Source: Deltaproteobacteria bacterium (GTDB lineage: Bacteria > Desulfobacterota > Binatia > UBA9968). From it: 64,000 nucleotides of DNA. The stretch lies in contig VGTH01000004.1 of NCBI GenBank assembly GCA_016874755.1, positions 62,001 to 126,000 on the forward strand, written 5' to 3'. The notes beneath the pieces were generated by a model. The model did not search any database. It was not told where the DNA came from and worked only from the letters and a program-made list of their open reading frames with translations. Positions 1 through 64,000 of the stretch are shown in pieces. A program made the translations under genes and the position numbers. Positions within the stretch are counted from its first letter, which is position 1. Every line of letters begins with the position of its first letter.

Positions 1-2
1 GG

Positions 3-416
3 CTCAACAATCAGCAATTTCTTGACGCGGTCGCTGTGGCAATGATCACCCCGGGGCCGGTGGTCATTACCGTGGCATTCATCGGTTTTCTGGTGGCCGG
101 CTTGGCGGGATCGATCATGGCCGCCATCGGCATCTTTCTGCCGGTCTACGTTTTTACGATTGTGCCGGCGCCGTGGTTCAAGCGCCACCGTGACAATGCG
201 CAGCTCAAAGCGTTCGTCGACGGCGCCACCGCGGCGGCCACCGGCGCGATCACCGGCGCGGTCATTGTCCTAGCGACGCGCGCGATCATCGACATTCCGA
301 CGGCCGTGATCGCGCTCGTCAGTTTAGTTATTTTGTGGAACTACAAGATTCCCGAGCCGGTGATCGTTTCCGTCGCCGCTCTGATCGGATTGGTGCTCTT
401 CCCAATTTTTCATTGA
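3..416 (+). CDS. chrA: Chromate transporter ChrA, C-terminal part (cut by window start)
   Basis: The frame is already open at base 3 and runs to TGA at 414-416, so the start lies outside the window. The visible residues begin LNNQQFLDAVAVAMITPGPV, which matches the CHR-family signature around MITPGPV. Hydrophobic membrane segments and a short C-terminal end (LVLFPIFH) follow. Family knowledge: ChrA proteins are inner-membrane chromate or sulfate carriers, often made of two CHR domains, and this would be the end of the second. Substrate is inferred from the family only. The next gene is convergent, with its stop 6 bases away. Confidence 0.85.
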   Translation, partial: LNNQQFLDAVAVAMITPGPVVITVAFIGFLVAGLAGSIMAAIGIFLPVYVFTIVPAPWFKRHRDNAQLKAFVDGATAAATGAITGAVIVLATRAIIDIPTAVIALVSLVILWNYKIPEPVIVSVAALIGLVLFPIFH

Positions 417-422
417 GTGCGT

Positions 423-1496
423 TCATTCCAAATCATACGCCACGCCCAATTCCGTCCCGACGTCGCGGAGTCCTTTGAGCACCGAGCTGTGCAGCGGCAC
501 ACCGTGCTCGCCGCGCTCGTCGGCGGTTTCGAACTCGATCTCGCCGGCGACGTAGACCCGCTCCTGGCCGGCAATCGGAGTGGTGGATTTCAAATCGCGA
601 ATCAATCGATCCATGTCGTTTTTGAATTCGGCCGCAGGGCGGAAAGTATCGACTTTAATGGCGCCGAAGAAGTGGCCGCGCGGGTCCTGGTCGGCGTTCA
701 ACGCCGTGATTGTTCCGGACAAAACTCCACACAAGATTTCGACAAGAATGCCGAGACCATAGCCCTTGTGACTGGCGCCCTCGCGCGTGCTGCCGAGTGG
801 CAAGAGCTTGCGGGCTTTCTGCGCGACGCGCGGGTCGTTGGTGTTTTCGGCTTTTTCATCGAGCGCCCAGCCATCGGGAATCGGGTTACCTAACCGAGCG
901 GCCAATTCCAACTTCCCGGCGGCGGCGGTGTTAGTTGCCATGTCGAGCACGAAAGGCCTTTCTCTATTGGTTGGCACGGCGAAGGACATCGGATTAGTGC
1001 CAAACTTCGGATCGCGGCCAAAGGTCGGCACGACGAGCCGGCTCGCGTTGGTCATGGCAATGCCGATCATATCGTGCGGCAGTGCCATCATCGAATAGTA
1101 GGCTGACATACCGTAGTGGCGAGAATTGCGCACGCTGACCATGGCAACGCCGGACTTCTTGGCTTTGTCGATGGCGATCTCCATCGCCCGATGACCGACG
1201 ACCATGCCCATGCCTTTGTCGCCGTCGATCAGTGCCGACGACGGGCTTTCGTTAACGATGCGGATATTGGGCTTGGGCGTCATCGATCCTTCTTTGAGCC
1301 ATTGCACGTACCACGCACTAGGTTGAAAGCGGATGACGCCGTGGGTGTCGACGCCGCGCAGGTCGGAGGCGACCAATACCCTGGCGGCGATCTCTGCATC
1401 GGCGGCGGAGACGCCGAGCTTTTCAAAATTGCGGCTGACGAAGCGCGTAAGTTTTTTATGATCGACCCTGGTCATCCCTGTAGTATCGGTTGCCAT
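423..1496 (-). CDS. Malate/L-lactate dehydrogenase family (Ldh2/MdhII) oxidoreductase
   Basis: A protein of about 357 residues with the Ldh2 pattern: an N-terminal helical part with DLRGVDTHGVIRF (the family's D-x-x-G-x-x-S/T-H-G element), SVRNSRHYGMSAYYSMMA, TNASRLVVPTFG and a late SHKGYGLGILVEILCGVLSG. This family uses NAD(P)H to interconvert 2-oxoacids and 2-hydroxyacids (malate, lactate, ureidoglycolate and others); the substrate cannot be read from sequence. The ATG at 1496 is chosen over the longer frame to 1553 because GGAGGACTTC precedes it. It is divergent from the SBP gene at 1659, so a pathway link is possible but unproven. Confidence 0.85.
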   Translation of the reverse strand: MATDTTGMTRVDHKKLTRFVSRNFEKLGVSAADAEIAARVLVASDLRGVDTHGVIRFQPSAWYVQWLKEGSMTPKPNIRIVNESPSSALIDGDKGMGMVVGHRAMEIAIDKAKKSGVAMVSVRNSRHYGMSAYYSMMALPHDMIGIAMTNASRLVVPTFGRDPKFGTNPMSFAVPTNRERPFVLDMATNTAAAGKLELAARLGNPIPDGWALDEKAENTNDPRVAQKARKLLPLGSTREGASHKGYGLGILVEILCGVLSGTITALNADQDPRGHFFGAIKVDTFRPAAEFKNDMDRLIRDLKSTTPIAGQERVYVAGEIEFETADERGEHGVPLHSSVLKGLRDVGTELGVAYDLE

Positions 1497-1658
1497 GAAG
1501 TCCTCCGATTGAGTTATGGCTGCACAACTATCGTTGGACCGGTTTGCTGTCAAACTCCCTTGACGGTGTCTGGAGGTTTGCCTATCTTACGCTGGCCTTC
1601 GAGATTGACGGAGTGGTGGAGCAATGGAGTATTGGGCCGCACCGAAAGAGGAGTGCTA

Positions 1659-2645
1659 ATGAGAAAAATCTTCGCAATATTGGTCGCGCTGCTGCTGACG
1701 CCGGTTTTTGCGTTGGCTCAGCCGCTGGAAAAAATTCGCGTCGCCCGCTCGTCAGACTCGGCGACGGAAGCGGCGCTCTGGTTCGCCAAGGATGCGGGCT
1801 TGTACGAGAAACACGGTCTGTCGGTCGAGCTGCTGCGCCTGTCCGGCAGCTCGCTGGTGGTCAGCACGATGCTCTCCGGCGAAATGCCTTTTAGCCAAAT
1901 CGGCGCCGCTGCGGTGATCGACGCCAATCTCGCCGGCGGCGATTTGGTGATCATCACGACGCTAATCAAGAACTTCGTTTACTACATCTATAGCCGCCCC
2001 GAGATTCAGACTGTCGGCGATTTGAAAGGCAAAGCGATCGGCGTCACGCGCTACGGCGCCAATTCCGATTTTGCCGCGCGCTTCGCCGTCACCAAATTTG
2101 GCCTGCAGGCCGACAAAGACGTAACGTTCCTGCAGACCGGCGGGCCGGCCGAGAGCGTGGCGGCTTTGAATGGCAATCGCATTCAAGCTGTGCCGCTCAC
2201 CGCGCCGGCAACTATTCGAGCGCGCCAATTGGGTCTGCGCGAGATTCTCGATGTCTCGAAGCTCGAAGCCAACTTTCCATTTAACGGCATGGTTGCCACG
2301 CGTAGCTATCTGCGGACGAATGCTCCCACTGTGCGCAAATTTCTCATGGCGCAGGCCGAAGGTGTGGCCCTCGCCAAACGTGATGCCAACTTTGCGAAGA
2401 AGGTAATGGCGAAATATTTTCGCAACGACGATAAGGAACTGCTAGAGGAGAGCTACAACTGGATCGTCAAGCAGAACTACACCTTGCCAAACTATCCAGC
2501 CTTGGCTGGGTTGAATACGATTCTGAAGGCCACCGAGGCACGCAACCCCAAGGCGAAAACCGCCAAGCCGGAAGATTTCGTCGATGCGCGCTTCGTGCAG
2601 GAGTTGGACAAGAGCGGGTTTTACAAGGAGTTGGAGTCAAGGTGA
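1659..2645 (+). CDS. ABC-type substrate-binding protein, NMT1/SsuA-like
   Basis: A 328-residue periplasmic binding protein with a signal peptide (MRKIFAILVALLL, likely cleavage after ALA near residue 20). It has the NMT1/SsuA pattern: ALWFAKDAGLYEKHGLSVEL near residues 41-60, a ligand-pocket loop, then SRPEIQTVGDLKGKAIGVTR and a C-terminal DARFVQELDKSGFYKEL. The start is ATG 1659, preceded by AAAGAGGAG; the longer open frame upstream is antisense to the dehydrogenase and rejected. These proteins deliver sulfonates, nitrate, pyrimidine precursors or aromatic acids to ABC permeases; the ligand here is unknown. No permease or ATPase is adjacent. Confidence 0.85.
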   Translation: MRKIFAILVALLLTPVFALAQPLEKIRVARSSDSATEAALWFAKDAGLYEKHGLSVELLRLSGSSLVVSTMLSGEMPFSQIGAAAVIDANLAGGDLVIITTLIKNFVYYIYSRPEIQTVGDLKGKAIGVTRYGANSDFAARFAVTKFGLQADKDVTFLQTGGPAESVAALNGNRIQAVPLTAPATIRARQLGLREILDVSKLEANFPFNGMVATRSYLRTNAPTVRKFLMAQAEGVALAKRDANFAKKVMAKYFRNDDKELLEESYNWIVKQNYTLPNYPALAGLNTILKATEARNPKAKTAKPEDFVDARFVQELDKSGFYKELESR

Positions 2646-2706
2646 GCGATGGCGGTGATTTCGAATTAGTCGTCTTCTCGTTGTCGCGGGGAAACGCCAA
2701 AACTAG

Positions 2707-2726
2707 ATGCCGGCCTGCGCCGGCAT
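2707..2726. repeat. REP-like palindrome (ATGCCGGC-ctgc-GCCGGCAT)
   Basis: A perfect 8-bp stem with a 4-base loop lies between two co-directional SBP genes. A degenerate copy is at 7258-7281. Such short GC hairpins are typical dispersed intergenic repeats; it could also attenuate transcription, but no U-run follows. Confidence 0.7.
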
Positions 2727-2766
2727 GACGTACAGTGGTTCAGTCAATTAAGTGGAGGCCTGCGAG

Positions 2767-3252
2767 ATGCGTCGAGTCCATTCCAGTCTACCGCTATCGC
2801 TGTGCTTGCTGTCCCACTCGCTAGCGGCGTCAATTGCCAGTACCGCCGAACTCCCTGTCGTTCGCATCGCCCACGGCGCCTTCAGTGAGAAAGTCGCCGC
2901 TCTTTGGATCGGCGCCGAACAAGATCTTTTTCGCAAACATGGCGTCAATCTTGAGGTCATCAATATTCGCAGCGGAGCGCAGACGATGGCGGCGCTGGTC
3001 TCGGGCGACATTCAAATCGCCTACACCATTCCTGGTTCGGTAGTAAGCGCCGTCACCAGCGGCCTCGACGTCGCCTTCTTTGCCGGCATTGTCAATCGCG
3101 CCGATGGCGACTTCATTGGCAATCCGAGTATTCGCAACGCCGAAGACCTCAAAGGCAAACGCATCGGCGTGCAAAGCATCGGCGGCGGCGTCTGGTCCAT
3201 GGCGATGATCATCGTGGGCCGAGTTTTGAAGGGTCGTCGACCGCCCAGATAA
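2767..3252 (+). pseudogene. 3'-truncated NMT1/SsuA-like substrate-binding protein
   Basis: This opens like a normal SBP: ATG 2767 after GTGGAGGCCTGCGAG, a signal peptide, WIGAEQDLFRKHGVNLEVIN, then NAEDLKGKRIGVQSIGGG. Similarity to the paralogue at 9315-10313 (SIGGGNWVFTML) stops near base 3210, about 148 residues in where about 330 are expected. The last residues (VGRVLKGRRPPR) read antisense through a broken vapC start. The gene has lost its C-terminal lobe and cannot form a closed two-lobe binding cleft. Confidence 0.8.
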
Positions 3253-3280
3253 CTGTGTGAGCATCAACAAGCAGCCTCAC
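3209..3280 (-). pseudogene. VapC (PIN-domain) toxin, N-terminal remnant only
   Basis: Read on the minus strand from a GTG at 3280 that overlaps the antitoxin stop (GTGA), this gives RLLVDAHTVIWAVDDPSKLG and then stops at 3209-3211. That is the start of a PIN-domain VapC, including the first acidic active-site residue (VDAHT, Asp). The rest of the roughly 130-residue toxin is gone, replaced by the SBP fragment on the other strand. It is too short for the usual ORF length cut-offs. A 23-residue fragment cannot be an active RNase. Confidence 0.7.
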
Positions 3281-3507
3281 CCGTCGTACTCCTTGAATTC
3301 GTCGAGCGGAGCATCGAAGTCAGGAGCCATATGGTTCACTGTACCCCTTAAGCTACCGAGCTTTCGTTGTGCTCGCGTCGCCTCGGCAGGAACCAAGCGA
3401 GCAACCGGCTGGTTCTTTTCCGTAATTATGATTTCATCGCCGGGCTTAAGCTGGTGGATCAACTCTGAGAGTTTCGCTTTTGCCTCATCAATCGACACAG
3501 CATTCAT
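3277..3507 (-). CDS. Phd/YefM-type antitoxin (VapB partner)
   Basis: A 76-residue protein starting MNAVSIDEAKAKLSELIHQL, with EIIITEKNQPVARLVP and an acidic C-terminal tail (APLDEFKEYDG). This is the classical Phd/YefM fold: an N-terminal DNA-binding dimer and a toxin-binding tail. The start at 3507 has AGAGGGGCAACC upstream. A VapC PIN toxin normally overlaps its stop; here only the toxin's first 23 codons remain, so the antitoxin is an orphan. It may still bind its own promoter or neutralise a related toxin elsewhere (inference). Confidence 0.85.
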   Translation of the reverse strand: MNAVSIDEAKAKLSELIHQLKPGDEIIITEKNQPVARLVPAEATRAQRKLGSLRGTVNHMAPDFDAPLDEFKEYDG

Positions 3508-3569
3508 GGTTGCCCCTCTTATTCGGCCGCTCATTTCGGATTCTGCGCCCTCAGCTACCACGCCTGACA

Positions 3570-3760
3570 ATCAGCCAAACATTGATATATATCGTAGGCG
3601 CGTTCGGGGCGAATGGCGCCCAATTTCGCGCTCTCCATCACCTGGTCGCTCTCTTTCGATTGGCTCTTGATACCTTTTTTCTTGGCGGAATCTTACCCGC
3701 GCTCGATAGCGTGCGTTGTCCTTCCTGCGATAAAGCCGCGCCGTGAAGAGTGTTTGGCGC
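3570..3760 (-). pseudogene. Frameshifted C-terminal remnant of an iron(III)-type substrate-binding protein
   Basis: On the minus strand one frame reads LSQEGQRTLSSAGKIPPRK and, after a one-base frame change, GIKSQSKESDQVMESAKLGA then IRPERAYD. The intact gene at 5096-6100 has the same order (SAEGQRALAAAGKIPLRKGV, then SPSKDIDQVLEGGSLHVVRP). This is therefore the decayed tail of a related gene lying just upstream of the antitoxin. The rest of that gene is not recognisable between 3760 and 4067. Confidence 0.6.
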
Positions 3761-4067
3761 GCTTACCGCCAGGTGGGTTTTTCATCCGTCAGCAAAATTT
3801 GACATCCCTCCCGGTCCTGCGATATAGCTCCGACTCATAGAAGAAAAGGGCGTTTACAAATCCTATCCATTCCGGCGACTTCGGTACAGGAAATCAAAAA
3901 CCGGCCGCGAACGTTCGTGTAAGCTGGCATGGATCGACTCATCGTCCCTTGCGTCCCCGTAACCGAGCCTGTCATTGACGATGCCCGCAGACTCATCGAA
4001 GCGTGGAGCAAATCATAGCCTGCATTTAATGAACAAATCGAAAACCTTTTGAAAGGACCTTTGATAG
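3761..4067. other. Intergenic stretch without a supported gene
   Basis: This separates the SBP remnant from the hydrolase gene. A 29-codon frame at 3929-4018 (MDRLIVPCVPVTEPVIDDAR...) is open on the plus strand but resembles nothing I recognise and lacks a clear ribosome site. The last 20 bases hold GAAAGGACC, the likely ribosome-binding site of the hydrolase at 4068. Confidence 0.4.
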
Positions 4068-4958
4068 ATGCGAGAGAGAATAACCTACTATAGCGACGGC
4101 CTAAAACTGTCCGGCATCCTTAGTACACCTGACAGTTCCGGAGCAAAACGTTTTCCTGGTGTCGTGCTTGTGCCAGGTTTCATGAGCACAGCGGATGCTT
4201 TCTTTCCTGGGTTCGCTGAAGAGTTGAAGGCAGGTGGCTTTGTATCCCTGACCATGGATTTCAGAGGATTCGGAGAGAGCGAAGGCGTGCGCGGCGAGGT
4301 CATTCCCTACCTGCAGATCTATGACGCCAGCAACGCCATATCCTACCTGCAGTCAAGACCAGAAGTGGACCCAAACAAAATCGCCATATTAGGGGTAAGT
4401 CTGGGAGGAGGAGAAGTCGCGTACATCGCAGCTCGAGACCGACGCGTAAAGGCGGTTGCCTCAATGGTCCTGGTCGGTGACGGCGTGCGAAGAATGCGAA
4501 AATTTCGAACCGAGGAACAGTGGCAAACTCTCATGCAAAAAGTCCAGGAGGACCGGATCAACCGGGCTGTGACCGGCAAGTCCAAAGAATTCCGCGGGTT
4601 TTTGAAGGAGGGAACTGATTCGGTACTAATCATGCCTCCTGATCTGACCTCTTCCTTGAAGGATGCTGAGCAGGTGGAAGACGAAAAAGGCAACAGCACA
4701 ACTCTCGCAACCGTTGATGGGTGGCTGGCCTACAAGCCCGAAGAGATTATCGACAAGGTGTCTCCCACGCCAATTCTCTTCGTTCAGGCTGAGAAGGACG
4801 AGCTCGAGGCTGATGACGCCGATATTTTGTATCGCAAGGCTAAGGAACCGAAGAAGCTCTTCACTCTAAAAGACGGCGTGCACTTCGACGTGTATGGGAA
4901 GAGGACAAATGAAGCCATGAACCCGGTCCTTGAATGGTTCAAACAGCACCTTCAATGA
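4068..4958 (+). CDS. Alpha/beta hydrolase (dienelactone hydrolase/acyl-peptidase-like)
   Basis: A 296-residue cytoplasmic serine hydrolase with no signal peptide. It shows the fold in order: GVVLVPGFMSTADAFFPGFA (oxyanion-loop region), MDFRGFGESEG, the nucleophile elbow LGVSLGGG with Ser111, a likely acid at Asp244 (VQAEKDELEADD) and His272 (KDGVHFDVYG). The triad is complete. It resembles the BAAT/DLH/S9-like group acting on ester or amide bonds; the substrate is unknown. The base composition is less GC-rich than its neighbours. It is convergent with the SBP at 5096, with a hairpin between them. Confidence 0.85.
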   Translation: MRERITYYSDGLKLSGILSTPDSSGAKRFPGVVLVPGFMSTADAFFPGFAEELKAGGFVSLTMDFRGFGESEGVRGEVIPYLQIYDASNAISYLQSRPEVDPNKIAILGVSLGGGEVAYIAARDRRVKAVASMVLVGDGVRRMRKFRTEEQWQTLMQKVQEDRINRAVTGKSKEFRGFLKEGTDSVLIMPPDLTSSLKDAEQVEDEKGNSTTLATVDGWLAYKPEEIIDKVSPTPILFVQAEKDELEADDADILYRKAKEPKKLFTLKDGVHFDVYGKRTNEAMNPVLEWFKQHLQ

Positions 4959-5036
4959 ATCAAATGAAGAAACCGATCAATCTACAAGTTTGACCGTTCA
5001 AACCTAACGAAAAGCGGCAACGAAAAAACGGGACAG

Positions 5037-5068
5037 CCTACGAATTCTTGAATCGCAGAATTCGTAGG
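5037..5068 (-). terminator. Probable terminator between convergent genes
   Basis: A perfect 12-bp stem (CCTACGAATTCT / AGAATTCGTAGG) with an 8-base loop lies between two convergent genes. On the minus strand the stem is followed 8 bases later by six T residues, so it suits the SBP gene at 5096-6100; on the plus strand no T-run follows. Confidence 0.5.
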
Positions 5069-5095
5069 TGATCCCGATGTAATCTCGAATCTCTT

Positions 5096-6100
5096 TTACC
5101 TTATCCCAAGATACTCGTTGTAGATTTTCATGTATCTGTCGTAGCTGCCGTCGGGGCGAACGACGTGCAGGCTGCCGCCCTCCAACACCTGATCGATATC
5201 TTTCGACGGACTCTTCACGCCTTTGCGCAATGGGATTTTTCCCGCAGCGGCCAACGCCCGTTGACCTTCGGCGGAAAGATAAAAGTCGATCAATAGCTGG
5301 GCAGCCGCCGGGTGTTGGGGGTTTTTCACCATGCCAACGCTGGCAATCGTCGCGAAGGTTTGCGGTGCCGCCACCCAATCCACCGGCGCGTCTTTGCGTT
5401 TCATCGCGTCGAGTTTGGAAACTTGCATGAAGCCGGTGAGGGCATACTCGCCGGCGGCCATCAAGTTGACCATGTGATTGAAGTCGCCGATTAAGCGCAA
5501 GTCCTGCTGAGCAAACTTCTTGAAGTAGGCTAGCCCTTGCTCTTCGCCGCGCAGCGATACCATACCGGTGAGCGGATAGGGCACGCCGCGGTTGATGGCC
5601 ATTTGCCCTTTAATCTGTGCGCGCAGGTAGTCGTCGTAACTCTTTGGCACCGCGGCCTTTGACATCAGTCGCGGGTTGAAGCCGGTGACGAGCAAATCAG
5701 TCGTGATCCCAGACCAGAAACCGTCAGTGTCCCACGCTCCCTGAAATAGATTCTTAGCTTCCGGCGAGCGATAGGGTCCGACGACGCCTTGTTGTTTGAG
5801 ATAGACGAGCGTGTCCGGGCTGTTGCCCAAGACGTCGGCCTGGACACCGCCGGCGCGAAACTCTTGCATGACGCGCGCGGTTTGGCGCGACGACGGCAAG
5901 GATATGTGGCGCAGGTTGATGCGCGGATATTTCTCTTTGAAGGCCTTGGCGAGGTGCGCGAAATCGGCCACCGACATGGTCGCGTAGAGATTAACTTCGC
6001 CTTCCTTCTCGGCCCTGGCGATGAGCTCTTGGCTTTGGGCGAAGCTGACGGTGGGAGCGATCGATAAGAACCATAGCAACAACGGGAGCCTAAATTTCAT
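5096..6100 (-). CDS. Iron(III)/thiamine-type ABC substrate-binding protein
   Basis: A 334-residue periplasmic protein. The ATG at 6100 has GAGGTCGGTC upstream and gives a clean signal peptide (MKFRLPLLLWFLSIAPTVSF, cleavage near AQS). The mature part begins QELIARAEKEGEVNLYATM, the hallmark of this class, with SGITTDLLVTGFNP, a KNPQHPAAAQLLIDFYLSAE segment, and the C-terminal GKIPLRKGV. The class covers ferric, thiamine, phosphonate and sugar-acid binders, so the ligand is not fixed. The next SBP (6174) starts upstream on the same strand; the two may be co-transcribed. Confidence 0.85.
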   Translation of the reverse strand: MKFRLPLLLWFLSIAPTVSFAQSQELIARAEKEGEVNLYATMSVADFAHLAKAFKEKYPRINLRHISLPSSRQTARVMQEFRAGGVQADVLGNSPDTLVYLKQQGVVGPYRSPEAKNLFQGAWDTDGFWSGITTDLLVTGFNPRLMSKAAVPKSYDDYLRAQIKGQMAINRGVPYPLTGMVSLRGEEQGLAYFKKFAQQDLRLIGDFNHMVNLMAAGEYALTGFMQVSKLDAMKRKDAPVDWVAAPQTFATIASVGMVKNPQHPAAAQLLIDFYLSAEGQRALAAAGKIPLRKGVKSPSKDIDQVLEGGSLHVVRPDGSYDRYMKIYNEYLGIR

Positions 6101-6173
6101 GACCGACCTCACGAAAGAAATACGGTGCGCACGGCGCACCCTGCGGAAATCCGATTTGGTTTTGCGCCTGATC

Positions 6174-7163
6174 TTATTTTTTGTTTACCTGCTCGATGAA
6201 CCCGCTGGCTTGAATCTTCTGCACAATCGAATTGTCATAAAAGTCCTGCGGCTTCATCGTCTTCGCTTTAGGGCTCTTGGCGACGTCGAGCACGGCCTGG
6301 ACTTCCGCCGCCGTCATCAGCGGCGTGGTCGGAAAGACATCGCGGTATTCGTCATAAACCGAATCGAGAATTTCGCGGTCATTAGTCTTTTGAAAGCGCG
6401 ACAGCGCTTTCTGGGTTGTCTCTTTGTCCTTGCGAATCACCGCCATCGCTTCGATGTAGGCACGCAGGAACCGCGTCAGCGCTTCGTTCTTCTCCTTCAT
6501 TACTTTGGGCGACGACAACATGCCGGTGAACAAGAAGGGAATCTTCAGATCGGTGATATTGACGAGCATCTTGGCGCCTCCGGCTTTGGCTTTAATCGAC
6601 AGCGGCGCGGAGAGAATCCCGGCGGCGATGTTACCCACCAGCAGGGAGTTGAGCACGTTGTTGGTGTCTTGGGCGTACATGATTTTGACGTCTTTGTCGG
6701 GCTCGAGGTTGTTTTTCTTAAAGACAATCCGGCTGGCGTAGTCTGTCGACGCTGAGGGTTGTGTCGCGGCGAAGATTTTGCCTTTGAGATCCTGGATCGT
6801 TTTGATTTCCGGCCGGGCGTAAATTTGAAAAACAAACGTCGGCAAGCCGCTGGCGACATAGATCAAGTCCGCCCCTTCGAGCTTCGCGTCGATCCCCTGA
6901 TTGCCGACAAAGCCTACTTCTTCGCCGCCGCCCACCATCGCTTGGACGGCTGACGTCGCTGCCAAGTATTTCAGATCGACGTTGACCCCGTGCTTTTTAA
7001 ACAGTCCGGCATCGTCCGCGACCCAGATCGGCGCCATGACGCCGCCCAGGGCGTTGTACACGGCACGGAGCGAATGCTCCTGGGCGGCGAGATTCACGGT
7101 CGTTAAGATCGCCGAAAAAAAGTACGTCAACAGAGCGCAACCAACTCTTTTCGAACCGGTCAT
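6174..7163 (-). CDS. ABC-type substrate-binding protein, NMT1/SsuA-like
   Basis: A 329-residue protein. ATG 7163 follows AAAGGAGCTTCGTC. It has a signal peptide, then PIWVADDAGLFKKHGVNVDL near residues 45-64, YARPEIKTIQDLKGKIFAAT near 114-133, and a C-terminal DNSIVQKIQASGFIEQVNKK. This is the same architecture as the genes at 1659, 9315 and 22517. It lies 73 bases upstream of the iron-type SBP start, so two SBPs of different classes may share an mRNA without any permease. Ligand unknown. Confidence 0.85.
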   Translation of the reverse strand: MTGSKRVGCALLTYFFSAILTTVNLAAQEHSLRAVYNALGGVMAPIWVADDAGLFKKHGVNVDLKYLAATSAVQAMVGGGEEVGFVGNQGIDAKLEGADLIYVASGLPTFVFQIYARPEIKTIQDLKGKIFAATQPSASTDYASRIVFKKNNLEPDKDVKIMYAQDTNNVLNSLLVGNIAAGILSAPLSIKAKAGGAKMLVNITDLKIPFLFTGMLSSPKVMKEKNEALTRFLRAYIEAMAVIRKDKETTQKALSRFQKTNDREILDSVYDEYRDVFPTTPLMTAAEVQAVLDVAKSPKAKTMKPQDFYDNSIVQKIQASGFIEQVNKK

Positions 7164-7257
7164 GACGAAGCTCCTTTGGCTTGGTGGCCGTACGTTAACA
7201 ATGCTTGAGGGAAATTTCTAGGACAAATCACTCGGCGGCGGTCTAAATCCACGAATG

Positions 7258-7281
7258 GATGCCGGCCTCCACCGGCTGACC
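7258..7281. repeat. Degenerate copy of the GCCGG hairpin repeat
   Basis: GATGCCGGCCTCCACCGGCTGACC aligns with the better-conserved copy at 2706-2729. The stem is reduced to GCCGG/CCGGC around a 6-base loop. It overlaps the 3' end of the ion transporter gene by one base. Confidence 0.5.
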
Positions 7282-9095
7282 TAATGCAGCCAATCCAGCA
7301 GGGCGCTTTCGAGGTAGATAATAACCGTGATCACCACGAGCATCTGCAAGATGACCGGCGTGATCTCCTTGATCCACTGCACCGGCGTGTAGCGATCGTC
7401 GATATCGCGCTGAATAAAAGCGAAGGCGACCACCGATTGCGCCGAGCCAATGTGGGTCCAGCAGCCGCCCAAGGCGTAGCCGGCGATCTGGGCCATGGCG
7501 AATAGATGCAAGATCGCGATGTCCAAGTTCTCCAGAGCGCGCGAGGCGAAGTCGGCGACCACGTTGTTGTCGAGGATGGCCGAAAGAAACGTGCAACCCA
7601 AAAACTGCGCAAAGGCCACGTGGGCCGGGCCAAAGGTTTGCACGCCCTGATGAATCAGAGTCTGCAAGTGATCGAAGAAGCCGGCCTTAGTCAAGAGCGT
7701 GATCGAGAGAAACAGCGGGAACAAAAAATAGTACTCGGAAAATTCATGTTTGGCGTCGCGCAGAGCCAAGTTGCGCATGCGCGGCAGGTGAAAAATTCCC
7801 ATCAACGCAACAGCGAATCCCGCGAAAGATGCCAAAAACAACGGCACGCTGTGATCGATGCCATGCCAAATAAGCATGCCGATGAACGGCACTAGGGCGA
7901 AGGCGCCGAACTTTTGCGCCACCTCGCGCCGTCGCGCCGTCGCGGCGATCTCGGCGTCCACCCCTTTCTCCGCGTCCAACGCCGCTTCATGTTCGCCTTC
8001 GTGCTCTAGCAGATAGTGGCGGTCCAAGGTTTCCGCCAGCTCGTCGCTGACGTAATAGCCGAGCAGTTTTTTGCGCAGCGCTTCGGGGACATCGGCGCGA
8101 ATAAGCGCGATGCCGAGGGGTTCGCCTTCGCGCAGCGATTGGCGCACGAGATCGGCCCTATCGCCCAATTCGTTTTCGTGGTCCTCGACCAACTCCAACG
8201 TCGTCGAGACTTTGCCGTGGCGCTGCGCCTGTAAAAAGCGCACGTCTTCGGCATTGGCGTCAATGACGTCCATCTTGTCGAGCTCGATGCGCTCGCCGCT
8301 CAGCCGGCTGCGCAGCTGCCAAGCGATCACCAGATAGCAAGCGATGGCCGCCGGCGCGCAGTAGCGCAGGAAGAATGCGTTATCGATATGCGGATAAAGA
8401 TTGGCCTTCATGATCAAGTTAGGCGGCTCGCCATAGGCCAGCCAGATGCCGCAGACCGTCGTGACCGTCGTGCAGACCATTACCGCGTAGCGCACCACTG
8501 AGATCGGCGCGGCGGCGAGCAGCATGATGATTACTAGCGTGCGGATGGTGAGCCCGATCATCGACACACCGTCGAGAATGCCTGAAGCGAAGGCCACCAC
8601 GGCAGTAACGGACACCACGGTCGGCACCACCGCGCCGCGAAACTTACGCAACAAAAAGAACGTCAACCCCTCAAGCAGCCGCGTCTGGGCGATCACAGCG
8701 ACGAAAAGTGTCAGGCCGAGAATAAACAGCATGGTATCGGCATGAACCAGGTCGTTGAGGCCGTGAAACGATAGCAAATTTTGCCGCGCCCAGACCCACC
8801 AGCCGTTTTTGGCGATGTCGACATGCCACGCGGACGTGCGCAAGCCGCAAAAGGTTGCGACGATGATGAGCAGCATGCCGTAAGTCAAAGCGTTTTTGTG
8901 AATCTGATATCGGAACGATCCGAAGAAGAATAAGCCAAGAATGGTGGCGAAGACTTCAGCGGCCAATAAAGAGGCCGGTAGAGCCGTCGATCGCCCAACC
9001 CACAAAAGAATCGCGGCGATCACGGCACAGGCGAGGACAAACCGGCCGCCGGGCAACATGATGACGGCGCCGCTGTCGCTGTGTTCAGTGCTCAC
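7281..9095 (-). CDS. NhaD/ArsB-like ion transporter (putative Na+/H+ antiporter family)
   Basis: A 604-residue polytopic membrane protein with at least ten hydrophobic helices in two halves. Family-like motifs are ASGILDGVSMIGLTIRTLVI, LAYGEPPNLIMKANLYPHID in the first half and FLSAILDNNVVADFASRALE in the second; paired N/D-P or DNN motifs of this kind line the ion path in NhaD/ArsB-type carriers. Between the halves, about residues 270-400, lies a charged loop rich in Glu, Arg and Lys that is much longer than usual. It is expected in the inner membrane. The ion is not fixed; Na+/H+ exchange or dicarboxylate transport are both possible. Confidence 0.75.
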   Translation of the reverse strand: MSTEHSDSGAVIMLPGGRFVLACAVIAAILLWVGRSTALPASLLAAEVFATILGLFFFGSFRYQIHKNALTYGMLLIIVATFCGLRTSAWHVDIAKNGWWVWARQNLLSFHGLNDLVHADTMLFILGLTLFVAVIAQTRLLEGLTFFLLRKFRGAVVPTVVSVTAVVAFASGILDGVSMIGLTIRTLVIIMLLAAAPISVVRYAVMVCTTVTTVCGIWLAYGEPPNLIMKANLYPHIDNAFFLRYCAPAAIACYLVIAWQLRSRLSGERIELDKMDVIDANAEDVRFLQAQRHGKVSTTLELVEDHENELGDRADLVRQSLREGEPLGIALIRADVPEALRKKLLGYYVSDELAETLDRHYLLEHEGEHEAALDAEKGVDAEIAATARRREVAQKFGAFALVPFIGMLIWHGIDHSVPLFLASFAGFAVALMGIFHLPRMRNLALRDAKHEFSEYYFLFPLFLSITLLTKAGFFDHLQTLIHQGVQTFGPAHVAFAQFLGCTFLSAILDNNVVADFASRALENLDIAILHLFAMAQIAGYALGGCWTHIGSAQSVVAFAFIQRDIDDRYTPVQWIKEITPVILQMLVVITVIIYLESALLDWLH

Positions 9096-9202
9096 GAAAA
9101 AATGATCTCCCTGACTTGCCCGTCACTGTACAGGGAGAAAAGGTTAATTCAACAAGAAATTTGCGAAATCAGGCATAGGCCGATGGGCTGGAACGTATGC
9201 GC

Positions 9203-9298
9203 TCAGCCGCCCTGGCAGGTTGGGCAGTTGATGCAGTTGGTGTCTACGAAAAACTCGCCGGCAACGTTGTTCGGATGGGCCATACGCGCGTTAGCCAT
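9203..9298 (-). CDS. Tiny Cys-motif protein (ferredoxin-like N-terminal segment)
   Basis: A 31-codon gene on the minus strand: ATG 9298 preceded by GGGAGCACGAGC, starting 16 bases after the stop of the SBP at 9315, so probably co-transcribed. Its sequence contains NNVAGEFFVDTNCINCPTCQ, with C-x2-C-x2-C. That resembles the ferredoxin-like head found on some metallo-beta-lactamase-fold proteins, but no further domain follows. It could be a free mini Fe-S or metal-binding peptide, or a truncated remnant. The good ribosome site favours expression. Confidence 0.45.
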   Translation of the reverse strand: MANARMAHPNNVAGEFFVDTNCINCPTCQGG

Positions 9299-9314
9299 GC
9301 TCGTGCTCCCAGGG

Positions 9315-10313
9315 TCAGCGAAACAACCCTTTTTGCTCCAGCCGGCGCACGATGCGATCGTCGATGAGGTCTTCGGCGCGCAGCGCGCGAATTTTTTCGT
9401 TGCTCTGGCCGAGCAGACGAATCGTGTTGCGCACGCCGTTGACGGTCGGATAGATCTTTCGTTCAAACAACGTTTTCACGTTCTCATAGCCGTCGGCGGT
9501 GTCTTCCGGTTTTGCCAAGCGCAGGCCTTTGGCGAGAATGCGCATCACGGCTGCTTTGTTAGTTGGGTCTTGGATGAACGCGATTGCCTCGACGATGCCG
9601 GTTAATAGTTTTTCCATTGCATCGGCGTTCTGATTCAAATAACTGCGCCGGGTAAAAACGGTGACGCCCTGATAGGGCACGCCCAGGTCGGGCAGATCGG
9701 CGAGCACGCGCGCACCCTGGCGCTTGAGGGGCGCGACCAGCGAATAGGCGGAGAGCTGCGTGGCATCGATCGTCCCATTGGTGATCGCCTGGGCGCGCAC
9801 GGCGTCGTTGCCGATGACGCGTATCGTGATGTTGTCGCGTTTGACGTCGAGCTTCCAATGCTCCAGCGCAAGCATGGTGAATACCCAATTGCCGCCGCCG
9901 ATGCTGGTGACGCCGATGGTCTTGCCCTTGAGATCAGCCGGTGAGTTGATATTCGGCGCCGCGATGATCACGCCGCTCAATTTGTTGATCAACCCCGCAA
10001 CGAAAACTAAATCCAACCCGCCGGCCATGGCGCCAAGAATGGCTCCCGACGCCGATCCGGTGTTGACCTGCGAGTCGCCGTGGGCGATGGACGCCAGGGC
10101 AACCGGCGCACTGGGCATGTAGACCAGTTCGACGTCGAGGCCTTGTTTACGAAAGAAGCCTTGGTCGCGTGCCACCAAGAGCGCGCCTTCGCGCTCGCTC
10201 AGGGCAGCGTAGCTGATGACCATCTTATGCGGCGCCGAGGCAGCCGCAGCCGGCGTCAAGCAGGACGGATAGGAGAGCACGACGGCGATTAAGAAAAAGC
10301 GAGTAAAGTTCAT
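9315..10313 (-). CDS. ABC-type substrate-binding protein, NMT1/SsuA-like
   Basis: A 332-residue protein with signal peptide MNFTRFFLIAVVLSYPSCLT and cleavage near AAAAS. It carries GALLVARDQGFFRKQGLDVE near residues 43-62, SPADLKGKTIGVTSIGGGNW (the pocket loop) and a C-terminal DDRIVRRLEQKGLFR. It is the closest visible relative of the truncated gene at 2767. No obvious Shine-Dalgarno precedes the ATG. It is divergent from the amidohydrolase at 10475, with a perfect 17-bp palindrome between them, so common regulation is plausible. Ligand unknown. Confidence 0.85.
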   Translation of the reverse strand: MNFTRFFLIAVVLSYPSCLTPAAAASAPHKMVISYAALSEREGALLVARDQGFFRKQGLDVELVYMPSAPVALASIAHGDSQVNTGSASGAILGAMAGGLDLVFVAGLINKLSGVIIAAPNINSPADLKGKTIGVTSIGGGNWVFTMLALEHWKLDVKRDNITIRVIGNDAVRAQAITNGTIDATQLSAYSLVAPLKRQGARVLADLPDLGVPYQGVTVFTRRSYLNQNADAMEKLLTGIVEAIAFIQDPTNKAAVMRILAKGLRLAKPEDTADGYENVKTLFERKIYPTVNGVRNTIRLLGQSNEKIRALRAEDLIDDRIVRRLEQKGLFR

Positions 10314-10395
10314 TGTAAGCGGTTGACCGGTTTTGTGTCGGGTTCCGCCAGAGAATTGGTCAAATCATACTGAATCTAGCCCCGCGTCATGTCCG

Positions 10396-10412
10396 GGGTC
10401 AACACTTGACCC
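10396..10412. promoter_or_regulatory. Operator-like perfect palindrome GGGTCAA-CAC-TTGACCC
   Basis: A perfect 7+3+7 inverted repeat in the 160-bp divergent region between the SBP (9315, minus) and the amidohydrolase (10475, plus). Its right half overlaps the predicted -35 hexamer of the plus-strand promoter, where a repressor would be expected to bind. No regulator gene is adjacent. Confidence 0.45.
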
Positions 10413-10435
10413 AGCCGCGATATTTCGACTAACGT
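10406..10435 (+). promoter_or_regulatory. Candidate sigma70-type promoter for the amidohydrolase-TctC operon
   Basis: TTGACC at 10406-10411 and TAACGT at 10430-10435 are 18 bases apart, about 40 bases upstream of the ATG at 10475. The -35 box is inside the palindrome. It was found by eye only. Confidence 0.3.
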
Positions 10436-10474
10436 CGCATAAAAATCAACCGCGCGAAATCGAGGAGCAAAACC

Positions 10475-12163
10475 ATGTACGATCTACTACTCAAAGGCGG
10501 GCGGGTTTATGACGGGTCGGGGCTGCCGAGCTTCAATGCGGATGTCGGCATCGCTGATGGAAAGATCGTCGATATCGGCCGCTTGAACGGCGCCGCCAAG
10601 CGCACCCTCAACGTCGACGGCTTGGCGGTGGCGCCAGGCTTCATCGATCCGCACACCCACCTCGATGGCCAATTGTTCTGGGACCCCTACGGCACTTCTT
10701 GCTGCTATCACGGCGTGACTTCCGTGGTCGTCGGCAACTGCGGTTTGAGCCTGGCGCCGGCGAAACCGGAAGATCGCGAAGCGATGATCAAGAGCTTCGT
10801 GCGCGTCGAGGCGATCAGCCGCAATGTGCTCGAACAGGGCTTCGAATGGAAGTGGACCACGACGGAAGAATACATGAAAGCGCTGGGCCAGCGCTTGGGC
10901 ATCAACGCCGCGGTCTTAGTCGGCCACATCGCGGTGCGCCACCACGTCATGGGCGAAGACGCCGTGGAACGCGAAGCGACAGCGGCAGAGATCGAAAAGA
11001 TGCGCGCGCTGGTGCGCCAGGGCATGGCAGCCGGCGCGGTTGGTTTTTCGACCAACCAGAATCCGCGCCATATTCGTGAAGACAAAAAACCGGTGGCAAG
11101 CCGTCTAGCTTCCGACGAGGAGCTGGGTTCGTTGCTCGATGTGCTTGGTGACATGAACAGCGGTGTCGTGCAGCTCAGCGGCGGCGGTGCCGATGCACGC
11201 GGGCGCATCGCCTACGCCGCCAACATGGCGCGGCGCACCGGGCGGCCGGTGCTATGGCAGAGCATCAGCCACAGTTGGACCCGGCCGGACCACTGGCGCG
11301 GCATGTTGGAAGCGACCGGGAAAGTTTTTCAAGAAGAGGGCTTGCCGATTTACGCCATGACGCAAGCCAAGCCGTTTGAGATGCGTTACACGCTACTCGA
11401 CGCGCAATGCTTCGACGAGTTTCCTACCTGGAAAGCGGCGATGTTTAGTCCGGTCGAAGCGCGCAAGCAGATGTTCGCCGATAAAGAATGCCGCAAGAAG
11501 CTGCGCGCCGAGGCCATCGAAGACAAGTCGGCGTCGGTCTTTCCGCGGCGCTGGGATGTGATCTACGTCGACCAGGCGAAACTCGATGAGAACAGAAAGT
11601 ACGAGCACAAGACGATTGAGGAATTGGCCCGCGCGCAAAACAAAGACGGCCTCGACGCCTTTCTCGACTTGGCGCTGGAAGAAAATCTCGAAACCCGCTT
11701 CGTGCACATTACGACCCAGGGCGATCCCAACGCGGTCTGTGAGATTCTCAAACACCCTGCCGTGATGGTGGGCCAATCCGACGCCGGCGCGCACATGGGC
11801 TACGATGCGCGCTTTGGTTACTGCACGACGTTTCTCGGCCGCTGGGTGCGCGATCATAAAATCATGCCGCTGGAACAAGCGGTGGCGAAGTTGACCTTCC
11901 AAGTTGCGTCGCTGTTCGGCCTTGGCGACCGCGGTTTGTTGCGGCCGAAGTTCGCTGGCGATATCGTTGTCTTCGATCCTGTGACGATCAACACCTTGGA
12001 GCCTGAGTACGTGCAAGACCTGCCGGCTAACGAAACCCGCATGATTCAAAACGCCACCGGTATTCATTACACCGTCGTCAACGGCGCGGTGGCGATCGAT
12101 CACGGTAAGCCGACCCAGGCGCACACGGGGAAGGTGTTGAGGCCGACGAGTTGGGCAGCATGA
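10475..12163 (+). CDS. N-acyl-D-amino-acid deacylase-type amidohydrolase (amidohydrolase 3)
   Basis: A 562-residue metal-dependent hydrolase. It starts with the small beta-sandwich segment MYDLLLKGGRVYDGSG and has the metal motif APGFIDPHTHLDGQ (His60, His62), then VVVGNCGLSLAP, RFVHITTQGDPN and QSDAGAHMGYDARF with the catalytic-type Asp, ending in the second sandwich part. This is the D-aminoacylase/dihydroorotase-like layout. These enzymes cleave N-acyl-D-amino acids or related amides in the cytoplasm. GAGGAG precedes the ATG. Its TGA overlaps the start of the TctC gene (ATGA), so the two are translationally coupled. Confidence 0.85.
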   Translation: MYDLLLKGGRVYDGSGLPSFNADVGIADGKIVDIGRLNGAAKRTLNVDGLAVAPGFIDPHTHLDGQLFWDPYGTSCCYHGVTSVVVGNCGLSLAPAKPEDREAMIKSFVRVEAISRNVLEQGFEWKWTTTEEYMKALGQRLGINAAVLVGHIAVRHHVMGEDAVEREATAAEIEKMRALVRQGMAAGAVGFSTNQNPRHIREDKKPVASRLASDEELGSLLDVLGDMNSGVVQLSGGGADARGRIAYAANMARRTGRPVLWQSISHSWTRPDHWRGMLEATGKVFQEEGLPIYAMTQAKPFEMRYTLLDAQCFDEFPTWKAAMFSPVEARKQMFADKECRKKLRAEAIEDKSASVFPRRWDVIYVDQAKLDENRKYEHKTIEELARAQNKDGLDAFLDLALEENLETRFVHITTQGDPNAVCEILKHPAVMVGQSDAGAHMGYDARFGYCTTFLGRWVRDHKIMPLEQAVAKLTFQVASLFGLGDRGLLRPKFAGDIVVFDPVTINTLEPEYVQDLPANETRMIQNATGIHYTVVNGAVAIDHGKPTQAHTGKVLRPTSWAA

Positions 12164-13215
12164 CGGGTAGTCGGATGGGTCAATTTGCCGGGCGGTTTTG
12201 TTTGCTTGCTTCGCTGCTGTTTGTCTTTTGCAGCGATGGGTTCGCGCAGGCCAATTTCTACAACGGCAAAACAATCACCGTCGTGGTCGGCTCGGCGCCG
12301 GGCGGGCTCTATGACCTATGGGGCCGGCTGCTCGCGCGCACCATGGGCAAATATCTGCCGGGCAATCCGACCATGCTGGTGCAGAACATGCCGGGCGGCG
12401 GTTCGATCGTCGCGGCGAATTATCTTTACGGCATCGCCAAACCCGATGGTTTGACCATCGGCATGTTTCAAACCCATCTCTATTTGGAACAAATGGTCGG
12501 ACGCTCCGAAGTCAAGTTCGACGTGCGCCGCTTCAACTGGCTGGGCTCTCAAGAGAAAGGCCAGATGATGCTCTACATCCGCGCCGACTCGCCGTACAAA
12601 TCCATCGACGACATCATCAAAGCAAAAGAACCGCCCAAATGCGGCGGCTCGGGGACCGCGGACCAATCGGCGCTGCTGACGCGGCTGCTTGAAGAAACGG
12701 TCGGTGCCAAGTTCACCCGGGTGTTGGGTTACAAAGGCGGCGGTGAAGTCGATCTGGCGATGGAGCGCGGTGAAGTGGTTTGCCGCGCGACCAGAATCAC
12801 CGTGCATTTCAGCCGCGAGCCGTTTCTCACCTGGGAAAAGAAGGGTTTTGACCGCCACTTGCTGCAAGCCGGCAAGAAGCGCGACGCGCGCCTGCCGGAT
12901 GTGCCGACGATTTACGAGCTCATGGACAAGTACAAAGCCTCAGAAACCAGCCGCCGCGTCACGCAAATCTTCCTCGCTGGCGACGACCTCGGTCGCCCCA
13001 TGGTCGCGCCGCCCGGCGTGCCCACTGAGCGCGTGAAGCTGCTGCGCGACGCCTATGCCAAAGCGCTCAAAGACCCCGACTTACTCACCGAGGTCGAAAA
13101 ATCGCGGCTCGATATGGAACCGTCGACGGGCGAAGAGATTCAAAACGTGATTAAGGAACTGATGAATCAGAAACCGGAAGTGGTCGAGCGGGTGAAGCGG
13201 CTGTTGGAAAACTAG
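12160..13215 (+). CDS. TctC/Bug-family tricarboxylate-type substrate-binding protein
   Basis: About 351 residues. The ATG at 12160 overlaps the amidohydrolase stop; an in-frame ATG at 12175 is an alternative. A signal peptide (FCLLASLLFVFCSDGFA) is followed by the Bug signature FYNGKTITVVVGSAPGGLYD, then YLPGNPTMLVQNMPGGGSIV, YLYGIAKPDGLTIG and a C-terminal helical tail. TctC proteins bind carboxylates for tripartite TctAB carriers; neither TctA nor TctB is present in the window. The overlap suggests that the bound ligand is related to the amidohydrolase substrate or product (inference). Confidence 0.85.
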   Translation: MTGSRMGQFAGRFCLLASLLFVFCSDGFAQANFYNGKTITVVVGSAPGGLYDLWGRLLARTMGKYLPGNPTMLVQNMPGGGSIVAANYLYGIAKPDGLTIGMFQTHLYLEQMVGRSEVKFDVRRFNWLGSQEKGQMMLYIRADSPYKSIDDIIKAKEPPKCGGSGTADQSALLTRLLEETVGAKFTRVLGYKGGGEVDLAMERGEVVCRATRITVHFSREPFLTWEKKGFDRHLLQAGKKRDARLPDVPTIYELMDKYKASETSRRVTQIFLAGDDLGRPMVAPPGVPTERVKLLRDAYAKALKDPDLLTEVEKSRLDMEPSTGEEIQNVIKELMNQKPEVVERVKRLLEN

Positions 13216-13517
13216 CTTGATTCGCTCCTGTCGCACAACGGCAGTCAAATTGCTGACGTGGAAAGAATATCATTTCCTATCCATTTGTACTCCCAACGTT
13301 TTACCGTTTAGAGCGCGTGATCTGCTAACCCAAGCTTTTCGCCAGCAAAGCGAACTTGTGAATGAGAAAATTCGCCTCTGGCCGTCGATATATCGACAAC
13401 GCAACGGCACAACTCTTGCTTTTAGTCAGTGCAGGTTGAATTTCGTCGCCGCTTGCGCGTCTATCGTCTATGCTATGGCTCTCGCCCACCATGCTTCTCT
13501 AATGTTAGAGAGTAATC
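13216..13517. other. AT-richer spacer without a supported gene
   Basis: About 300 bases between the TctC gene and the flippase fragment. Composition is visibly less GC-rich than its surroundings. No convincing ORF, hairpin or RNA gene was seen. It probably was the upstream region of the now-broken polysaccharide gene. Confidence 0.4.
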
Positions 13518-13800
13518 GTGGCATCCCTGATAGCCACCGCGCGCGTTTTCGCTAGGAACCTGCTTGCAAATTGGGTAGGCCTGCTTGCGGATGCTGTCGT
13601 CGCTTTCTTTCTGACGCCTTACATTATCAGCAGTTTGGGTTTGGTCGTATACGGCATCTGGAGCCTAATCAATACGCTCATCGGTTACTTTGGTTTAATC
13701 GACATGGGCATCCTTGGCAGCGTCGGCCGCTACATCAACTACTATCTCGCGCGAAACGACGACCGCCGGGTCGGCAAAGTTGTTTCAACCTCGCTGGTCT
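13518..13800 (+). pseudogene. Wzx/MATE-like polysaccharide flippase, N-terminal fragment
   Basis: From GTG 13518 the frame gives LLANWVGLLADAVVAFFLTP, ISSLGLVVYGIWSLINTLIG and LGSVGRYINYYLARNDDRRV. This is the first two to three helices of an oligosaccharide flippase of about 450 residues. Similarity ends near residue 94 (KVVSTSLVF); the remaining 16 codons run antisense into another broken gene. The fragment cannot form a transporter. Confidence 0.7.
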
Positions 13801-14080
13801 TTCGCGCTCGGCAAAACTCCAATCGACAACTTGTTGAGTTTTGGCGGTGATTTTTTCTTTGGCGCGAAAAGTTCCCACTGAAATCCATTCCTCCACGACC
13901 GAATCTGGGACCGTGAGATCGGGGTTGTACTGCTCGCGATAGAGCGGGTAGAAGCGCTCGGCGACGGGCCGCTCGAGCTTCAAAAGTTTTTCTACTAAAC
14001 CGGCGCTGATCTCGCGCTGGTTCTGCAAAAACAAAATCGCATTGCGCAGGGCGCGCAGCATGCGCACGATTTCGTCGGGC
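13800..14080 (-). pseudogene. NMT1-like substrate-binding protein, C-terminal fragment
   Basis: Within a minus-strand frame (13735-14541), residues about 155 onward read RMLRALRNAILFLQNQREIS, ERFYPLYREQYNPDLTVPDS and EEWISVGTFRAKEK, ending near QQVVDWSFAERER. This is the usual tail of an NMT1-type SBP. It is joined in frame to a dienelactone hydrolase fragment upstream, so the apparent 268-residue protein is a chimera of two broken genes, not a real enzyme. Confidence 0.6.
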
Positions 14081-14571
14081 TCTTTGTCGATCTTGCGCAT
14101 TTCGCCGGGCGGCGGATTCCTATAGAGCTCGCCGAAATGGCCTTGGACCGGACACGATACGTTGGCGGCTAAGCTCGCGGGTGTTGGACGATCGCCCCAT
14201 TGCTGGTAGCAGCCGCCGCCATAGAAATCGATCGCTGCTTTAAACGACGTGGTTGCCGCAGCGGCAAGGAAGGCAATGCGCCCGCCCATGCAGAAGCCGA
14301 CAATGCCCAAGCGCGAAACATCGGCGCTGGCGCAGCTTTGAGAAAATTGATCGGCGCGTTGACATCGTTCAACACCTTGACGTCGCGGCGCGATGCCGAC
14401 ATCGCCGGCTTCGGCACAACGTCGAGCCATGTATTGGGTAGATTCCTTAACGCCGTGCTGATTCTGAATGACGATGATCGCCGGCGCCGGGCCGCTCGTA
14501 TCAAGCTGCGCCAAGGACGTGCCCATCGGACTTTTATCCACCGTGACTTTTTGCTCGCTCCTAAAAAAAGT
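14081..14571 (-). pseudogene. Dienelactone hydrolase family, frameshifted and truncated
   Basis: The pieces are GPAPAIIVIQNQHGVKE, then in another frame DVKVLNDVNAPINFLKAAPA, then back in the first frame SRLGIVGFCMGGRIAFLAAA with the DLH nucleophile Cys (GFCMGGR), DFYGGG and VQGHFGELYRNPPPGEMRKI. Two compensating frame changes are needed, and the C-terminal acid/His part is missing, replaced by the SBP tail. DLH enzymes open dienelactones in chlorocatechol breakdown; this copy is dead. Confidence 0.7.
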
Positions 14572-14693
14572 CTTGCAACTCCTTAGCTTCTTGGTGTCGA
14601 CCTGTCAACGCGTATTGCTTGCTCACGCAGGCCTGTTAGAAATATACTCCGAAACTCATAGTCAGCCGGCCCACTAAAAGGACCCAAATTCCT

Positions 14694-16235
14694 ATGGCTA
14701 GTTCCGCATCGCCAAGCTCATGGTGCGCGCGGCGCACTCGACGATTGGCACAAATGGTTTTTTCTCTCTGTTTAGCGATTTGTTTTGTCCTGGCTTATGC
14801 CGAACCCGCAACCAGTGCGGCCGCAAAGAAAAAAGCCGGACGAAACGCGAAGGCGGCGGTGGCTTCAGTCAAGGGAGAAGCAGACAACGGGAAAAAAAAC
14901 CGGAAAACAGTAGACGAAGCGAAGAAGACCCCGCCTGCTCAGAAGGCCGCGGAACCGAGTCGCTCATTTAATATCCAGTTCCAAGAATTCAAATTGAAAA
15001 ATGGCCTGCGCGTGATTCTTGCTGAAGACCACCACGCGCCGACCTATTCTATTTGTATGACCTACAATGTCGGTTCGCGCGATGAGCGGCCGGGCCGCAC
15101 CGGCTTTGCCCATCTCTTCGAGCATATGTTGTTCCAGGGCTCGGAAAACGTCGGCAAAGGCGAGCACTTTATTCTCGTGCAAAATAACGGCGGCAGCGCC
15201 AACGGCACGACCAGCGCCGATCGCACCAACTATTTTCAAACCCTGCCGGCGAATCAACTGGAGCTGGGGATTTTTCTCGAAGCCGACCGCATGCGCGCCC
15301 CGGCGATCACCCAAGCGAATTTCGACAATCAACGGTTGACGGTGCAGGAGGAGCGGCGCCAAAGCTATGACAATCGCCCCTACGGCAAAACCTATGAAGC
15401 GGTGATCGACACTGCCTTCGATGCTTTTGGCTACAAACATTCGACCATCGGTTCGATGGAGGATTTGAACGCCGCGACGGTCGACGATGCCAAGGAGTTT
15501 TTTCGCACCTACTACGCGCCCAACAACGCGGTGCTGACGCTGGTCGGCAGTTTCGAAACCGAAGAGGCGCTCAGCTTGATCAAGAAGTATTTCGAAAAAA
15601 TTCCTGGGCACGCGCCGCCGCCGGCGCCCGAGGTGTCCGAGCCGGTCCAGCAAGCCGAGCGGCGTAGAACCATCGAAGACAATTTCGCCCAAGCAGCGCG
15701 CCTCGATATTGTTTTCAAAACCCCGCAGGGGAACACTCCCGACTGGCATGCCCTCAGCGTGTTAGGCGAAGTGCTGTCGAGCGGCGCGTCGTCGCGTCTC
15801 TATCAAAAGTTTGTCAAAGAGAAGGAGCTTGCGGTCGATGTCTCGGCCGGTCCCGAAGAGCGGCGCGGACCGACGCTGTTTTGGTTTTCTGTCACGGCGC
15901 GCCCGGGAGTTGATCTAGGGATGCTCGAACAACTCATCTACGAAGAAATTGCGCGCGTGCAGACCGAGCCGGTGGCCGACTGGGAGCTTGCTAAAGTTCG
16001 CATGCAGCTGCGCCGCCAACGCGCCCAGCAACGCTACAGCACGCGCGCCAGAGCGAACTCGCTGGGCCATTACGCGGTTTTTTACAACGAACCACAGTTG
16101 ATCAATACCGAATACGAGAAATACAACGCGGTCACCAAGGTCGATATGCAACGTGTGGCGCGGACCTATTTTCAAGAGTCGAATCGGACTGTGGTGACGA
16201 CATTGCCGAAGAGCGCTAAAGCGGGGGAGCGGTGA
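14694..16235 (+). CDS. M16 family zinc peptidase (active subunit)
   Basis: A 513-residue pitrilysin-like protease. The N-terminus has Arg-rich residues then a hydrophobic segment (MVFSLCLAICFVLAYAEPAT), so it is exported or anchored, followed by a Lys/Ala-rich linker to about residue 90. The inverted zinc motif HLFEH is at 140-144, with the distal Glu at 219/220 (VQEERRQSYDNRPYGKTYE). A second M16 repeat with the YAPNNAVLTLVGSF region follows. The partner gene overlaps its stop and lacks the zinc motif, which is the usual alpha/beta arrangement of bacterial M16 pairs. Likely a periplasmic peptide-degrading heterodimer. Confidence 0.88.
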   Translation: MASSASPSSWCARRTRRLAQMVFSLCLAICFVLAYAEPATSAAAKKKAGRNAKAAVASVKGEADNGKKNRKTVDEAKKTPPAQKAAEPSRSFNIQFQEFKLKNGLRVILAEDHHAPTYSICMTYNVGSRDERPGRTGFAHLFEHMLFQGSENVGKGEHFILVQNNGGSANGTTSADRTNYFQTLPANQLELGIFLEADRMRAPAITQANFDNQRLTVQEERRQSYDNRPYGKTYEAVIDTAFDAFGYKHSTIGSMEDLNAATVDDAKEFFRTYYAPNNAVLTLVGSFETEEALSLIKKYFEKIPGHAPPPAPEVSEPVQQAERRRTIEDNFAQAARLDIVFKTPQGNTPDWHALSVLGEVLSSGASSRLYQKFVKEKELAVDVSAGPEERRGPTLFWFSVTARPGVDLGMLEQLIYEEIARVQTEPVADWELAKVRMQLRRQRAQQRYSTRARANSLGHYAVFYNEPQLINTEYEKYNAVTKVDMQRVARTYFQESNRTVVTTLPKSAKAGER

Positions 16236-16237
16236 GG

Positions 16238-17995
16238 ATGAAACCGATGACCTTAATCTTGAGTCGGGTTTACCCCCCTTTGAAAAAGGGGAGGGGGGAT
16301 TTTCTTCACACGCAGGGCAGACAAATCCCCCTCAGTCCCCCGCTTTCAAAGAGACTGTGTCGCAATTGTCATTCTGAGCCAAAGGCGAAGAATCTGCTGC
16401 ATGCAACTGCGCGGAAAAGCAGATCCTTCGCTTACGCTCAGGATGACGAACCCGGGAATTTTGCGCATTGCGACACAGTTTCAAAGGGGGAAGGTCGGAA
16501 GCGATCACGAGCAGCGGTTTTTAGAAAACAAGTTGGATTATTGTTGCTAGCGTTTGCGATTCTATCCGGCAATGTGATCTCTGCCCAAGAAACCCTCGAA
16601 ACACCGACGAGCAAAGTCGAACGCAAAAATCGCGCACCGGTATCGCGCGAAATCCTCCGGGTAAAATTGCCCAAGCCCCAGGAGTCGCGACTGAAAAATG
16701 GTCTTACCGTGCTGATCTTAGAGGATCATCGCGCGCCGTTTGTCACGATGCAGCTTAGTATCCGCGGCGCCGGCGCGCTGTTCGAGCCTGCCAATCGCGT
16801 TGGCCTGACCAGAGCCACAGCGCAGATGCTGCACGAGGGAACCCCGACCAAAAACAGTTTGCAAATCGCCGAAGCGATCGATCGTCTCGGCGCCTCCGTC
16901 AGCGCCGGCTCGGGTTTTGGCTCCTCTGAAACGGTCTTGAGCGCGTCGGGGCTGAGTAACAATCTCGATGCCTGGTTTGGCATCGCCGCGGATATCTTGC
17001 TGCAACCGAGTTTTCCCAACGAAGAATTAGAAAAATACAAACAGCGCGAACACGTACAGCTGCGTCAGCAGCGCACCAACGCCAACTTTCTCACCAGCGA
17101 GCGCTTCAACCGCGCGGTCTACGGCGATCACCCGGCGGCCAACGTGGCGCCGACGGCGCAATCCATCGATGCGCTGACGCGCGATGCGCTTACGCAGTGG
17201 CATCGGGAGCGCTACGCGCCGCAAAACGCTATTCTGGGCGTCGCCGGCGATGTGCGCGCCAAGGAACTATTGCCCAAGCTGGAAAAATGGCTGGCTCCTT
17301 GGAAGCGCACGGAGCTAACCACGCCATTGCCGCAAAATCCCGAACCGCTGCGCGCGCGCAAAGTCTATCTTGTCGACCGGCCCAACTCGGTGCAGACCAC
17401 GGTCGCGCTGGGCAACATTGCCATCGACCGGCGCAGCCCCGATTACATCCCGATGCTGGTGATGAATCAGATCGTCGGCGGCGGCGCCACTGGGCGTTTG
17501 TTTCTCAACCTGCGCGAAGAAAAGGGCTACACCTATGGGGTCTATAGCGATTTTTCGGCGCTGCGCTATCCCGGCCCGTGGCGCGCCGGCGGCAACATGC
17601 GCACCGAGGTGACCGCGGACGCATTGGCCGAGTTTTACAATGAGATCCGCCGGATTCGCGATGAAAAAGTTCCGGCGGATGAGCTGGAAGCGAGCAAACG
17701 GTCGATCGCAGCGCGTTTCGCTTTGTCGCTGGAACAGCCGGCGACTGTGTTGGGCTTGGCTTTGCTGCGCAAGCAATACGGCTTTGCGCCTGACTATTGG
17801 GATACCTACCCGAGTAAGATCTTGGCGGTGAGAGCCGAAGACGTGCAGCGGGTGGCGCGCAAGTATCTTCACCCCGATGCCATGCAGTTGGTGGCCGTCG
17901 GCGACGCCGGAAAAATCAAAGCTGTCCTGGAAAAATACGGTCGAGTTGAGTTATTCGATAGCGACGGGCGCGCGCTCGGCGGGCCGGCGAGTTGA
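16238..17995 (+). CDS. M16 family peptidase-like protein (non-catalytic partner) with repeat insertion near its N-terminus
   Basis: About 585 residues. The M16 part starts at about residue 130 (LPKPQESRLKNGLTVLILED) and shows RAPFVTMQLSIRGAGALFEP and YAPQNAILGVAGDV; HxxEH is absent (RATAQMLHEG instead), so it should be the regulatory subunit. Residues about 12-90 are translated intergenic repeat (16270-16490), and the hydrophobic export segment VGLLLLAFAILSGNV comes only after it. ATG 16238 overlaps the region of the upstream stop. Either the true start is downstream and non-ATG, or the repeat was inserted in frame and now displaces the signal peptide. Confidence 0.8.
   Translation: MKPMTLILSRVYPPLKKGRGDFLHTQGRQIPLSPPLSKRLCRNCHSEPKAKNLLHATARKSRSFAYAQDDEPGNFAHCDTVSKGEGRKRSRAAVFRKQVGLLLLAFAILSGNVISAQETLETPTSKVERKNRAPVSREILRVKLPKPQESRLKNGLTVLILEDHRAPFVTMQLSIRGAGALFEPANRVGLTRATAQMLHEGTPTKNSLQIAEAIDRLGASVSAGSGFGSSETVLSASGLSNNLDAWFGIAADILLQPSFPNEELEKYKQREHVQLRQQRTNANFLTSERFNRAVYGDHPAANVAPTAQSIDALTRDALTQWHRERYAPQNAILGVAGDVRAKELLPKLEKWLAPWKRTELTTPLPQNPEPLRARKVYLVDRPNSVQTTVALGNIAIDRRSPDYIPMLVMNQIVGGGATGRLFLNLREEKGYTYGVYSDFSALRYPGPWRAGGNMRTEVTADALAEFYNEIRRIRDEKVPADELEASKRSIAARFALSLEQPATVLGLALLRKQYGFAPDYWDTYPSKILAVRAEDVQRVARKYLHPDAMQLVAVGDAGKIKAVLEKYGRVELFDSDGRALGGPAS
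16270..16490. repeat. Composite palindromic repeat: outer C/G-tract element interrupted by an inner one
   Basis: The outer element has CCCCCCTTTGAAAAAGGGG at the left, AAATCCCCCTCAGTCCCCC in the middle, and resumes as TTCAAAGGGGGAAGG at the right. The same family occurs at 25026-25225. The inner element (16354-16479) splits it. The whole block lies inside the open reading frame of the second M16 gene. Confidence 0.75.
16354..16479. mobile_element. MITE-like 126-bp element with 13-bp perfect inverted ends
   Basis: The ends are ACTGTGTCGCAAT (16354-16366) and ATTGCGACACAGT (16467-16479). Flanks TTCAAAGAG (16345-16353) and TTCAAAGGG (16480-16488) look like a 9-bp target duplication with one mismatch. 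The interior is itself palindromic (TCATTCTGAGC / GCTCAGGATGA and GCGAAGAATCTGCT / AGCAGATCCTTCGC). No transposase is encoded, so movement would need one in trans. Confidence 0.6.
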
Positions 17996-18025
17996 GCCAA
18001 TTGCACAGGGAAGGGAAAGCTTTCG

Positions 18026-20431
18026 ATGGCTGCCGATTCAAATACAACAACAGAGAAACCGGGCGCATTGGACAACCTGCGTGTGCTCGACCTCACGAGC
18101 CGGCAGGGTGGCTATTGCGGTCTGCTGCTCGCCAATCTCGGCGCCGACGTGATTCTCATGGAACCGCCGAGCGGCGACGCGATGCGCCAGCAAGGGCCGT
18201 TCAAAGGCGACACGCCGCACGCCGACGGCAGCTTGTCGTTCGCGGCGTATCACACCAACAAGCGCGGCGTCGTGCTCGATCTCGATAGCGATGCGGGGCG
18301 GCAATCGCTGCGTGAACTCGTGCGCAACGCCGATATCCTGATTGAAGACAAGCCGGTCGGGTTTCTCGACAAGCTTGGTTTAGGATATGGGGCCCTCAAA
18401 GCCATCAATCCAGCGCTGGTCATGACTTCGATCACCGGCTTCGGCCAGTCGGGCCCTTACCGCGATTTCAAGACTGCGACCATCGTCAGCTTTGCCATGG
18501 GCGGTTTGATGAATCTCTGCGGCCATCCAGGGCGTGCGCCTCTGATGGGGCCCAGCGACGTGGCGCCCCATTTGGGTTCGGTGCACGCGGCGTTTGCGAC
18601 GCTCATTGCGTTGTTCAACCGGCGCATGACCGGTCAAGGCGATCACATCGACGCGTCGCTGCAAGACGTGCTGGTGGCCGATCCGTTTTTGCGCATCATG
18701 ACGCGCTACAGTGTCGCCGGTGAAATACCCGAGCGCACCGGCCATAGTCAGGGCACTACCGTGGCGGAAACTTACAAGTGCAAAGACGGCTACGCGCGCA
18801 TCTTCGTCAATCAAGCGGATCATTGGCGGCGTTTTGTCGAATGGCTTGGCAGTCCCGCCGAGCTTACCGATCCGGCGCTGGAAACCGTCACAAAGCGTTT
18901 CCCACTGCGGCCCACCATCGACAAATTGGTCGAAGCGCGCACGGTCGATTACACGGCGAAGGGTTTTTTCGAAGAGTTCCAAGGCAAGCGATTAGCTGCC
19001 GCGCCGATCAATTCGCCAAGCCAATTTCTCAACGACGAGCAGACGCAGCATCGGCAATACATCACCGAAGTTGAGCACAGTTATTTGGGCCGGCATCGCT
19101 TTACCGGCGACCCCTACAAGTTCTCAGCAAGTCCCTATCGCATTGGCCGTGGCGCGCCGCGATTGGGCGAACATCAAGCCTTGGTCAATGGCGCACTGTC
19201 AAAGCCGTCGCAGTGGCAAAACAAAAGCAGTGTCATGGAAGCGCAACTATTTTCCAGTGTGCGCGTGATCAGTTTTCCCACCGGCATCGTCGGACCGGCG
19301 TTGGCGAGCTTTCTCGCCGACCACGGCGCCGAAGTTATAGCCATCGAAGCGAGCCGCGGTTTGCGCAGCCCGCAGCGCGGTCAGCGTTGGCAAGTGGCGT
19401 CGGATTTGGAAAGCAATCACAGCAAGAGACGCATTGTCATCAACATGAAAAACCCCGACGGCGTGGCGCTGACCAAGCAATTGATCGCCAAGTCCGATGT
19501 CGTGGCGGAAAACTATAGCGCGCGGGTCATGGCGAGTTGGGGCTTGGACTATCCGCGCATAAAAGAGATTCGCAGCGACATCATCATGGCGAGTCTGCAA
19601 GCGTTTGGCCAAACCGGGCCGCGCCGCGATTTCGTCAGCTTTGGACCGATTCTCATGGCTTTCTCAGGCATGACTTACTTGTGGCGCGATCCGGCGATGG
19701 AGCGGCCGGGCGCCGGCTGTCAAACCGCATTTCCGGATTTTATCGCGCCTTCCTACGGCGCATTGGCGATTCTCGCCGCGCTGCATCACCGGGCGCGCAC
19801 CGGGGAAGGGCAGTACATTGACATTTCGCAAGCGGAAACTGCGGCGTCGATGATCGGTCCGGCGTATCTCGATTATTTTATCAACGGCCGCGAGCCCCAG
19901 CCGGCGGGCAACGTGGTTTCCTACGCGGTGCCCCATGGCGCCTACCGTTGCAAAGGCGACGACCGTTGGTGTGCGATTGCCGTCGAGACTCAAGACGAGT
20001 GGCTCAGGTTTTGTGAGGCGACAGGCCACAAAGAGTGGGCGAGCGATGCGCGCTTCGCCGACCTGGAGGCGCGGGTGGCGAATCGAGAAGCGTTGGACGG
20101 ACTCGTTGAATCGTGGACCAGCAAGCAGACGGCCCATCAGGTCATGATCGTTTTGCAGCGCGATGGCATCGCCGCCGGCGTAGTGCAAACCGCTGAGGAT
20201 CTCTACCGCGATCCGCACTTGCGCGAGCGCGGTTTTTGCCGCGAGGTTTTTCACAAAGCGGTTGGTTGGGTGACCCGTGCCGGCGCGCCGGTGCGGATGA
20301 CGGAATCGAAATTCTCAGGGGACGGCATCGCGCATAGCGCGGGAGATGATAATGAAGCGGTGTTCGGCGAATTGTTGGGCTTGTCCAGTGCGCAGGTAAA
20401 GGAGCTGGTCGAGCGTGAGGTTTTGCGTTAA
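18026..20431 (+). CDS. Tandem-fused CaiB/BaiF (family III) CoA-transferase
   Basis: An 801-residue protein made of two family III CoA-transferase units. Unit 1, about residues 14-395, has LRVLDLTSRQGGYCGLLLAN and GQGDHIDASLQD with Asp209. Unit 2, about 408-795, has SVRVISFPTGIVGPALASFL and GEGQYIDISQAE with Asp599. These Asp residues align with the acid that carries CoA in this family (known from FRC and CaiB). Family III enzymes are normally interlocked homodimers of about 400 residues, so the fusion may build the dimer in one chain. The acid substrate is unknown. It starts 30 bases after the M16 gene. Confidence 0.88.
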   Translation: MAADSNTTTEKPGALDNLRVLDLTSRQGGYCGLLLANLGADVILMEPPSGDAMRQQGPFKGDTPHADGSLSFAAYHTNKRGVVLDLDSDAGRQSLRELVRNADILIEDKPVGFLDKLGLGYGALKAINPALVMTSITGFGQSGPYRDFKTATIVSFAMGGLMNLCGHPGRAPLMGPSDVAPHLGSVHAAFATLIALFNRRMTGQGDHIDASLQDVLVADPFLRIMTRYSVAGEIPERTGHSQGTTVAETYKCKDGYARIFVNQADHWRRFVEWLGSPAELTDPALETVTKRFPLRPTIDKLVEARTVDYTAKGFFEEFQGKRLAAAPINSPSQFLNDEQTQHRQYITEVEHSYLGRHRFTGDPYKFSASPYRIGRGAPRLGEHQALVNGALSKPSQWQNKSSVMEAQLFSSVRVISFPTGIVGPALASFLADHGAEVIAIEASRGLRSPQRGQRWQVASDLESNHSKRRIVINMKNPDGVALTKQLIAKSDVVAENYSARVMASWGLDYPRIKEIRSDIIMASLQAFGQTGPRRDFVSFGPILMAFSGMTYLWRDPAMERPGAGCQTAFPDFIAPSYGALAILAALHHRARTGEGQYIDISQAETAASMIGPAYLDYFINGREPQPAGNVVSYAVPHGAYRCKGDDRWCAIAVETQDEWLRFCEATGHKEWASDARFADLEARVANREALDGLVESWTSKQTAHQVMIVLQRDGIAAGVVQTAEDLYRDPHLRERGFCREVFHKAVGWVTRAGAPVRMTESKFSGDGIAHSAGDDNEAVFGELLGLSSAQVKELVEREVLR

Positions 20432-20479
20432 CGCGTGTCGAATTCCACTGCTTCCCGCGGTGACCCATAGGAGACATTT

Positions 20480-21619
20480 ATGCTCCAAGGCTATAAGCTC
20501 TTCGACGCCGATGCCCACGCGATGATGAGCCCGCGGATGTGGGAAACACTGCCGCAAGAGTACTCAGTGCGCCGGCCGCGGGCGACGCGCGTCCATGATG
20601 TCGCCGACATGAACCGTTGGACCAACGGCTGGCTGGTCGAAGGGCAAATCATTCCGCACGCTCTGGGACCTAGCAGCCAGCCCGGCAACGAACCGGCGCG
20701 CGTGCTCGAAGAGTTTGGCGCGCAGACGCACACGCCGGAGTTTCCACTGAGCAGCTTCGATTTATCCGATCCGCACGCGCGCATTCGCGGCATGGACTTC
20801 ATGGGCGTCGATCATCAGATGCTGTATCCCACGACGCTCTATGCGCGCATGACGCAGGATCCGGGATTCGAAGCCGCGCTCATGCGCTCGTACAATCGTT
20901 ACGTGGGCAAACAATGCGCCGCGGCGCCGAAACGGCTCAAGTGGGCGGGGCTCTTGCCGCTGCGCGATGCCAGGCAGGGATGCGAGGCCGTCACCGAAAT
21001 GAAAAAACTTGGCGCCACGGCAGCCGTGGTTTACGGCACCGCGGGCGACAAGTTGTTGTGCCATCCGAGTTTTGCGCCGGTGTGGGATGAGCTGCATCGC
21101 TCCGGTCTGCCGCTCTGCGTCCACATGGGCATGAGCTATCCGCCGTTCGCCGATGTTTGCAACGGACTGCTCGCCGCCCATGGCATCGGCATGAGTCTGC
21201 CCGCCATGATGGCGTTTGTCGCCATTGTCGGCCAGGGCATGCTCGACCGTTATCCCAATTTGAAGGTCGGCTTTCTTGAGTTCGGCGCCGAGTGGATTCT
21301 CTACATGGTGCCGCGCCTGGATCACTACCTGCCCATCGACCGCAGCCAGATGCCAATCAAGACCGAGGTGCCCCAGCGTACCATTGAAGACTACGTAAAA
21401 TCGGGACGGATCTTTCTTGCCGGCGAAGCCGACGACAAGATGCTATCGCAGGAGATTGAGCTGCTCGGCGAAGACCAGTTGCTCTATTCCTCTGACTTGC
21501 CGCACGGCGAAGGGCGCCACAACGCCGCTAAAGAAATCATCGCGCGCACCGACATCACCGACACGCAAAAGCGCAAGATTCTCTACGACAACGCGGTCAG
21601 GTTTTTTGGCGCGCCGTGA
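20480..21619 (+). CDS. Amidohydrolase 2 family protein (ACMSD-like)
   Basis: A 379-residue cytoplasmic TIM-barrel protein starting after ATAGGAGACATTT. The metal motif is DADAH (residues 9-13) near the N-terminus, followed by RIRGMDFMGVDHQMLYPTTL, a mid-barrel His (PLCVHMGMSYPPF), LDRYPNLKVGFLEFGAEWIL and the terminal Asp motif YSSDLPHGEGRHN. The family includes ACMS and gamma-resorcylate decarboxylases and simple hydrolases. It is one of four such paralogues in the window. It follows the CaiB fusion and overlaps the glycosylase start, suggesting a CaiB-amidohydrolase-glycosylase operon. Confidence 0.85.
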   Translation: MLQGYKLFDADAHAMMSPRMWETLPQEYSVRRPRATRVHDVADMNRWTNGWLVEGQIIPHALGPSSQPGNEPARVLEEFGAQTHTPEFPLSSFDLSDPHARIRGMDFMGVDHQMLYPTTLYARMTQDPGFEAALMRSYNRYVGKQCAAAPKRLKWAGLLPLRDARQGCEAVTEMKKLGATAAVVYGTAGDKLLCHPSFAPVWDELHRSGLPLCVHMGMSYPPFADVCNGLLAAHGIGMSLPAMMAFVAIVGQGMLDRYPNLKVGFLEFGAEWILYMVPRLDHYLPIDRSQMPIKTEVPQRTIEDYVKSGRIFLAGEADDKMLSQEIELLGEDQLLYSSDLPHGEGRHNAAKEIIARTDITDTQKRKILYDNAVRFFGAP

Positions 21620-22275
21620 AAAAACTTGCCAACAACAACGGCGCGAATCATTCTCCTCTTGATCGCGCCGTCGTCGATCAAAATATCCGGAAAGCGGAAC
21701 GGCACTTAGCGAAAGCCGATCCGATCATGAAGCGTTTGATCGCCCAGCATGGCCACTGCCCGCTGGCCGAGCGCGAGTTTCAACCGTTTCACATGCTGGC
21801 CAACTCGATCATCAGCCAGCAGCTTTCCACCAAGGCAGCAGCGACGATCAAACAGCGGGTCGGTGCCTTGGTCGGCGTGCCGTTTCAGACCAAGCTCATT
21901 CTCTCCCGCTCTCCGGAAGATTTGCGCGGCGCCGGATTGTCGCAGGCCAAGGCCCGCTACATCCGCGAGCTGGCCGCGCGCGTCGATGACGGACGATTGA
22001 CCTTCGATCAGCTGATCACGCTGGAAGACGAAGCGGTTATCGGGAAACTTGTCGAAGCGCCCGGCATCGGCCGCTGGACCGCCGAGATGTTTTTGCTTTT
22101 CGGCTTGAAGCGCATGGACGTGCTCGCTGTGGCCGACGTGGGACTGCAGCGCGCCGCGCGCAATCTTTACGGCAAGAAACGGAGGTCGGCGACACTCCTG
22201 CCACGCGTCGCCGAAGCGTGGCGGCCCTATCGCTCGATTGCGTCGTGGTATTTGTGGCGGTCGTTGGGAGGTTAA
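21616..22275 (+). CDS. DNA-3-methyladenine glycosylase II (AlkA-like, HhH-GPD)
   Basis: A 219-residue base-excision glycosylase. HhH-GPD elements are visible: ANSIISQQLSTKAAATIKQR (helix pair), DLRGAGLSQAKARYIRELA, the hairpin LVEAPGIGRWTAEMFLLFGL at about 145-164, and AVADVGLQ with catalytic Asp174. The large N-terminal AlkA domain is absent, as in many short bacterial forms. It removes alkylated purines from DNA. The GTG start at 21616 overlaps the amidohydrolase stop (GTGA), so translation is coupled to a catabolic gene, which is unusual for a repair enzyme. Confidence 0.88.
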   Translation: MKKLANNNGANHSPLDRAVVDQNIRKAERHLAKADPIMKRLIAQHGHCPLAEREFQPFHMLANSIISQQLSTKAAATIKQRVGALVGVPFQTKLILSRSPEDLRGAGLSQAKARYIRELAARVDDGRLTFDQLITLEDEAVIGKLVEAPGIGRWTAEMFLLFGLKRMDVLAVADVGLQRAARNLYGKKRRSATLLPRVAEAWRPYRSIASWYLWRSLGG

Positions 22276-22284
22276 CGAATAATT

Positions 22285-22484
22285 TCACAGGGATCTGGGT
22301 GATCCCGGAATTTGCGCACCGCGCCACACCGCCACAATCCACACGATGTCGCCTTGGATGCGATAGAAAAATCGATACGGAGAAACGATCACCTCACGGT
22401 GGGGCAATTCAGGAAACTCGGGTATACGCCGTCCAGATCGCGGAAACCGTTCAAGTCTCTTTAGAGTTTGCCGCGCCTTTGCGT
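22285..22484 (-). pseudogene. RelE/ParE-type toxin, N-terminally truncated
   Basis: The minus-strand frame contains LKRLERFPRSGRRIPEFPEL, REVIVSPYRFFYRIQGDIVW and IVAVWRGAQ, the C-terminal half of a ParE/RelE toxin. The first 35 or so residues are missing. In their place the frame reads through a GACGCAAAGGACGCAAAG-type repeat (about 22477-22500) into the neighbouring SBP's 3' region. No antitoxin gene is adjacent. Confidence 0.7.
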
Positions 22485-22516
22485 CCTTTGCGTCTTTGCG
22501 CGAGTCATCTCTTTTC

Positions 22517-23512
22517 TTATTCGTACAGCTTCTTGATGAAGCCGCTGTCTTCAATCTCTTTGACGATGCTACTATCGATGAAAGACTTCGGATCGGCGCT
22601 GCGCGCTTTCGGATTGTCCCGCGACATGAACTCCAAAACGCTCGCGACCCCTTTAAGCGCCGGATACGGCGCGTTTTCGAAATAGCCGGACGAGTAGAGC
22701 GTGTGCGAGCGCTCGAGATATTTCACTTGCGCCGGTCCAGTGCGTAGTTTCTTTTTCATGACTTCGACGGCGTCAACCCGGTTCTTCTTAAAGTAAGCCA
22801 TGCCCTCGATGTAAGACTTCATAAAGCGGATCGTGACGTCGCGATTGTTGCGCACATAGGCGCGCGTCGCGTCGATCATCGAGTGCAGATAGTAAATATC
22901 CATGTCGGCGAGGTCGGCGAGCACGCGGTAGCCTAGGTCTTCGGCGATGAAAAACGTCGGCTCGGTCAGCACCGCCGCGTCGATGGCGTTTTTCTCCAGA
23001 GCCGCCATCATGGCCGGCGACGCGTTCAATTGCAGGGTCTGAATATCATTGGGGCTCATGCCCCATTGGCGCAGCATGAGCAGCAAGACCATGTGCGATG
23101 ACGCACCCAAGCGCGTGACGCCGACCCGCTTGCCGCGCAGATCTTCCGGGCGGCGGATGTCGCCGCGCGCCATGACGCGCTGCACACCTTTGTTGACGAT
23201 GGAGCCGATGAAAACCACATCGGCGCCGCTCAACCCAGCGTTGATCACCGCGCCGCCGCCGGCGGTGATGAACTGCACGTCGCCGGCAATCAGCGCGCTG
23301 ACGCCGCCAGCGGACGCGCCGGCGAGCACGATCACTTCCGGATCGATGCCGTGCTTTTTGAAGAACCCTCGTTCTTCAGCGATCCAGATTGCGGCGTTGA
23401 TCGGCGTGTAGGAGCTGAGGCCGATGCGCAGGCGGTCGGGGGCGGAGGCGGCAAACGTGCCGCTGGCGAGCATGTTAAGAATTGCGGTGACTGTAATGAA
23501 TTTAGTAATCAT
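22517..23512 (-). CDS. ABC-type substrate-binding protein, NMT1/SsuA-like
   Basis: A 331-residue protein with a signal peptide (MITKFITVTAILNMLASGTF, cleavage near AAS). It shows AAIWIAEERGFFKKHGIDPE at about 38-57, RRPEDLRGKRVGVTRLGASS at about 119-138 and the C-terminal IVKEIEDSGFIKKLYE. It ends at the ParE remnant. The upstream flank carries a long palindromic repeat (23551-23653). No transport partners are adjacent; the ligand is not predictable. Confidence 0.85.
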   Translation of the reverse strand: MITKFITVTAILNMLASGTFAASAPDRLRIGLSSYTPINAAIWIAEERGFFKKHGIDPEVIVLAGASAGGVSALIAGDVQFITAGGGAVINAGLSGADVVFIGSIVNKGVQRVMARGDIRRPEDLRGKRVGVTRLGASSHMVLLLMLRQWGMSPNDIQTLQLNASPAMMAALEKNAIDAAVLTEPTFFIAEDLGYRVLADLADMDIYYLHSMIDATRAYVRNNRDVTIRFMKSYIEGMAYFKKNRVDAVEVMKKKLRTGPAQVKYLERSHTLYSSGYFENAPYPALKGVASVLEFMSRDNPKARSADPKSFIDSSIVKEIEDSGFIKKLYE

Positions 23513-23550
23513 GTCATCAAGCCTCTGTCGTTGAGTGAAGCTAGAACAGT

Positions 23551-23653
23551 TCCCTCGCCCCCTGAGAGAGGGTTAGGGTGAGGGCACATGCGAAGTGTGA
23601 CAGGATCATGCCACAACGCGCCCTCACCTCAATCCTCTCCCAGAGGGAGAGGA
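23551..23653. repeat. Long imperfect inverted repeat
   Basis: The left arm (TCCCTCGCCCCCTGAGAGAG, GGTTAGGGTGAGGGC) pairs with the right arm (GCCCTCACCTCAATCCTCTC, CCAGAGGGAGAGGA) around about 34 bases. It lies upstream of the SBP at 22517-23512. Similar 'CCCTCACCC...GGGTGAGGG' elements are common dispersed intergenic repeats. Confidence 0.65.
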
Positions 23654-23878
23654 GGTAAGATCGTCGCTCGGTAATCAGTCGTTTCGAAGTTTAATGGGCT
23701 TCCAATCGATTCGGAATAACGTTAAACGCCAAATATCTCGCGAAACTCCTTGGCATACTGGTCGATATTGAGTGCGACTTCTATCGGGATACGCCGAATC
23801 TTCAACTTAGCGACCAGCGGTGTCACGTCACGCCGGGACGGCACCAGGCTTCTCCTTAATCGTTGAAGAGCGAATTCT
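23654..23878. other. Spacer with a possible short minus-strand remnant
   Basis: On the minus strand, bases about 23722-23835 read KLKIRRIPIEVALNIDQYAK EFREIFGV followed by a stop, looking like the tail of an unidentified gene without a head. I could not assign a family. Nothing else was found here. Confidence 0.3.
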
Positions 23879-24085
23879 TCACCAAATGAACTTGCGTAGA
23901 TACCAGCCTAAGCTAGCGATGATAATGGCCAAAGCAAGGATACCCGTGAATACGACAGCGGCGCCATCAGGATCCAGATCCTTCTTCTTTCGGAAAGGAG
24001 CGATGTACCTGAGGACTAGGTACCCCAATCCTTTGACCAAGCCCTCAAAAACCAACCATGGCAAGAATTCAACAATTGATTGCAC
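23879..24085 (-). CDS. Small two-helix membrane protein of unknown function
   Basis: A 68-residue frame from GTG 24085. It has a first hydrophobic stretch (FLPWLVFEGLVKGLGYLVLR), a basic loop (APFRKKKDLDPDG) and a second helix (AAVVFTGILALAIIIASLGW) ending YLRKFIW. The layout fits a small inner-membrane protein with a cytoplasmic KKKD loop. The local base composition is AT-richer. The ribosome site is weak and I recognise no family. It lies just upstream of the enoyl-CoA hydratase on the same strand. Confidence 0.45.
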   Translation of the reverse strand: MQSIVEFLPWLVFEGLVKGLGYLVLRYIAPFRKKKDLDPDGAAVVFTGILALAIIIASLGWYLRKFIW

Positions 24086-24118
24086 TATCTAGAATTATCC
24101 GCTGCGCGAAAGACGCTT

Positions 24119-24931
24119 CTACTTCCGATCCTCCGGTTTCACATACTTCACGGTGCCGCCGCCTTTTTGCGAGTGCAGGTAGCCTTCGACGTCGCTCAGC
24201 GGGTTGGTGTAGTAGCGCATTCGGTGTTGGACCAAGTCGTCGGATTGGAGTGCGAGATCGAAGGGCAAATCTCTTTGTAGGTAAGCGGCGATCTTGGCAC
24301 TTTCTAGTGTGACCGGGTTGCGCGTGCCGAGCTCTTTCGCCAGCGTGTCGACGTAGCTGTCCAATTCTTTTTCGGGAACCACTTGCGAGACCAAGCCGAT
24401 GCGCTCGGCTTCGATGCCGGTCAAATTTCTCCCGGTGAGCGAGATGAAGAACGCTTTTTTGAACGGAATCGCGCCGTGAAATAGCGACGGGGTGGCGGTG
24501 GCGCCGTAGCTGCCGCGGATCACTTCGGGCATGCCGAACATGGCGTTCTCGGCGCTGATCACTAGTTCGTGGCCGTTTATCAGAGCAAGCCCGCCACCCA
24601 AGCACCAGCCTCTAACTTTGGCAACTGTTACCTGCGGCATGCGGCGCATGATGTCGACGATCTCGGCGACGCCGGAGAGCTCGCGGTTGCGCCGGCGGTT
24701 GTTTTGGTTGCGCATATCGTAGAGATCGCGACCTGACGAGTAAGAGTCGCCGGCGCCGGTGGTGACGACGCATTTGATGTTCTCATTGCCGGCGATTTCG
24801 CGCAGCGAGCTGGCGACTTCTGCTAGTAGGGCGATGCTGAGTGCATTTTTTTTCTCTGGACGGCTGAGCGTCAGCGATGCTACGCCCGTCTTTTCGTCGA
24901 TATCTACTTTGATGAATTTGGTTTGTGCCAT
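24119..24931 (-). CDS. Enoyl-CoA hydratase/isomerase (crotonase) family
   Basis: A 270-residue cytoplasmic crotonase. ATG 24931 follows CCAAGGAGAAAATC. The pattern is SLTLSRPEKKNALSIALLAE near the N-terminus, a first oxyanion-hole region around GAGDSYSSGRDLYDMR (residues about 59-74), and a second oxyanion Gly region GWCLGGGLALINGHELVISA followed by AMFGMPEVIRGSYG with the catalytic-type Glu. The family adds water to or isomerises enoyl-CoA; some members cleave hydroxycinnamoyl-CoA. A role in degrading CoA-activated acids made by CaiB-type transferases is an inference. Confidence 0.88.
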   Translation of the reverse strand: MAQTKFIKVDIDEKTGVASLTLSRPEKKNALSIALLAEVASSLREIAGNENIKCVVTTGAGDSYSSGRDLYDMRNQNNRRRNRELSGVAEIVDIMRRMPQVTVAKVRGWCLGGGLALINGHELVISAENAMFGMPEVIRGSYGATATPSLFHGAIPFKKAFFISLTGRNLTGIEAERIGLVSQVVPEKELDSYVDTLAKELGTRNPVTLESAKIAAYLQRDLPFDLALQSDDLVQHRMRYYTNPLSDVEGYLHSQKGGGTVKYVKPEDRK

Positions 24932-25261
24932 GATTTTCTCCTTGGAAAGTATTTTTTAAATTTTTCGGTTATTCAGGTCGTTCAAAAGGTCCCGAGAGCT
25001 CAAGAGGGTTTCAACACAAGACAATGTCACCCCTATATCCCCTTTTCAAAGGCGGAAAGATGCAGGTTGACTCCGAGTTCCCCTCTTTGGAAAAGAGGGG
25101 TTAGGGGAGATTTCCGGGGTGCCGGTGGAGAGGCTCATGATTTTTCACATCCTCAGATAGATCAAAAGCATTTTCTTGCACGCGGGCCAATCCCCCCTCA
25201 CCCGCTTTTTCAAAGGGGGGAACCCGGATCAACTTACGCTGCATCACTCTTTATCTGTCGA
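24932..25261. repeat. Repeat-filled spacer: G/C-tract palindromes
   Basis: No gene. From about 25026 to 25225 lie three linked blocks of the same family as the outer element at 16270-16490: ACCCCTATATCCCCTTTTCAAAGGC, AGTTCCCCTCTTTGGAAAAGAGGGGTTAGGGG and AATCCCCCCTCACCCGC followed by TTTTTCAAAGGGGGG. Arms in both orientations allow large hairpins. They sit between two co-directional genes. Confidence 0.65.
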
Positions 25262-26278
25262 TCAGGCCAACGACAAGCGGTAGAACGCTTTGGCGTTGTC
25301 GGCGAGAATGTTTTGCTTGGTCTTGTCGGAAATATCCTTGCGGTTAACCACCTGTGCGACGCTGTGTGGCCACTCCATGTCCCAGTGGGGATAATCGGAC
25401 GCGTACATCATGCACTTGTCGCCAAATTGCTCGATCACCAGCGGTAACGCTGATTCTTCGCCTTCGCAGGTGAAATAGCAGCGGCCGGCTTTGATGTATT
25501 CGCTCGGCAGCATCTTGAGCGGTGTCTCGGATTTTCTGATTAGATATTTCTCGTCGAAGCACTCCATCCAGTACGGCAAGAAGCCGACGCCGGCTTCGAG
25601 GAATCCCACTTTTAAATTGGGAAAACGGTCGAGGACACCGCCGGCGATAATCGCGATGACCGAAAGCATTTGCTCGAATGGATGTGAGGTCATGTGCACG
25701 CCGATGTACTTGTGAAAGCGCGTGTTGCCGACGGCAACCTGCGCGGCGGCGTGAAAGCCAATCGGCACGCCCAGCTCCTGCGCTTCAGCGTAGATGGGAT
25801 CGAATTGCGGTTGGCCCAAGTCCAAACCTTGCTGCACGTAGGTGGGCATCATCACACCAACCGCGCCCTTCTCAGTCACGGCGCGGCGGATTTCTTTGAC
25901 GGATTCTGAAACGACTTGCGGTGCGATCACAGCTGCATACTTCACGCGATTGCCGCTCGTCTTGCAGAAATCATAGGCCCAGTCGTTATAAGCGGTCGCC
26001 AGCGCAGGCGCGAGATCGAGCTCGCGCACAAGCCCGATGGCCAGCGCAAAGCTCGGATAGGCGACGGCGTCGCCGATCTTCTCAACGTCCAGGTCTTTGC
26101 AATACTCTTCAGGATTTTTCGGATTACGCCCGGTGGTGCCGTTCAAAAAAATGTCCCAGCCAAAGGACGGAAAATAGGGGCCGCTGCGCGCGCGAAATTT
26201 CTCTGGCAGATAGGTTTTATAGGCGCCGCCGTCCAAGTGATGGGCGTCCGCGTCGATGATGGTGAAAGCGTGATTCAC
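25262..26278 (-). CDS. Amidohydrolase 2 family protein
   Basis: A 338-residue TIM-barrel metal hydrolase or decarboxylase from GTG 26278. Motifs are the N-terminal DADAHHLDGG (9-18), a mid-barrel GVPIGFHAAAQVAVGN, an SHPFEQMLSVIAIIAG segment, LDRFPNLKVGFLEAGVGFLP and the terminal YASDYPHWDME with the metal-binding Asp. It is related to the genes at 20480, 36613 and 42288. It lies downstream of the permease on the same strand, separated by a hairpin repeat. The substrate is not predictable; the family favours aromatic or unsaturated carboxylic acids. Confidence 0.85.
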   Translation of the reverse strand: MNHAFTIIDADAHHLDGGAYKTYLPEKFRARSGPYFPSFGWDIFLNGTTGRNPKNPEEYCKDLDVEKIGDAVAYPSFALAIGLVRELDLAPALATAYNDWAYDFCKTSGNRVKYAAVIAPQVVSESVKEIRRAVTEKGAVGVMMPTYVQQGLDLGQPQFDPIYAEAQELGVPIGFHAAAQVAVGNTRFHKYIGVHMTSHPFEQMLSVIAIIAGGVLDRFPNLKVGFLEAGVGFLPYWMECFDEKYLIRKSETPLKMLPSEYIKAGRCYFTCEGEESALPLVIEQFGDKCMMYASDYPHWDMEWPHSVAQVVNRKDISDKTKQNILADNAKAFYRLSLA

Positions 26279-26290
26279 GACAAATTCTGG

Positions 26291-26364
26291 TGTCTGGCGT
26301 TTAGGGTCTAGCGTCTAGCGTTGTTGGGAGAGAACACTAGACCCCAGACGCTAGACGCCAAACG
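26291..26364. repeat. Inverted repeat of CTAGACGC-type units
   Basis: TGTCTGGCGTTTAGGGTCTA and GCGTCTAGCGTT on the left face AACACTAGACCCCAGACGC and TAGACGCCAAACG on the right. The arms pair with a few mismatches. It fills the space between the permease and amidohydrolase genes and could terminate or process the transcript. Confidence 0.6.
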
Positions 26365-26367
26365 ATT

Positions 26368-28062
26368 CTAGTCTTGCAACCCGTGCCGCTGGGCGATCTT
26401 CAAGAAGATAGAGCCCACGACGACGGTTCCGATCGCAATCACGAGGCTAAACGCAGCGAGCTGGCCGACGTGGCCGTTATCCCACAGTTCCCAAATGGTC
26501 ACGGCGACAACCTGTGAGCCGGGGGAGTAGAGCAATAGCGCAATGGAAAGCTCCCGGAAGGTGATCAGGAAAATATAGATCCAGCCGGCGAGTAGCGCGG
26601 GCATGATCAGCGGCACAACGACGTGACGCACCATCTGAAACCAACTGGCGCCGCTGGCCATGGCGCCCTCTTCGAGTTCTTTGTGCAGGCTCAACAGCGC
26701 GGAGTGGCTGAAGCGAATGCCATAGGGCACGTAGCGCGCGATGAAGGCCAGCACCAATATCCAGATGGTGCCGTACACCGGCACCGGCAGCAGGAGATAC
26801 ATCTTCAAGATCGCAATGCCCATCACGATGCCGGGGAACACTAGAGGCAACATCGCCATTTGGTCGAGAATCCAGCGCGCCTTGATGGACGCGCGCACCA
26901 CCAGCCAGGCGGCGAAGAACGTGATCGCGACGGCGATAGTGGCCGAAGAGATGCTCACCGTGACGCTGTTCATGATCGAGCGGATAATGCCTCTGTCGTT
27001 GAAGGCGGAGAAGTAATTGTCCAAGGTCAGAAGCTGCAACGCCTTGGCTGAGGGCGGCTGCGCGAAGGGGAGAAACGACGACCAGGCAATCGCAGCGATG
27101 GGCAGGAACTGCAAGAGCGGCAGCACCAACATGAGCAGCCCGCCGACCCAGCGCCATTTACCGAGCGCGACGCGGTGCGGGCGATAGTTTTTGCCGCTGA
27201 TGGTGGTGAACTTATAGGTCTTGCTGGTGATGCGGTAGTAGGGAATCAAACCGAGGGCGACCAACACGATCAATATGATGGAGTAGGCGCTGGCTTCGCC
27301 GTATTTGGGAATCAAGCCGCCTTTGATTTGCAGATATATCTTCGTGGTCAAAACCTCGACGCCGGCGGGAATGCCGATCAGCGCGGGAATTTCAAAAGCT
27401 TCCAATGACCGGATGAAAGTCAGGATCAACACCGCCAGCACGCTGGGCACGGCCAAGGGAAAGGTGACGCGGCGAAAAACTTGCCAACCCGTGCTACCCG
27501 CCGTTGTGGCGGCTTCCTCGAGCGCCGGGTCCATCGAGCGGAACGGGGTGGACATCAGCAAAAATACGATCGGTATCCAGAGAAAGCTCTCGACGAGAAT
27601 CATGCCGCCCATGGTGAAGATGTTGAAGATCGGTTGACCGATCAAGGCGTTGCCGAAAGAGTTGAGGATGCCCGCTTTCGGACCCAGCAGCATGATCCAG
27701 CCAACAACTTTGATGATGCCCGGAACGGCAAATGAAATGTACGCGCAAGCGTAGGCTACCTTGCGAAAGGGCGCGTCGCTGCGCTCGGCAAGCCAGGCCA
27801 GCGTCGTGCCATAGACCAAGGCAAGGCCAGCGCTGCCAACGGAAAAAACCATCGAGTTCCAAAGCAGTATCTTTACGTCGCCCAGCGAGTCGATGATGTT
27901 CGCGAAGTGCTGAATGGTAAAAGCGCCCGCTTGAAGGCCGCGGTCGGTAACAAGACTCGTGTGGAGAATGAAGAAGAACGGCGGTAAGACGAGGTAGGCC
28001 AAGACGATGGTTGTAAAGACAAACAACATATTAGCTGGATTGCGCATCATCATGGTCAACAT
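26368..28062 (-). CDS. Two-domain ABC permease (iron(III)/spermidine-putrescine class)
   Basis: A 564-residue inner-membrane protein with about twelve helices and two BPD_transp_1 domains. Both ATPase-docking EAA loops are visible: EEAATTAGSTGWQVFRRVTF near residue 180 and EEGAMASGASWFQMVRHVVV near residue 465. This is the FbpB/ThiP-like fused layout that works with iron(III)-type SBPs. Four such SBPs are elsewhere in the window, but none is adjacent and no ATPase gene is present. It is the only permease here and may serve several SBPs (inference). ATG at 28062 or the downstream ATGATGATG are possible starts. Confidence 0.88.
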   Translation of the reverse strand: MLTMMMRNPANMLFVFTTIVLAYLVLPPFFFILHTSLVTDRGLQAGAFTIQHFANIIDSLGDVKILLWNSMVFSVGSAGLALVYGTTLAWLAERSDAPFRKVAYACAYISFAVPGIIKVVGWIMLLGPKAGILNSFGNALIGQPIFNIFTMGGMILVESFLWIPIVFLLMSTPFRSMDPALEEAATTAGSTGWQVFRRVTFPLAVPSVLAVLILTFIRSLEAFEIPALIGIPAGVEVLTTKIYLQIKGGLIPKYGEASAYSIILIVLVALGLIPYYRITSKTYKFTTISGKNYRPHRVALGKWRWVGGLLMLVLPLLQFLPIAAIAWSSFLPFAQPPSAKALQLLTLDNYFSAFNDRGIIRSIMNSVTVSISSATIAVAITFFAAWLVVRASIKARWILDQMAMLPLVFPGIVMGIAILKMYLLLPVPVYGTIWILVLAFIARYVPYGIRFSHSALLSLHKELEEGAMASGASWFQMVRHVVVPLIMPALLAGWIYIFLITFRELSIALLLYSPGSQVVAVTIWELWDNGHVGQLAAFSLVIAIGTVVVGSIFLKIAQRHGLQD

Positions 28063-28169
28063 GGTATTGCCCTCACGATTGGGGTTTTTGTTCCTGATTA
28101 TATATCAAAACCGGCCTGGGTAAGTCGAGGCAAGTAAGGAGTGAGGGAGTGAGGGGACTCCTCACTTTT

Positions 28170-29354
28170 TCACGCCCACGGTCCAATAAACGGCTCACCA
28201 TTATAAGTATCCGACAGAGGTTCGAGCATTTCCGGCCAATTTTTTGGATCGACCTTGCGGCGCAGTTCTTTCGGTCGCGGTTTACCGTCCCAGCCGACCT
28301 GCTCCATATAATAGTAAAGCTCCAGGCAATGGCCGTCGGGGTCAAAGGCGTAGGCGGCATAGTCGATGCCTGGGTGCAGCTCTGGCGGGATAATATCGGT
28401 CTCGACGCGCACGCCGTTGTCGCGCAGGAACTTCACTCCGTCCTTGAGCTGTTGGTAGTTCGCGAGCTGCAGGCCGAAGGACATATTCGATGTCTGTTCG
28501 CTCAGCCCCAATTTCTTGCGCCATGACTTGGGAAACAGGCTTAGCGAATGGTGCTCGTTGTCACAGCGGAAAAAGCCGCAGCGCTCGCCCTGCCATTCGA
28601 CCTCTTCGGTGAGCGTAAAACCCATCACTTCGGTATGCCAGCGCTTTAGCTGCTCGTAATCGTCGACGAACAGGTTCACCGGCCCAACTTTGGTGATCTT
28701 GAAGGGCTGCGGCAAGAGCAAGCCGTCGACATCATACTTTAGCGGCATGTCGTGCATCCAACGCCGGCCGTCAAGGATGTTGATGCCGTTCTTGAGATCG
28801 CGGTTGACGAGTTCGTATTCCGGCAGCTGGGGCTCCGTCGGCGCGACCTGGGTACCGTGGCGCATCGCCACCGGGCGGGCGTAGCCATTCCAACTGATCT
28901 GCTCGATGCCGTAATAAAGCTCGAAGACTTGATCGGCCGGGTCCCACACGTAAAGGTGGTACTGCGCACCGCCGCCGCCGGCGCGCCCTTCACGGATCAC
29001 CTCGACGCCGATGTCGTGGAAATATTTGGTCGCGTCGGCCATTTCGGTGATGCTTTGTACCTGCCAAGTGATCTGGTTGATGTCGTTCTCCTCGCGGAAA
29101 TGCTTGGCCTTGGCGCCGACGTACTCGCGCTCGTTGAAGCGTTTCTTATCGAATAGAGCAAAGGAATGATGGTCGCCGGCGTGGCGGCCGAAATAGCCCG
29201 CGCCGGCCGGCTCGGTGACAAAAAAGCCTAACAGGTCGAAATAGAAACGCCGGCTCGCTTCGAGGTCCGAGGCGTTGAAGCCAAAGTGGCCCAAGCGGCG
29301 AATTTTAAACGGCCGGTCCCAGGCGACGCCGCCGACGTTGTACTTTTTCCCCAT
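28170..29354 (-). CDS. Two-module VOC family protein (extradiol dioxygenase-like)
   Basis: A 394-residue protein. ATG 29354 follows GCAGGAGGAAACGAAC; the longer frame is rejected. Module 1 has RRLGHFGFNASDLEASRRFY, GDHHSFALFD and DQVFELYYG, a full His-His-Glu set. Module 2 has KVGPVNLFVDDYEQLKRWHT, HHSLSLFP and HCLELYYY, with the first His replaced. Type I extradiol enzymes usually keep the metal in the second module, so metal in module 1 would be atypical. It probably opens catecholic rings or is a related VOC enzyme. No electron-transfer partner is adjacent. Confidence 0.8.
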   Translation of the reverse strand: MGKKYNVGGVAWDRPFKIRRLGHFGFNASDLEASRRFYFDLLGFFVTEPAGAGYFGRHAGDHHSFALFDKKRFNEREYVGAKAKHFREENDINQITWQVQSITEMADATKYFHDIGVEVIREGRAGGGGAQYHLYVWDPADQVFELYYGIEQISWNGYARPVAMRHGTQVAPTEPQLPEYELVNRDLKNGINILDGRRWMHDMPLKYDVDGLLLPQPFKITKVGPVNLFVDDYEQLKRWHTEVMGFTLTEEVEWQGERCGFFRCDNEHHSLSLFPKSWRKKLGLSEQTSNMSFGLQLANYQQLKDGVKFLRDNGVRVETDIIPPELHPGIDYAAYAFDPDGHCLELYYYMEQVGWDGKPRPKELRRKVDPKNWPEMLEPLSDTYNGEPFIGPWA

Positions 29355-29512
29355 GTTCGTTTCCTCCTGCCCAACTGCGGATACCATAGCGCCCAGCGTC
29401 GTCGCAAGACAAGGAATCGTTCACCACGAAGACGCGAAGGACACGAAGTTCGGAGGGAAGTTTGTCAAACAACTGTACCCCGTCGTTCCGAGGCCTTTGG
29501 GTGGTCGAGCCC

Positions 29513-29536
29513 GTAGGGGCGCGATTCATCGCGCCC
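29513..29536. repeat. GTAGGGGCG-type hairpin repeat
   Basis: GTAGGGGCGCGAT-TC-ATCGCGCCC forms a 9-bp GC stem. It shares its arms with the hairpins at 51758-51781, 61949-61972 and 63029-63056 but has a different core. It lies directly before the MITE-like element at 29545. Confidence 0.6.
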
Positions 29537-29544
29537 GCTCCGCT

Positions 29545-29672
29545 CCTCGCTGGCACTCGGAATGGCATATGTCAAATCTCATATCTCAGAATATCTCAGC
29601 ATTGGCGTGGCAAGCGAACCTATACTATGAAAATCTGAGATTTGAAATCTGAGATTCCGAGCGCCAGCGAGG
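29545..29672. mobile_element. MITE-like 128-bp element with 19-bp inverted ends
   Basis: The ends are CCTCGCTGGCACTCGGAAT (29545-29563) and ATTCCGAGCGCCAGCGAGG (29654-29672), with one mismatch. Inside, AAATCTCATATCTCAGA faces TCTGAGATTTGAAATCTGAG, so the whole can fold into a long hairpin. There is no ORF and no clear target duplication. The 29388-29450 part of this gap also holds a CACGAAGACGCGAAGGACAC repeat. Confidence 0.55.
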
Positions 29673-29736
29673 ACCCGGTTGTATTTTTTCGCCCGCGGTT
29701 GTAATCGATTCTCAACCTAAACTGAAGGAACGAAAC

Positions 29737-31470
29737 ATGGCACAAGCGACACAAAACTGGGACTACGAAGCGGATCTGATCATCATCGGCTCGGGACCGG
29801 CCGGGATGTCCGCGGCGATCAAAGCCGTGGATGAAGGCGCTTCGGTGATCGTCGTTGAAGCGAACTATGACATCGGCGGCCACGCGATCATCAGCGGAGG
29901 TCACATGGCGCTCGGCGGCGGCACCAGCGCGCAGAAGAAATACAACATCCCCGACTCGCCGGACACCGTGTTTGCCGACTTGACCGATTGGTCGGTGGTC
30001 CAGCCCAATGGCACGCCAGACTTTCGCTACAACGACCGCGCGCTGATGCGCGCCTTTGCCGATCATTGTGCCATTGCTTTTGAGTTCTTGTTGGAGAACG
30101 GCGTGGAGTTCGTGGACAAGGCGCCGGACAACCAGGGCGCTTCGACGCTTGGCAATTCCGCGCTACGGGAAAATCATGCGATCTGGACCAAAGGGGCTGG
30201 CCTGGAGAGTCCCAATGCCGCTAATGGCACGGCCGTCATGCGGCCGCTGGAGGCGAGCGCGCGCAAAAAAGGCGTGCGCTTTTTGTTGAACTATTGGATG
30301 ACCGAGATCGTGCGTGAGCCATCGATGGATGGCTGGCCGGGTCACGTGATCGGCATTAACGCCAAGTACAACCCACGTATTATGCCGGGACAGAGCGAGC
30401 CGCTGAAGAGTTTTCGCTCCGAAGGCAATATCGATAATACGAAGCCAATAGTCGCATTGCGCGCCCGCAAGGCGGTCATGATCGCCACTGGTGGCAGCAC
30501 GAGTCATTTAGAATTTCGCCGCATGTTCGACCCGCGTTTGACCGCCGAGGTGCAGGTCGGCGGCGAACCCTACAGCTATCAAGACGCCAGCGGTGAGCTG
30601 GCCGGCATGGCGGTGGGCGGCGCGCTGTGGGGCTTGAACCATCAGGCTTTGGAAAACGGCGCGACCATGCGGGCGCAGCGCGCGCTGGCGACCAAGTACA
30701 ATTACACGACGTGGAAATTGGAGAGTCCGATTTTTCCGCTGGTCAAGGCGACCGGCTTCAACGTCAAAGACTGGCAAGATCTGATTCTCGTCGACCAGGT
30801 TGGGCGGCGCTTCTACGACGAAACCAGGGGCGACCCGCCGCACGGCAACAACGGCCACCAGGTGCCTGAGTACACCCACAACGATCACCGCAACACCGCC
30901 AAGCTCGGCTACACGCCGCACAAGTATAATTTCGTCCACGCCGCGCTGCAGATGAACGAATACTCCGAAGCACCCGACTACGCGGCCGGGCCGCAGTGGG
31001 CGATCTTCGACGCCGACGCTGTCGAGCGCGAGGGCTGGAAAGTCGTGCCACCCTACGTCGACCCCGACGGCTATTTCTTCAGCGCCAATACGCCGCGCGA
31101 GCTGGCTGCCAAGATCAAAAACGAATATCAAGCCAAACCGATGAACGGCGAAATACTCGAAGCGACAGTGGCGCGCTACAATTCCTTCGTCGATAAAGGC
31201 GTCGATGAAGACTTCGCCAAGCCGACGCCGAAGTACAAAATCCAAAAGCCGCCGTTCTACGCCGCCTGGGGCACCGTGATCGTGCACGACACCCGCTCCG
31301 GCCTGCGCATCGACGCCAAGTGCCGCGTCGTTGATATGCAAGGCAAAGTGATTCCCGGTCTGTACTGCGCCGGCGAATCGGCCGGCGGTTTCAACCAACA
31401 CGGCATGGGGCGCTGCGTTACGCAGGGGTATATTTGCGGCGCGGATGCGGCGAAACTACCCAAGTACTAA
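29737..31470 (+). CDS. FAD-dependent oxidoreductase (fumarate reductase/3-ketosteroid dehydrogenase-like)
   Basis: A 577-residue flavoprotein. ATG 29737 follows CTGAAGGAACG. The dinucleotide fold is at the N-terminus (ADLIIIGSGPAGMSAAIKAV), then VVEANYDIGGHAIISGGHMA, a long insert with the capping domain, ARKAVMIATGGSTSHLEF, DQVGRRFYDETRGD and the C-terminal FAD return VIPGLYCAGESAGGFNQHGM. There is no signal peptide. The family reduces or dehydrogenates C=C bonds next to carboxyl or keto groups. It is followed in the same direction by the alpha/beta hydrolase-domain gene. Confidence 0.85.
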   Translation: MAQATQNWDYEADLIIIGSGPAGMSAAIKAVDEGASVIVVEANYDIGGHAIISGGHMALGGGTSAQKKYNIPDSPDTVFADLTDWSVVQPNGTPDFRYNDRALMRAFADHCAIAFEFLLENGVEFVDKAPDNQGASTLGNSALRENHAIWTKGAGLESPNAANGTAVMRPLEASARKKGVRFLLNYWMTEIVREPSMDGWPGHVIGINAKYNPRIMPGQSEPLKSFRSEGNIDNTKPIVALRARKAVMIATGGSTSHLEFRRMFDPRLTAEVQVGGEPYSYQDASGELAGMAVGGALWGLNHQALENGATMRAQRALATKYNYTTWKLESPIFPLVKATGFNVKDWQDLILVDQVGRRFYDETRGDPPHGNNGHQVPEYTHNDHRNTAKLGYTPHKYNFVHAALQMNEYSEAPDYAAGPQWAIFDADAVEREGWKVVPPYVDPDGYFFSANTPRELAAKIKNEYQAKPMNGEILEATVARYNSFVDKGVDEDFAKPTPKYKIQKPPFYAAWGTVIVHDTRSGLRIDAKCRVVDMQGKVIPGLYCAGESAGGFNQHGMGRCVTQGYICGADAAKLPKY

Positions 31471-31475
31471 AAACT

Positions 31476-31583
31476 GTAAGGGGTAAGGCATGAGGGGTGA
31501 GGGGTTTCGGAAAAAGACTTGAAAGCGGAAAACGGAAATCGGAAACTCCGGATACGCCTTACCCCTCACCCTTTACCCCTTAC
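31476..31583. repeat. Inverted repeat of GTAAGGGGTAAGG arms
   Basis: GTAAGGGGTAAGGCATGAGG plus GGTGAGGGG on the left faces GCCTTACCCCTCACCC plus TTTACCCCTTAC on the right across about 50 bases. It lies between two co-directional genes and belongs to the common class of dispersed intergenic hairpins. Confidence 0.6.
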
Positions 31584-31648
31584 GAAACTCGAACTACGCA
31601 AAGTTGATGCAATTCGCTTTACGCGAAACAAGTCGAAAGAAGATTAAG

Positions 31649-33667
31649 ATGTCGAAAAACCAGATTCGCTTGGAATGGGAAAGCACGCAGCCCTTTGGCG
31701 ACGGCAAATCGTTTGGCAAGACCGGGACGTATGAATGGCTGCACGGCATGGTGCACTACGCCATCGATCCCGATGAAAATGACTTGCCGTTCATCTGCGA
31801 TTTAGAATACGCCCCGCGCAACGCCGACGGTTTGGTTGAGTTCAAGGCTGTCATCGACATGGTCAAGCCGGTTGATGTCAGCAAAGGCAATGGCAAGTTG
31901 CTCTTCGATTTTTCCAACCGCGGCGGCAAGGGCGCGTTTACGCGTTTGAACGATGGCGGCGGCGACTACACCAAAGCTGGTGCGGCGGGCAATGGCTTTC
32001 TCAACAAGGAAGGCTACACCGTGGTTACTGCCGGATGGCAAGGCGATTTGATTTACAACGGCAACAACGTCGTCGCCTTCGTGCCGGAGGCGCGGCAGAA
32101 CGGCCAGCCATTGAATGGCAAAGTGCGCCAAGAGTTTATCTCGGACAAAAAAGGTGTGCTGTCGATGCCCGTGAGCGGCGCGGCGAATATCCAATGCTAC
32201 CCGGTGATCAATCCTGCGACGGCGACCTTGACCATGCGCGAGATGGAAGCCGACCCGCGCGTGCCGGTGCCGAGGAGCGAGTGGGAGTTCGCCAAGGCTG
32301 TAGGGGCGAAAGATGTTTCGCCCGTCCTTACGCCGTCCAATGTCGACCTCTACGTCAAAGGCGGCTTCAAGACCGGTTGGATCTACGAGCTGATCTACGA
32401 GACCGAAGGCTCGCGCGTCATGGGCCTGGGCTTCCTCGGCCTGCGCGATCTGATTTCATTGTTGCGCCACGGCAGCAAAGATTCCGCCGGCAATGCCAAC
32501 CCGATCGCCGGTCGCGTTAAAAAAGTCTATGGCTACGGCGCGTCATTGGCTGGCCGCGTCGCGCGCGAGTTTATCTACGAAGGTTGGAACCGCGATGTCC
32601 AAGGGCGAAAAGTTTTCGACGCCGTGCAGACCCACACCGGCATCGGCCGGTTGTATTTCAACATGCGCTTCGCCCAGATCGGCCGCTACCCGCGCCAGCA
32701 CGAAGAGCACTCTTATCCGTCAGAGCGCTATCCGTTTAACTTCGCGTCGATCCCGGACAAGTTCAGCGAGCGCAACGACGGCGTGATGAAGCGCCCCGAC
32801 ACCGATCCGCTGCTGATCCACTGCCACACCGCGAGCGAATACTGGGAACGCCACGGCTCGATGACCCACACCGACCCGCGCGATGCCAGGGACGCGCCGA
32901 TTCCGCCCAACGTGCGCATGTACATGCTTGCCGGCTCGCCGCACGCCGCGATCGCCGCCGACAACCCACGCTGGGCCGGCCAGTTGCCGCCAAGCAACTT
33001 CTCGCCGCAGCCGTTCCTGCGCGCCTGCTTTGTGATCATGGACAAGTGGGCCAGCCAGGGCATCGAGCCGCCGCCCAGCTATCTACCGCGGCGTGACAAA
33101 GGCCAGTTGGTTGCGCCGGAAGTAGCGCTGCAAAAATTCCCAAAAATCCCCGGCGTCAATCTACCCAAGACACCAAGCAAACTGCCGCTGTGGAACTACG
33201 GCCCCGAGTTCGACACCAAAGGCATCATGAGCATCTTCCCGCCCGAAGCCGTGCCGGGAAAGGAATACATCATCCAGGTGCCCATGGTCGACGACGACGG
33301 CAACGATCTGGGCGGCGTTCGCTACCCCGACATGCAAGCGCCGATCGCTACCTACATCGGCTGGGCCCTGCGCAAAGCCGGCTTCGCCGAAGGCGAGCTG
33401 ATGATGACCAACGGCTGCATCAAAGCGTTTTGCCGAACCAAAGCCGAACGAGAAAAAACCGGCGATCCAAGACTGTCCATCGAAGAGCGCTACCCAACCC
33501 ACCACGCCTACGTCGACATCGTCAAACGCGCCGTCGGCGACCTGATCAAAGAGGGCTTCATGTTGCCCGAAGACGGCGACGCCTACATCGCGGCGGCCGA
33601 GCGGAAGAATCCGTTGGATCCGAATACGGTGATTGAGCCGTTGGTTACGGCGGGGAAGGAAGATTAG
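31649..33667 (+). CDS. Alpha/beta hydrolase domain-containing protein (Abhydrolase_10-like), function unknown
   Basis: A 672-residue protein; the ATG at 31649 is preferred over 31604 because the conserved part starts MSKNQIRLEWESTQPFGDG. It has no signal peptide. The segment VYGYGASLAGRVAREFIYEG (about residues 285-310) is a nucleophile-elbow-like loop with Ser, followed by FDAVQTHTGIGRLYFNMRFA, then the HCHTASEYWERHG region and a C-terminal half with MVDDDGNDLGGVRYPDMQAP. This matches large uncharacterised bacterial proteins of the Abhydrolase_10 type. Esterase or amidase activity is only suggested. Confidence 0.7.
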   Translation: MSKNQIRLEWESTQPFGDGKSFGKTGTYEWLHGMVHYAIDPDENDLPFICDLEYAPRNADGLVEFKAVIDMVKPVDVSKGNGKLLFDFSNRGGKGAFTRLNDGGGDYTKAGAAGNGFLNKEGYTVVTAGWQGDLIYNGNNVVAFVPEARQNGQPLNGKVRQEFISDKKGVLSMPVSGAANIQCYPVINPATATLTMREMEADPRVPVPRSEWEFAKAVGAKDVSPVLTPSNVDLYVKGGFKTGWIYELIYETEGSRVMGLGFLGLRDLISLLRHGSKDSAGNANPIAGRVKKVYGYGASLAGRVAREFIYEGWNRDVQGRKVFDAVQTHTGIGRLYFNMRFAQIGRYPRQHEEHSYPSERYPFNFASIPDKFSERNDGVMKRPDTDPLLIHCHTASEYWERHGSMTHTDPRDARDAPIPPNVRMYMLAGSPHAAIAADNPRWAGQLPPSNFSPQPFLRACFVIMDKWASQGIEPPPSYLPRRDKGQLVAPEVALQKFPKIPGVNLPKTPSKLPLWNYGPEFDTKGIMSIFPPEAVPGKEYIIQVPMVDDDGNDLGGVRYPDMQAPIATYIGWALRKAGFAEGELMMTNGCIKAFCRTKAEREKTGDPRLSIEERYPTHHAYVDIVKRAVGDLIKEGFMLPEDGDAYIAAAERKNPLDPNTVIEPLVTAGKED

Positions 33668-33747
33668 ATATTAGGGGAACCCCGATTTGCCGTCATCCGC
33701 TTGGTGGCCAAATTGCCGGGGTCACAGCGCTATGCTATAAACGCCAT

Positions 33748-34209
33748 ATGAGTTCTCCTCGAGAAAACAGCGAGGCGGCCATACTCGATCGCGTGTTTCG
33801 ACCGAATGCGGCAGATTGGTCACCCGCTGCGGCGGAAGCGATTTTGAAAATCGAGTTTGACTCAAGTGACCGCGAGAAGATGCTCGACCTGCTCGAGAAA
33901 GCGAAAGCAGGCGAGCTGACTCAAGAGCAAGCCCAAACGCTTGAACACTACCGTCATGTGGGGCGTTTGCTAGAGCTGATGAAATCCGGCAGCGCGCCGA
34001 CTGGGGTCATGAGCGACGTGCAGCGAGCGGCTTGCGCGGCGGCAAATACGGGTATCAGTATCAGCGCGACGGCCATGACAGAGACACTGAAGGTTCGGTG
34101 GAGACAAGGAATCTTCATGACAGTTTCCCTCCGTGTCTGGCGAGTTTCGGGCTTGCGAACCGCCTGCGCAGCACAAGCTTATTGCTTTGTATTCCCTAGG
34201 TTAATGTAG
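33748..34209 (+). pseudogene. Small conserved hypothetical protein with a replaced C-terminus
   Basis: The first 80 or so residues (VFRPNAADWSPAAAEAILKI, DREKMLDLLEKAKAGELTQE, LEHYRHVGRLLELMKS) look like a widespread short bacterial protein of about 85 residues with an acidic N-terminus and a helical LEHYRHVGRLL end. After about base 33995 the frame reads antisense through another broken gene for about 70 codons without family character. The conserved part may still be made; its function is unknown. Confidence 0.55.
33954..34118 (-). pseudogene. Signal-peptide fragment of a lost secreted protein
   Basis: On the minus strand, ATG 34118 follows a strong CGGAGGGAAACTGTC ribosome site and encodes a textbook signal peptide (HRTFSVSVMAVALILIPVFA, then AAQAA). 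After about 30 residues the frame runs antisense into the neighbouring hypothetical gene and stops at 33954. The head looks like those of the SBPs in this window, so it is probably an SBP gene that lost its body. Confidence 0.5.
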
Positions 34210-34537
34210 AGATGGCGACCTACTTCGTTCAGTTGACGAAGAGTTCTGCGGCGGTTGATGACCGAGAATCCGCAGTGTCTTTCAATTAAAAGAGGCATGT
34301 TTCCGTGGGGAGAGTCCTGCAAGGCAAGGCTCGATCACCAAGTTGGAAGTGACTAGCAGGACAAACTCAAACACGTTGACCCATCCATTCAATCATGCAC
34401 GCCTGACTTATTTGTAATATGTCGCGCATCCGCGCGGCAGGCGATCAGCCTAAGAAAATCCAAAAGGGGTCGCGTAAAAATCCAAAAGGGATCGCGTATA
34501 TGGTTAGCTCGTAAGAACAGGCAATAGGGCTACGTCT
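34210..34537. other. Spacer with a 21-bp tandem duplication
   Basis: No supported gene. Two near-identical units AAAATCCAAAAGGGGTCGCGT (34455-34475) and the same with one change (34477-34497) lie in tandem. The remainder is AT-richer than average and I recognise nothing in it. Confidence 0.45.
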
Positions 34538-36043
<1,506 letters not shown>

Positions 36044-36187
36044 AGCGCACGACCGGTAGAGAGGTCAATTCTTCCGTCGGCAACGCTGTTGGGTTGCGAG
36101 CGATTGGCAGCTAAGCCCGAGTTTGACAGGTCTATACAAAGGTGCGATGAGTCCCGACAAGCGCTGAAATCTCAGGAGGGTCGACCG

Positions 36188-36577
36188 ATGGCAAATCAAA
36201 ACGCGAAGAGCGAGCCAATCGTTATCAAACAACCAGGCATGGATCTGACCATCGAACATCGCCAAGGTCTCGGCGGCGAGGACGAGGGGCTGAGCTTTGA
36301 TGTCACGACCGAGTCCGAGGGAAAACGGATCATTCGCTTCGATTGTTTCTACAAAGATCCGCATTATCACATCGGGACTACGGGCGAGCGGAAAAACTGT
36401 AAGATGAAGAACGAGGGCATCACCGACCCGGTGAGTTGGTCCTTGGAGCAGCTAAAGACGCGGCTCCCTTCGTTGGTCAGGCAAGCCGGTTATGAATCCA
36501 TCGCCGCGACGATCGACCAGCAGTTTGTTGCGGCTCAGCTCAGCCGCTTAGATGCCGACATCCGCGCTAGGTATTGA
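36188..36577 (+). CDS. Conserved hypothetical protein, about 129 residues
   Basis: ATG 36188 is preceded by CAGGAGGGTCGACCG, a convincing ribosome site. It is soluble, with no signal peptide. The segment RIIRFDCFYKDPHYHIGTTG is rich in aromatic and His residues and is probably its core beta region; the C-terminal half is helical (WSLEQLKTRLPSLVRQAGYE). I do not recognise a family with confidence. It ends 36 bases before the convergent amidohydrolase at 36613. Confidence 0.65.
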   Translation: MANQNAKSEPIVIKQPGMDLTIEHRQGLGGEDEGLSFDVTTESEGKRIIRFDCFYKDPHYHIGTTGERKNCKMKNEGITDPVSWSLEQLKTRLPSLVRQAGYESIAATIDQQFVAAQLSRLDADIRARY

Positions 36578-36612
36578 AATTGGAACCATCTATAGCGTTG
36601 TCAGCGAGTCGA

Positions 36613-37773
36613 TTACGGCGCGCCAAAACATTTGGTCGCGTTGTCCCACATCATTTTTCGCAGCTTGTCATCGCCAAGCGACTTCCACGCCAACACTTTG
36701 TCGGTTGATTCGGGAAAGCGCGACTCGGCGTGGGGGTAGTCGGAGGAGTACATCAGAACGCCGTCGCCCAAGAACTCACTGACCATCTTCGCCATCTTCT
36801 CGCCTTCATGAATGACGACGCTGGCGAAGAAGCGGCCGCCGGTCATGTATTCGCTGGGTTGATGCGCTAGGTTTTTCGGCAGGGCATAGGGCATGTACTC
36901 ACTTTGATCGTCCATGCGCGCGGCCCAAAAGGGTAGCCAGCCAAAGCCGGATTCTAAAATGCAGTAGCGAATACTCGGGTAGCGATCCATGATGCCGGCG
37001 CCGAAGAAGGCGCTGACGGCGCGCATGGCACCCCACGGGTGCGACGCAGTGCGGCCGATGAAAGGGTTGTCCCACAGATCGCGATAGCCAGGATAGCCGG
37101 AAGTGAAACTATGATGCGCTACGCAGAGGCCTGCTTCATTGGCGGCGGCCCAGATTGGCTCCAGGCTTGGATGATCGATGGGCACGCCTTCAGCGAGTTG
37201 CGGATGGATGCCGGTGGCCCACGACGACTTCGCCCAGGTTTTGATTTCCTGGACCGATGCTTCAACGGCGTTGCTGCTCACGACGATGAGCGATTTCAGT
37301 CGGTGCGGATGCTTGCCACAAAAGTCGTTCGTGAAGCGATGGTTGGCGCGGATGAACGCCATCTCGATTTCTCGATCGTCGGTTGCTGGCGGCAGGCCGG
37401 GTAACATGAGCTGCACGTCGACGCCTTCTTCGTCCATGTCGCGGATGCGCGCGTCAACGTTGTCGTCCGAACCGCCGGGCGTAGGATAGCGCTTGCCCAT
37501 AAACGTCGGAAAAACATGTTCGGTTTGCGCGCGCGGCGCAGCTTCGCCAAGAACCCGCAACTCCTCGCGCCAGCCTTCGCGTTTTTTGAAGCGGTAGCGA
37601 TGGCGAAACGGTGGTTCTAGTTTTTCCCCCGCCCAGCCGATGCGAAAGGGAACTTTGCAGCTCTCCCACTCGGGCAGCCGTTTGCGCACCGCGCCTTCGA
37701 AGTAACGCTCCAAGGTTTCCGCCGATGGGGCCAGGTGTGTATCGGAATCGTAGATCTTATAACCGTCGCGCAT
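36613..37773 (-). CDS. Amidohydrolase 2 family protein
   Basis: A 386-residue TIM-barrel protein. N-terminal metal motif YDSDTHLAPS (Asp9, Asp11, His13); RIRDMDEEGVDVQLMLPGLP; mid-barrel GLCVAHHSFTSGYPGYRDLW; IMDRYPSIRYCILESGFGWL; and terminal YSSDYPHAESRFPES. It is divergent from the Rieske oxygenase gene at 37898, a pairing often seen in aromatic-acid breakdown, where the oxygenase would act before the amidohydrolase (inference). Substrate unknown. Confidence 0.86.
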   Translation of the reverse strand: MRDGYKIYDSDTHLAPSAETLERYFEGAVRKRLPEWESCKVPFRIGWAGEKLEPPFRHRYRFKKREGWREELRVLGEAAPRAQTEHVFPTFMGKRYPTPGGSDDNVDARIRDMDEEGVDVQLMLPGLPPATDDREIEMAFIRANHRFTNDFCGKHPHRLKSLIVVSSNAVEASVQEIKTWAKSSWATGIHPQLAEGVPIDHPSLEPIWAAANEAGLCVAHHSFTSGYPGYRDLWDNPFIGRTASHPWGAMRAVSAFFGAGIMDRYPSIRYCILESGFGWLPFWAARMDDQSEYMPYALPKNLAHQPSEYMTGGRFFASVVIHEGEKMAKMVSEFLGDGVLMYSSDYPHAESRFPESTDKVLAWKSLGDDKLRKMMWDNATKCFGAP

Positions 37774-37897
37774 AAAAACTCCTCGGTACCGGTAGAGCCT
37801 ATATCGTTTTCCATAGCACGACTAGCAGCAAGGCTTGAAGCCTGGCGTTGGACGAATTTGCCCGAGACCGGTATCATCGGGGTGAGGTAACGATCGC

Positions 37898-39106
37898 ATG
37901 CTTTCGAGAGAACACAACGAACTGCTAACGCGAACCGACAGGGGCACGCCGATGGGGGAGCTGATGCGCCGCTATTGGATGCCGGCTTTGCTCTCGGAGG
38001 AAATCCCCGTGCCCGATTGTCCGCCCGTGCGGGTGCAGATGCTTGGTGAAAAATTGGTGGCGTTTCGCGATAGCAAAGGCAAAGTCGGTTTGCTCGGTGA
38101 AAATTGCGCGCACCGCGGCACGTCGTTGTTCTTTGGCCGCAACGAAGAATGCGGCCTGCGCTGTGTTTACCACGGCTGGAAATTCGACGTCGATGGCAAT
38201 GTGTTGGAGACGCCGGCCGAGCCGGCGGGCAGCGATTTTAAAAGCAAGCTCAAGCACACCGCCTATCCAACCATTGAAGTTGCCGGGATGGTGCTTGCTT
38301 ATCTTGGCCCGCGCGACAAGCAGCCGCTGTTTCCCAACTACGAATGGGCCCAGGTGCCGACGGATCAGACCTACGTCACCAAGGCGCTGATGGATTGCAA
38401 TTACTTGCAGGGCGTCGAGGGTGAGTGTGACTCGTCGCACTTGTCGTTTTTGCACCGTGAGTTCTCCGCCGAGGGGCGGCGCCAGATGTTTGCTCTAGAT
38501 ACCGCGCCTGAGTATGCGACCGAAGAGACCAACTTTGGCATGCGCTTAGTGGCCACGCGCAAGGCCGGGCCAGAAACGCAGTATGTGCGCGTGTCGAGCT
38601 TCGTCATGCCGACCTACTGCTGGGTGCGAGCGCGCAATCGCGAAGCGCATATCTATGTCCCCGCCGATGATCGACACTCCTGGCGCTACGATCTAGGTTT
38701 TCTGAAAGATCGCAAACCGACTCTGGACGATTGGAATCGCAAGACCCAGATTGGTCCCGGCAACGTGAAGATTAGAAATATTCGGAACAACTATCTGCAG
38801 GACCGCGAGATGCAGCGAAGCACGAACTACACCGGCATCGACAACTTTCTGAACCACGATGCCTGCGCGACCGAGACCATGGGGCCGATCTACGATCGCT
38901 CACAGGAACACTTGGGCGTGAGCGACAAGGCGGTGATCGGCATGCGTAAGTATTTGATCGACGCCGTGAACGGCTTGCAAGCGGGCAAAGAGCCGCCGCA
39001 CATCGTGCGCGATCCGGCGCAGAATAGTTTTCCCAACATCGATACCTTCGCGGAGATAATTCCCGCTGGGATTCACTGGCGGGAGCGATTTACCCACCTG
39101 AGGTAG
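37898..39106 (+). CDS. Rieske aromatic ring-hydroxylating oxygenase, alpha subunit
   Basis: A 402-residue oxygenase. The Rieske 2Fe-2S motif is Cys70-x-His72 (ENCAHRGTSL) and Cys89-x2-His92 (RCVYHGWKFD). The mononuclear iron site is in ECDSSHLSFLHREF (bridging Asp178, His181, His186), with a later carboxylate expected. The length and the missing beta subunit fit the phthalate 4,5-dioxygenase-like group (type I), which needs only a separate reductase; no reductase gene is present in the window. It inserts oxygen into aromatic or heteroaromatic carboxylic acids. Confidence 0.9.
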   Translation: MLSREHNELLTRTDRGTPMGELMRRYWMPALLSEEIPVPDCPPVRVQMLGEKLVAFRDSKGKVGLLGENCAHRGTSLFFGRNEECGLRCVYHGWKFDVDGNVLETPAEPAGSDFKSKLKHTAYPTIEVAGMVLAYLGPRDKQPLFPNYEWAQVPTDQTYVTKALMDCNYLQGVEGECDSSHLSFLHREFSAEGRRQMFALDTAPEYATEETNFGMRLVATRKAGPETQYVRVSSFVMPTYCWVRARNREAHIYVPADDRHSWRYDLGFLKDRKPTLDDWNRKTQIGPGNVKIRNIRNNYLQDREMQRSTNYTGIDNFLNHDACATETMGPIYDRSQEHLGVSDKAVIGMRKYLIDAVNGLQAGKEPPHIVRDPAQNSFPNIDTFAEIIPAGIHWRERFTHLR

Positions 39107-39179
39107 TTATGTGGGATATATTGGAGAGGATGACTGCGAGACCAACGGTCTGAACTTGGGTCATAACATGACATACAGT

Positions 39180-39803
39180 ATGAAAACTTTCTCTGCGCTA
39201 TTCTTTTCGATTGTGTTGTTGTCCGGCTGCAACGCGGCGTTTCGCGCGTCGAGCGCGGTCGCGCTGGGAAGGCAGGAGTTATTCCGAGGACAAAATGCCG
39301 AAGCGCTCGAATCTTTTCAAGTCGCCGTGCGCGAGTCTCCGGATTATTCGTTTGGCATCGATCGTCCCGCGGGCGTTCTAAGTTATCTGGGCCGATCGCA
39401 GTATCTCAACGGTCACTATTCTCAGGCGCGCCAGACCTTGGAACGTGATCTCGCCCGCGACGAGGGTAACAGTCTATCGCGTTTGTACTTGGGCCTGACG
39501 CTGGTTCGGCTGAACGACCGGCAGAACGGACTGTACGCCATTAAGTGGGGCTTAAGTGGAATCCCCTATCACATCAACTACGTCGTTGACGGCGCGGATG
39601 CGAAAGATATTCGTCGCTTCTGGGATCGTCACAAGCAGATACGCAACGCAGTCGCTATCGCTCTCAAAATGAGCGAACGCCCGGATCTCAATTGGAACGC
39701 GCTTATCTCGCTCAGCGAGAGAATCGCGCTGGCCTGGGAACACGAGCCGGATTTCACGCGCATGTCGCCTGAGATGCAGCGCCCCTACAATCTCAATCCA
39801 TAG
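39180..39803 (+). CDS. TPR-containing lipoprotein
   Basis: About 207 residues. Starting at ATG 39180 gives a short signal (TFSALFFSIVLLSGC) with a lipobox LLSGC, so it is predicted to be lipid-anchored; ATG 39168 is an alternative. Helical repeats follow: LGRQELFRGQNAEALESFQV, SYLGRSQYLNGHYSQARQTL and RLYLGLTLVRLNDRQNGLYA, characteristic of TPR units. The C-terminal part contains RRFWDRHKQIRNA. It is likely a protein-protein adaptor at the envelope; its partner is unknown. It follows the Rieske gene in the same direction. Confidence 0.7.
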   Translation: MKTFSALFFSIVLLSGCNAAFRASSAVALGRQELFRGQNAEALESFQVAVRESPDYSFGIDRPAGVLSYLGRSQYLNGHYSQARQTLERDLARDEGNSLSRLYLGLTLVRLNDRQNGLYAIKWGLSGIPYHINYVVDGADAKDIRRFWDRHKQIRNAVAIALKMSERPDLNWNALISLSERIALAWEHEPDFTRMSPEMQRPYNLNP

Positions 39804-39929
39804 TTCTCGGCAATTCCCCGGGGCATAACCGAGTTGACTCACTCCTTCGGGCTCGTGGAAACTTGAGAGAGCCCTCTTGACCATACAAATCACTAAGCTT
39901 AATTTAAATATGTCCGCCTTTTTTAAAGT

Positions 39930-41087
39930 ATGGTAAACAGAGAGCTTAAAATACCAGAAAACAACAGTTTTTCCCTATTTGGCGCCAGAGGAACGGGCAA
40001 AACCCATTTGCTGAGGGGGCGCTTCCCAGGTGATAGCGGTCATTACATCGATTTGCTTAACCCGGACCAGAATGAGCTATTCAACCTTAGGCCGAACGCT
40101 TTGACAGGGCAGCTCACGGCCCTCAAACCAGATGTCGAGTGGGTTATCATTGATGAGATCCAGAAAGCACCGAAGCTCCTCGACATCGTTCATCAACAGA
40201 TCGAAACGACACGCATCAAATTTGCCTTGACCGGTTCCAATGCGCGCAAACTACGTCACGGCAGCGCCAACCTACTCGCGGGCCGGGCGTTTGTCTTGCA
40301 TCTGTTTCCGTTTACCGCACGCGAACTCGCCGACGGTTTTTCGCTCCCCAGCGCACTCGCTTGGGGCACGCTGCCGCGCGCGGTGACGATCGACAACGAT
40401 GAAGACCGCCGCGACTTTTTGCGCAGCTATGCTCATACCTATTTGCAGGAAGAAATCACCCAGGAGCAGATCGTCCGCCGTCTCGACCCGTTTCGACGTT
40501 TCCTTGTCGTGGCGGCACAGATGAGCGGCCAAATCATCAACTTCTCGAAAATTGCTCGCGAGATTGGCTCGTCGTCGGTCACCGTACAATCGTACTTTCA
40601 GATTCTCGAAGACACTTTGATCGGCATGTTGGTCGAACCGTTTCACGAATCGGTGCGCCAACGCCAGCGAGGCAACCCGAAGTTTTATTTCTTCGATACC
40701 GGCGTGCAACGCGCTCTCAATAACACGCTGCAAGTTGCGCTGGTGCCGCAGACCTACGCGTTCGGAGTTGCCTTTGAGCATTTTATCGTGAACGAAATCC
40801 AGCGCCTGCAATCCTACGGCAAAAAAGATTTTCGCATCTCTTATCTGCGCACCAAGGACGGCGTCGAGATCGATCTCATCGTCGAGCGACCGGGGATGAA
40901 ACGTGCGCTTATCGAGATCAAGTCCACCGAACGCATCACCGATGAGGACATCCGGTCGTTGATCCTATTGGGCAAGGATGTGGCGAACAGTGAAGCGTTT
41001 TGCTTATCACGGGATCCCATGGCACGGAGGATCGACGCAGTTACCTGTCTGCCATGGCAAGAAGGCCTCATCCAGCTTGGTTTGTGA
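39930..41087 (+). CDS. AAA_14/DUF4143 ATPase
   Basis: A 385-residue protein with Walker A GARGTGKT (residues 19-26), Walker B VIIDEIQK (about 73-80), a sensor-like ALTGSNARKL, then the DUF4143 C-terminal part with a winged-helix-like IINFSKIAREIGSSSVTVQS and a PD-(D/E)xK-like core (FEHFIVNEIQRL, DGVEIDLIVE, ALIEIKST). The D...ExK pattern hints at a nuclease-like fold, as noted for this family. It is a common solitary bacterial gene of unknown role. Its 5' flank is AT-rich and the ribosome site weak. Confidence 0.85.
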   Translation: MVNRELKIPENNSFSLFGARGTGKTHLLRGRFPGDSGHYIDLLNPDQNELFNLRPNALTGQLTALKPDVEWVIIDEIQKAPKLLDIVHQQIETTRIKFALTGSNARKLRHGSANLLAGRAFVLHLFPFTARELADGFSLPSALAWGTLPRAVTIDNDEDRRDFLRSYAHTYLQEEITQEQIVRRLDPFRRFLVVAAQMSGQIINFSKIAREIGSSSVTVQSYFQILEDTLIGMLVEPFHESVRQRQRGNPKFYFFDTGVQRALNNTLQVALVPQTYAFGVAFEHFIVNEIQRLQSYGKKDFRISYLRTKDGVEIDLIVERPGMKRALIEIKSTERITDEDIRSLILLGKDVANSEAFCLSRDPMARRIDAVTCLPWQEGLIQLGL

Positions 41088-41209
41088 GCGGTAGTGCGGC
41101 GCGCTCCGAATACTTGCCCCCGAGCAGCTTTGCCGAGCCTCTGCGGCATTGACGGTTTCGTACGACGACATTATCAGCAATAGTATGATGACCCAAGATT
41201 GCGTTGGCT

Positions 41210-42256
41210 TCATTGCGTGAGTAGCTTTTTCATCCTTCCGATGACTTCGGGTGGCTGCACTGTCACCTCCTTCGCCAGGCTTTCCAATTCCACCCATGAC
41301 AAACCGTTGGCTTCCCACTCGCGCTTTTTTACCTCGGCGAGAAATTCGAGGTCCATCATCGTTTTGGCGAATCCCTCCCGCAGCGCTTTGGTGCGGTCTG
41401 GCGCCAAACCCGGCGGGGCGAGAAAAGGCCGCCCAAAGTCGCCGGGCGATAACAGCACCACGGCCAAGCGCCGGATGGCGTCGGGGGTTCTATATTTATC
41501 CATGAGCTCGTAGATTGTCGGCGTATCGGCGGCGCGGGCATCGCGCTTCTTGCCGCCCTGGACGAGGATGCGCACGAAATTGTTTTTTACCCAGGTGCGG
41601 CCCGGCTCGCGGCCGAAGAACGACGAAAGCGTGCCGGCGCGGCATTGCATCTCGCCTTTTTCCACTGCGAGGTCGATGTCGGCGGCACCCTGATAACCGG
41701 TCACAACCGCGAACTTCGCGCCGACGGCGTCTTCCAATAGTTTGGGAAAATAGTAGTCCGTACTGCCGATGCCTACCGCGCCGCACTTCGGTGGGTCGGC
41801 GGCTTTGCGCAGGTCTTCGACGCTCTTGAAAGGTGAATCGGAGCGGAGGAAAAGCATTTCGCTGGTGCGCTCCGGCGTGCCGATCCACGTATACTTGCTC
41901 CAGTTGAAATTCACCTCTTTGCGCCCGATCAGTTGGTCGAAGTAAAGCGCCGATGAAATCGAACCGATGGTGAGGCCGTCGGGTTTGGCGATGTTCATCA
42001 AATAGTTCGCCGCCGATATGGAACCGGCGCCGGGCATATTTTGCACGACGAGATTGGGATTGCCGGGAATGTATTTGCCCAAATACTTGATAATCATGCG
42101 TGCCCAGGTGTCGTAGGCCCCGCCGGGTGAGAAGGCGACGACTACACGCAGGGTTTTACCCTGGTAGAACGTTTCAACTTGGGCGCTGGCGCGCCTAGGC
42201 GTTGTGAAAGAGACGGCGATAAGACAGAGGAGAAGCAGAATCATTTTTTGGATCAT
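41210..42256 (-). CDS. TctC/Bug-family substrate-binding protein
   Basis: A 348-residue protein with signal peptide MIQKMILLLLCLIAVSFTTP. Bug signature ETFYQGKTLRVVVAFSPGGA, then YIPGNPNLVVQNMPGAGSIS, YLMNIAKPDGLTIG and the C-terminal VTVQPPEVIGRMKKLL. It lies 31 bases downstream of the amidohydrolase at 42288 on the same strand, mirroring the amidohydrolase-TctC pair at 10475-13215. A carboxylate ligand is likely. TctA/TctB are absent. Confidence 0.86.
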   Translation of the reverse strand: MIQKMILLLLCLIAVSFTTPRRASAQVETFYQGKTLRVVVAFSPGGAYDTWARMIIKYLGKYIPGNPNLVVQNMPGAGSISAANYLMNIAKPDGLTIGSISSALYFDQLIGRKEVNFNWSKYTWIGTPERTSEMLFLRSDSPFKSVEDLRKAADPPKCGAVGIGSTDYYFPKLLEDAVGAKFAVVTGYQGAADIDLAVEKGEMQCRAGTLSSFFGREPGRTWVKNNFVRILVQGGKKRDARAADTPTIYELMDKYRTPDAIRRLAVVLLSPGDFGRPFLAPPGLAPDRTKALREGFAKTMMDLEFLAEVKKREWEANGLSWVELESLAKEVTVQPPEVIGRMKKLLTQ

Positions 42257-42287
42257 CGCTGCAACATCCCTTCTTTGGCTGCGCGGT

Positions 42288-43415
42288 CTATATCGAGAGA
42301 CCGTAAAGCCGTGCCGGGTTACCTTCGAGAATCTTTAGCTTCGCCGATTCGCTGATATCTTTTCTGCCCTTAACTTTCCGGACGACAAAGGCTTCGCGGT
42401 CGCCATGCGGCATGTCGGAGCCAAAGACCATATTGTCTTCGCCGACCAGCTCGATGACCTGCGGTAGCAAGACGTCGTCGGCCTCTGTGCTGAAAAATAG
42501 ATTGCCCTTGCGCACGTAGTCCATGGGCGGCAATTCGTGCTTGGGCGCGGTTTGCGAATGAAACGTCGATAGCTGATTGCGGGTGCGGCGGAAGCGATGC
42601 TCCATTCTTTCCAAGACGAAGTGCACCCACTGGCAGCCCGCTTCCAAAAAAGTCACGCGCAGGTTGGGAAAACGATCGAGCACACCGCCGCTGATCAAAC
42701 CCACCAGACCCATCATCACCGGCACGAGAAAAGCGATCACGCCAGAAGGATAGATATGGCTGTATATGTTGTTCAACGCCGGGCAGCTCCAACCGACGTG
42801 AACCGCCAGCGGCAAATTCGCTTCGGCGAGGGCTTCGAAGAATGGCACTAGGGTTGGATGATCAAAAGTGAGATCACCGGCGGTGCCAAGCACCATGACC
42901 GCGGCGGCACCGAGCGACTTGGCTTCACGGACTTGCTGCACGGCGGCTTGGACGTCGTCGAGATTGACGATGGCAGCCCACCTGATTCTCTCGTTGCCAC
43001 CCAATCGATCGCCGAGCCAGCGGTTGTAAGATGAATAGAGCGCTGTCGCCAGTGCGGAATTCGAGGTCAGCGGATAGGCGAGAAACAAGCTCGGATAGAC
43101 AACCTGAACCGCGATCTCTTCCTCATCCATGGAGCGCAGCCGCGCGTTGATATCGGTCAGCTCCATGCTTTCGATGCTGTCGGGCTTCAGCGCGGTATGG
43201 CGCGTTGGCTTGCCGTCGTAGCTCGCCGGCGTGCCGAGATTGTTACAGCCCTTGCCGACACGGCGCGGAAACATCTGCTCGTCGATGACCCAGTAGGCGA
43301 GGCCGTCGCGGCCAATGACCGTGGGCCGCAATGGCCGAAACGCCGGATCGAGATATTTGTCGCTGAAAGTAGGCAGGCATTCTTCGACGTGACCATCGGC
43401 GTCGATATATTTCAT
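42288..43415 (-). CDS. Amidohydrolase 2 family protein
   Basis: 375 residues from ATG 43415, which follows GGGAGGTTCTG; the longer frame to 43505 is rejected. Metal motif MKYIDADGHVEE (Asp5, Asp7, His9), RLRSMDEEEIAVQVVYPSLF, mid-barrel LPLAVHVGWSCPALNN, LDRFPNLRVTFLEAGCQWVH and terminal FGSDMPHGDREA. Fourth amidohydrolase-2 paralogue of the window. It probably forms an operon with the TctC gene at 41210. Confidence 0.87.
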   Translation of the reverse strand: MKYIDADGHVEECLPTFSDKYLDPAFRPLRPTVIGRDGLAYWVIDEQMFPRRVGKGCNNLGTPASYDGKPTRHTALKPDSIESMELTDINARLRSMDEEEIAVQVVYPSLFLAYPLTSNSALATALYSSYNRWLGDRLGGNERIRWAAIVNLDDVQAAVQQVREAKSLGAAAVMVLGTAGDLTFDHPTLVPFFEALAEANLPLAVHVGWSCPALNNIYSHIYPSGVIAFLVPVMMGLVGLISGGVLDRFPNLRVTFLEAGCQWVHFVLERMEHRFRRTRNQLSTFHSQTAPKHELPPMDYVRKGNLFFSTEADDVLLPQVIELVGEDNMVFGSDMPHGDREAFVVRKVKGRKDISESAKLKILEGNPARLYGLSI

Positions 43416-43596
43416 CAGAACCTCCCAGAGCGGCTGGAGACGCTGTTTAGGCTCGCGTCGTGAAGAGGAGAGGGGAAGAGAGGCGCGAACCAGAATGGGG
43501 CACACTTCGACTGCGGCGACGCTATCGCAGCCGCTAAACCAGTGTCAAGTCAGCGTAGCGCTAGTCGGTTGACACTAGGCGCGATTCTTTCATACT

Positions 43597-44748
43597 GTGC
43601 GGGCCAGTTTAGGAAATGACTCTTATGAAAAAAGTTTTCGGTTGTTGATCTTGTCGGCGGTTTTGAGTCGCGATTGGGCGTTTGGCGCCGAAGCCAAACC
43701 TGCTTGGCGCGTGGAATGGGACAAGACCGTGGCAGCGGCGGAAAAAGAGGGCGCGCTTAGCCTCTATATATTCGAAGCCGGTCCGCTCACGGAGGATACC
43801 GTGCACGCGTTTGAGCGCGCCTATCCAAAAATCAAGGTGAACCAACTGCGCGGCCGCGGCAACGATCTCGGGCCGCGCATCCTGGCTGAGCGGCGCGGCG
43901 GCAAGTATCTCGTCGACCTATTTGCCGGCGGCAAGGGCACGGCGCTGGGGACGCTTTATCTCGGCAAGATCTTGGACCCGATCAAGCCGCTGTTGCTGCT
44001 GCCGGAAGTATTAGACGAAACCAAATGGTATCGCCGCGAGCTTAAGTTTGTCGATCCGGAAAATAAATTCATCTTCGCCTACATTGGCAACGCCGGCGGT
44101 GTGGAGATCAACTACAATTCATCACTGGTCAATGCCAAAGAGTTTACCTCTTATTGGGATCTGATTCAGCCCAAGTGGAAGGGCAAGATCACCGCCACCG
44201 ACCCGCGCACCCGCGGCATGGACAACCCGGTTTTGTTTTTCTACTACCACGCAAAGCTTGGTCCCGATTTTATTCGCAAGCTCTACGGCGACCTGGAAGT
44301 AACCATCTCGCGCGACTATCGCCAACCGGTGGATTGGCTGGCGTCGGGGCGCTACGCCTTGTGCATTCCTTGTGTTTCCGACGAGATGGATAAAGCGATG
44401 GACCAAAAACTACCGGTGGGGCAGATCCTCAACCTAAAGGAGGGCGGCACCTTGAGCTCTTCCGGCGGGACGCTAACGCTGCTGCAAAACGCGCCCCATC
44501 CCAACGCGGCGAAGGTTTTCGTCAACTGGCTGCTGTCACGGGAAGGCCAAACTATCGTGCAAAAAGGCCGCAAAGGCCGTACCCGCACGGCGTCAAATTC
44601 ACTGCGCATCGATATCCCCAAGCACGATCTGCCAGACGAAGTGCAGCGCCGCGATGGCGTCGATTATTTCGATGCCGACAATGATAACTTTTCCGACCGC
44701 CGCCCGGCCGACAAACTGTTCAACGAGATATTTGGCAAGTCCAAGTAA
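43597..44748 (+). CDS. Iron(III)-type substrate-binding protein with a disturbed start
   Basis: About 380 residues. The body is normal: VAAAEKEGALSLYIFEAGPL, INYNSSLVNAKEFTSYWDLI, APHPNAAKVFVNWLLSREGQ. The frame begins only at a weak GTG (43597). A better start, ATG 43625 after AGGA, is one frame off: it reads ATGAAAAAAGTT and stops. One extra A in that six-A run would give MKKSFRLLILSAV, a proper signal peptide. The gene therefore seems to have lost one base at its start (mutation, slippage or sequencing error). Confidence 0.75.
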   Translation: MRASLGNDSYEKSFRLLILSAVLSRDWAFGAEAKPAWRVEWDKTVAAAEKEGALSLYIFEAGPLTEDTVHAFERAYPKIKVNQLRGRGNDLGPRILAERRGGKYLVDLFAGGKGTALGTLYLGKILDPIKPLLLLPEVLDETKWYRRELKFVDPENKFIFAYIGNAGGVEINYNSSLVNAKEFTSYWDLIQPKWKGKITATDPRTRGMDNPVLFFYYHAKLGPDFIRKLYGDLEVTISRDYRQPVDWLASGRYALCIPCVSDEMDKAMDQKLPVGQILNLKEGGTLSSSGGTLTLLQNAPHPNAAKVFVNWLLSREGQTIVQKGRKGRTRTASNSLRIDIPKHDLPDEVQRRDGVDYFDADNDNFSDRRPADKLFNEIFGKSK

Positions 44749-44905
44749 AGGCCGCGAAGCTCGAATGGCCGCAAAAAACGCAAAAGCCAGAAGAACGTTT
44801 TCCGGCGTAGCAAGAGGCGGGTTTCAAACCACGCCCTCCGAGTTATGCGTTCAAGTATTACAGTGCAAGCTGAGAGAGGCGCGGGACTAATTCGGAGGTG
44901 ATCGC

Positions 44906-45927
44906 ATGTCATTGAAGCCGATGAGTCGCTTGATTTGTGTAGCCGCGTCCTTGTCCCTAGCAATCGCCATCGCTGCGGCAGGAGTTGCCGACGGCCAAGA
45001 TCCGAAGTTGTCCACCCTGCGGCTCGGCGGTGGCAGTTTTACCACTACTGCAGCGCAGGCCAACGGACTCTTCGCCAAATATGGTTTGCGGGTGGAGATT
45101 CCGCGTTCCGAGGCCGGCGGGTCGGAGGAAGTGCGTCGCTGGTTGGCCTCGGGAGAAATCGATCTCGCCGACTACGGCGTCGACAACGCGGTAGCCATGG
45201 TGGAGAACGCCGGCGCTGACGTGATTGTCGTCGCCGCCACTGACTACACCCCCACCGAGCTCATGGTCCAGCCGGAGATAAAGTCGCTTGCCGATCTAAA
45301 AAGTAGAATCGTCATTGTCGACGCACCTAACACGCAGAACGCACTGGCACTGAAAAAGATACTTTCCACGGTCGGCCTGCAGGCCGGCAGCGACTATGAG
45401 ATGAAAGAGGTCGGCGGCACCGGGGCGCGCATCGCTGCGATGCTGAAGCAGAAAGAATACGCCGCGACCATGGCCTCGGGTCAGACGGCGGCGCAGGCGC
45501 GCCACGGTGGGCTGGTCAGTCTCGCGAGCACCGTAAACATTTTCGGTCCGATGCTGCGCTACGGCGTTTTCACGCCGCGTCAATGGGCAAAGGAAAATAG
45601 CGATCTTTTGACGCGCTACCTGCGGCACAGATCGAGGCGCAGCGCTGGCTGCTCACTCCGGCTAACAAAGAGAAAGTGATCGATCTCATGTTGAGCCAGC
45701 GGAAAATGCCGCGGGCGCTGGCGCAGGGAATCTACGAAATGGATTCTGGACCAAACGGTCTAGCTAAAGACGCGGCGATCGACGTGCCGCGCTTTAACAA
45801 CGTGCTCAAGTTCAGAGCGGAAGTCGAAGGCAGTTGGGGCGGCAAAGCGCCGGCGCCCGAGCGGTATTATGACTCGTCCTATCACAGCAAAGCGTTGGCA
45901 CTGGTGAACAGTAAGACGCCGGGTTGA
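44906..45927 (+). pseudogene. NMT1/SsuA-like substrate-binding protein, frameshifted
   Basis: ATG 44906 after CGGAGGTGATCGC. Signal peptide (LICVAASLSLAIAIAAAGVA), then LRLGGGSFTTTAAQANGLFA, PEIKSLADLKSRIVIVDAPN. At about 45624 the frame shifts: CTGCGGCACAG lacks one G, and the correct tail (IEAQRWLLTPANKEKVIDLM, then ALAQGIYEMDSGPNGLAKDA) continues in another frame to 45927. Without correction the product ends at 45679 with a nonsense tail. It heads a three-SBP run with the TctC gene at 45969 and the SBP at 47048. Confidence 0.75.
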
Positions 45928-45968
45928 TGCTGGCGATGTCATTGGCTACGTTGATCCAGCGAACGACG

Positions 45969-47033
45969 ATGCAAAAGCGCACAAGAGTGACAGCAGGTTT
46001 GGTAGCCGGTTTGGCCGCCGCATTGATTCTCGGATGTACGGATGCGCCGGCTCAGACGCTCTTCTACCAAGGCAAAACGATCACGATTATTTCCGGCGTT
46101 GCCGCCGGTGGATCGGGCGATGTTAGGATTCGCACGCTGCTGCCCTTCTGGCGCAAGTACATTCCCGGAAATCCGACGCTCGTGGTTGAAAACCAGCCGG
46201 GCGCTGGCGGCCGTAGAGCCGCTAATCATCTCTACGGCAACGTCAAAGCCGATGGCTTGACCATCGGTGTGCTTGCGGCGACCGCCATTCCACTCGAAGT
46301 GATGAGAGAGAGCGGTGTGCTGTTTGACAGCGCGAAGTTTATCTACCTTGGCGCGACCGAACATGCTTTTCACACAGTCTTTTTTACCCGCAAGGAACTG
46401 GGGCTCGGCAGCCTGGAAAAACTCCGCGCGGCATCGGGTTTGCGCGTGGGCGGTTTGTCGGTAGGACACACCAACTACGTAGCCGCGCGCATGTTTGCTT
46501 TTCTGCTGGGCATGAAAGATTCAAAATGGGTGACCGGCTACAACGGCACCGGCGATTTAGAAGTTGCGCTGGCGCAGGGCGAGTTGGATGGCAGCGCCAA
46601 CGGCGCCAGCGCGATTTTGCGGCGCAATCCCGACTGGGTCGAAAAAGGCGGCATGGATTTCCACTCGATTATCGACATGCCCAAAGGAGTCAAGCACGGG
46701 CGGATGGGTCACTTGCCCGAGGTCGAAAGCTTTGCTAGGTCTCCACGCGAGGTCAAACTCGTCAACACCTGGCGCACCTTCAGAACCGTCGGTTCTCCCT
46801 ACGCGATGGTGCCGGGAACACCGAAAGAGCGAGTGGAAATCTTGGAAGAGGCGATGCGCAAAGTACTCAAAGACACCGAGTTTCACCGCGAGTACAGAAA
46901 AGTTGTCGGCGACGACGTCGAGCCGGTGACCGCCGAACAGTTGACGAAAGAAATTCGTGAGATGCCGCGCGACCCGGAAGTGATAGATCTCCTCAAAGCG
47001 ATATCGGGAGGCGGGCCACTGCCAGCGCGCTAA
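45969..47033 (+). CDS. TctC/Bug-family substrate-binding protein
   Basis: About 354 residues from ATG 45969; ATG 45927 and 45936 are in-frame alternatives, the first overlapping the upstream stop. The hydrophobic signal AGLVAGLAAALILGC carries a possible lipobox Cys. Then TLFYQGKTITIISGVAAGGS, YIPGNPTLVVENQPGAGGRR and HLYGNVKADGLTIG. It is more divergent than the other TctC proteins here. It is sandwiched between two NMT1-type SBPs in one direction with gaps under 20 bases, so it is probably in one operon with them. Confidence 0.82.
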   Translation: MQKRTRVTAGLVAGLAAALILGCTDAPAQTLFYQGKTITIISGVAAGGSGDVRIRTLLPFWRKYIPGNPTLVVENQPGAGGRRAANHLYGNVKADGLTIGVLAATAIPLEVMRESGVLFDSAKFIYLGATEHAFHTVFFTRKELGLGSLEKLRAASGLRVGGLSVGHTNYVAARMFAFLLGMKDSKWVTGYNGTGDLEVALAQGELDGSANGASAILRRNPDWVEKGGMDFHSIIDMPKGVKHGRMGHLPEVESFARSPREVKLVNTWRTFRTVGSPYAMVPGTPKERVEILEEAMRKVLKDTEFHREYRKVVGDDVEPVTAEQLTKEIREMPRDPEVIDLLKAISGGGPLPAR

Positions 47034-47047
47034 AATTGGGAGTTGTC

Positions 47048-48046
47048 ATGTTGCAAAAGCTGCGAACGATTCTTGTGCTACTTGCGATCTTTGCGCTTAC
47101 GGCGCCGGGATGGGCCCAAGACAAGCCGCTCAAGAAAATCTATTGGGGTGTTTCGACGCTGTCGCCGACCTTGTGGATACCGTGGGTCGCCAAAGAAGCC
47201 AAGATCTTTGAGAAGAACGGACTCGATGTCGAAGCGGTATTGCTCAACGGCTCGGGCCGTACTTCGCAGGCGATGTTATCAGGAAGTCTTTTCGCTGCAT
47301 CGGTGGCGTTGCCCCAAGTCATGCTTGCCGTAATCAATGGCGCCGATCTAGTCAACGTTGCCCATGGCATCGGCGTGCAGGGTAGCCGCTTGATGGTCAA
47401 GCCGGAGATACGGCGGGTCGAAGATCTTAAAGGTAAGAAAATTGGCATATCGAGTTTGGGCTCAGCGGGCGATCTGCTGTTCGGCTATGTGCTGCGGAAA
47501 TACGGCATCGACACCACGCGCGATCTTTACTGGCTCGCCGTGGGTAATACTGCCGAGCGACTGCAGGCGCTGTACAATGGGTCCATCGATGCCGCCGACC
47601 TTTCGTATCCCGCCGACATTCAGGCCGAGCGCAAAGGCTATCGTCCATTGCTCGATGCCAAAAAAGAGATCGTCTATCCGACGGCGTCAGTGGTGACGCG
47701 GCGCCGGACGATCAAAGAGGACCGCGACAGCGTGATGCGCTTTGTGCGGTCCTTTGTCGAAGGCATCGCTTATCTGAAACACAACAAAGAACATAGCAAA
47801 CAAATACTTGCAAAATATCTGCGTAACAACGATCCCGAGTACCTCGAAGGGGCGTATATAATTCACCGGCAGGATTTCATCTCCGCCCCGTATCCGATCA
47901 CCAAAGGGCTAGAGGCGATTTACGACATCGCAGCGCATCGCCGGCCGGAAGTCCGCTCGCACAAACCGGAAGAGTTTGTCGATACAAGCTTCGTCGCCGA
48001 TTTGGACAAGAGCGGGTTCATCAAGAAGTTGTACGAGGGGAAATAA
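47048..48046 (+). CDS. ABC-type substrate-binding protein, NMT1/SsuA-like
   Basis: 332 residues. ATG 47048 follows GGGAGTTGTC, 14 bases after the TctC stop. Signal peptide MLQKLRTILVLLAIFALTAP, then TLWIPWVAKEAKIFEKNGLD, KPEIRRVEDLKGKKIGISSL, and the C-terminal DTSFVADLDKSGFIKKLYEG. The layout is the same as in the gene at 1659. Third SBP in a row; no transporter subunit follows. Ligand unknown. Confidence 0.86.
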   Translation: MLQKLRTILVLLAIFALTAPGWAQDKPLKKIYWGVSTLSPTLWIPWVAKEAKIFEKNGLDVEAVLLNGSGRTSQAMLSGSLFAASVALPQVMLAVINGADLVNVAHGIGVQGSRLMVKPEIRRVEDLKGKKIGISSLGSAGDLLFGYVLRKYGIDTTRDLYWLAVGNTAERLQALYNGSIDAADLSYPADIQAERKGYRPLLDAKKEIVYPTASVVTRRRTIKEDRDSVMRFVRSFVEGIAYLKHNKEHSKQILAKYLRNNDPEYLEGAYIIHRQDFISAPYPITKGLEAIYDIAAHRRPEVRSHKPEEFVDTSFVADLDKSGFIKKLYEGK

Positions 48047-48051
48047 TTAAA

Positions 48052-48105
48052 CACAAAGGGCACAAAGATCACAAAGATCACAAAGATCACAAAGATCACA
48101 GAAGG
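48052..48105. repeat. Tandem array of a 9-bp unit (CACAAAGAT)
   Basis: Four exact CACAAAGAT units (48061-48096) are flanked by the variants CACAAAGGG and CACAGAAGG, six units in all. It lies just after the SBP stop in the 140-bp gap. Related CGCAAAG/CACGAAG strings occur at about 22480 and 29412. It is too short-period for a CRISPR. Confidence 0.8.
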
Positions 48106-48188
48106 AAATACTTAGATACGGACTTTTCACCGCAAAGACCGCGGAATACGCAACGCATTTCCATGTGTTTTTTGTGGTTAATTTCTGC

Positions 48189-49244
48189 CTACGCCCCTCG
48201 GCGGCCGGTTTCTTTCAGCAACTTTTCCCAGCGCTCTAACTCCTTCTCATACTTTTCCATCGACATCTCGCGCTCCGGACGCCAGCGTTTGAAGCCGTAA
48301 TTCTTCGCGGCGTTGCCGTATTGATATTTTTCCAAGATGCCTTGGCCTTCAGGGCCGAGCAGATAATCGGCCAGTAGCAGCGCGCCGTGGGGGTGCGGCG
48401 GCTGGGCAGCAACGGCGACGCCGCCGACGTTGGTCGGTACGATGTCCATCGGCACCCACTCGACCGGCGAGCCTTTTTGCTGGGCAACGATCACATGGTT
48501 GCGAAAGATCGCCGCGCCGGCGATCAGCTCGCCGGAACCGATCAGCTCAAGCAGCGCCGGCGGGATGATCGTGTGTAACGGGATCTCCTGGCCCTTTAAT
48601 TTTTTTACAAACTCTGGCCCGCGGGTTTTTAACATCGCACCGATGGATTTGGAACTGGTATCGTCAATGGTCAACCCCATGCGGCCTTTGAGGGCTGGGT
48701 GGAGCAGGCCGTCGTAGTTCTTCGGCACAGCGTCTTTGGGGACCAAGTTCTTGTTGTAGCCAAAGCCGATGTAGGACTCGCGCGCAGTGCCCCAAAAGTA
48801 AAGGCCGCGCTCGCCTCTTGCTTTGGCCTCCTCGGGATAGGCCGCGAAAAACGGCGAGTGATAGGGGCGCAGCAGGAACGCTTCGCGCTGGAACATCAAG
48901 TTCGCTTCGGTGGTCTCGATCGTGTCGACAATGGACCGTCTCGCTTTGGCCTCTTCGACCATGCGGTTGGTGATCTCGCTGCCGTTGGAGCGGTAGGCTT
49001 CGATTTTCACGCCGGGGTATTTGCCTTCGAAAGCCTTGATCAAGGCTTTGTAGGAATCCCCGGCGAGCGAGGTGTACCAAGTCACTTTACCTTCGGCCTT
49101 GGCGCCGGCAAAGAGCACTTGCTCGCGGTCTTTGCCGTTGTAGGTTACGAGCTCCGAAATGGTCAGGGCTTTGCGTGCTTGGGCGAACAGCTGAAGCGGG
49201 AATAAAACTGATAGGGCAAGAAGGACGAATACGAAAAAGTGCAT
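48189..49244 (-). CDS. Iron(III)-type substrate-binding protein
   Basis: 351 residues. ATG 49244 follows CGAGGAGACCCG. Signal peptide MHFFVFVLLALSVLFPLQLF (cleavage near AQA), then the class hallmark VLFAGAKAEGKVTWYTSLAG, YIGFGYNKNLVPKDAVPKNY, and PPHPHGALLLADYLLGPEGQ. A charged C-terminal helix (EKYEKELERWEKLLKETGRR) follows. A shrunken duplicate lies immediately upstream (49308-49480). Confidence 0.86.
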   Translation of the reverse strand: MHFFVFVLLALSVLFPLQLFAQARKALTISELVTYNGKDREQVLFAGAKAEGKVTWYTSLAGDSYKALIKAFEGKYPGVKIEAYRSNGSEITNRMVEEAKARRSIVDTIETTEANLMFQREAFLLRPYHSPFFAAYPEEAKARGERGLYFWGTARESYIGFGYNKNLVPKDAVPKNYDGLLHPALKGRMGLTIDDTSSKSIGAMLKTRGPEFVKKLKGQEIPLHTIIPPALLELIGSGELIAGAAIFRNHVIVAQQKGSPVEWVPMDIVPTNVGGVAVAAQPPHPHGALLLADYLLGPEGQGILEKYQYGNAAKNYGFKRWRPEREMSMEKYEKELERWEKLLKETGRRGA

Positions 49245-49307
49245 CGTTTACGGGTCTCCTCGGTAACTTTGTACCGACAAGAGACCGCGCTATCAAGCAC
49301 CTACTGG

Positions 49308-49480
49308 CTATTGGCCGCGCCGGCTGGTTTCTTTCATAAGCTTTTCCCAGCGCTCCAGTTCTTTCTCGTATTTTTCTAAAACGGCTTGGCCTTCGGGGCC
49401 AGGCAGTAGCCGTCGCCGCCGAGCGAAGTGTACCAGGTCACCACGCCTTCGGATAATCCGCCGAATACGAGTTGCTTCAT
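49308..49480 (-). pseudogene. Internally deleted duplicate of the iron-type SBP gene
   Basis: On the minus strand, ATG 49480 gives LSEGVVTWYTSLGGDGY, matching the head of the gene at 48189-49244 (GKVTWYTSLAGDSY). It jumps straight to that gene's tail, read one frame away as GPEGQAVLEKYEKELERWEK and then LMKETSRRGQ with a stop at 49308. About 240 internal residues are missing, including a second jump between the two EKY sites. It is a dead, collapsed tandem copy. Confidence 0.7.
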
Positions 49481-49487
49481 CGGCAGT

Positions 49488-50573
49488 CTACTTGTTCGCC
49501 TCCTCGATAAACTTGCGCAGGAAACTGACAACCTCCTGCGGCACTTGCGAGGCTTGCTTGAACAAACGTTCGCCCGCTTCGCCGACTTCGAAGCGCGGAT
49601 GGAAGCGCATCGCGGCGATGGCTTCCTGGAGAAAGTCCTGATCGCGCGCGAGGCCGTCGAAGGCTTTGCGCAAAGTCGCGGTCGCTTCTGCCGGCGCTTT
49701 GGGCGGCAAAAGCACCATGCGGGTCATGTTGGTGCTCGACATGTTGGCGGCTTTCAAAGCTTCGTATTTGATCCCAGACGGATTCTTGCCGAACGCTTCG
49801 CGGTAGAAATAGGTAAAGGGCAGCAGCTCCGGGACGTCGCGGCTCACCAAGATTTCCCCGCTGGGCGCAACCAGATCGGTATAATAGAGGGGCACCACCA
49901 TACCGGTCTTCACCATCTGCGGCTCCACTTGCGTTCGATAGCCGGGCAGGGTTTCGTCGTGATATTGGGCTTCGTTGCGCTGGACGGCCAGGCGGGCATC
50001 GGAACTGCTGTTGTAGCCGGTCACATAATCGTATTTCAGGCCGAGGAGATCGAACGAAAGCCGGAAACGAACGTCCTTCGAACTGCTCACACCGAGCCCG
50101 GCGGCGCGAAATCTGGGCAGCTTCAAAAAGTCGGCGGGCTTCTTGACGCCGGGAGGCGTGTCGGCGCGAATGTAGGAAACCGTTACGCCGTGAACGCCGG
50201 TGACGAAGCCGAATGTACTCAGATCGACGCGCTGCCCAGGATCTTTGACCTGCTGATGAAACAAGCTGCCGGTGAAGTACGCGCCGGTGAAGCCGTCGGG
50301 TTTGGCCACTTCGCCCATATAGTTCACGGCCGTGATGCCGCCGCCGCCACCCATGTTTTGCACTGTCACCGTCGGGTTGCCAGCAATATGCTTCGGCAGA
50401 TGCTTGGCAAAAATGCGCCCTTCGATGTCGGTAGGACCGCCGGCGGCGAAGTTGATGATCAGATTTAAGGTCCTGCCCTGGTAAAAGGGCGCTTTTTCCG
50501 CGGCGAAGGCTGCCACCGTTAGGGCGAAGAAAGCCGCGGTCAGTGATAAACATCGCGCGAGGGTGCGCTCCAT
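49488..50573 (-). CDS. TctC-like substrate-binding protein
   Basis: 361 residues. ATG 50573 follows GGAAGGAGTAATTATT; the longer frame to 50675 is rejected. Signal peptide CLSLTAAFFALTVAAFA, then APFYQGRTLNLIINFAAGGP, HIAGNPTVTVQNMGGGGGIT, and MGEVAKPDGFTG. It is a distant Bug-family member; the middle region differs from the other five. It is divergent from the SBP at 50746. Confidence 0.8.
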   Translation of the reverse strand: MERTLARCLSLTAAFFALTVAAFAAEKAPFYQGRTLNLIINFAAGGPTDIEGRIFAKHLPKHIAGNPTVTVQNMGGGGGITAVNYMGEVAKPDGFTGAYFTGSLFHQQVKDPGQRVDLSTFGFVTGVHGVTVSYIRADTPPGVKKPADFLKLPRFRAAGLGVSSSKDVRFRLSFDLLGLKYDYVTGYNSSSDARLAVQRNEAQYHDETLPGYRTQVEPQMVKTGMVVPLYYTDLVAPSGEILVSRDVPELLPFTYFYREAFGKNPSGIKYEALKAANMSSTNMTRMVLLPPKAPAEATATLRKAFDGLARDQDFLQEAIAAMRFHPRFEVGEAGERLFKQASQVPQEVVSFLRKFIEEANK

Positions 50574-50635
50574 AATAATTACTCCTTCCGTTTTGCCCGT
50601 TATACAACGATCGATTGCTTTGACCAATTCCTCAA

Positions 50636-50650
50636 TACACCTTTTGTGTA
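50636..50650. promoter_or_regulatory. Possible operator TACAC-ctttt-GTGTA in a divergent promoter region
   Basis: A perfect 5+5+5 inverted repeat in the 170-bp region between the divergent SBP genes at 50573 and 50746. The AT-richer sequence around it is promoter-like. It is short enough to arise by chance. Confidence 0.25.
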
Positions 50651-50745
50651 GCGTGAAGCAAAGCTTTTTTTGCATTGACGCCCCTTTGTTATCGGTGGTA
50701 ATCCTCCCTCACCTACGGTGTCGAGTCTATGCGGAGGGACGTCCT

Positions 50746-51756
50746 ATGAAGCTTGCCGTTTCGATTTTTGCGCCAATGCTTTGGTTTGCGGCTTTCGTGT
50801 TGACCTATGCGCAAGGCGCCGAGGCGATTATTGACGCAGCGCGCAAAGAAGGCCAGGTGGTCTTCTATGCTTCGATGGAAGCCGCCTCGGCACAGCGCCT
50901 GGCCGCCGCTTTCGAGAAAAAATATCCCGGCATCAAGGTCAACACCACCCGCATCGGGTCCGAGCGCATGGCAACCCGCTTGGTCGCCGAGACCCAGGCG
51001 CGCAAAGTCAGCGCCGACGTGGTGCAACAATCGGCGTTCGATTTCTACGGGGTTTTGCAAAAAGGCATCTTCGATAGCTACTTCTCGCCCGAGCGTGCCG
51101 CCTATCCCGCCGAGTACCGCGATGAAAAGGGCGTTTGGATGATACCCGCCTCAACCTTGAACGTAATCGCCTACAACAAGAAAATGGTCGCTCCTGCCGA
51201 TGCGCCGAAGAGTTTTTGGGATCTGGTCGAGCCAAAGTGGAAAGGCCAGCTCCTGATGGACGAGAACGAGAGCAAATGGATGGCCGGTATGATGCAGTAC
51301 TACGGCGAGGCGAAGACCCTGGATTTGCTGCGCCGGCTGGCGCGTCAGGAGATTCAATTTCGCACCGGCCATACTCTGCTGCAAACCTTATGTGCCGCCG
51401 GTGAGCGTCCCATCGTCGTGGTCGCCTTTGCCAACGGCGTCGATCGCTTAAAAAAAGACAACGCGCCCATCGAGTGGGTCGCCGCCGAGCCAGTGATCGG
51501 CCTGACCTTCGGTTCGGCGGTTGTAAAAGAAGCGCCCCATCCCAATGCTGGACGGCTGTTCCAAGATTTCATGCTGTCGCGGGAGGGCCAGGAGGTCATG
51601 GCCGCCGCCGGCTATCACGTGCCGCGCACCGATGTCAGCTCGCCGATTCTGCGCGAAGCGCCGAAAAACACCAAAGTGATTCCGCTGCCGATGAGTTTAG
51701 CGGCGCGCTACAACGAATTTTACAAAACCTATCGCAACGTAATGGGATTGAAATGA
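50746..51756 (+). CDS. Iron(III)-type substrate-binding protein
   Basis: 336 residues. ATG 50746 follows GCGGAGGGACGTCCT. Signal peptide MKLAVSIFAPMLWFAAFVLT, then AIIDAARKEGQVVFYASMEA, SAFDFYGVLQKGIFDSYFSP, STLNVIAYNKKMVAPADAPK, APHPNAGRLFQDFMLSREGQ and a C-terminal YNEFYKTYRNVMGLK like that of the gene at 5096. No partner permease is adjacent. A GGGCGACC hairpin follows the stop. Confidence 0.86.
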   Translation: MKLAVSIFAPMLWFAAFVLTYAQGAEAIIDAARKEGQVVFYASMEAASAQRLAAAFEKKYPGIKVNTTRIGSERMATRLVAETQARKVSADVVQQSAFDFYGVLQKGIFDSYFSPERAAYPAEYRDEKGVWMIPASTLNVIAYNKKMVAPADAPKSFWDLVEPKWKGQLLMDENESKWMAGMMQYYGEAKTLDLLRRLARQEIQFRTGHTLLQTLCAAGERPIVVVAFANGVDRLKKDNAPIEWVAAEPVIGLTFGSAVVKEAPHPNAGRLFQDFMLSREGQEVMAAAGYHVPRTDVSSPILREAPKNTKVIPLPMSLAARYNEFYKTYRNVMGLK

Positions 51757-51757
51757 G

Positions 51758-51781
51758 GTAGGGGCGACCGGCTGGTCGCCC
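51758..51781. repeat. GTAGGGGCG-type hairpin repeat
   Basis: GTAGGGGCGACC-GGCT-GGTCGCCC has an 8-bp perfect GC stem. It lies right after the SBP stop and may also stop transcription, although no T-run follows. It shares its arms with the repeats at 29513, 61949 and 63029. Confidence 0.65.
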
Positions 51782-51810
51782 TCTCCATCTGAACGACGAG
51801 GAGAACCACC

Positions 51811-53172
51811 ATGCCCTACGAAGCCGAAGCGGGAAATTTTTCCATCGCCCTGGGCGGCGACACCATGTTAACGCGAAAATTGACGCCCTTCAAAGAACCC
51901 GCGTTCTTAAAACTGCGCGAGGTTCTTCACAGCGCCGACGCTCGTTTCGTCAACCTCGAAGGCACGGTGCATACCTGGGAAGAAGGCACGCCCGGCATCA
52001 CCCAGGGAACCTTCATGACCACGTTGCCGCCGCTGCTCGAGGATTTAAAATGGCTCGGCGTTAATATAGTTTCCTGCGCCAACAATCATGCCTTCGATTA
52101 TGGTGAAGACGGCGTGCTCGCTAATATTCGCCATCTCGACGAGGCGGGTATGACCCATGCGGGCACGGGAAAAAATCTCGCCGCGGCGCGCGCGCCGGGA
52201 TATTTGGACACGCCCAATGGGCGCGTCGGTCTCATAGCGACTACGGCAACATTCCGGCCATGGAACCAAGCCGGCGAGCAGCGTCCCGATCTGCGCGGCC
52301 GGCCGGGTATCAGTCCGCTCGGATTTGAAACCACCCACTGCGTCGATGGCGCCGCCTTCGAGCAGTTAAAACGCATCAGCCGCGAGCTCGGCTTCGAGAA
52401 AAGCAACGAGCGCGCACGCAAGCACTTTTATAGCGATAAGGAAATCACCAAGGCCGATGCGCCGGAACTAAGCCTACTCGGTCATCGCTATGTGGCGGGC
52501 GAAGGTTTCTCCATAACGACGAAAGCCAACGAGCGCGACTTACAAGATAATCTCAAATGGATTCGCGAGGCGCGCCGCCAAGCCGATTGGTTGGTGGTCA
52601 GCGCCCACTGTCACGAATTCGGCGGACCAACGTTGCTCTCAGCGGGCACGCGCGCGGAGCTCGAAGAGACCGCAGACTTCTTCACCAAGTTTGCCCATCA
52701 AGCGATCGACGAAGGCGCCGACATCTTCGTCGGCCACGGCTCCCATTTTCCGATGGGCATCGAAATCTACAAAGGCAAGCCGATTCTCTACAGCGTCGGC
52801 AACTTCGTTTTTCAAAACGAAACCGTCGGTTTTTTCCCCGCCGACGCCTACGAACGATTCGATCTCGATCTCAAAGCGACGCCGACCGATTTCCTCGACG
52901 CGCGCACCAACGGCGGCAAGAAAGGCCACCCCAGCGATCGCGCCTACTGGGAAAACATGTTCGCGGTGTGCAAGTTCGAAAAGAAGAAGTTAGCGCGCAT
53001 CGAAGTCCACGCCATCGATCAAGGCTTCGGCCGGCCGCTGCCGCAAAGAGGCCGCCCCGTGTTAGCCGAAGGGGAAGTTGCCAAGCGCGTGATCGATCGC
53101 GTGACGAAACTATCGGCACGCTACGGCACCAAAGTCACCAATCGCGACGGCGTCGGAGTTATTTCACTTTAG
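51811..53172 (+). CDS. CapA-family (PGA_cap) metallophosphatase-like protein
   Basis: A 453-residue protein. ATG 51811 follows ACGAGGAGAACCACC. CapA motifs in order: SIALGGDTMLTRKL, ARFVNLEGTVHTWEE, NIVSCANNHAFDYGEDGVLA, LVVSAHCHEFGG and GADIFVGHGSHFPMGIEIYK with YSVGNFVF. This is the calcineurin-like fold of CapA/PgsA. No signal peptide or membrane anchor is seen and no capB/capC/pgs genes are near, so a soluble hydrolase role is more likely than polyglutamate export (inference). Confidence 0.85.
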   Translation: MPYEAEAGNFSIALGGDTMLTRKLTPFKEPAFLKLREVLHSADARFVNLEGTVHTWEEGTPGITQGTFMTTLPPLLEDLKWLGVNIVSCANNHAFDYGEDGVLANIRHLDEAGMTHAGTGKNLAAARAPGYLDTPNGRVGLIATTATFRPWNQAGEQRPDLRGRPGISPLGFETTHCVDGAAFEQLKRISRELGFEKSNERARKHFYSDKEITKADAPELSLLGHRYVAGEGFSITTKANERDLQDNLKWIREARRQADWLVVSAHCHEFGGPTLLSAGTRAELEETADFFTKFAHQAIDEGADIFVGHGSHFPMGIEIYKGKPILYSVGNFVFQNETVGFFPADAYERFDLDLKATPTDFLDARTNGGKKGHPSDRAYWENMFAVCKFEKKKLARIEVHAIDQGFGRPLPQRGRPVLAEGEVAKRVIDRVTKLSARYGTKVTNRDGVGVISL

Positions 53173-53281
53173 ATTCGCGTAGGTGATGTAAGAGCCGATT
53201 TTTCTGTAGCGCACTTTCCGGTCCCTCCCTTTCGCAGAGCGAGGTTAGTGGGATTTTTCGAAGCTGGGCAGGGTGGGCGGT

Positions 53282-54070
53282 TCAGTCGACCACGGATCGA
53301 TCAGGAACCAGCGACCGCTGTAGCCACTGGAATAGTCTCCAGCCGACATGATCCGGCTGCAGCGTAGACGCTGCAAGAGCAGCGGCCTCGTCGGATATCG
53401 CCGGCCCATTGGGCGCTTTCACGTGGACCTCGGCCACCCGTTCGGCCATCACGAACCAGCCGATCGCTGACTCCACAGACCGGCCCACCGTAAGCAAGCC
53501 GTGGTTGCGCAGGATGCAAAGCTTCTTGTCGCCGAGCGCCGCGGCGATGCGCTTGCCGCCATCGATGGAAAGCACTTCTACTTCCTCATCGTCGAAGAGC
53601 GCCTGATCAAAAACGAAAGCACACGCCTCCTGACTGAGCGCGCGGAACGGGGCGACGTTGGCTGACCAAGGCGTGCCGAAGGCCGTATGGGTGTGAGCCG
53701 CGCTCACGACGTCGGGACGCGCCGCAAGCAGCGGATGGTGGATGTTGTAGCCCGCCGTGTTGACGGCACCGGTAGCGTTGCCATCGGCATCCATCACTTC
53801 ACCACCGGGCCCGACCAGAACTAACTTGCCAACGGTCGCCGCGCCAAAAGGAACGCCCCAGTCGAGCAGCCAAAAGTGGTCAGTGAGCTCGGGATCACGC
53901 GCCGATATGTGGCCGTCGCCGAGCATCCCCCAGCGCATCGCGCCAAAGATGCGATATCCGAGCGCACTTATCCGCTTGCGGTGCGCCCGTTCATCGGCAA
54001 TCGAACGGATTGTGCCGTAGGGCTCGACCCCGTCAAACGGTGGATAGGGACTCGCGGCCATGTCAGTCAT
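53282..54070 (-). CDS. Class II aldolase/adducin family protein
   Basis: 262 residues. The zinc-site pattern is GDGHISARDPE near residue 51, SAAHTHTAFGTPWSANV near 123 (His-x-His) and LRNHGLLTVGRSVESAIGWF near 188 (third His). It is similar to the fuculose-phosphate aldolase fold, but this long branch includes decarboxylases and uncharacterised proteins often paired with amidohydrolases. Start at ATG 54070 or ATG 54061. The substrate is unknown. It stands alone between convergent and divergent neighbours. Confidence 0.85.
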   Translation of the reverse strand: MTDMAASPYPPFDGVEPYGTIRSIADERAHRKRISALGYRIFGAMRWGMLGDGHISARDPELTDHFWLLDWGVPFGAATVGKLVLVGPGGEVMDADGNATGAVNTAGYNIHHPLLAARPDVVSAAHTHTAFGTPWSANVAPFRALSQEACAFVFDQALFDDEEVEVLSIDGGKRIAAALGDKKLCILRNHGLLTVGRSVESAIGWFVMAERVAEVHVKAPNGPAISDEAAALAASTLQPDHVGWRLFQWLQRSLVPDRSVVD

Positions 54071-54217
54071 TGTGCGTCAGACGGTGAAGTCGGATATTTC
54101 TACGGGAAATCACAACCGCCAATTTTCTGGGCAGAGAAATATCGCCGCGTCGGCAAGCTGTCAATCATGGGAGAGTTTGGAGTTACGAGGTGATCAGAGG
54201 ATCGCTCCAACTACCGG

Positions 54218-54682
54218 TTAGAATACTCCGGGGATCCAGCGTTTTACCGATTTCGTGTAGTCGACGTACGGCTGGCCAAGTCGCGTCACCAGTTTTTTCT
54301 CATCACCGACAACGCGTAAGTGGAACCAAATCGCTACCGCGACAGTGATCACAGCGGCGAGAATTGAATTTAACGTTAGGGTCAAACCCGTAAGAAAAAT
54401 AATATGACCCAGGTACATCGGGTTGCGTGTCCAACCATAGGGGCCGCTTGAAACCAATCGTTCTGGCGGTGTCTCAAGTCCGGGACCGCCGCCGCCGTGT
54501 TTGATGCGGTACTGGCCGCAGAGGCGATACTGCAGAAAACCCCAGATCATCAAAGGCAGCGCCCAAAGATTCGCCTCGAGCATTCCTGCTCTTACGAATA
54601 GTTCCCAGAGCAGGGTGATCAGAGGATAGATCACAAATGTGCGAACAGGCGTGCGGCGAATAAAGCGCATGAATAAGGTCAC
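54218..54682 (-). CDS. Membrane methyltransferase (isoprenylcysteine/phospholipid methyltransferase-like)
   Basis: About 154 residues with four to five hydrophobic helices. The signature near the C-terminal third, SSGPYGWTRNPMYLGHIIFL, then DEKKLVTRLGQPYVDYTKSV, is typical of the ICMT/PEMT superfamily of integral membrane SAM methyltransferases. GTG 54682 overlaps the stop of the TctC gene (GTGA); ATG 54670, better spaced from the GAGGAG, is an alternative. The substrate may be a lipid or thiol; the TctC-methyltransferase coupling is odd. Confidence 0.8.
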   Translation of the reverse strand: MTLFMRFIRRTPVRTFVIYPLITLLWELFVRAGMLEANLWALPLMIWGFLQYRLCGQYRIKHGGGGPGLETPPERLVSSGPYGWTRNPMYLGHIIFLTGLTLTLNSILAAVITVAVAIWFHLRVVGDEKKLVTRLGQPYVDYTKSVKRWIPGVF

Positions 54683-55737
54683 TCCTCCGCCAAAACCTCT
54701 TTGATCCGCTTGATCACATCCGGCGGCTGGGTCACGGTTACGCCGATTTTTTTCTGCATCTGCTCGCCGGTAAGAAAAGCGGTTCCGTCCCAGTCCAATT
54801 GCTTCTTCGCTTCCACCCCAAACTCCGGATCTTTGAGCATGCGCTCGAAGCTCTCGCGGAGAATTTGCAGCCGTTCTTTCAGCATCCCGGGCGGCGCGGC
54901 GAAGGGGCGGTCGAATTCGGTATAAGCGAGCACGACGCCCATTAAGTTAACGAAAGGTTTGCCTTCCGGCGGCGCGATTTCCGTGACGGTAGGCACGGGT
55001 GGTAGCAGTCGGCTTTTTTCCGGACCTTGCTGAAGGACGAACGTGACAAACTTGTCTTTAACCCACTCGTTCCACGGCGCGCGGATGACGGTAACGTCTG
55101 AGGTCGCGCGGCAATCGGCCTCGCCACGTGCCACGCCCAGATCGATCTCGCGGCCCGAGCCGAAGCCGAGGACGTTTTTGATCTTAATGTCGAAGACTTT
55201 ACTGACAAGATTGGCAAACACGTAGCTGATGCTGCCCGTGCCCGCCTGGCCGAAGCGCGGCGGCGTTTTCGCTGACTTTATCGTCGCGATGCTCTTGTAC
55301 GGTGTGTCGCTGCGGCAGGCGATCATCATCGGCGATTTGTTGAAACTGCCGACCCAGGAGAACTTGCGGAAGTCGAATCGGACTTCCGGTTTGCCGACCA
55401 TTTGATCCAGATAGTTGGAGCGCGTCACCGCCACAATGGTCAGGCCGTCGGGTTTGGTGAGATTGTAAATCTGATTGGCCGCCACCAAGCCGCCGGCGCC
55501 CGGTAGGTTCTGCACCAACGTGTTGGGATTGCCCGGAATATGTTTGCCGAGGAATCGCCCGACGAGGCGCGCGCCGATATCCGTCGACGCGCCCGGCCCG
55601 CTGGCGACGACGATGTTGAGCGTCTTGCCTTCGTAGAAGGGCTTGGCGGTTTGAGCGTGTGCCAGAGAACCCGCCGATAAGAAAGCGACGCTACAGACGA
55701 CGAGAACCCGTTTGAGGGAGAAACTCTGCTCCACCAT
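54679..55737 (-). CDS. TctC/Bug-family substrate-binding protein (duplicate B)
   Basis: 352 residues. ATG 55737 is chosen; the frame to 55827 overlaps the neighbour. Signal peptide KRVLVVCSVAFLSAGSLAHA, then KPFYEGKTLNIVVASGPGAS, HIPGNPNTLVQNLPGAGGLV, NLTKPDGLTI, CRSDTPYKSIATIKSAKTPP, GTGSISYVFANLV and LAYTEFDRPFAAPPG. These blocks recur nearly unchanged in the gene at 55824, so the two arose by tandem duplication. Confidence 0.87.
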   Translation of the reverse strand: MVEQSFSLKRVLVVCSVAFLSAGSLAHAQTAKPFYEGKTLNIVVASGPGASTDIGARLVGRFLGKHIPGNPNTLVQNLPGAGGLVAANQIYNLTKPDGLTIVAVTRSNYLDQMVGKPEVRFDFRKFSWVGSFNKSPMMIACRSDTPYKSIATIKSAKTPPRFGQAGTGSISYVFANLVSKVFDIKIKNVLGFGSGREIDLGVARGEADCRATSDVTVIRAPWNEWVKDKFVTFVLQQGPEKSRLLPPVPTVTEIAPPEGKPFVNLMGVVLAYTEFDRPFAAPPGMLKERLQILRESFERMLKDPEFGVEAKKQLDWDGTAFLTGEQMQKKIGVTVTQPPDVIKRIKEVLAEE

Positions 55738-55823
55738 CTTTCGCCTTTCGTTGAGGAAGGGTTCCCGCGCACGAGGACTGTTCCGACGCCCGCGCCCATT
55801 CCGATGGGTTGGGGTGAGGGCAA

Positions 55824-56879
55824 TCAATCCGCCAAAATCTCTTTGATTCGCTTGAGCACGTCCGCGGGTTGGTTGATCACGCTTTCCATCCGCTTCTGCA
55901 GTTGCTCGCCGGTCAGATGAGAAGCGCCGTCCCAGTCGAGCAGAGTTTTCGCCTCCACGGCGAATTCCCTGTCTTGCAGCATCTTTACAAAGCCGTCGCG
56001 CAGAAGCTGTAAACGGTCTTTTGGAACGTTAGGCGGCGCAGCGAAGGGGCGGTCAAATTCGGTGTAGGCCAGGATGACGCTCATCAGGTCCACCGTCGGC
56101 TTCGCTTCCGGTGGCGCCAACTCGTACACGGTTGGCACGGGTGGAATCAGATCGCTTTTCTCCGGTCCCTGTTGCAAAAAAAACGTAATGTATTTCTCCT
56201 TGACCCAGCGGTTCCACGGCGAGCGAATCACCGTGAGATCGGAGGTGGCGCGGCAATCGACCTCGCCTCGTTCCATGCCGAGATCGGTTTCGCGTGCCGA
56301 TTGGAAGCCGGTGACGTTTCTCAGCTTTACGTCGAAGATCTTGTCGAGCAGCTTGGCAAAAATGTAACTGATACTGCCGGTGCCCGATTGACCGACGCGG
56401 GGCGGAGTCTTCGAGGCGCGCACTGCGGCCCAGTTCTTATATGGCGTGTCGCTGCGACAGGCAAACATCATCGGCGCTTTGTTGAAACTGCCGAGCCAGC
56501 TAAATTTGCGAAAATCGGCCCTGACCTCCGGCCGGCCGATCATCTGCTCCATGTAATTGGCCCGGCTCACCGTCAGAATCGCCAGGCCATCGGGCTTGGA
56601 GATGTTGTAAAGATAGTTCGCCGACACCAAGCCGCCGCCGCCTGGCATGTTGCGCACCAGGATCCCCGGATTGCCGGGGATGTACTTGCCAAGGTAGCGC
56701 GAAACTAGCCGCGAGACGATGTCCGTTGTCGCGCCGGTGCCGCTCGACGCGATCAGCTCGATGGTTTTGCCCTCATAGAATGGTTTTGCGCTCTGGCCCT
56801 GCGCTGGGGAGCTGCACAAAATCGCCAATAGCAAACCGCAAACGACGCGACGATCGTTAACAATGTTTCGTCGGTTCAA
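55824..56879 (-). CDS. TctC/Bug-family substrate-binding protein (duplicate A)
   Basis: About 351 residues. No ATG fits the signal peptide; the TTG at 56879 preceded by GCGGAGGCTCCC is the most likely start, giving LNRRNIVNDRRVVCGLLLAI. Then AKPFYEGKTIELIASSGTGA, YIPGNPGILVRNMPGGGGLV, CRSDTPYKNWAAVRASKTPP, GTGSISYIFAKLL and LAYTEFDRPFAAPPN. Paralogue of the next gene, about 85 bases apart. It is divergent from the tcuA-like/etf operon, suggesting that the flavoprotein substrate could be its ligand (inference). Confidence 0.85.
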   Translation of the reverse strand: MNRRNIVNDRRVVCGLLLAILCSSPAQGQSAKPFYEGKTIELIASSGTGATTDIVSRLVSRYLGKYIPGNPGILVRNMPGGGGLVSANYLYNISKPDGLAILTVSRANYMEQMIGRPEVRADFRKFSWLGSFNKAPMMFACRSDTPYKNWAAVRASKTPPRVGQSGTGSISYIFAKLLDKIFDVKLRNVTGFQSARETDLGMERGEVDCRATSDLTVIRSPWNRWVKEKYITFFLQQGPEKSDLIPPVPTVYELAPPEAKPTVDLMSVILAYTEFDRPFAAPPNVPKDRLQLLRDGFVKMLQDREFAVEAKTLLDWDGASHLTGEQLQKRMESVINQPADVLKRIKEILAD

Positions 56880-57098
56880 GGGAGCCTCCGCAAGCTTGCG
56901 CAGCAAAAGTTCGACCCAAGTGCGCAGCCCTAAGGTTCTGCTTCTAAACCTCGGTTGGAAGATTTGCAATCGCTAATTTCGGTTGAACTTTTTGCCCGAA
57001 AGGCATAGGAGCAAAGAGTTGTCGCACAGCCTCCCGCGTGTGACCTTTCTTGCGGGCACCTTCTAACAATAGTGACCACGAACTCGGAGGGACTCATT

Positions 57099-58598
57099 AT
57101 GAAGACAGAAAACTACGACGTTGTCGTCGTCGGCTTCGGCAACGCGGCTCAAGCGGCCGCCTGCGCCGCCCATGTTGCGGGCGCGAAAGTTCTCGTCCTG
57201 GAAAAAGCGCCGGAGAAAAAGAAAGGCGGCAATACCTGGTTCAGCCACGGCGCGCAGTTTCGCCATGTGCACAATGGCCTCGTCGACGAGCGGCCGCTCC
57301 TGCCGCATATTTCGGAGGCGGAGTTCGCCAAAATCGATTTGCCGCCCTACACCGCCGACGATTTTTATTCGGACATCATGCGCGTGACACGCGGCCGCTC
57401 GGTTCCTGAATTGGCCGAACTGCTGGTGAGCGAGTCCTATCCAACCGTAAAATGGATGCGCGAGATGGGCATCCAGTGGGAAATTCTCTACAACCTCGGC
57501 AAACCCGTCGGCGACCGCTTTCAGTGGCATCACGGCAGCAGCTTTATCAACTCCAAAGACGGCGGCGGCGGTTTGGTCGAAATGTGGCACGCGATTCTAA
57601 AAAGGTTGGGCATCGAGATTCGCTTTGAAACCGGCGCGCAGCGGCTCTTGGTCAACGAACAAGGAGGAGTTTACGGCATCATCGCCGAGAGTCCGCAAAA
57701 CGGACTTACGGAAATTCGCTGCAAAGGCGTCGTCTTGGCCTGCGGTGGATTTTCTGCAAATCCGGCCATGCGCGCGCAATTCCTAGGCGCGGGTTGGGAC
57801 TTGGCCAAAGTGCGCGGCACGCGCTATAACACCGGCGACGGCATTCAAATGGCGCTCGACATCGGCGCGCAAGCGTTTGGCCACTGGAGCGGCGGACATG
57901 CCACGCCAATCGATGCCGACGCGGGTGAATATGAAGGCGGGTTCCTCGATCCAACGAACCGGCGCAATCGCACGCATCGGTATGCTTGGACGATCGGCAT
58001 CATGGTCAACACCGACGGCCGCCGCTTCATTGACGAAGGCGAAGACTTCCACGCTTACACGTACGCCAAGACCGGCGCTGAGATTTTGAAACAGCCGGGC
58101 GGCATCGCCTACCAGATTTTCGATAAGAAATTGGAGGAATGCGTCGCCCGCTACCTGTATGAGGGCGCCACGGCGATCAAAGCCAACTCGATTCGCGAGC
58201 TGGCCGAGATGTTGGAAATCAATCCGAATACGCTGGAAAAGACCGTCGATGAGTTCAATAAAGCCGTGCAAGACGACAAACCGTTCAACGAACTGATCCG
58301 CGACGGGCGCCACACCGAAGGCATTCATCCGCCGAAAACCAACTGGGCCAACAAGATGGATACACCGCCGTACACTGCGTACGCAGCGACTTGTGGATTG
58401 ACGTTCACCTACGGCGGGCTGAAGGTGAATCCGAAATGCCAAATTCTGAATAAATTCGACCGGCCGATTTCCGGACTCTACGGCGCCGGTGAATTGACCG
58501 CGGGCTTTTTCTTCTACAACTATCCGAGCGGCTCAGGCCTCCTGCGCGGTGCTGTCACCGGAAAAGTCGCCGGCACCAACGCAGCGACGAACGGATAA
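57099..58598 (+). CDS. TcuA-like FAD-dependent dehydrogenase
   Basis: 499 residues. ATG 57099 follows CGGAGGGACTCATT. FAD-binding head YDVVVVGFGNAAQAAACAAH (GFGNAA at 12-17), VLVLEKAPEKKKGGNTWFSH, then CKGVVLACGGFSANPAMRAQ, a TFTYGGLKVNPKCQI active-site-like segment and the FAD return GLYGAGELTAGFFFYNYPSG. This matches tricarballylate dehydrogenase TcuA and its relatives, which desaturate a polycarboxylate. TcuB, the usual electron acceptor, is absent; etfB and etfA follow instead, 22 bases later. Confidence 0.85.
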   Translation: MKTENYDVVVVGFGNAAQAAACAAHVAGAKVLVLEKAPEKKKGGNTWFSHGAQFRHVHNGLVDERPLLPHISEAEFAKIDLPPYTADDFYSDIMRVTRGRSVPELAELLVSESYPTVKWMREMGIQWEILYNLGKPVGDRFQWHHGSSFINSKDGGGGLVEMWHAILKRLGIEIRFETGAQRLLVNEQGGVYGIIAESPQNGLTEIRCKGVVLACGGFSANPAMRAQFLGAGWDLAKVRGTRYNTGDGIQMALDIGAQAFGHWSGGHATPIDADAGEYEGGFLDPTNRRNRTHRYAWTIGIMVNTDGRRFIDEGEDFHAYTYAKTGAEILKQPGGIAYQIFDKKLEECVARYLYEGATAIKANSIRELAEMLEINPNTLEKTVDEFNKAVQDDKPFNELIRDGRHTEGIHPPKTNWANKMDTPPYTAYAATCGLTFTYGGLKVNPKCQILNKFDRPISGLYGAGELTAGFFFYNYPSGSGLLRGAVTGKVAGTNAATNG

Positions 58599-58620
58599 GC
58601 TAACGAGCGAAGCAAGTCCT

Positions 58621-59388
58621 ATGAATATTGTTGTTTGTTGTAAATCCGTCCCTGGTTTGGTGACGGACTTAAAAATTGGCGACGATGCTAAGTCGCTCAA
58701 CTACCAAGGACAACTCTTGGCGATCAACGAGTGCGATGAATATGCGCTCGAAGAAGCTTTGGTGTTAAAGAAAACCCACGGCGGGACGATCACAGCGATC
58801 TCCATGGGCAGTATCAAGTCACAGGACGTTTTGTACTATGCGCTTGCCAAAGGCGCCGACAAGGCCGTGCGCGTCGACTGCGAAACACAGGACCCGCAGG
58901 TCGCCAGCAAAGTTCTCGCTGCAGCACTGAAAAAGCTTGAATACGATCTCGTCCTCACCGGCACTCAAGCACGTGATACCTTAGGTGGACAAGTTGGAAT
59001 CACAGCGGCAAACTTGCTTGATCTACCATTTGCCTACGCCGTCGTCGGTGTCGAAGTGAAGGATCCGAGAACAATCGTCGCACGCAAAGAACTTGGCGGC
59101 GGGCGTAACGCTGACGTGGAATTACAGCTCCCGGCGCTCCTCTGCATCCAAACCGGCATCCAACCACTCACCTTCGTGCCACCGGCGCGCCGCGTACGCG
59201 CGCGACAACAACCGGTGAAATCGTTCACGATGGCGGATCTCGAGATCAGTGCCGACCAGTTAGCGCCGAAGGGTTACCGCATTTTGGCGGTCAAACCGCC
59301 GGAGCGTGCCCATCAAGTCGAGCTCATTCAAGGAAATCCGCTCGATGTCGCTGACGCACTGCTTAGCAAGATTCGGGAGAATCGGTAA
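58621..59388 (+). CDS. etfB: Electron transfer flavoprotein beta subunit
   Basis: 255 residues from ATG 58621. Typical EtfB start MNIVVCCKSVPGLVTDLKIG, INECDEYALEEALVLKKTHG, then the GTQARDTLGGQVGITAANLL segment that contacts AMP, and the conserved PALLCIQTG. It forms a heterodimer with EtfA and relays electrons from acyl-CoA-type or other flavin dehydrogenases to a quinone reductase. The stop overlaps the etfA start by one base (TAATG). Being directly behind the TcuA-like gene suggests a dedicated acceptor (inference). Confidence 0.93.
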   Translation: MNIVVCCKSVPGLVTDLKIGDDAKSLNYQGQLLAINECDEYALEEALVLKKTHGGTITAISMGSIKSQDVLYYALAKGADKAVRVDCETQDPQVASKVLAAALKKLEYDLVLTGTQARDTLGGQVGITAANLLDLPFAYAVVGVEVKDPRTIVARKELGGGRNADVELQLPALLCIQTGIQPLTFVPPARRVRARQQPVKSFTMADLEISADQLAPKGYRILAVKPPERAHQVELIQGNPLDVADALLSKIRENR

Positions 59389-60374
59389 TGGCACAAAGCA
59401 TCGTTGTTCTCGTCGAACACGTCGACGGTAAAGTCGATTCCGTAACGTTGCAACTCCTAACTGCCGGACGGCAGTTAGCTTCACAGCTCAACGCGCAGCT
59501 CATTGCCCTGGCTCTCGGTCATCAAATTGCCGGTGTGGGCACGGCACTGCAGAACTGCGGCGCGGACAAAGTCGTGCTCGTTGATAACGCAGCTCTCGAT
59601 TCCGCCGCTGGCGAAGTGCAAGCCAAAGTCGTCGCGCAGGTCGCCAAGCAACTAGACGTCTGCTTTGTATTGGTGGGCTACGGCCTAGTTGGCATGGAGC
59701 TGACGCCGGCGATCGCCGCGCAAATGGGTGTCAGCGCTCTGACCAACTGCGTTGACGTGAAGTTTGCCGACGATGCGGTCGTCGTGACTCGCCCCGTGTT
59801 CGACAGCACGCTGCATGCGCACGTGGCGCTGGATAACGACGAGCGGGCGGTGATCGCATTACAAAAAGGTTCCTTCGCACCGGCGGAAGCGTCGGCTAAT
59901 CAAGCACCCATCGAAACTGTAAACGTCGACGTCGCGAGCATTCCCGCGCGCAGTAAAGTTTTAGGCATTTCAGAAGAACCAATAGGCGACGTCGACATCA
60001 CCAAAGCAGAAATTGTCGTCTCCGTCGGCCGCGGCATTGGCACCGTAGAGAAGATTCCGCTGATCGGAGAATTAGCCGACGCCTTAGGCGGCGTGCTCGC
60101 TTGCTCGCGTCCCATCGTCGACGTCGGCTGGCTGCCCCGCGAGCGCCAAGTCGGCGCATCAGGAAGAACGGTCACGCCCAAAATCTACATTGCCTGCGGC
60201 ATCTCCGGCGCCATCCAACACTTGGCCGGCATGCGCGACGCCAACAAAATCATCGCCATCAACAAAGACGCCAACGCGCCGATCTTCGGCGTGGCGCACA
60301 TTGGCGTCGTCGGCGATTTGTTCGAAATCGTTCCAGCACTCACCAAAGCGGCGAGAGAAGCGAAGGCGGGCTAA
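59388..60374 (+). CDS. etfA: Electron transfer flavoprotein alpha subunit
   Basis: 328 residues. The N-terminal domain carries the [20 protein letters not shown] segment; the C-terminal FAD domain shows [60 protein letters not shown] and [20 protein letters not shown], all characteristic of EtfA. Its start overlaps the etfB stop. Last gene of the tcuA-like/etfBA operon; convergent with the second tcuA-like gene 46 bases on. Confidence 0.94.
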
Positions 60375-60419
60375 TCCTATCCTGAAATGTGAAATCTATA
60401 ATTTGTAATAGCCGCAGGC

Positions 60420-61886
60420 CTAAAGCCCTTGCGCCGCTGCGTGCCTTCCCGCCAAGCGCGAGAAAACCACATTGCGTGTTTGCCCTGTGCATGACGGGTA
60501 GTTGTGAAAAAACAAGCCGACGATGTCGCCTGAGGCGTAAAGGCCGCGAATCGGGTTTCCTGACGTGTTTAGCACCTGGGCGCTTTCGTTGATCTGCAAG
60601 CCGCCGAATGTGAACGTCACGCCGCCGGTGATCGAGTAAGCCCAGTAGGGCGGCTTGTCGATCGGGCTCGACCAGTTGGATTTTTTCGGCGTGATGCCCT
60701 CGGTGCATTTGCCGTCCAGCTTTGTTGCATCGAAGGGGATGTCTTTGCGCACGGCGCCATTGAACTCTTGAATTGTGTGCTTGAGAATCGTCGGCTCGAT
60801 GCCGATCTTGCCGGCTAGTTCGTCGATGCTGTCGGCTTCAATGGGTGTCGAGAACTCATAGCGGTTGCCGAGCAACGGAGTCGTCTTCTGATCGTAAATT
60901 TGATAGGCGATGGCGCCCGGTTGATTCAACACCGCCCAGCCGGTTTTTGCGTAGGTGTACGAATGGCGCGCCTCGCCCTCGTCGAAGAAACGCTGGCCGA
61001 GTGAGTTGACCGTGATGCTATAGGGATAGCCGTAGCGGTTGGCTTTGCTGCCGATCTCGACGTCGGGGTATGTCGAATCGATCGGTGTCGCGTGCGCGCC
61101 TTGCCAATGACCGGCGGCTTTGGCGCCCATGGCGAGCGTCATCATTAGCACTTCGCCGGTGTCGTGCCGACTGCCGCGCACTTTCATCAAGTCGGCGTTG
61201 GGGCCGAGATAGCGGGCGCGCATTTCAGCGTTGGCCTGAAAACCTCCGGCACAGAGAACGATCGAGCCGCTCTTGATTTCATATTCTTCGTTGGGGTCGG
61301 AAACGACCACGCCCTCGATGCGCCGATCGTTGCCGAGCAATTGCTTCACTTTCGACTCGTAGCGAATCTCAATCCCCATGCCGAGCGCGATGTCACGCCA
61401 CTGGCCGAGCTGCCCTAGACCGCCGCTCACGCCGCCGACAGGATGAACCACCAGACCTGGTTCGAAGTAGTAACGGCCGTCGATGATTACATGAGAATCG
61501 ATCTCCCACTTGATGCCGAGCTCGCGCATCCAATGGATCGCCGTGTTGGACTGGCTGACCAAAACGTCAGCGAGTTTTTTGTCGATGCGCCCACGCGTGA
61601 CGCGCTGTAAGTCGGCGTGAAACATTTCAGACGAATAGGCGGGCAGGTTCAACTTCGCAAACATTTCGTTGCTGAGATCCGGGAGGAACTTGCGAATCTC
61701 ATCGGCGCCGGAAAACACCCAGCGAAAACCGGTATGCGAATAGCGGGCGTTGCCGCCGAACTCCGGCTCCGGCGCTTTTTCCAACATGACGACTTTGGGT
61801 GCGGCCGCCTGCTTGGCGGCGACGGCGGCCTCAAAGGCGGCGCTGCCGCCGCCGACTACGAGCACGGGAATGTTTTCGGTTCTCAT
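60420..61886 (-). CDS. TcuA-like FAD-dependent dehydrogenase (second copy)
   Basis: 488 residues from ATG 61886. FAD head IPVLVVGGGSAAFEAAVAAK, VVMLEKAPEPEFGGNARYSH, GSIVLCAGGFQANAEMRARY, TFTFGGLQINESAQVLNTSG and the return GLYASGDIVGLFFHNYPSCT. It is the same family as the gene at 57099 but clearly divergent, so probably of different substrate range. It sits convergent to etfA and may use the same ETF (inference). It is downstream of the SBP at 62012 on the same strand. Confidence 0.85.
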   Translation of the reverse strand: MRTENIPVLVVGGGSAAFEAAVAAKQAAAPKVVMLEKAPEPEFGGNARYSHTGFRWVFSGADEIRKFLPDLSNEMFAKLNLPAYSSEMFHADLQRVTRGRIDKKLADVLVSQSNTAIHWMRELGIKWEIDSHVIIDGRYYFEPGLVVHPVGGVSGGLGQLGQWRDIALGMGIEIRYESKVKQLLGNDRRIEGVVVSDPNEEYEIKSGSIVLCAGGFQANAEMRARYLGPNADLMKVRGSRHDTGEVLMMTLAMGAKAAGHWQGAHATPIDSTYPDVEIGSKANRYGYPYSITVNSLGQRFFDEGEARHSYTYAKTGWAVLNQPGAIAYQIYDQKTTPLLGNRYEFSTPIEADSIDELAGKIGIEPTILKHTIQEFNGAVRKDIPFDATKLDGKCTEGITPKKSNWSSPIDKPPYWAYSITGGVTFTFGGLQINESAQVLNTSGNPIRGLYASGDIVGLFFHNYPSCTGQTRNVVFSRLAGRHAAAQGL

Positions 61887-61948
61887 AGTTCGATTCTCAT
61901 CTAGAAACCACAAGTATTTGCATCAAGGCTATTTATCTCAAACCAAGC

Positions 61949-61972
61949 GGGCGGGTCTTAGACCCGCCCCTA
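61949..61972. repeat. GTAGGGGCG-type hairpin repeat
   Basis: GGGCGGGTC-TTA-GACCCGCCC, a perfect 9-bp stem, followed by CCTAC. On the minus strand it reads GTAGGGGCGGGTC..., the same arms as the repeats at 29513, 51758 and 63029, with a different core. It lies between the SBP at 62012 and the flavoprotein gene. Confidence 0.7.
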
Positions 61973-62011
61973 CATCGGCCTTCGTTTGCGACGGGCTCGG
62001 TATACGCCAGG

Positions 62012-63016
62012 CTATTTCTTGTAAAGACTTGCAATGAAACCGGAGCTTTCAAGCTTGTTCATGACCGAGTGATCGACCAAGGCCTCGACCTTCACATCGG
62101 CGACCTTTGGATTCTGTTGCGCCAGAAGTTTTTGCAAACGCTTCATGCCCTCGATCACGACATGAGGCGCGCGCTCATAGTTCTGAATCACCGCCTGATA
62201 GGATTCCTCGACATCGGCTGGATTGGTCAAGCGTAGATTGGAGGCCAGAAGGCGGCTGACCAATTCTTTGTGCGCGGGATCGCTGATCAGAGATATCGCT
62301 TCGATGGTTGCCTTCAAGTAGCCTTCTATGACTTGCGGCTTGGCTGCCATGGTGCGTCGCGCTGTGACCAGCATGTTTTGCGGCAGGGTTACACCGGCAG
62401 TTTTCAGGTTATAGAGTTGCGTGAACCCCTTGTTGGCGTAGACCTCGCCCATGGAACCGCGCAGCGATGTCGCATCGACACTGCCGCTTTCCATCGCCAA
62501 GCGCCGGTTCATTTCGGTGCCGGGTATGGTCAAAAAAGCGATCTTCGATTGAGCTGGATCGATATGCAGACCCTGCAGCGCCAACATCGATACCATGTGC
62601 GACGTCGATCCAGGTCCGCTGACCGCGATGCGCTTACCGCGAAGGTCCTCGGGTTTCTTGATTTCGGGGCGCGCGTTCAATCGGTAATCGAGCTTTTGAT
62701 TGAAGTTGGCGAGGCCGACCAGTTCCGTCGCTCCCCCTAGACCGGCGTTGATCAGATGACCGGGACCGATGATCGCGGCGTCGATCTCCCCGGCAAGCAG
62801 CGCAGCGATCGCGAGCGGATTGCGCGGCATCAAGATAAACTGCATGTCGATGCCATATTTCTTGAACAGCCCGCGCTCCCGAGCGACCCAGACATGAGTC
62901 ATGGTCTCGCTGGTGACGCTCGAAGAGAGATTGGATTTGGTTTGCGCGCTAGTGGGCTTTGGCGCACAGACCGAAACGAAGAAAATCGCGATGGCAAGCA
63001 GCGCGGTGCTACGCAT
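62012..63016 (-). CDS. ABC-type substrate-binding protein, NMT1/SsuA-like
   Basis: 334 residues. ATG 63016 follows ACGGAGAAAATTT. Signal peptide STALLAIAIFFVSVCAP, then THVWVARERGLFKKYGIDMQ, RPEIKKPEDLRGKRIAVSGP, GSTSHMVSMLALQGLHIDPA, and the tail DHSVMNKLESSGFIASLYKK. It lies between VOC/cupin genes upstream and the flavoprotein downstream, all on one strand, suggesting a catabolic unit. Confidence 0.87.
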   Translation of the reverse strand: MRSTALLAIAIFFVSVCAPKPTSAQTKSNLSSSVTSETMTHVWVARERGLFKKYGIDMQFILMPRNPLAIAALLAGEIDAAIIGPGHLINAGLGGATELVGLANFNQKLDYRLNARPEIKKPEDLRGKRIAVSGPGSTSHMVSMLALQGLHIDPAQSKIAFLTIPGTEMNRRLAMESGSVDATSLRGSMGEVYANKGFTQLYNLKTAGVTLPQNMLVTARRTMAAKPQVIEGYLKATIEAISLISDPAHKELVSRLLASNLRLTNPADVEESYQAVIQNYERAPHVVIEGMKRLQKLLAQQNPKVADVKVEALVDHSVMNKLESSGFIASLYKK

Positions 63017-63028
63017 GAAATTTTCTCC

Positions 63029-63056
63029 GTAGGGGCGATTCATGAATCGCCCCTAC
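63029..63056. repeat. 28-bp perfect palindrome, GTAGGGGCG family
   Basis: GTAGGGGCGATTCA followed by its exact reverse complement TGAATCGCCCCTAC. It is the best-conserved member of the hairpin family seen at 29513, 51758 and 61949. It sits between the VOC gene and the SBP start, 12 bases upstream of its ATG, where it overlaps the leader and could affect translation. Confidence 0.8.
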
Positions 63057-63068
63057 GTCTGTACTGCG

Positions 63069-63461
63069 TTATTCCGGCTTTTTCTCGCCGAGCGGAATAT
63101 TGACCTGAAAACCGTGCTCAGAGATGTCGAAGAAATTGCCGTCGACGTCGGAACCACGGGTTTCCGCATAGGGCCGGCCATTGGGACGTGCCTTGGGCAG
63201 CTTATTGGGATTGATTTTTTTCATGCGCTCGACGATCTTTTCGCCGTCCTCCACCTCGAAGCCGAAGTGATAGAGGCCGGGCCGCGATTGCTGATCGTGA
63301 TTGGGCAATATGGCGAGGTTGAAGTAGCCGTCGGTTAGAAAAATCGCGCCGCCTTCTTCTTTCGCTTTGTGCAGCACCTGCATTTCGAAGACATCGCAAT
63401 AGAACGACGCGAGCTTGCCGGTGTCTTCGGTGCGAATCGCCAAGTGTTTCAATTTGGGCAT
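63069..63461 (-). CDS. VOC (glyoxalase/dioxygenase superfamily) protein, single domain
   Basis: A 130-residue protein with KLKHLAIRTEDTGKLASFYC at the start, LYHFGFEVEDGEKIVERMKK in the middle and GSDVDGNFFDISEHGFQVNI at the end. It is a one-module vicinal-oxygen-chelate fold; members are lyases, dioxygenases or binding proteins. GGAGCCCATC before ATG 63461 is a fair ribosome site. A second, clearly paralogous copy starts upstream (63871 onward), with the cupin gene between. Function unknown. Confidence 0.82.
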   Translation of the reverse strand: MPKLKHLAIRTEDTGKLASFYCDVFEMQVLHKAKEEGGAIFLTDGYFNLAILPNHDQQSRPGLYHFGFEVEDGEKIVERMKKINPNKLPKARPNGRPYAETRGSDVDGNFFDISEHGFQVNIPLGEKKPE

Positions 63462-63482
63462 GATGGGCTCCTTAAATTTTAT

Positions 63483-63836
63483 TTAGGCTTTGCCTTCGGC
63501 GCGGGTAATGCCGATGCCAAACGGCTCCGAACGATTGCCGAACAAAATCATCGGTTCTTTGCTCTTGTTGATGAGCTGGTAGTATTCCTTGGCCGCGAAG
63601 AACACGATGTCATTTTTCTTGACCACGCGCTCGCCGCCTTTAAGGTCTTTGATCGAACACTCGCCTTGGACGACTAAGAACGTCTCCGGATTCTGGTGAA
63701 AATGCATCGGCGTCTCACCCCCCGGCTCGAAATAGAGCATCCAAGTGCGAAAGTTATCGGTGCCGAAGAAGTGGCTGTTGCGAATGTTATGCGTGCGCGC
63801 TTCGTCGATTTTTTTGTCTAGGTTCAAGACTTCCAT
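63483..63836 (-). CDS. Cupin-domain protein
   Basis: 117 residues with the cupin core: motif 1 PGGETPMHFHQNPETFLVVQ (HxH...E-like metal set), then GECSIKDLKGGERVVKKNDI and motif 2 VFFAAKEYYQLINKSKEPMI, in which the usual His is replaced by Tyr. Small single cupins often act as isomerases, dioxygenases or sugar/acid-binding proteins. It lies between two VOC paralogues on the same strand. Confidence 0.82.
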   Translation of the reverse strand: MEVLNLDKKIDEARTHNIRNSHFFGTDNFRTWMLYFEPGGETPMHFHQNPETFLVVQGECSIKDLKGGERVVKKNDIVFFAAKEYYQLINKSKEPMILFGNRSEPFGIGITRAEGKA

Positions 63837-63870
63837 GATCGCCTCTGCTTGCGGTCACCCGCGTCACTCG

Positions 63871-64000
63871 CTAACTCTTCTTTTTGTCGCCCACCGCCTC
63901 GGCGATCATGAAGCCATGCTCCGAAATATCGAACAGGTTGCCGTCGGGATCGGAGCTGCGGGTTTCGGCGTAAAGCCGATCGGCGGGACGTTGCTTGGGC
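63871..64000 (-). CDS. VOC family protein, C-terminal part (cut by window end)
   Basis: The minus-strand frame enters from the window end and stops at 63871. The visible residues, ADRLYAETRSSDPDGNLFDI and SEHGFMIAEAVGDKKKS, align with the tail of the VOC protein at 63069 (PYAETRGSDVDGNFFDISEH). It is a second copy of that gene upstream in the same direction. Confidence 0.75.
   Translation of the reverse strand, partial: PKQRPADRLYAETRSSDPDGNLFDISEHGFMIAEAVGDKKKS

Follow-up and report, generated by a model that had tools for sequence, protein, structure and literature searches.

Palindromic targets are the subject of a remark in ISfinder on IS1182. Within the same family, the closest described systems are the staphylococcal elements IS1272 and TnSha1, which insert at inverted repeats that are unrelated in sequence and in several cases are terminators, the stem-loop being reported as deleted or replaced and no target duplication being formed (PMC5678879, PMC4923244). 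The same accounts contain a sentence of Wan et al.'s own on palindromic targets of IS1182, a model (A) in which the ends of IS1272 may be 16 bp long, and a pathway (c), drawn as a possible alternative outcome, in which joining takes place at the loop and only the loop is duplicated (PMC5678879, PMC4923244). Another member of the family, ISPse1 from Paracoccus, is 1,653 bp long, with ends of 16/16 bp and a duplication of 4 bp (PMC3281130); the word stem “palindrom” is absent from that paper's main text. From the IS3 family comes ISPsy8, which enters a predicted Pseudomonas REP hairpin on its axis of symmetry, with formation of a 3-bp direct repeat (PMC1525189). Finally, the Rickettsia palindromic elements (RPEs) are presented as short palindromic repeats that lie in frame within genes and recur in many ORFs (PMC10969869).

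The locus described here, at the head of an M16 protease gene in a draft genome of 5,560,410 bases in 101 contigs, resembles IS1272 and TnSha1 in its IS1182 affiliation and in having inverted-repeat targets of unrelated sequence, but differs from them in sparing the arms and duplicating 3 bp. With ISPse1 it has in common 16-bp ends and a short duplication, which is 3 bp here as against 4 bp there. ISPsy8, being a full IS of the IS3 family tied to one REP class, differs from what is found here, namely IS1182 ends, several unrelated palindromes and mostly miniature elements. The present copy is like the RPEs in lying in frame within a gene, and unlike them in that its ends tie it to IS1182 and a coding role is proposed for a minority of copies. 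Most of what the locus shows belongs to kinds already on record, among them MITEs that lie in frame and IS1182 elements that seek out stem-loops; what is new is a stem-keeping, apex-duplicating mode of insertion across many genomes, and in the literature searched, which lay largely outside the subscription journals, no report of IS1182-derived MITEs at hairpin apices was found among the results listed. In that literature hairpin-directed IS1182 transposition is described for IS1272/TnSha1, with loss of the hairpin. Elements that spare the hairpin and duplicate 3 bp at its tip would be a sign that this type of transposase can strike the loop and not the foot of the stem; they would put many natural insertion sites on offer for testing loop attack, and would show how palindromes may come to be nested and how a gene may gain a repeat-coded front end without frameshift.

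The inner element and its IS1182 ends

The inner block of the locus is, with good probability, a 132-bp non-autonomous IS1182-family MITE that has inserted near a hairpin apex, a statement that covers both its identity and its mode of insertion. Table 1 collects the features of the locus, with positions numbered along the whole 64,000-nucleotide stretch of DNA that was analysed (the window).

Table 1 Features at the head of the M16 protease gene, in window positions.
Feature	Position	Strand	Remarks
Upstream M16 peptidase gene	14694..16235	+	TGA at 16233-16235, 2 nt 5' of ATG16238
GGGGGAG, ribosome-binding-like	16223..16229	+	8 nt 5' of ATG16238; seen directly
Insert-bearing M16 peptidase ORF	16238..17995	+	585 aa counted from ATG16238; PF00675 and PF05193 domains
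Outer double-hairpin repeat, left part	16273..16350	+	First hairpin, spacer, 5' arm of second hairpin, first AAA
Target duplication AAA, left copy	16348..16350	+	
IS1182-type miniature element, 132 bp	16351..16482	+	From comparison of copies and shared ends
Left terminal inverted repeat GAGACTGTGTCGCAAT, 16 bp	16351..16366	+	
Interior palindromic repeat TGTCATTCTGAGC...GCTCAGGATGAC	16367..16447	+	Found also without IS1182 ends
Right terminal inverted repeat	16467..16482	-	ATTGCGACACAGTTTC on + strand; 1 difference from left end
Target duplication AAA, right copy	16483..16485	+	
Second hairpin of outer repeat, remaining 3' arm GGGGGAAG	16486..16493	+	
Hydrophobic segment LLLLAFAILSGNVI, signal-peptide-like (putative)	16538..16579	+	Begins at residue 101 of long form

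An earlier note on this DNA had described a C/G palindrome split by a 126-bp element with perfect 13-bp ends and a near-perfect 9-bp flank duplication. The split palindrome is indeed there, running from 16273, and the 13-bp ends are perfect (16354-16366 and 16467-16479, 126 bp overall), but the element is really 132 bp long with 16-bp ends, and the 9-bp duplication does not survive comparison with other copies. The inner element has at least 40 dispersed matches in its own genome (40 scored of 88 first-look candidates), which together with places from a partly listed pattern search make at least 44 distinct copies. Both ends are recognisable (at most 4 mismatches) in 15 of these 44, and these form the set used for the duplication and palindrome tests; the other 29, which lack one or both recognisable ends, were excluded, among them L081 and L091, where there are possible duplications by eye. 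A 13-bp end combined with a perfect 9-bp duplication occurs in none of the 15, while a 16-bp end with a perfect 3-bp duplication occurs in 7 of them (shuffle mean 0.79, with none of 500 shuffles reaching 7). Since it is the latter arrangement that fits the copies, the window element is taken to be the 132 bp bounded by AAA on either side. All that speaks for the 126-bp anatomy is the agreement of TTCAAAGAG and TTCAAAGGG at 8 of 9 positions in the window alone; against it stand both the copies and a full-length relative (below) with 16-bp ends, making it very improbable indeed. The apparent 9-bp match is explained by the sequence of the target, TTC-AAA-GGG, together with that of the element, which starts with GAG and ends with TTC, so that the two stretches parse as TTC+AAA+GAG (the last triplet being the element end) and TTC (the element end)+AAA+GGG respectively. 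The element end is TTC in the window, and CTC in most other copies with both ends. An Rfam search over 16100-16700 gave no RNA family at E<=1.

The affiliation with IS1182 comes from larger elements having the same ends. In a genome of the same taxonomic family (G015, locus L255) there is a 1,696-bp element, both 16-bp ends of which are identical to GAGACTGTGTCGCAAT and which contains a single ORF of more than 200 aa (three + frames scanned). Its 481-aa protein scores 368.8 bits to NF033551, the IS1182 family transposase model (cut-off 270), and has the domains DUF772, DDE_Tnp_1_6 and DDE_Tnp_1. The element (1391-3086 in L255) has no 3-bp duplication, its flanking triplets being TCA and TTG; over about 24 bp the arms beside it come close to being perfect reverse complements. 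In the window's own genome (G000) a DUF772 domain search gave two matches. One lies within a 442-bp internally deleted remnant (L254/L087, G000:C9:6143-6584) that has these ends too, with a single mismatch in the right one, around an IS1182 N-terminal domain; its 70.6 bits to NF033551 fall under the whole-protein cut-off because the fragment has just 92 aa. This remnant sits in a C/G palindrome, CCTCCCCCGAGA ... GCGGGAGAGG. Around the second match (C8) the locus fetched contains no such end at up to 4 mismatches, and the search of G000 yielded no intact transposase of this lineage. A tblastn search with the L255 protein over loci L102 and later gave three further cases, L256, L165 and L173 (148, 64 and 35 residues aligned at 54-60% identity), in which an end adjoins an IS1182-like N-terminus; 14 loci with more distant homologues (23-36%) have no such end within 3 mismatches.

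The window element is 132 bp long, is multicopy (the at least 44 distinct copies in its own genome, 15 with both ends), contains no transposase gene, and has ends in common with the autonomous L255 element and, bar one mismatch, with the 442-bp remnant. Because its ends are those of IS1182 transposase elements it is filed as an IS1182-family MITE; with the full element it was seen to share the ends but not the interior. It would presumably have been mobilised in trans, the 16-bp ends serving as substrate for an IS1182-type transposase. IS1031, IS3 and IS30, which had been candidate sources of the 3-bp duplication, were dropped once the IS1182 transposase had been identified. In addition, six longer or compound end pairs in GTDB loci (four of them 1.2-3.0 kb) were taken as separate elements, because no transposase could be recognised in their translations by eye.

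Palindromic targets and the position of the apex

GTDB contigs were scanned for the exact 16-mer, yielding at least 120 stretches chosen by the end alone and not by the target. Those listed have titles mostly of Deltaproteobacteria type (Syntrophaceae, Smithella, Desulfobacteraceae and others), with some from Nitrospirae or Nitrospira, Tectomicrobia, Bacteroidetes, Omnitrophota and others. Inward-facing pairs 41-599 bp in size were counted if their ends had at most 3 mismatches and both flanks at least 25 bases, which among the matches listed gives n=73 (74 without the flank condition).

Among these 73 listed elements, a perfect 3-bp duplication is present in 37 (1000 shuffles give a mean of 3.4 and a maximum of 10) and a palindromy score of at least 7 in 36, compared with 14.6% for shuffled partners and 1.5% for random sites; conversely, 36 of the 73 in the same listed set are without a perfect duplication and 37 score below 7. 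Some of the palindromy is common to all sites, which are C-rich on the left and G-rich on the right, and it is this that appears in the 14.6% with shuffled partners. A palindrome scoring at least 6 surrounds 29 of the 37 duplication-bearing elements among the matches listed, and in these 29 the distance from its centre to the middle of the duplication is at most 1 bp in 20 cases and at most 2 bp in 23, where palindromes at random sites give 16%. In some cases the duplicated triplet is exactly the loop, as in L135, CTCTCCCC-TCT-GGGGAGAG, and L176 (TTG). What is recognised may be the hairpin itself rather than its sequence. Replacement of the stem-loop, as for IS1272, is not what these listed elements display, given that 37 of the 73 are duplicated and 29 of them have arms scoring at least 6; on this analysis they look like the hypothetical loop-duplication branch of the model of Wan et al. 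In five GTDB loci (L138, L164, L183, L193 and L198) more than two IS1182-type ends (at most 3 mismatches) occur within about 1.4 kb, which suggests tandem or nested elements.

In the window's own genome the preference for palindromes and the apex signal are weak. Scores of at least 6 are found for 5 of the 15 copies (shuffled partners 14.5%, random sites 3.7%) and of at least 7 for 2 of 15 (8.0% and 1.1% respectively), and of the 7 copies having a duplication only 2 are within 2 bp of the centre of the best palindrome. The window copy itself lies 3 bp from this centre.

The outer repeat and the nesting of palindromes

The outer repeat has 56 own-genome matches at E<=0.1, a figure that counts several places twice, once in each orientation. 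When 17 own copies were aligned with the empty site of the window it was seen to consist of two inverted palindromes and a spacer, as in a REPIN; as regards a RAYT partner, there are three Y1_Tnp genes in the genome, and none of them has the repeat within 3 mismatches in the loci fetched. Further matches to the outer C/G palindrome lie elsewhere in the window, at 25038-25226 (G000:C4:87189-87226 corresponding to window 25189-25226). The same combination of outer repeat and element recurs in a second nest in this genome (G000:C2, L002/L037).

Given that the genome is a draft in 101 contigs, the nested structure could in principle be an artefact of assembly between repeats. However, the window copy is unique (the next best being 95% identical), it is situated inside a contig of 198,826 bp, and on either side of it the outer arms carry on as expected, so that such an origin is scarcely credible. 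As for how the nest arose, the double-hairpin repeat was probably already in place at the start of the M16 protease gene when the MITE entered its second hairpin close to the apex, an insertion that would have spared the hairpin arms and duplicated 3 bp.

The interior of the element is also found by itself. Inner-element matches at E<=0.001 occur in 18 of 58 genomes (the window's own plus relatives), many of the matches listed covering interior parts only. Within the window's own genome 6 of the 44 copies (L014, L070, L072, L075, L080 and L084) match the interior alone (from about query position 12-14 to 94-95), and L014 is 93.8% identical to it and has no IS1182 end. As the interior is itself a dispersed palindrome, the window contains a palindrome within an element within a palindrome. 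Among the GTDB matches listed, an interior resembling CATTCTGAGC is present in 13 of 74 end-bounded elements, the others having different sequences; loose clustering of interiors (matches of at least 30 bases) gives clusters of 29, 25, 5 and 4 out of the 73 listed elements.

A more general proposal, put forward tentatively and with the odds perhaps slightly against it, is that widespread IS1182-type MITEs recognise hairpins by shape, insert at the apex and duplicate only the loop. As their interiors are often dispersed palindromes, repeated rounds would build nested hairpins, and insertions at the heads of genes would give rise to translated N-terminal extensions.

Predicted consequences for the M16 protease

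The earlier note had the block open in the frame of the M16 protease, as it proves to be, and had estimated that some 80 residues derive from repeats. That estimate is near the mark: the present figure is about 74 codons, of which 45 belong to the element plus its duplication and about 29 to the outer repeat (the latter by manual count). The element and duplication would together have added 135 bp (45 codons) having no stop in the frame used, and it is by virtue of that length and stop-free frame that the gene would have stayed open. The open frame says little by itself, because 4 of the 6 frames lack stops in similar copies (the four most similar of 132 bp) and a length of 135 bp leaves the frame unchanged.

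In 13 of 14 orthologues from the family (outside G000, with starts predicted and not annotated) the first in-frame ATG lies 32-50 codons 5' of a conserved S/TKVER-type motif. G013, having no motif match, was excluded from this N-terminus count; two of the orthologues are less certain, namely L280 (where the motif search anchored 3 codons later, at ERK) and L278 (where the frame is open far upstream). In the window the distance from ATG16238 to the motif is 124 codons, which becomes 79 without the element and about 50 without the outer repeat as well. The hydrophobic segment equals that of the orthologues in strength, with a mean hydropathy of 2.42 as against 1.75-2.95 (a simple Kyte-Doolittle mean), but it begins at residue 101 as against residues 5-19. 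In the orthologue of one congener (L042/L273, G001:C78) there is one internal TAA according to the search tool.

The earlier note had offered two readings, exonisation of the repeat or a start that has moved downstream, and had regarded the former as rare. Fusions of MITEs in frame are already known (PMC10969869), and of the two readings it is exonisation that the evidence favours, for a product predicted from the sequence. Under a downstream start, the repeats would be an untranslated leader and the true start would be TTG16541, TTG16544, GTG16574 or some rarer codon. These three codons do exist, and of the 44 own copies the 11 that stand at the start of an open frame 100 codons long or longer (the window copy included) all have some later ATG, GTG or TTG. 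Between the insert and the hydrophobic segment, however, there is no ATG or GTG, and all three candidates are within that segment, so that a start at any of them would remove the basic N-region; it would moreover fall in the hydrophobic core, with no clear ribosome-binding stretch, and would be at odds with the position of the first ATG in the 13 orthologues. A downstream start must accordingly be considered distinctly improbable. Because the N-termini of the orthologues are short, and because of the absence of ATG or GTG just noted, an N-terminal extension is likelier, as a matter of predicted translation; translation would most likely still begin at the old ATG (16238) and place about 74 repeat-encoded residues before the hydrophobic export segment. 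Taken as a statement about the coding part as a whole, translation from ATG16238 with a repeat-encoded extension is a reasonably probable prediction.

It might also be supposed that the gene is undergoing decay or has been silenced. In that case the nested hairpins would act on the transcript between the two M16 genes as a site of termination or processing, and chance would account for the open frame. The element does fold strongly as single-stranded DNA (-35.7 kcal/mol, z -6.0, with none of 200 shuffles as stable), the chance of an open frame is raised by the stop-free copies and frame-neutral length already mentioned, and the genome has other M16 paralogues. On the other hand, some 500 codons 3' of the insert are intact and include both Pfam domains, and silencing or decay of the gene is unlikely.

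The predicted N-terminal extension of the M16 protease may be set beside three other genes of the same genome, in which, by eye, diverged copies of the element lie in open frame before signal-peptide-like stretches (L079 in G000:C35, L013 in G000:C27 and L071 in G000:C3). For L013 the start codon could, again by eye, be an ATG within the element.
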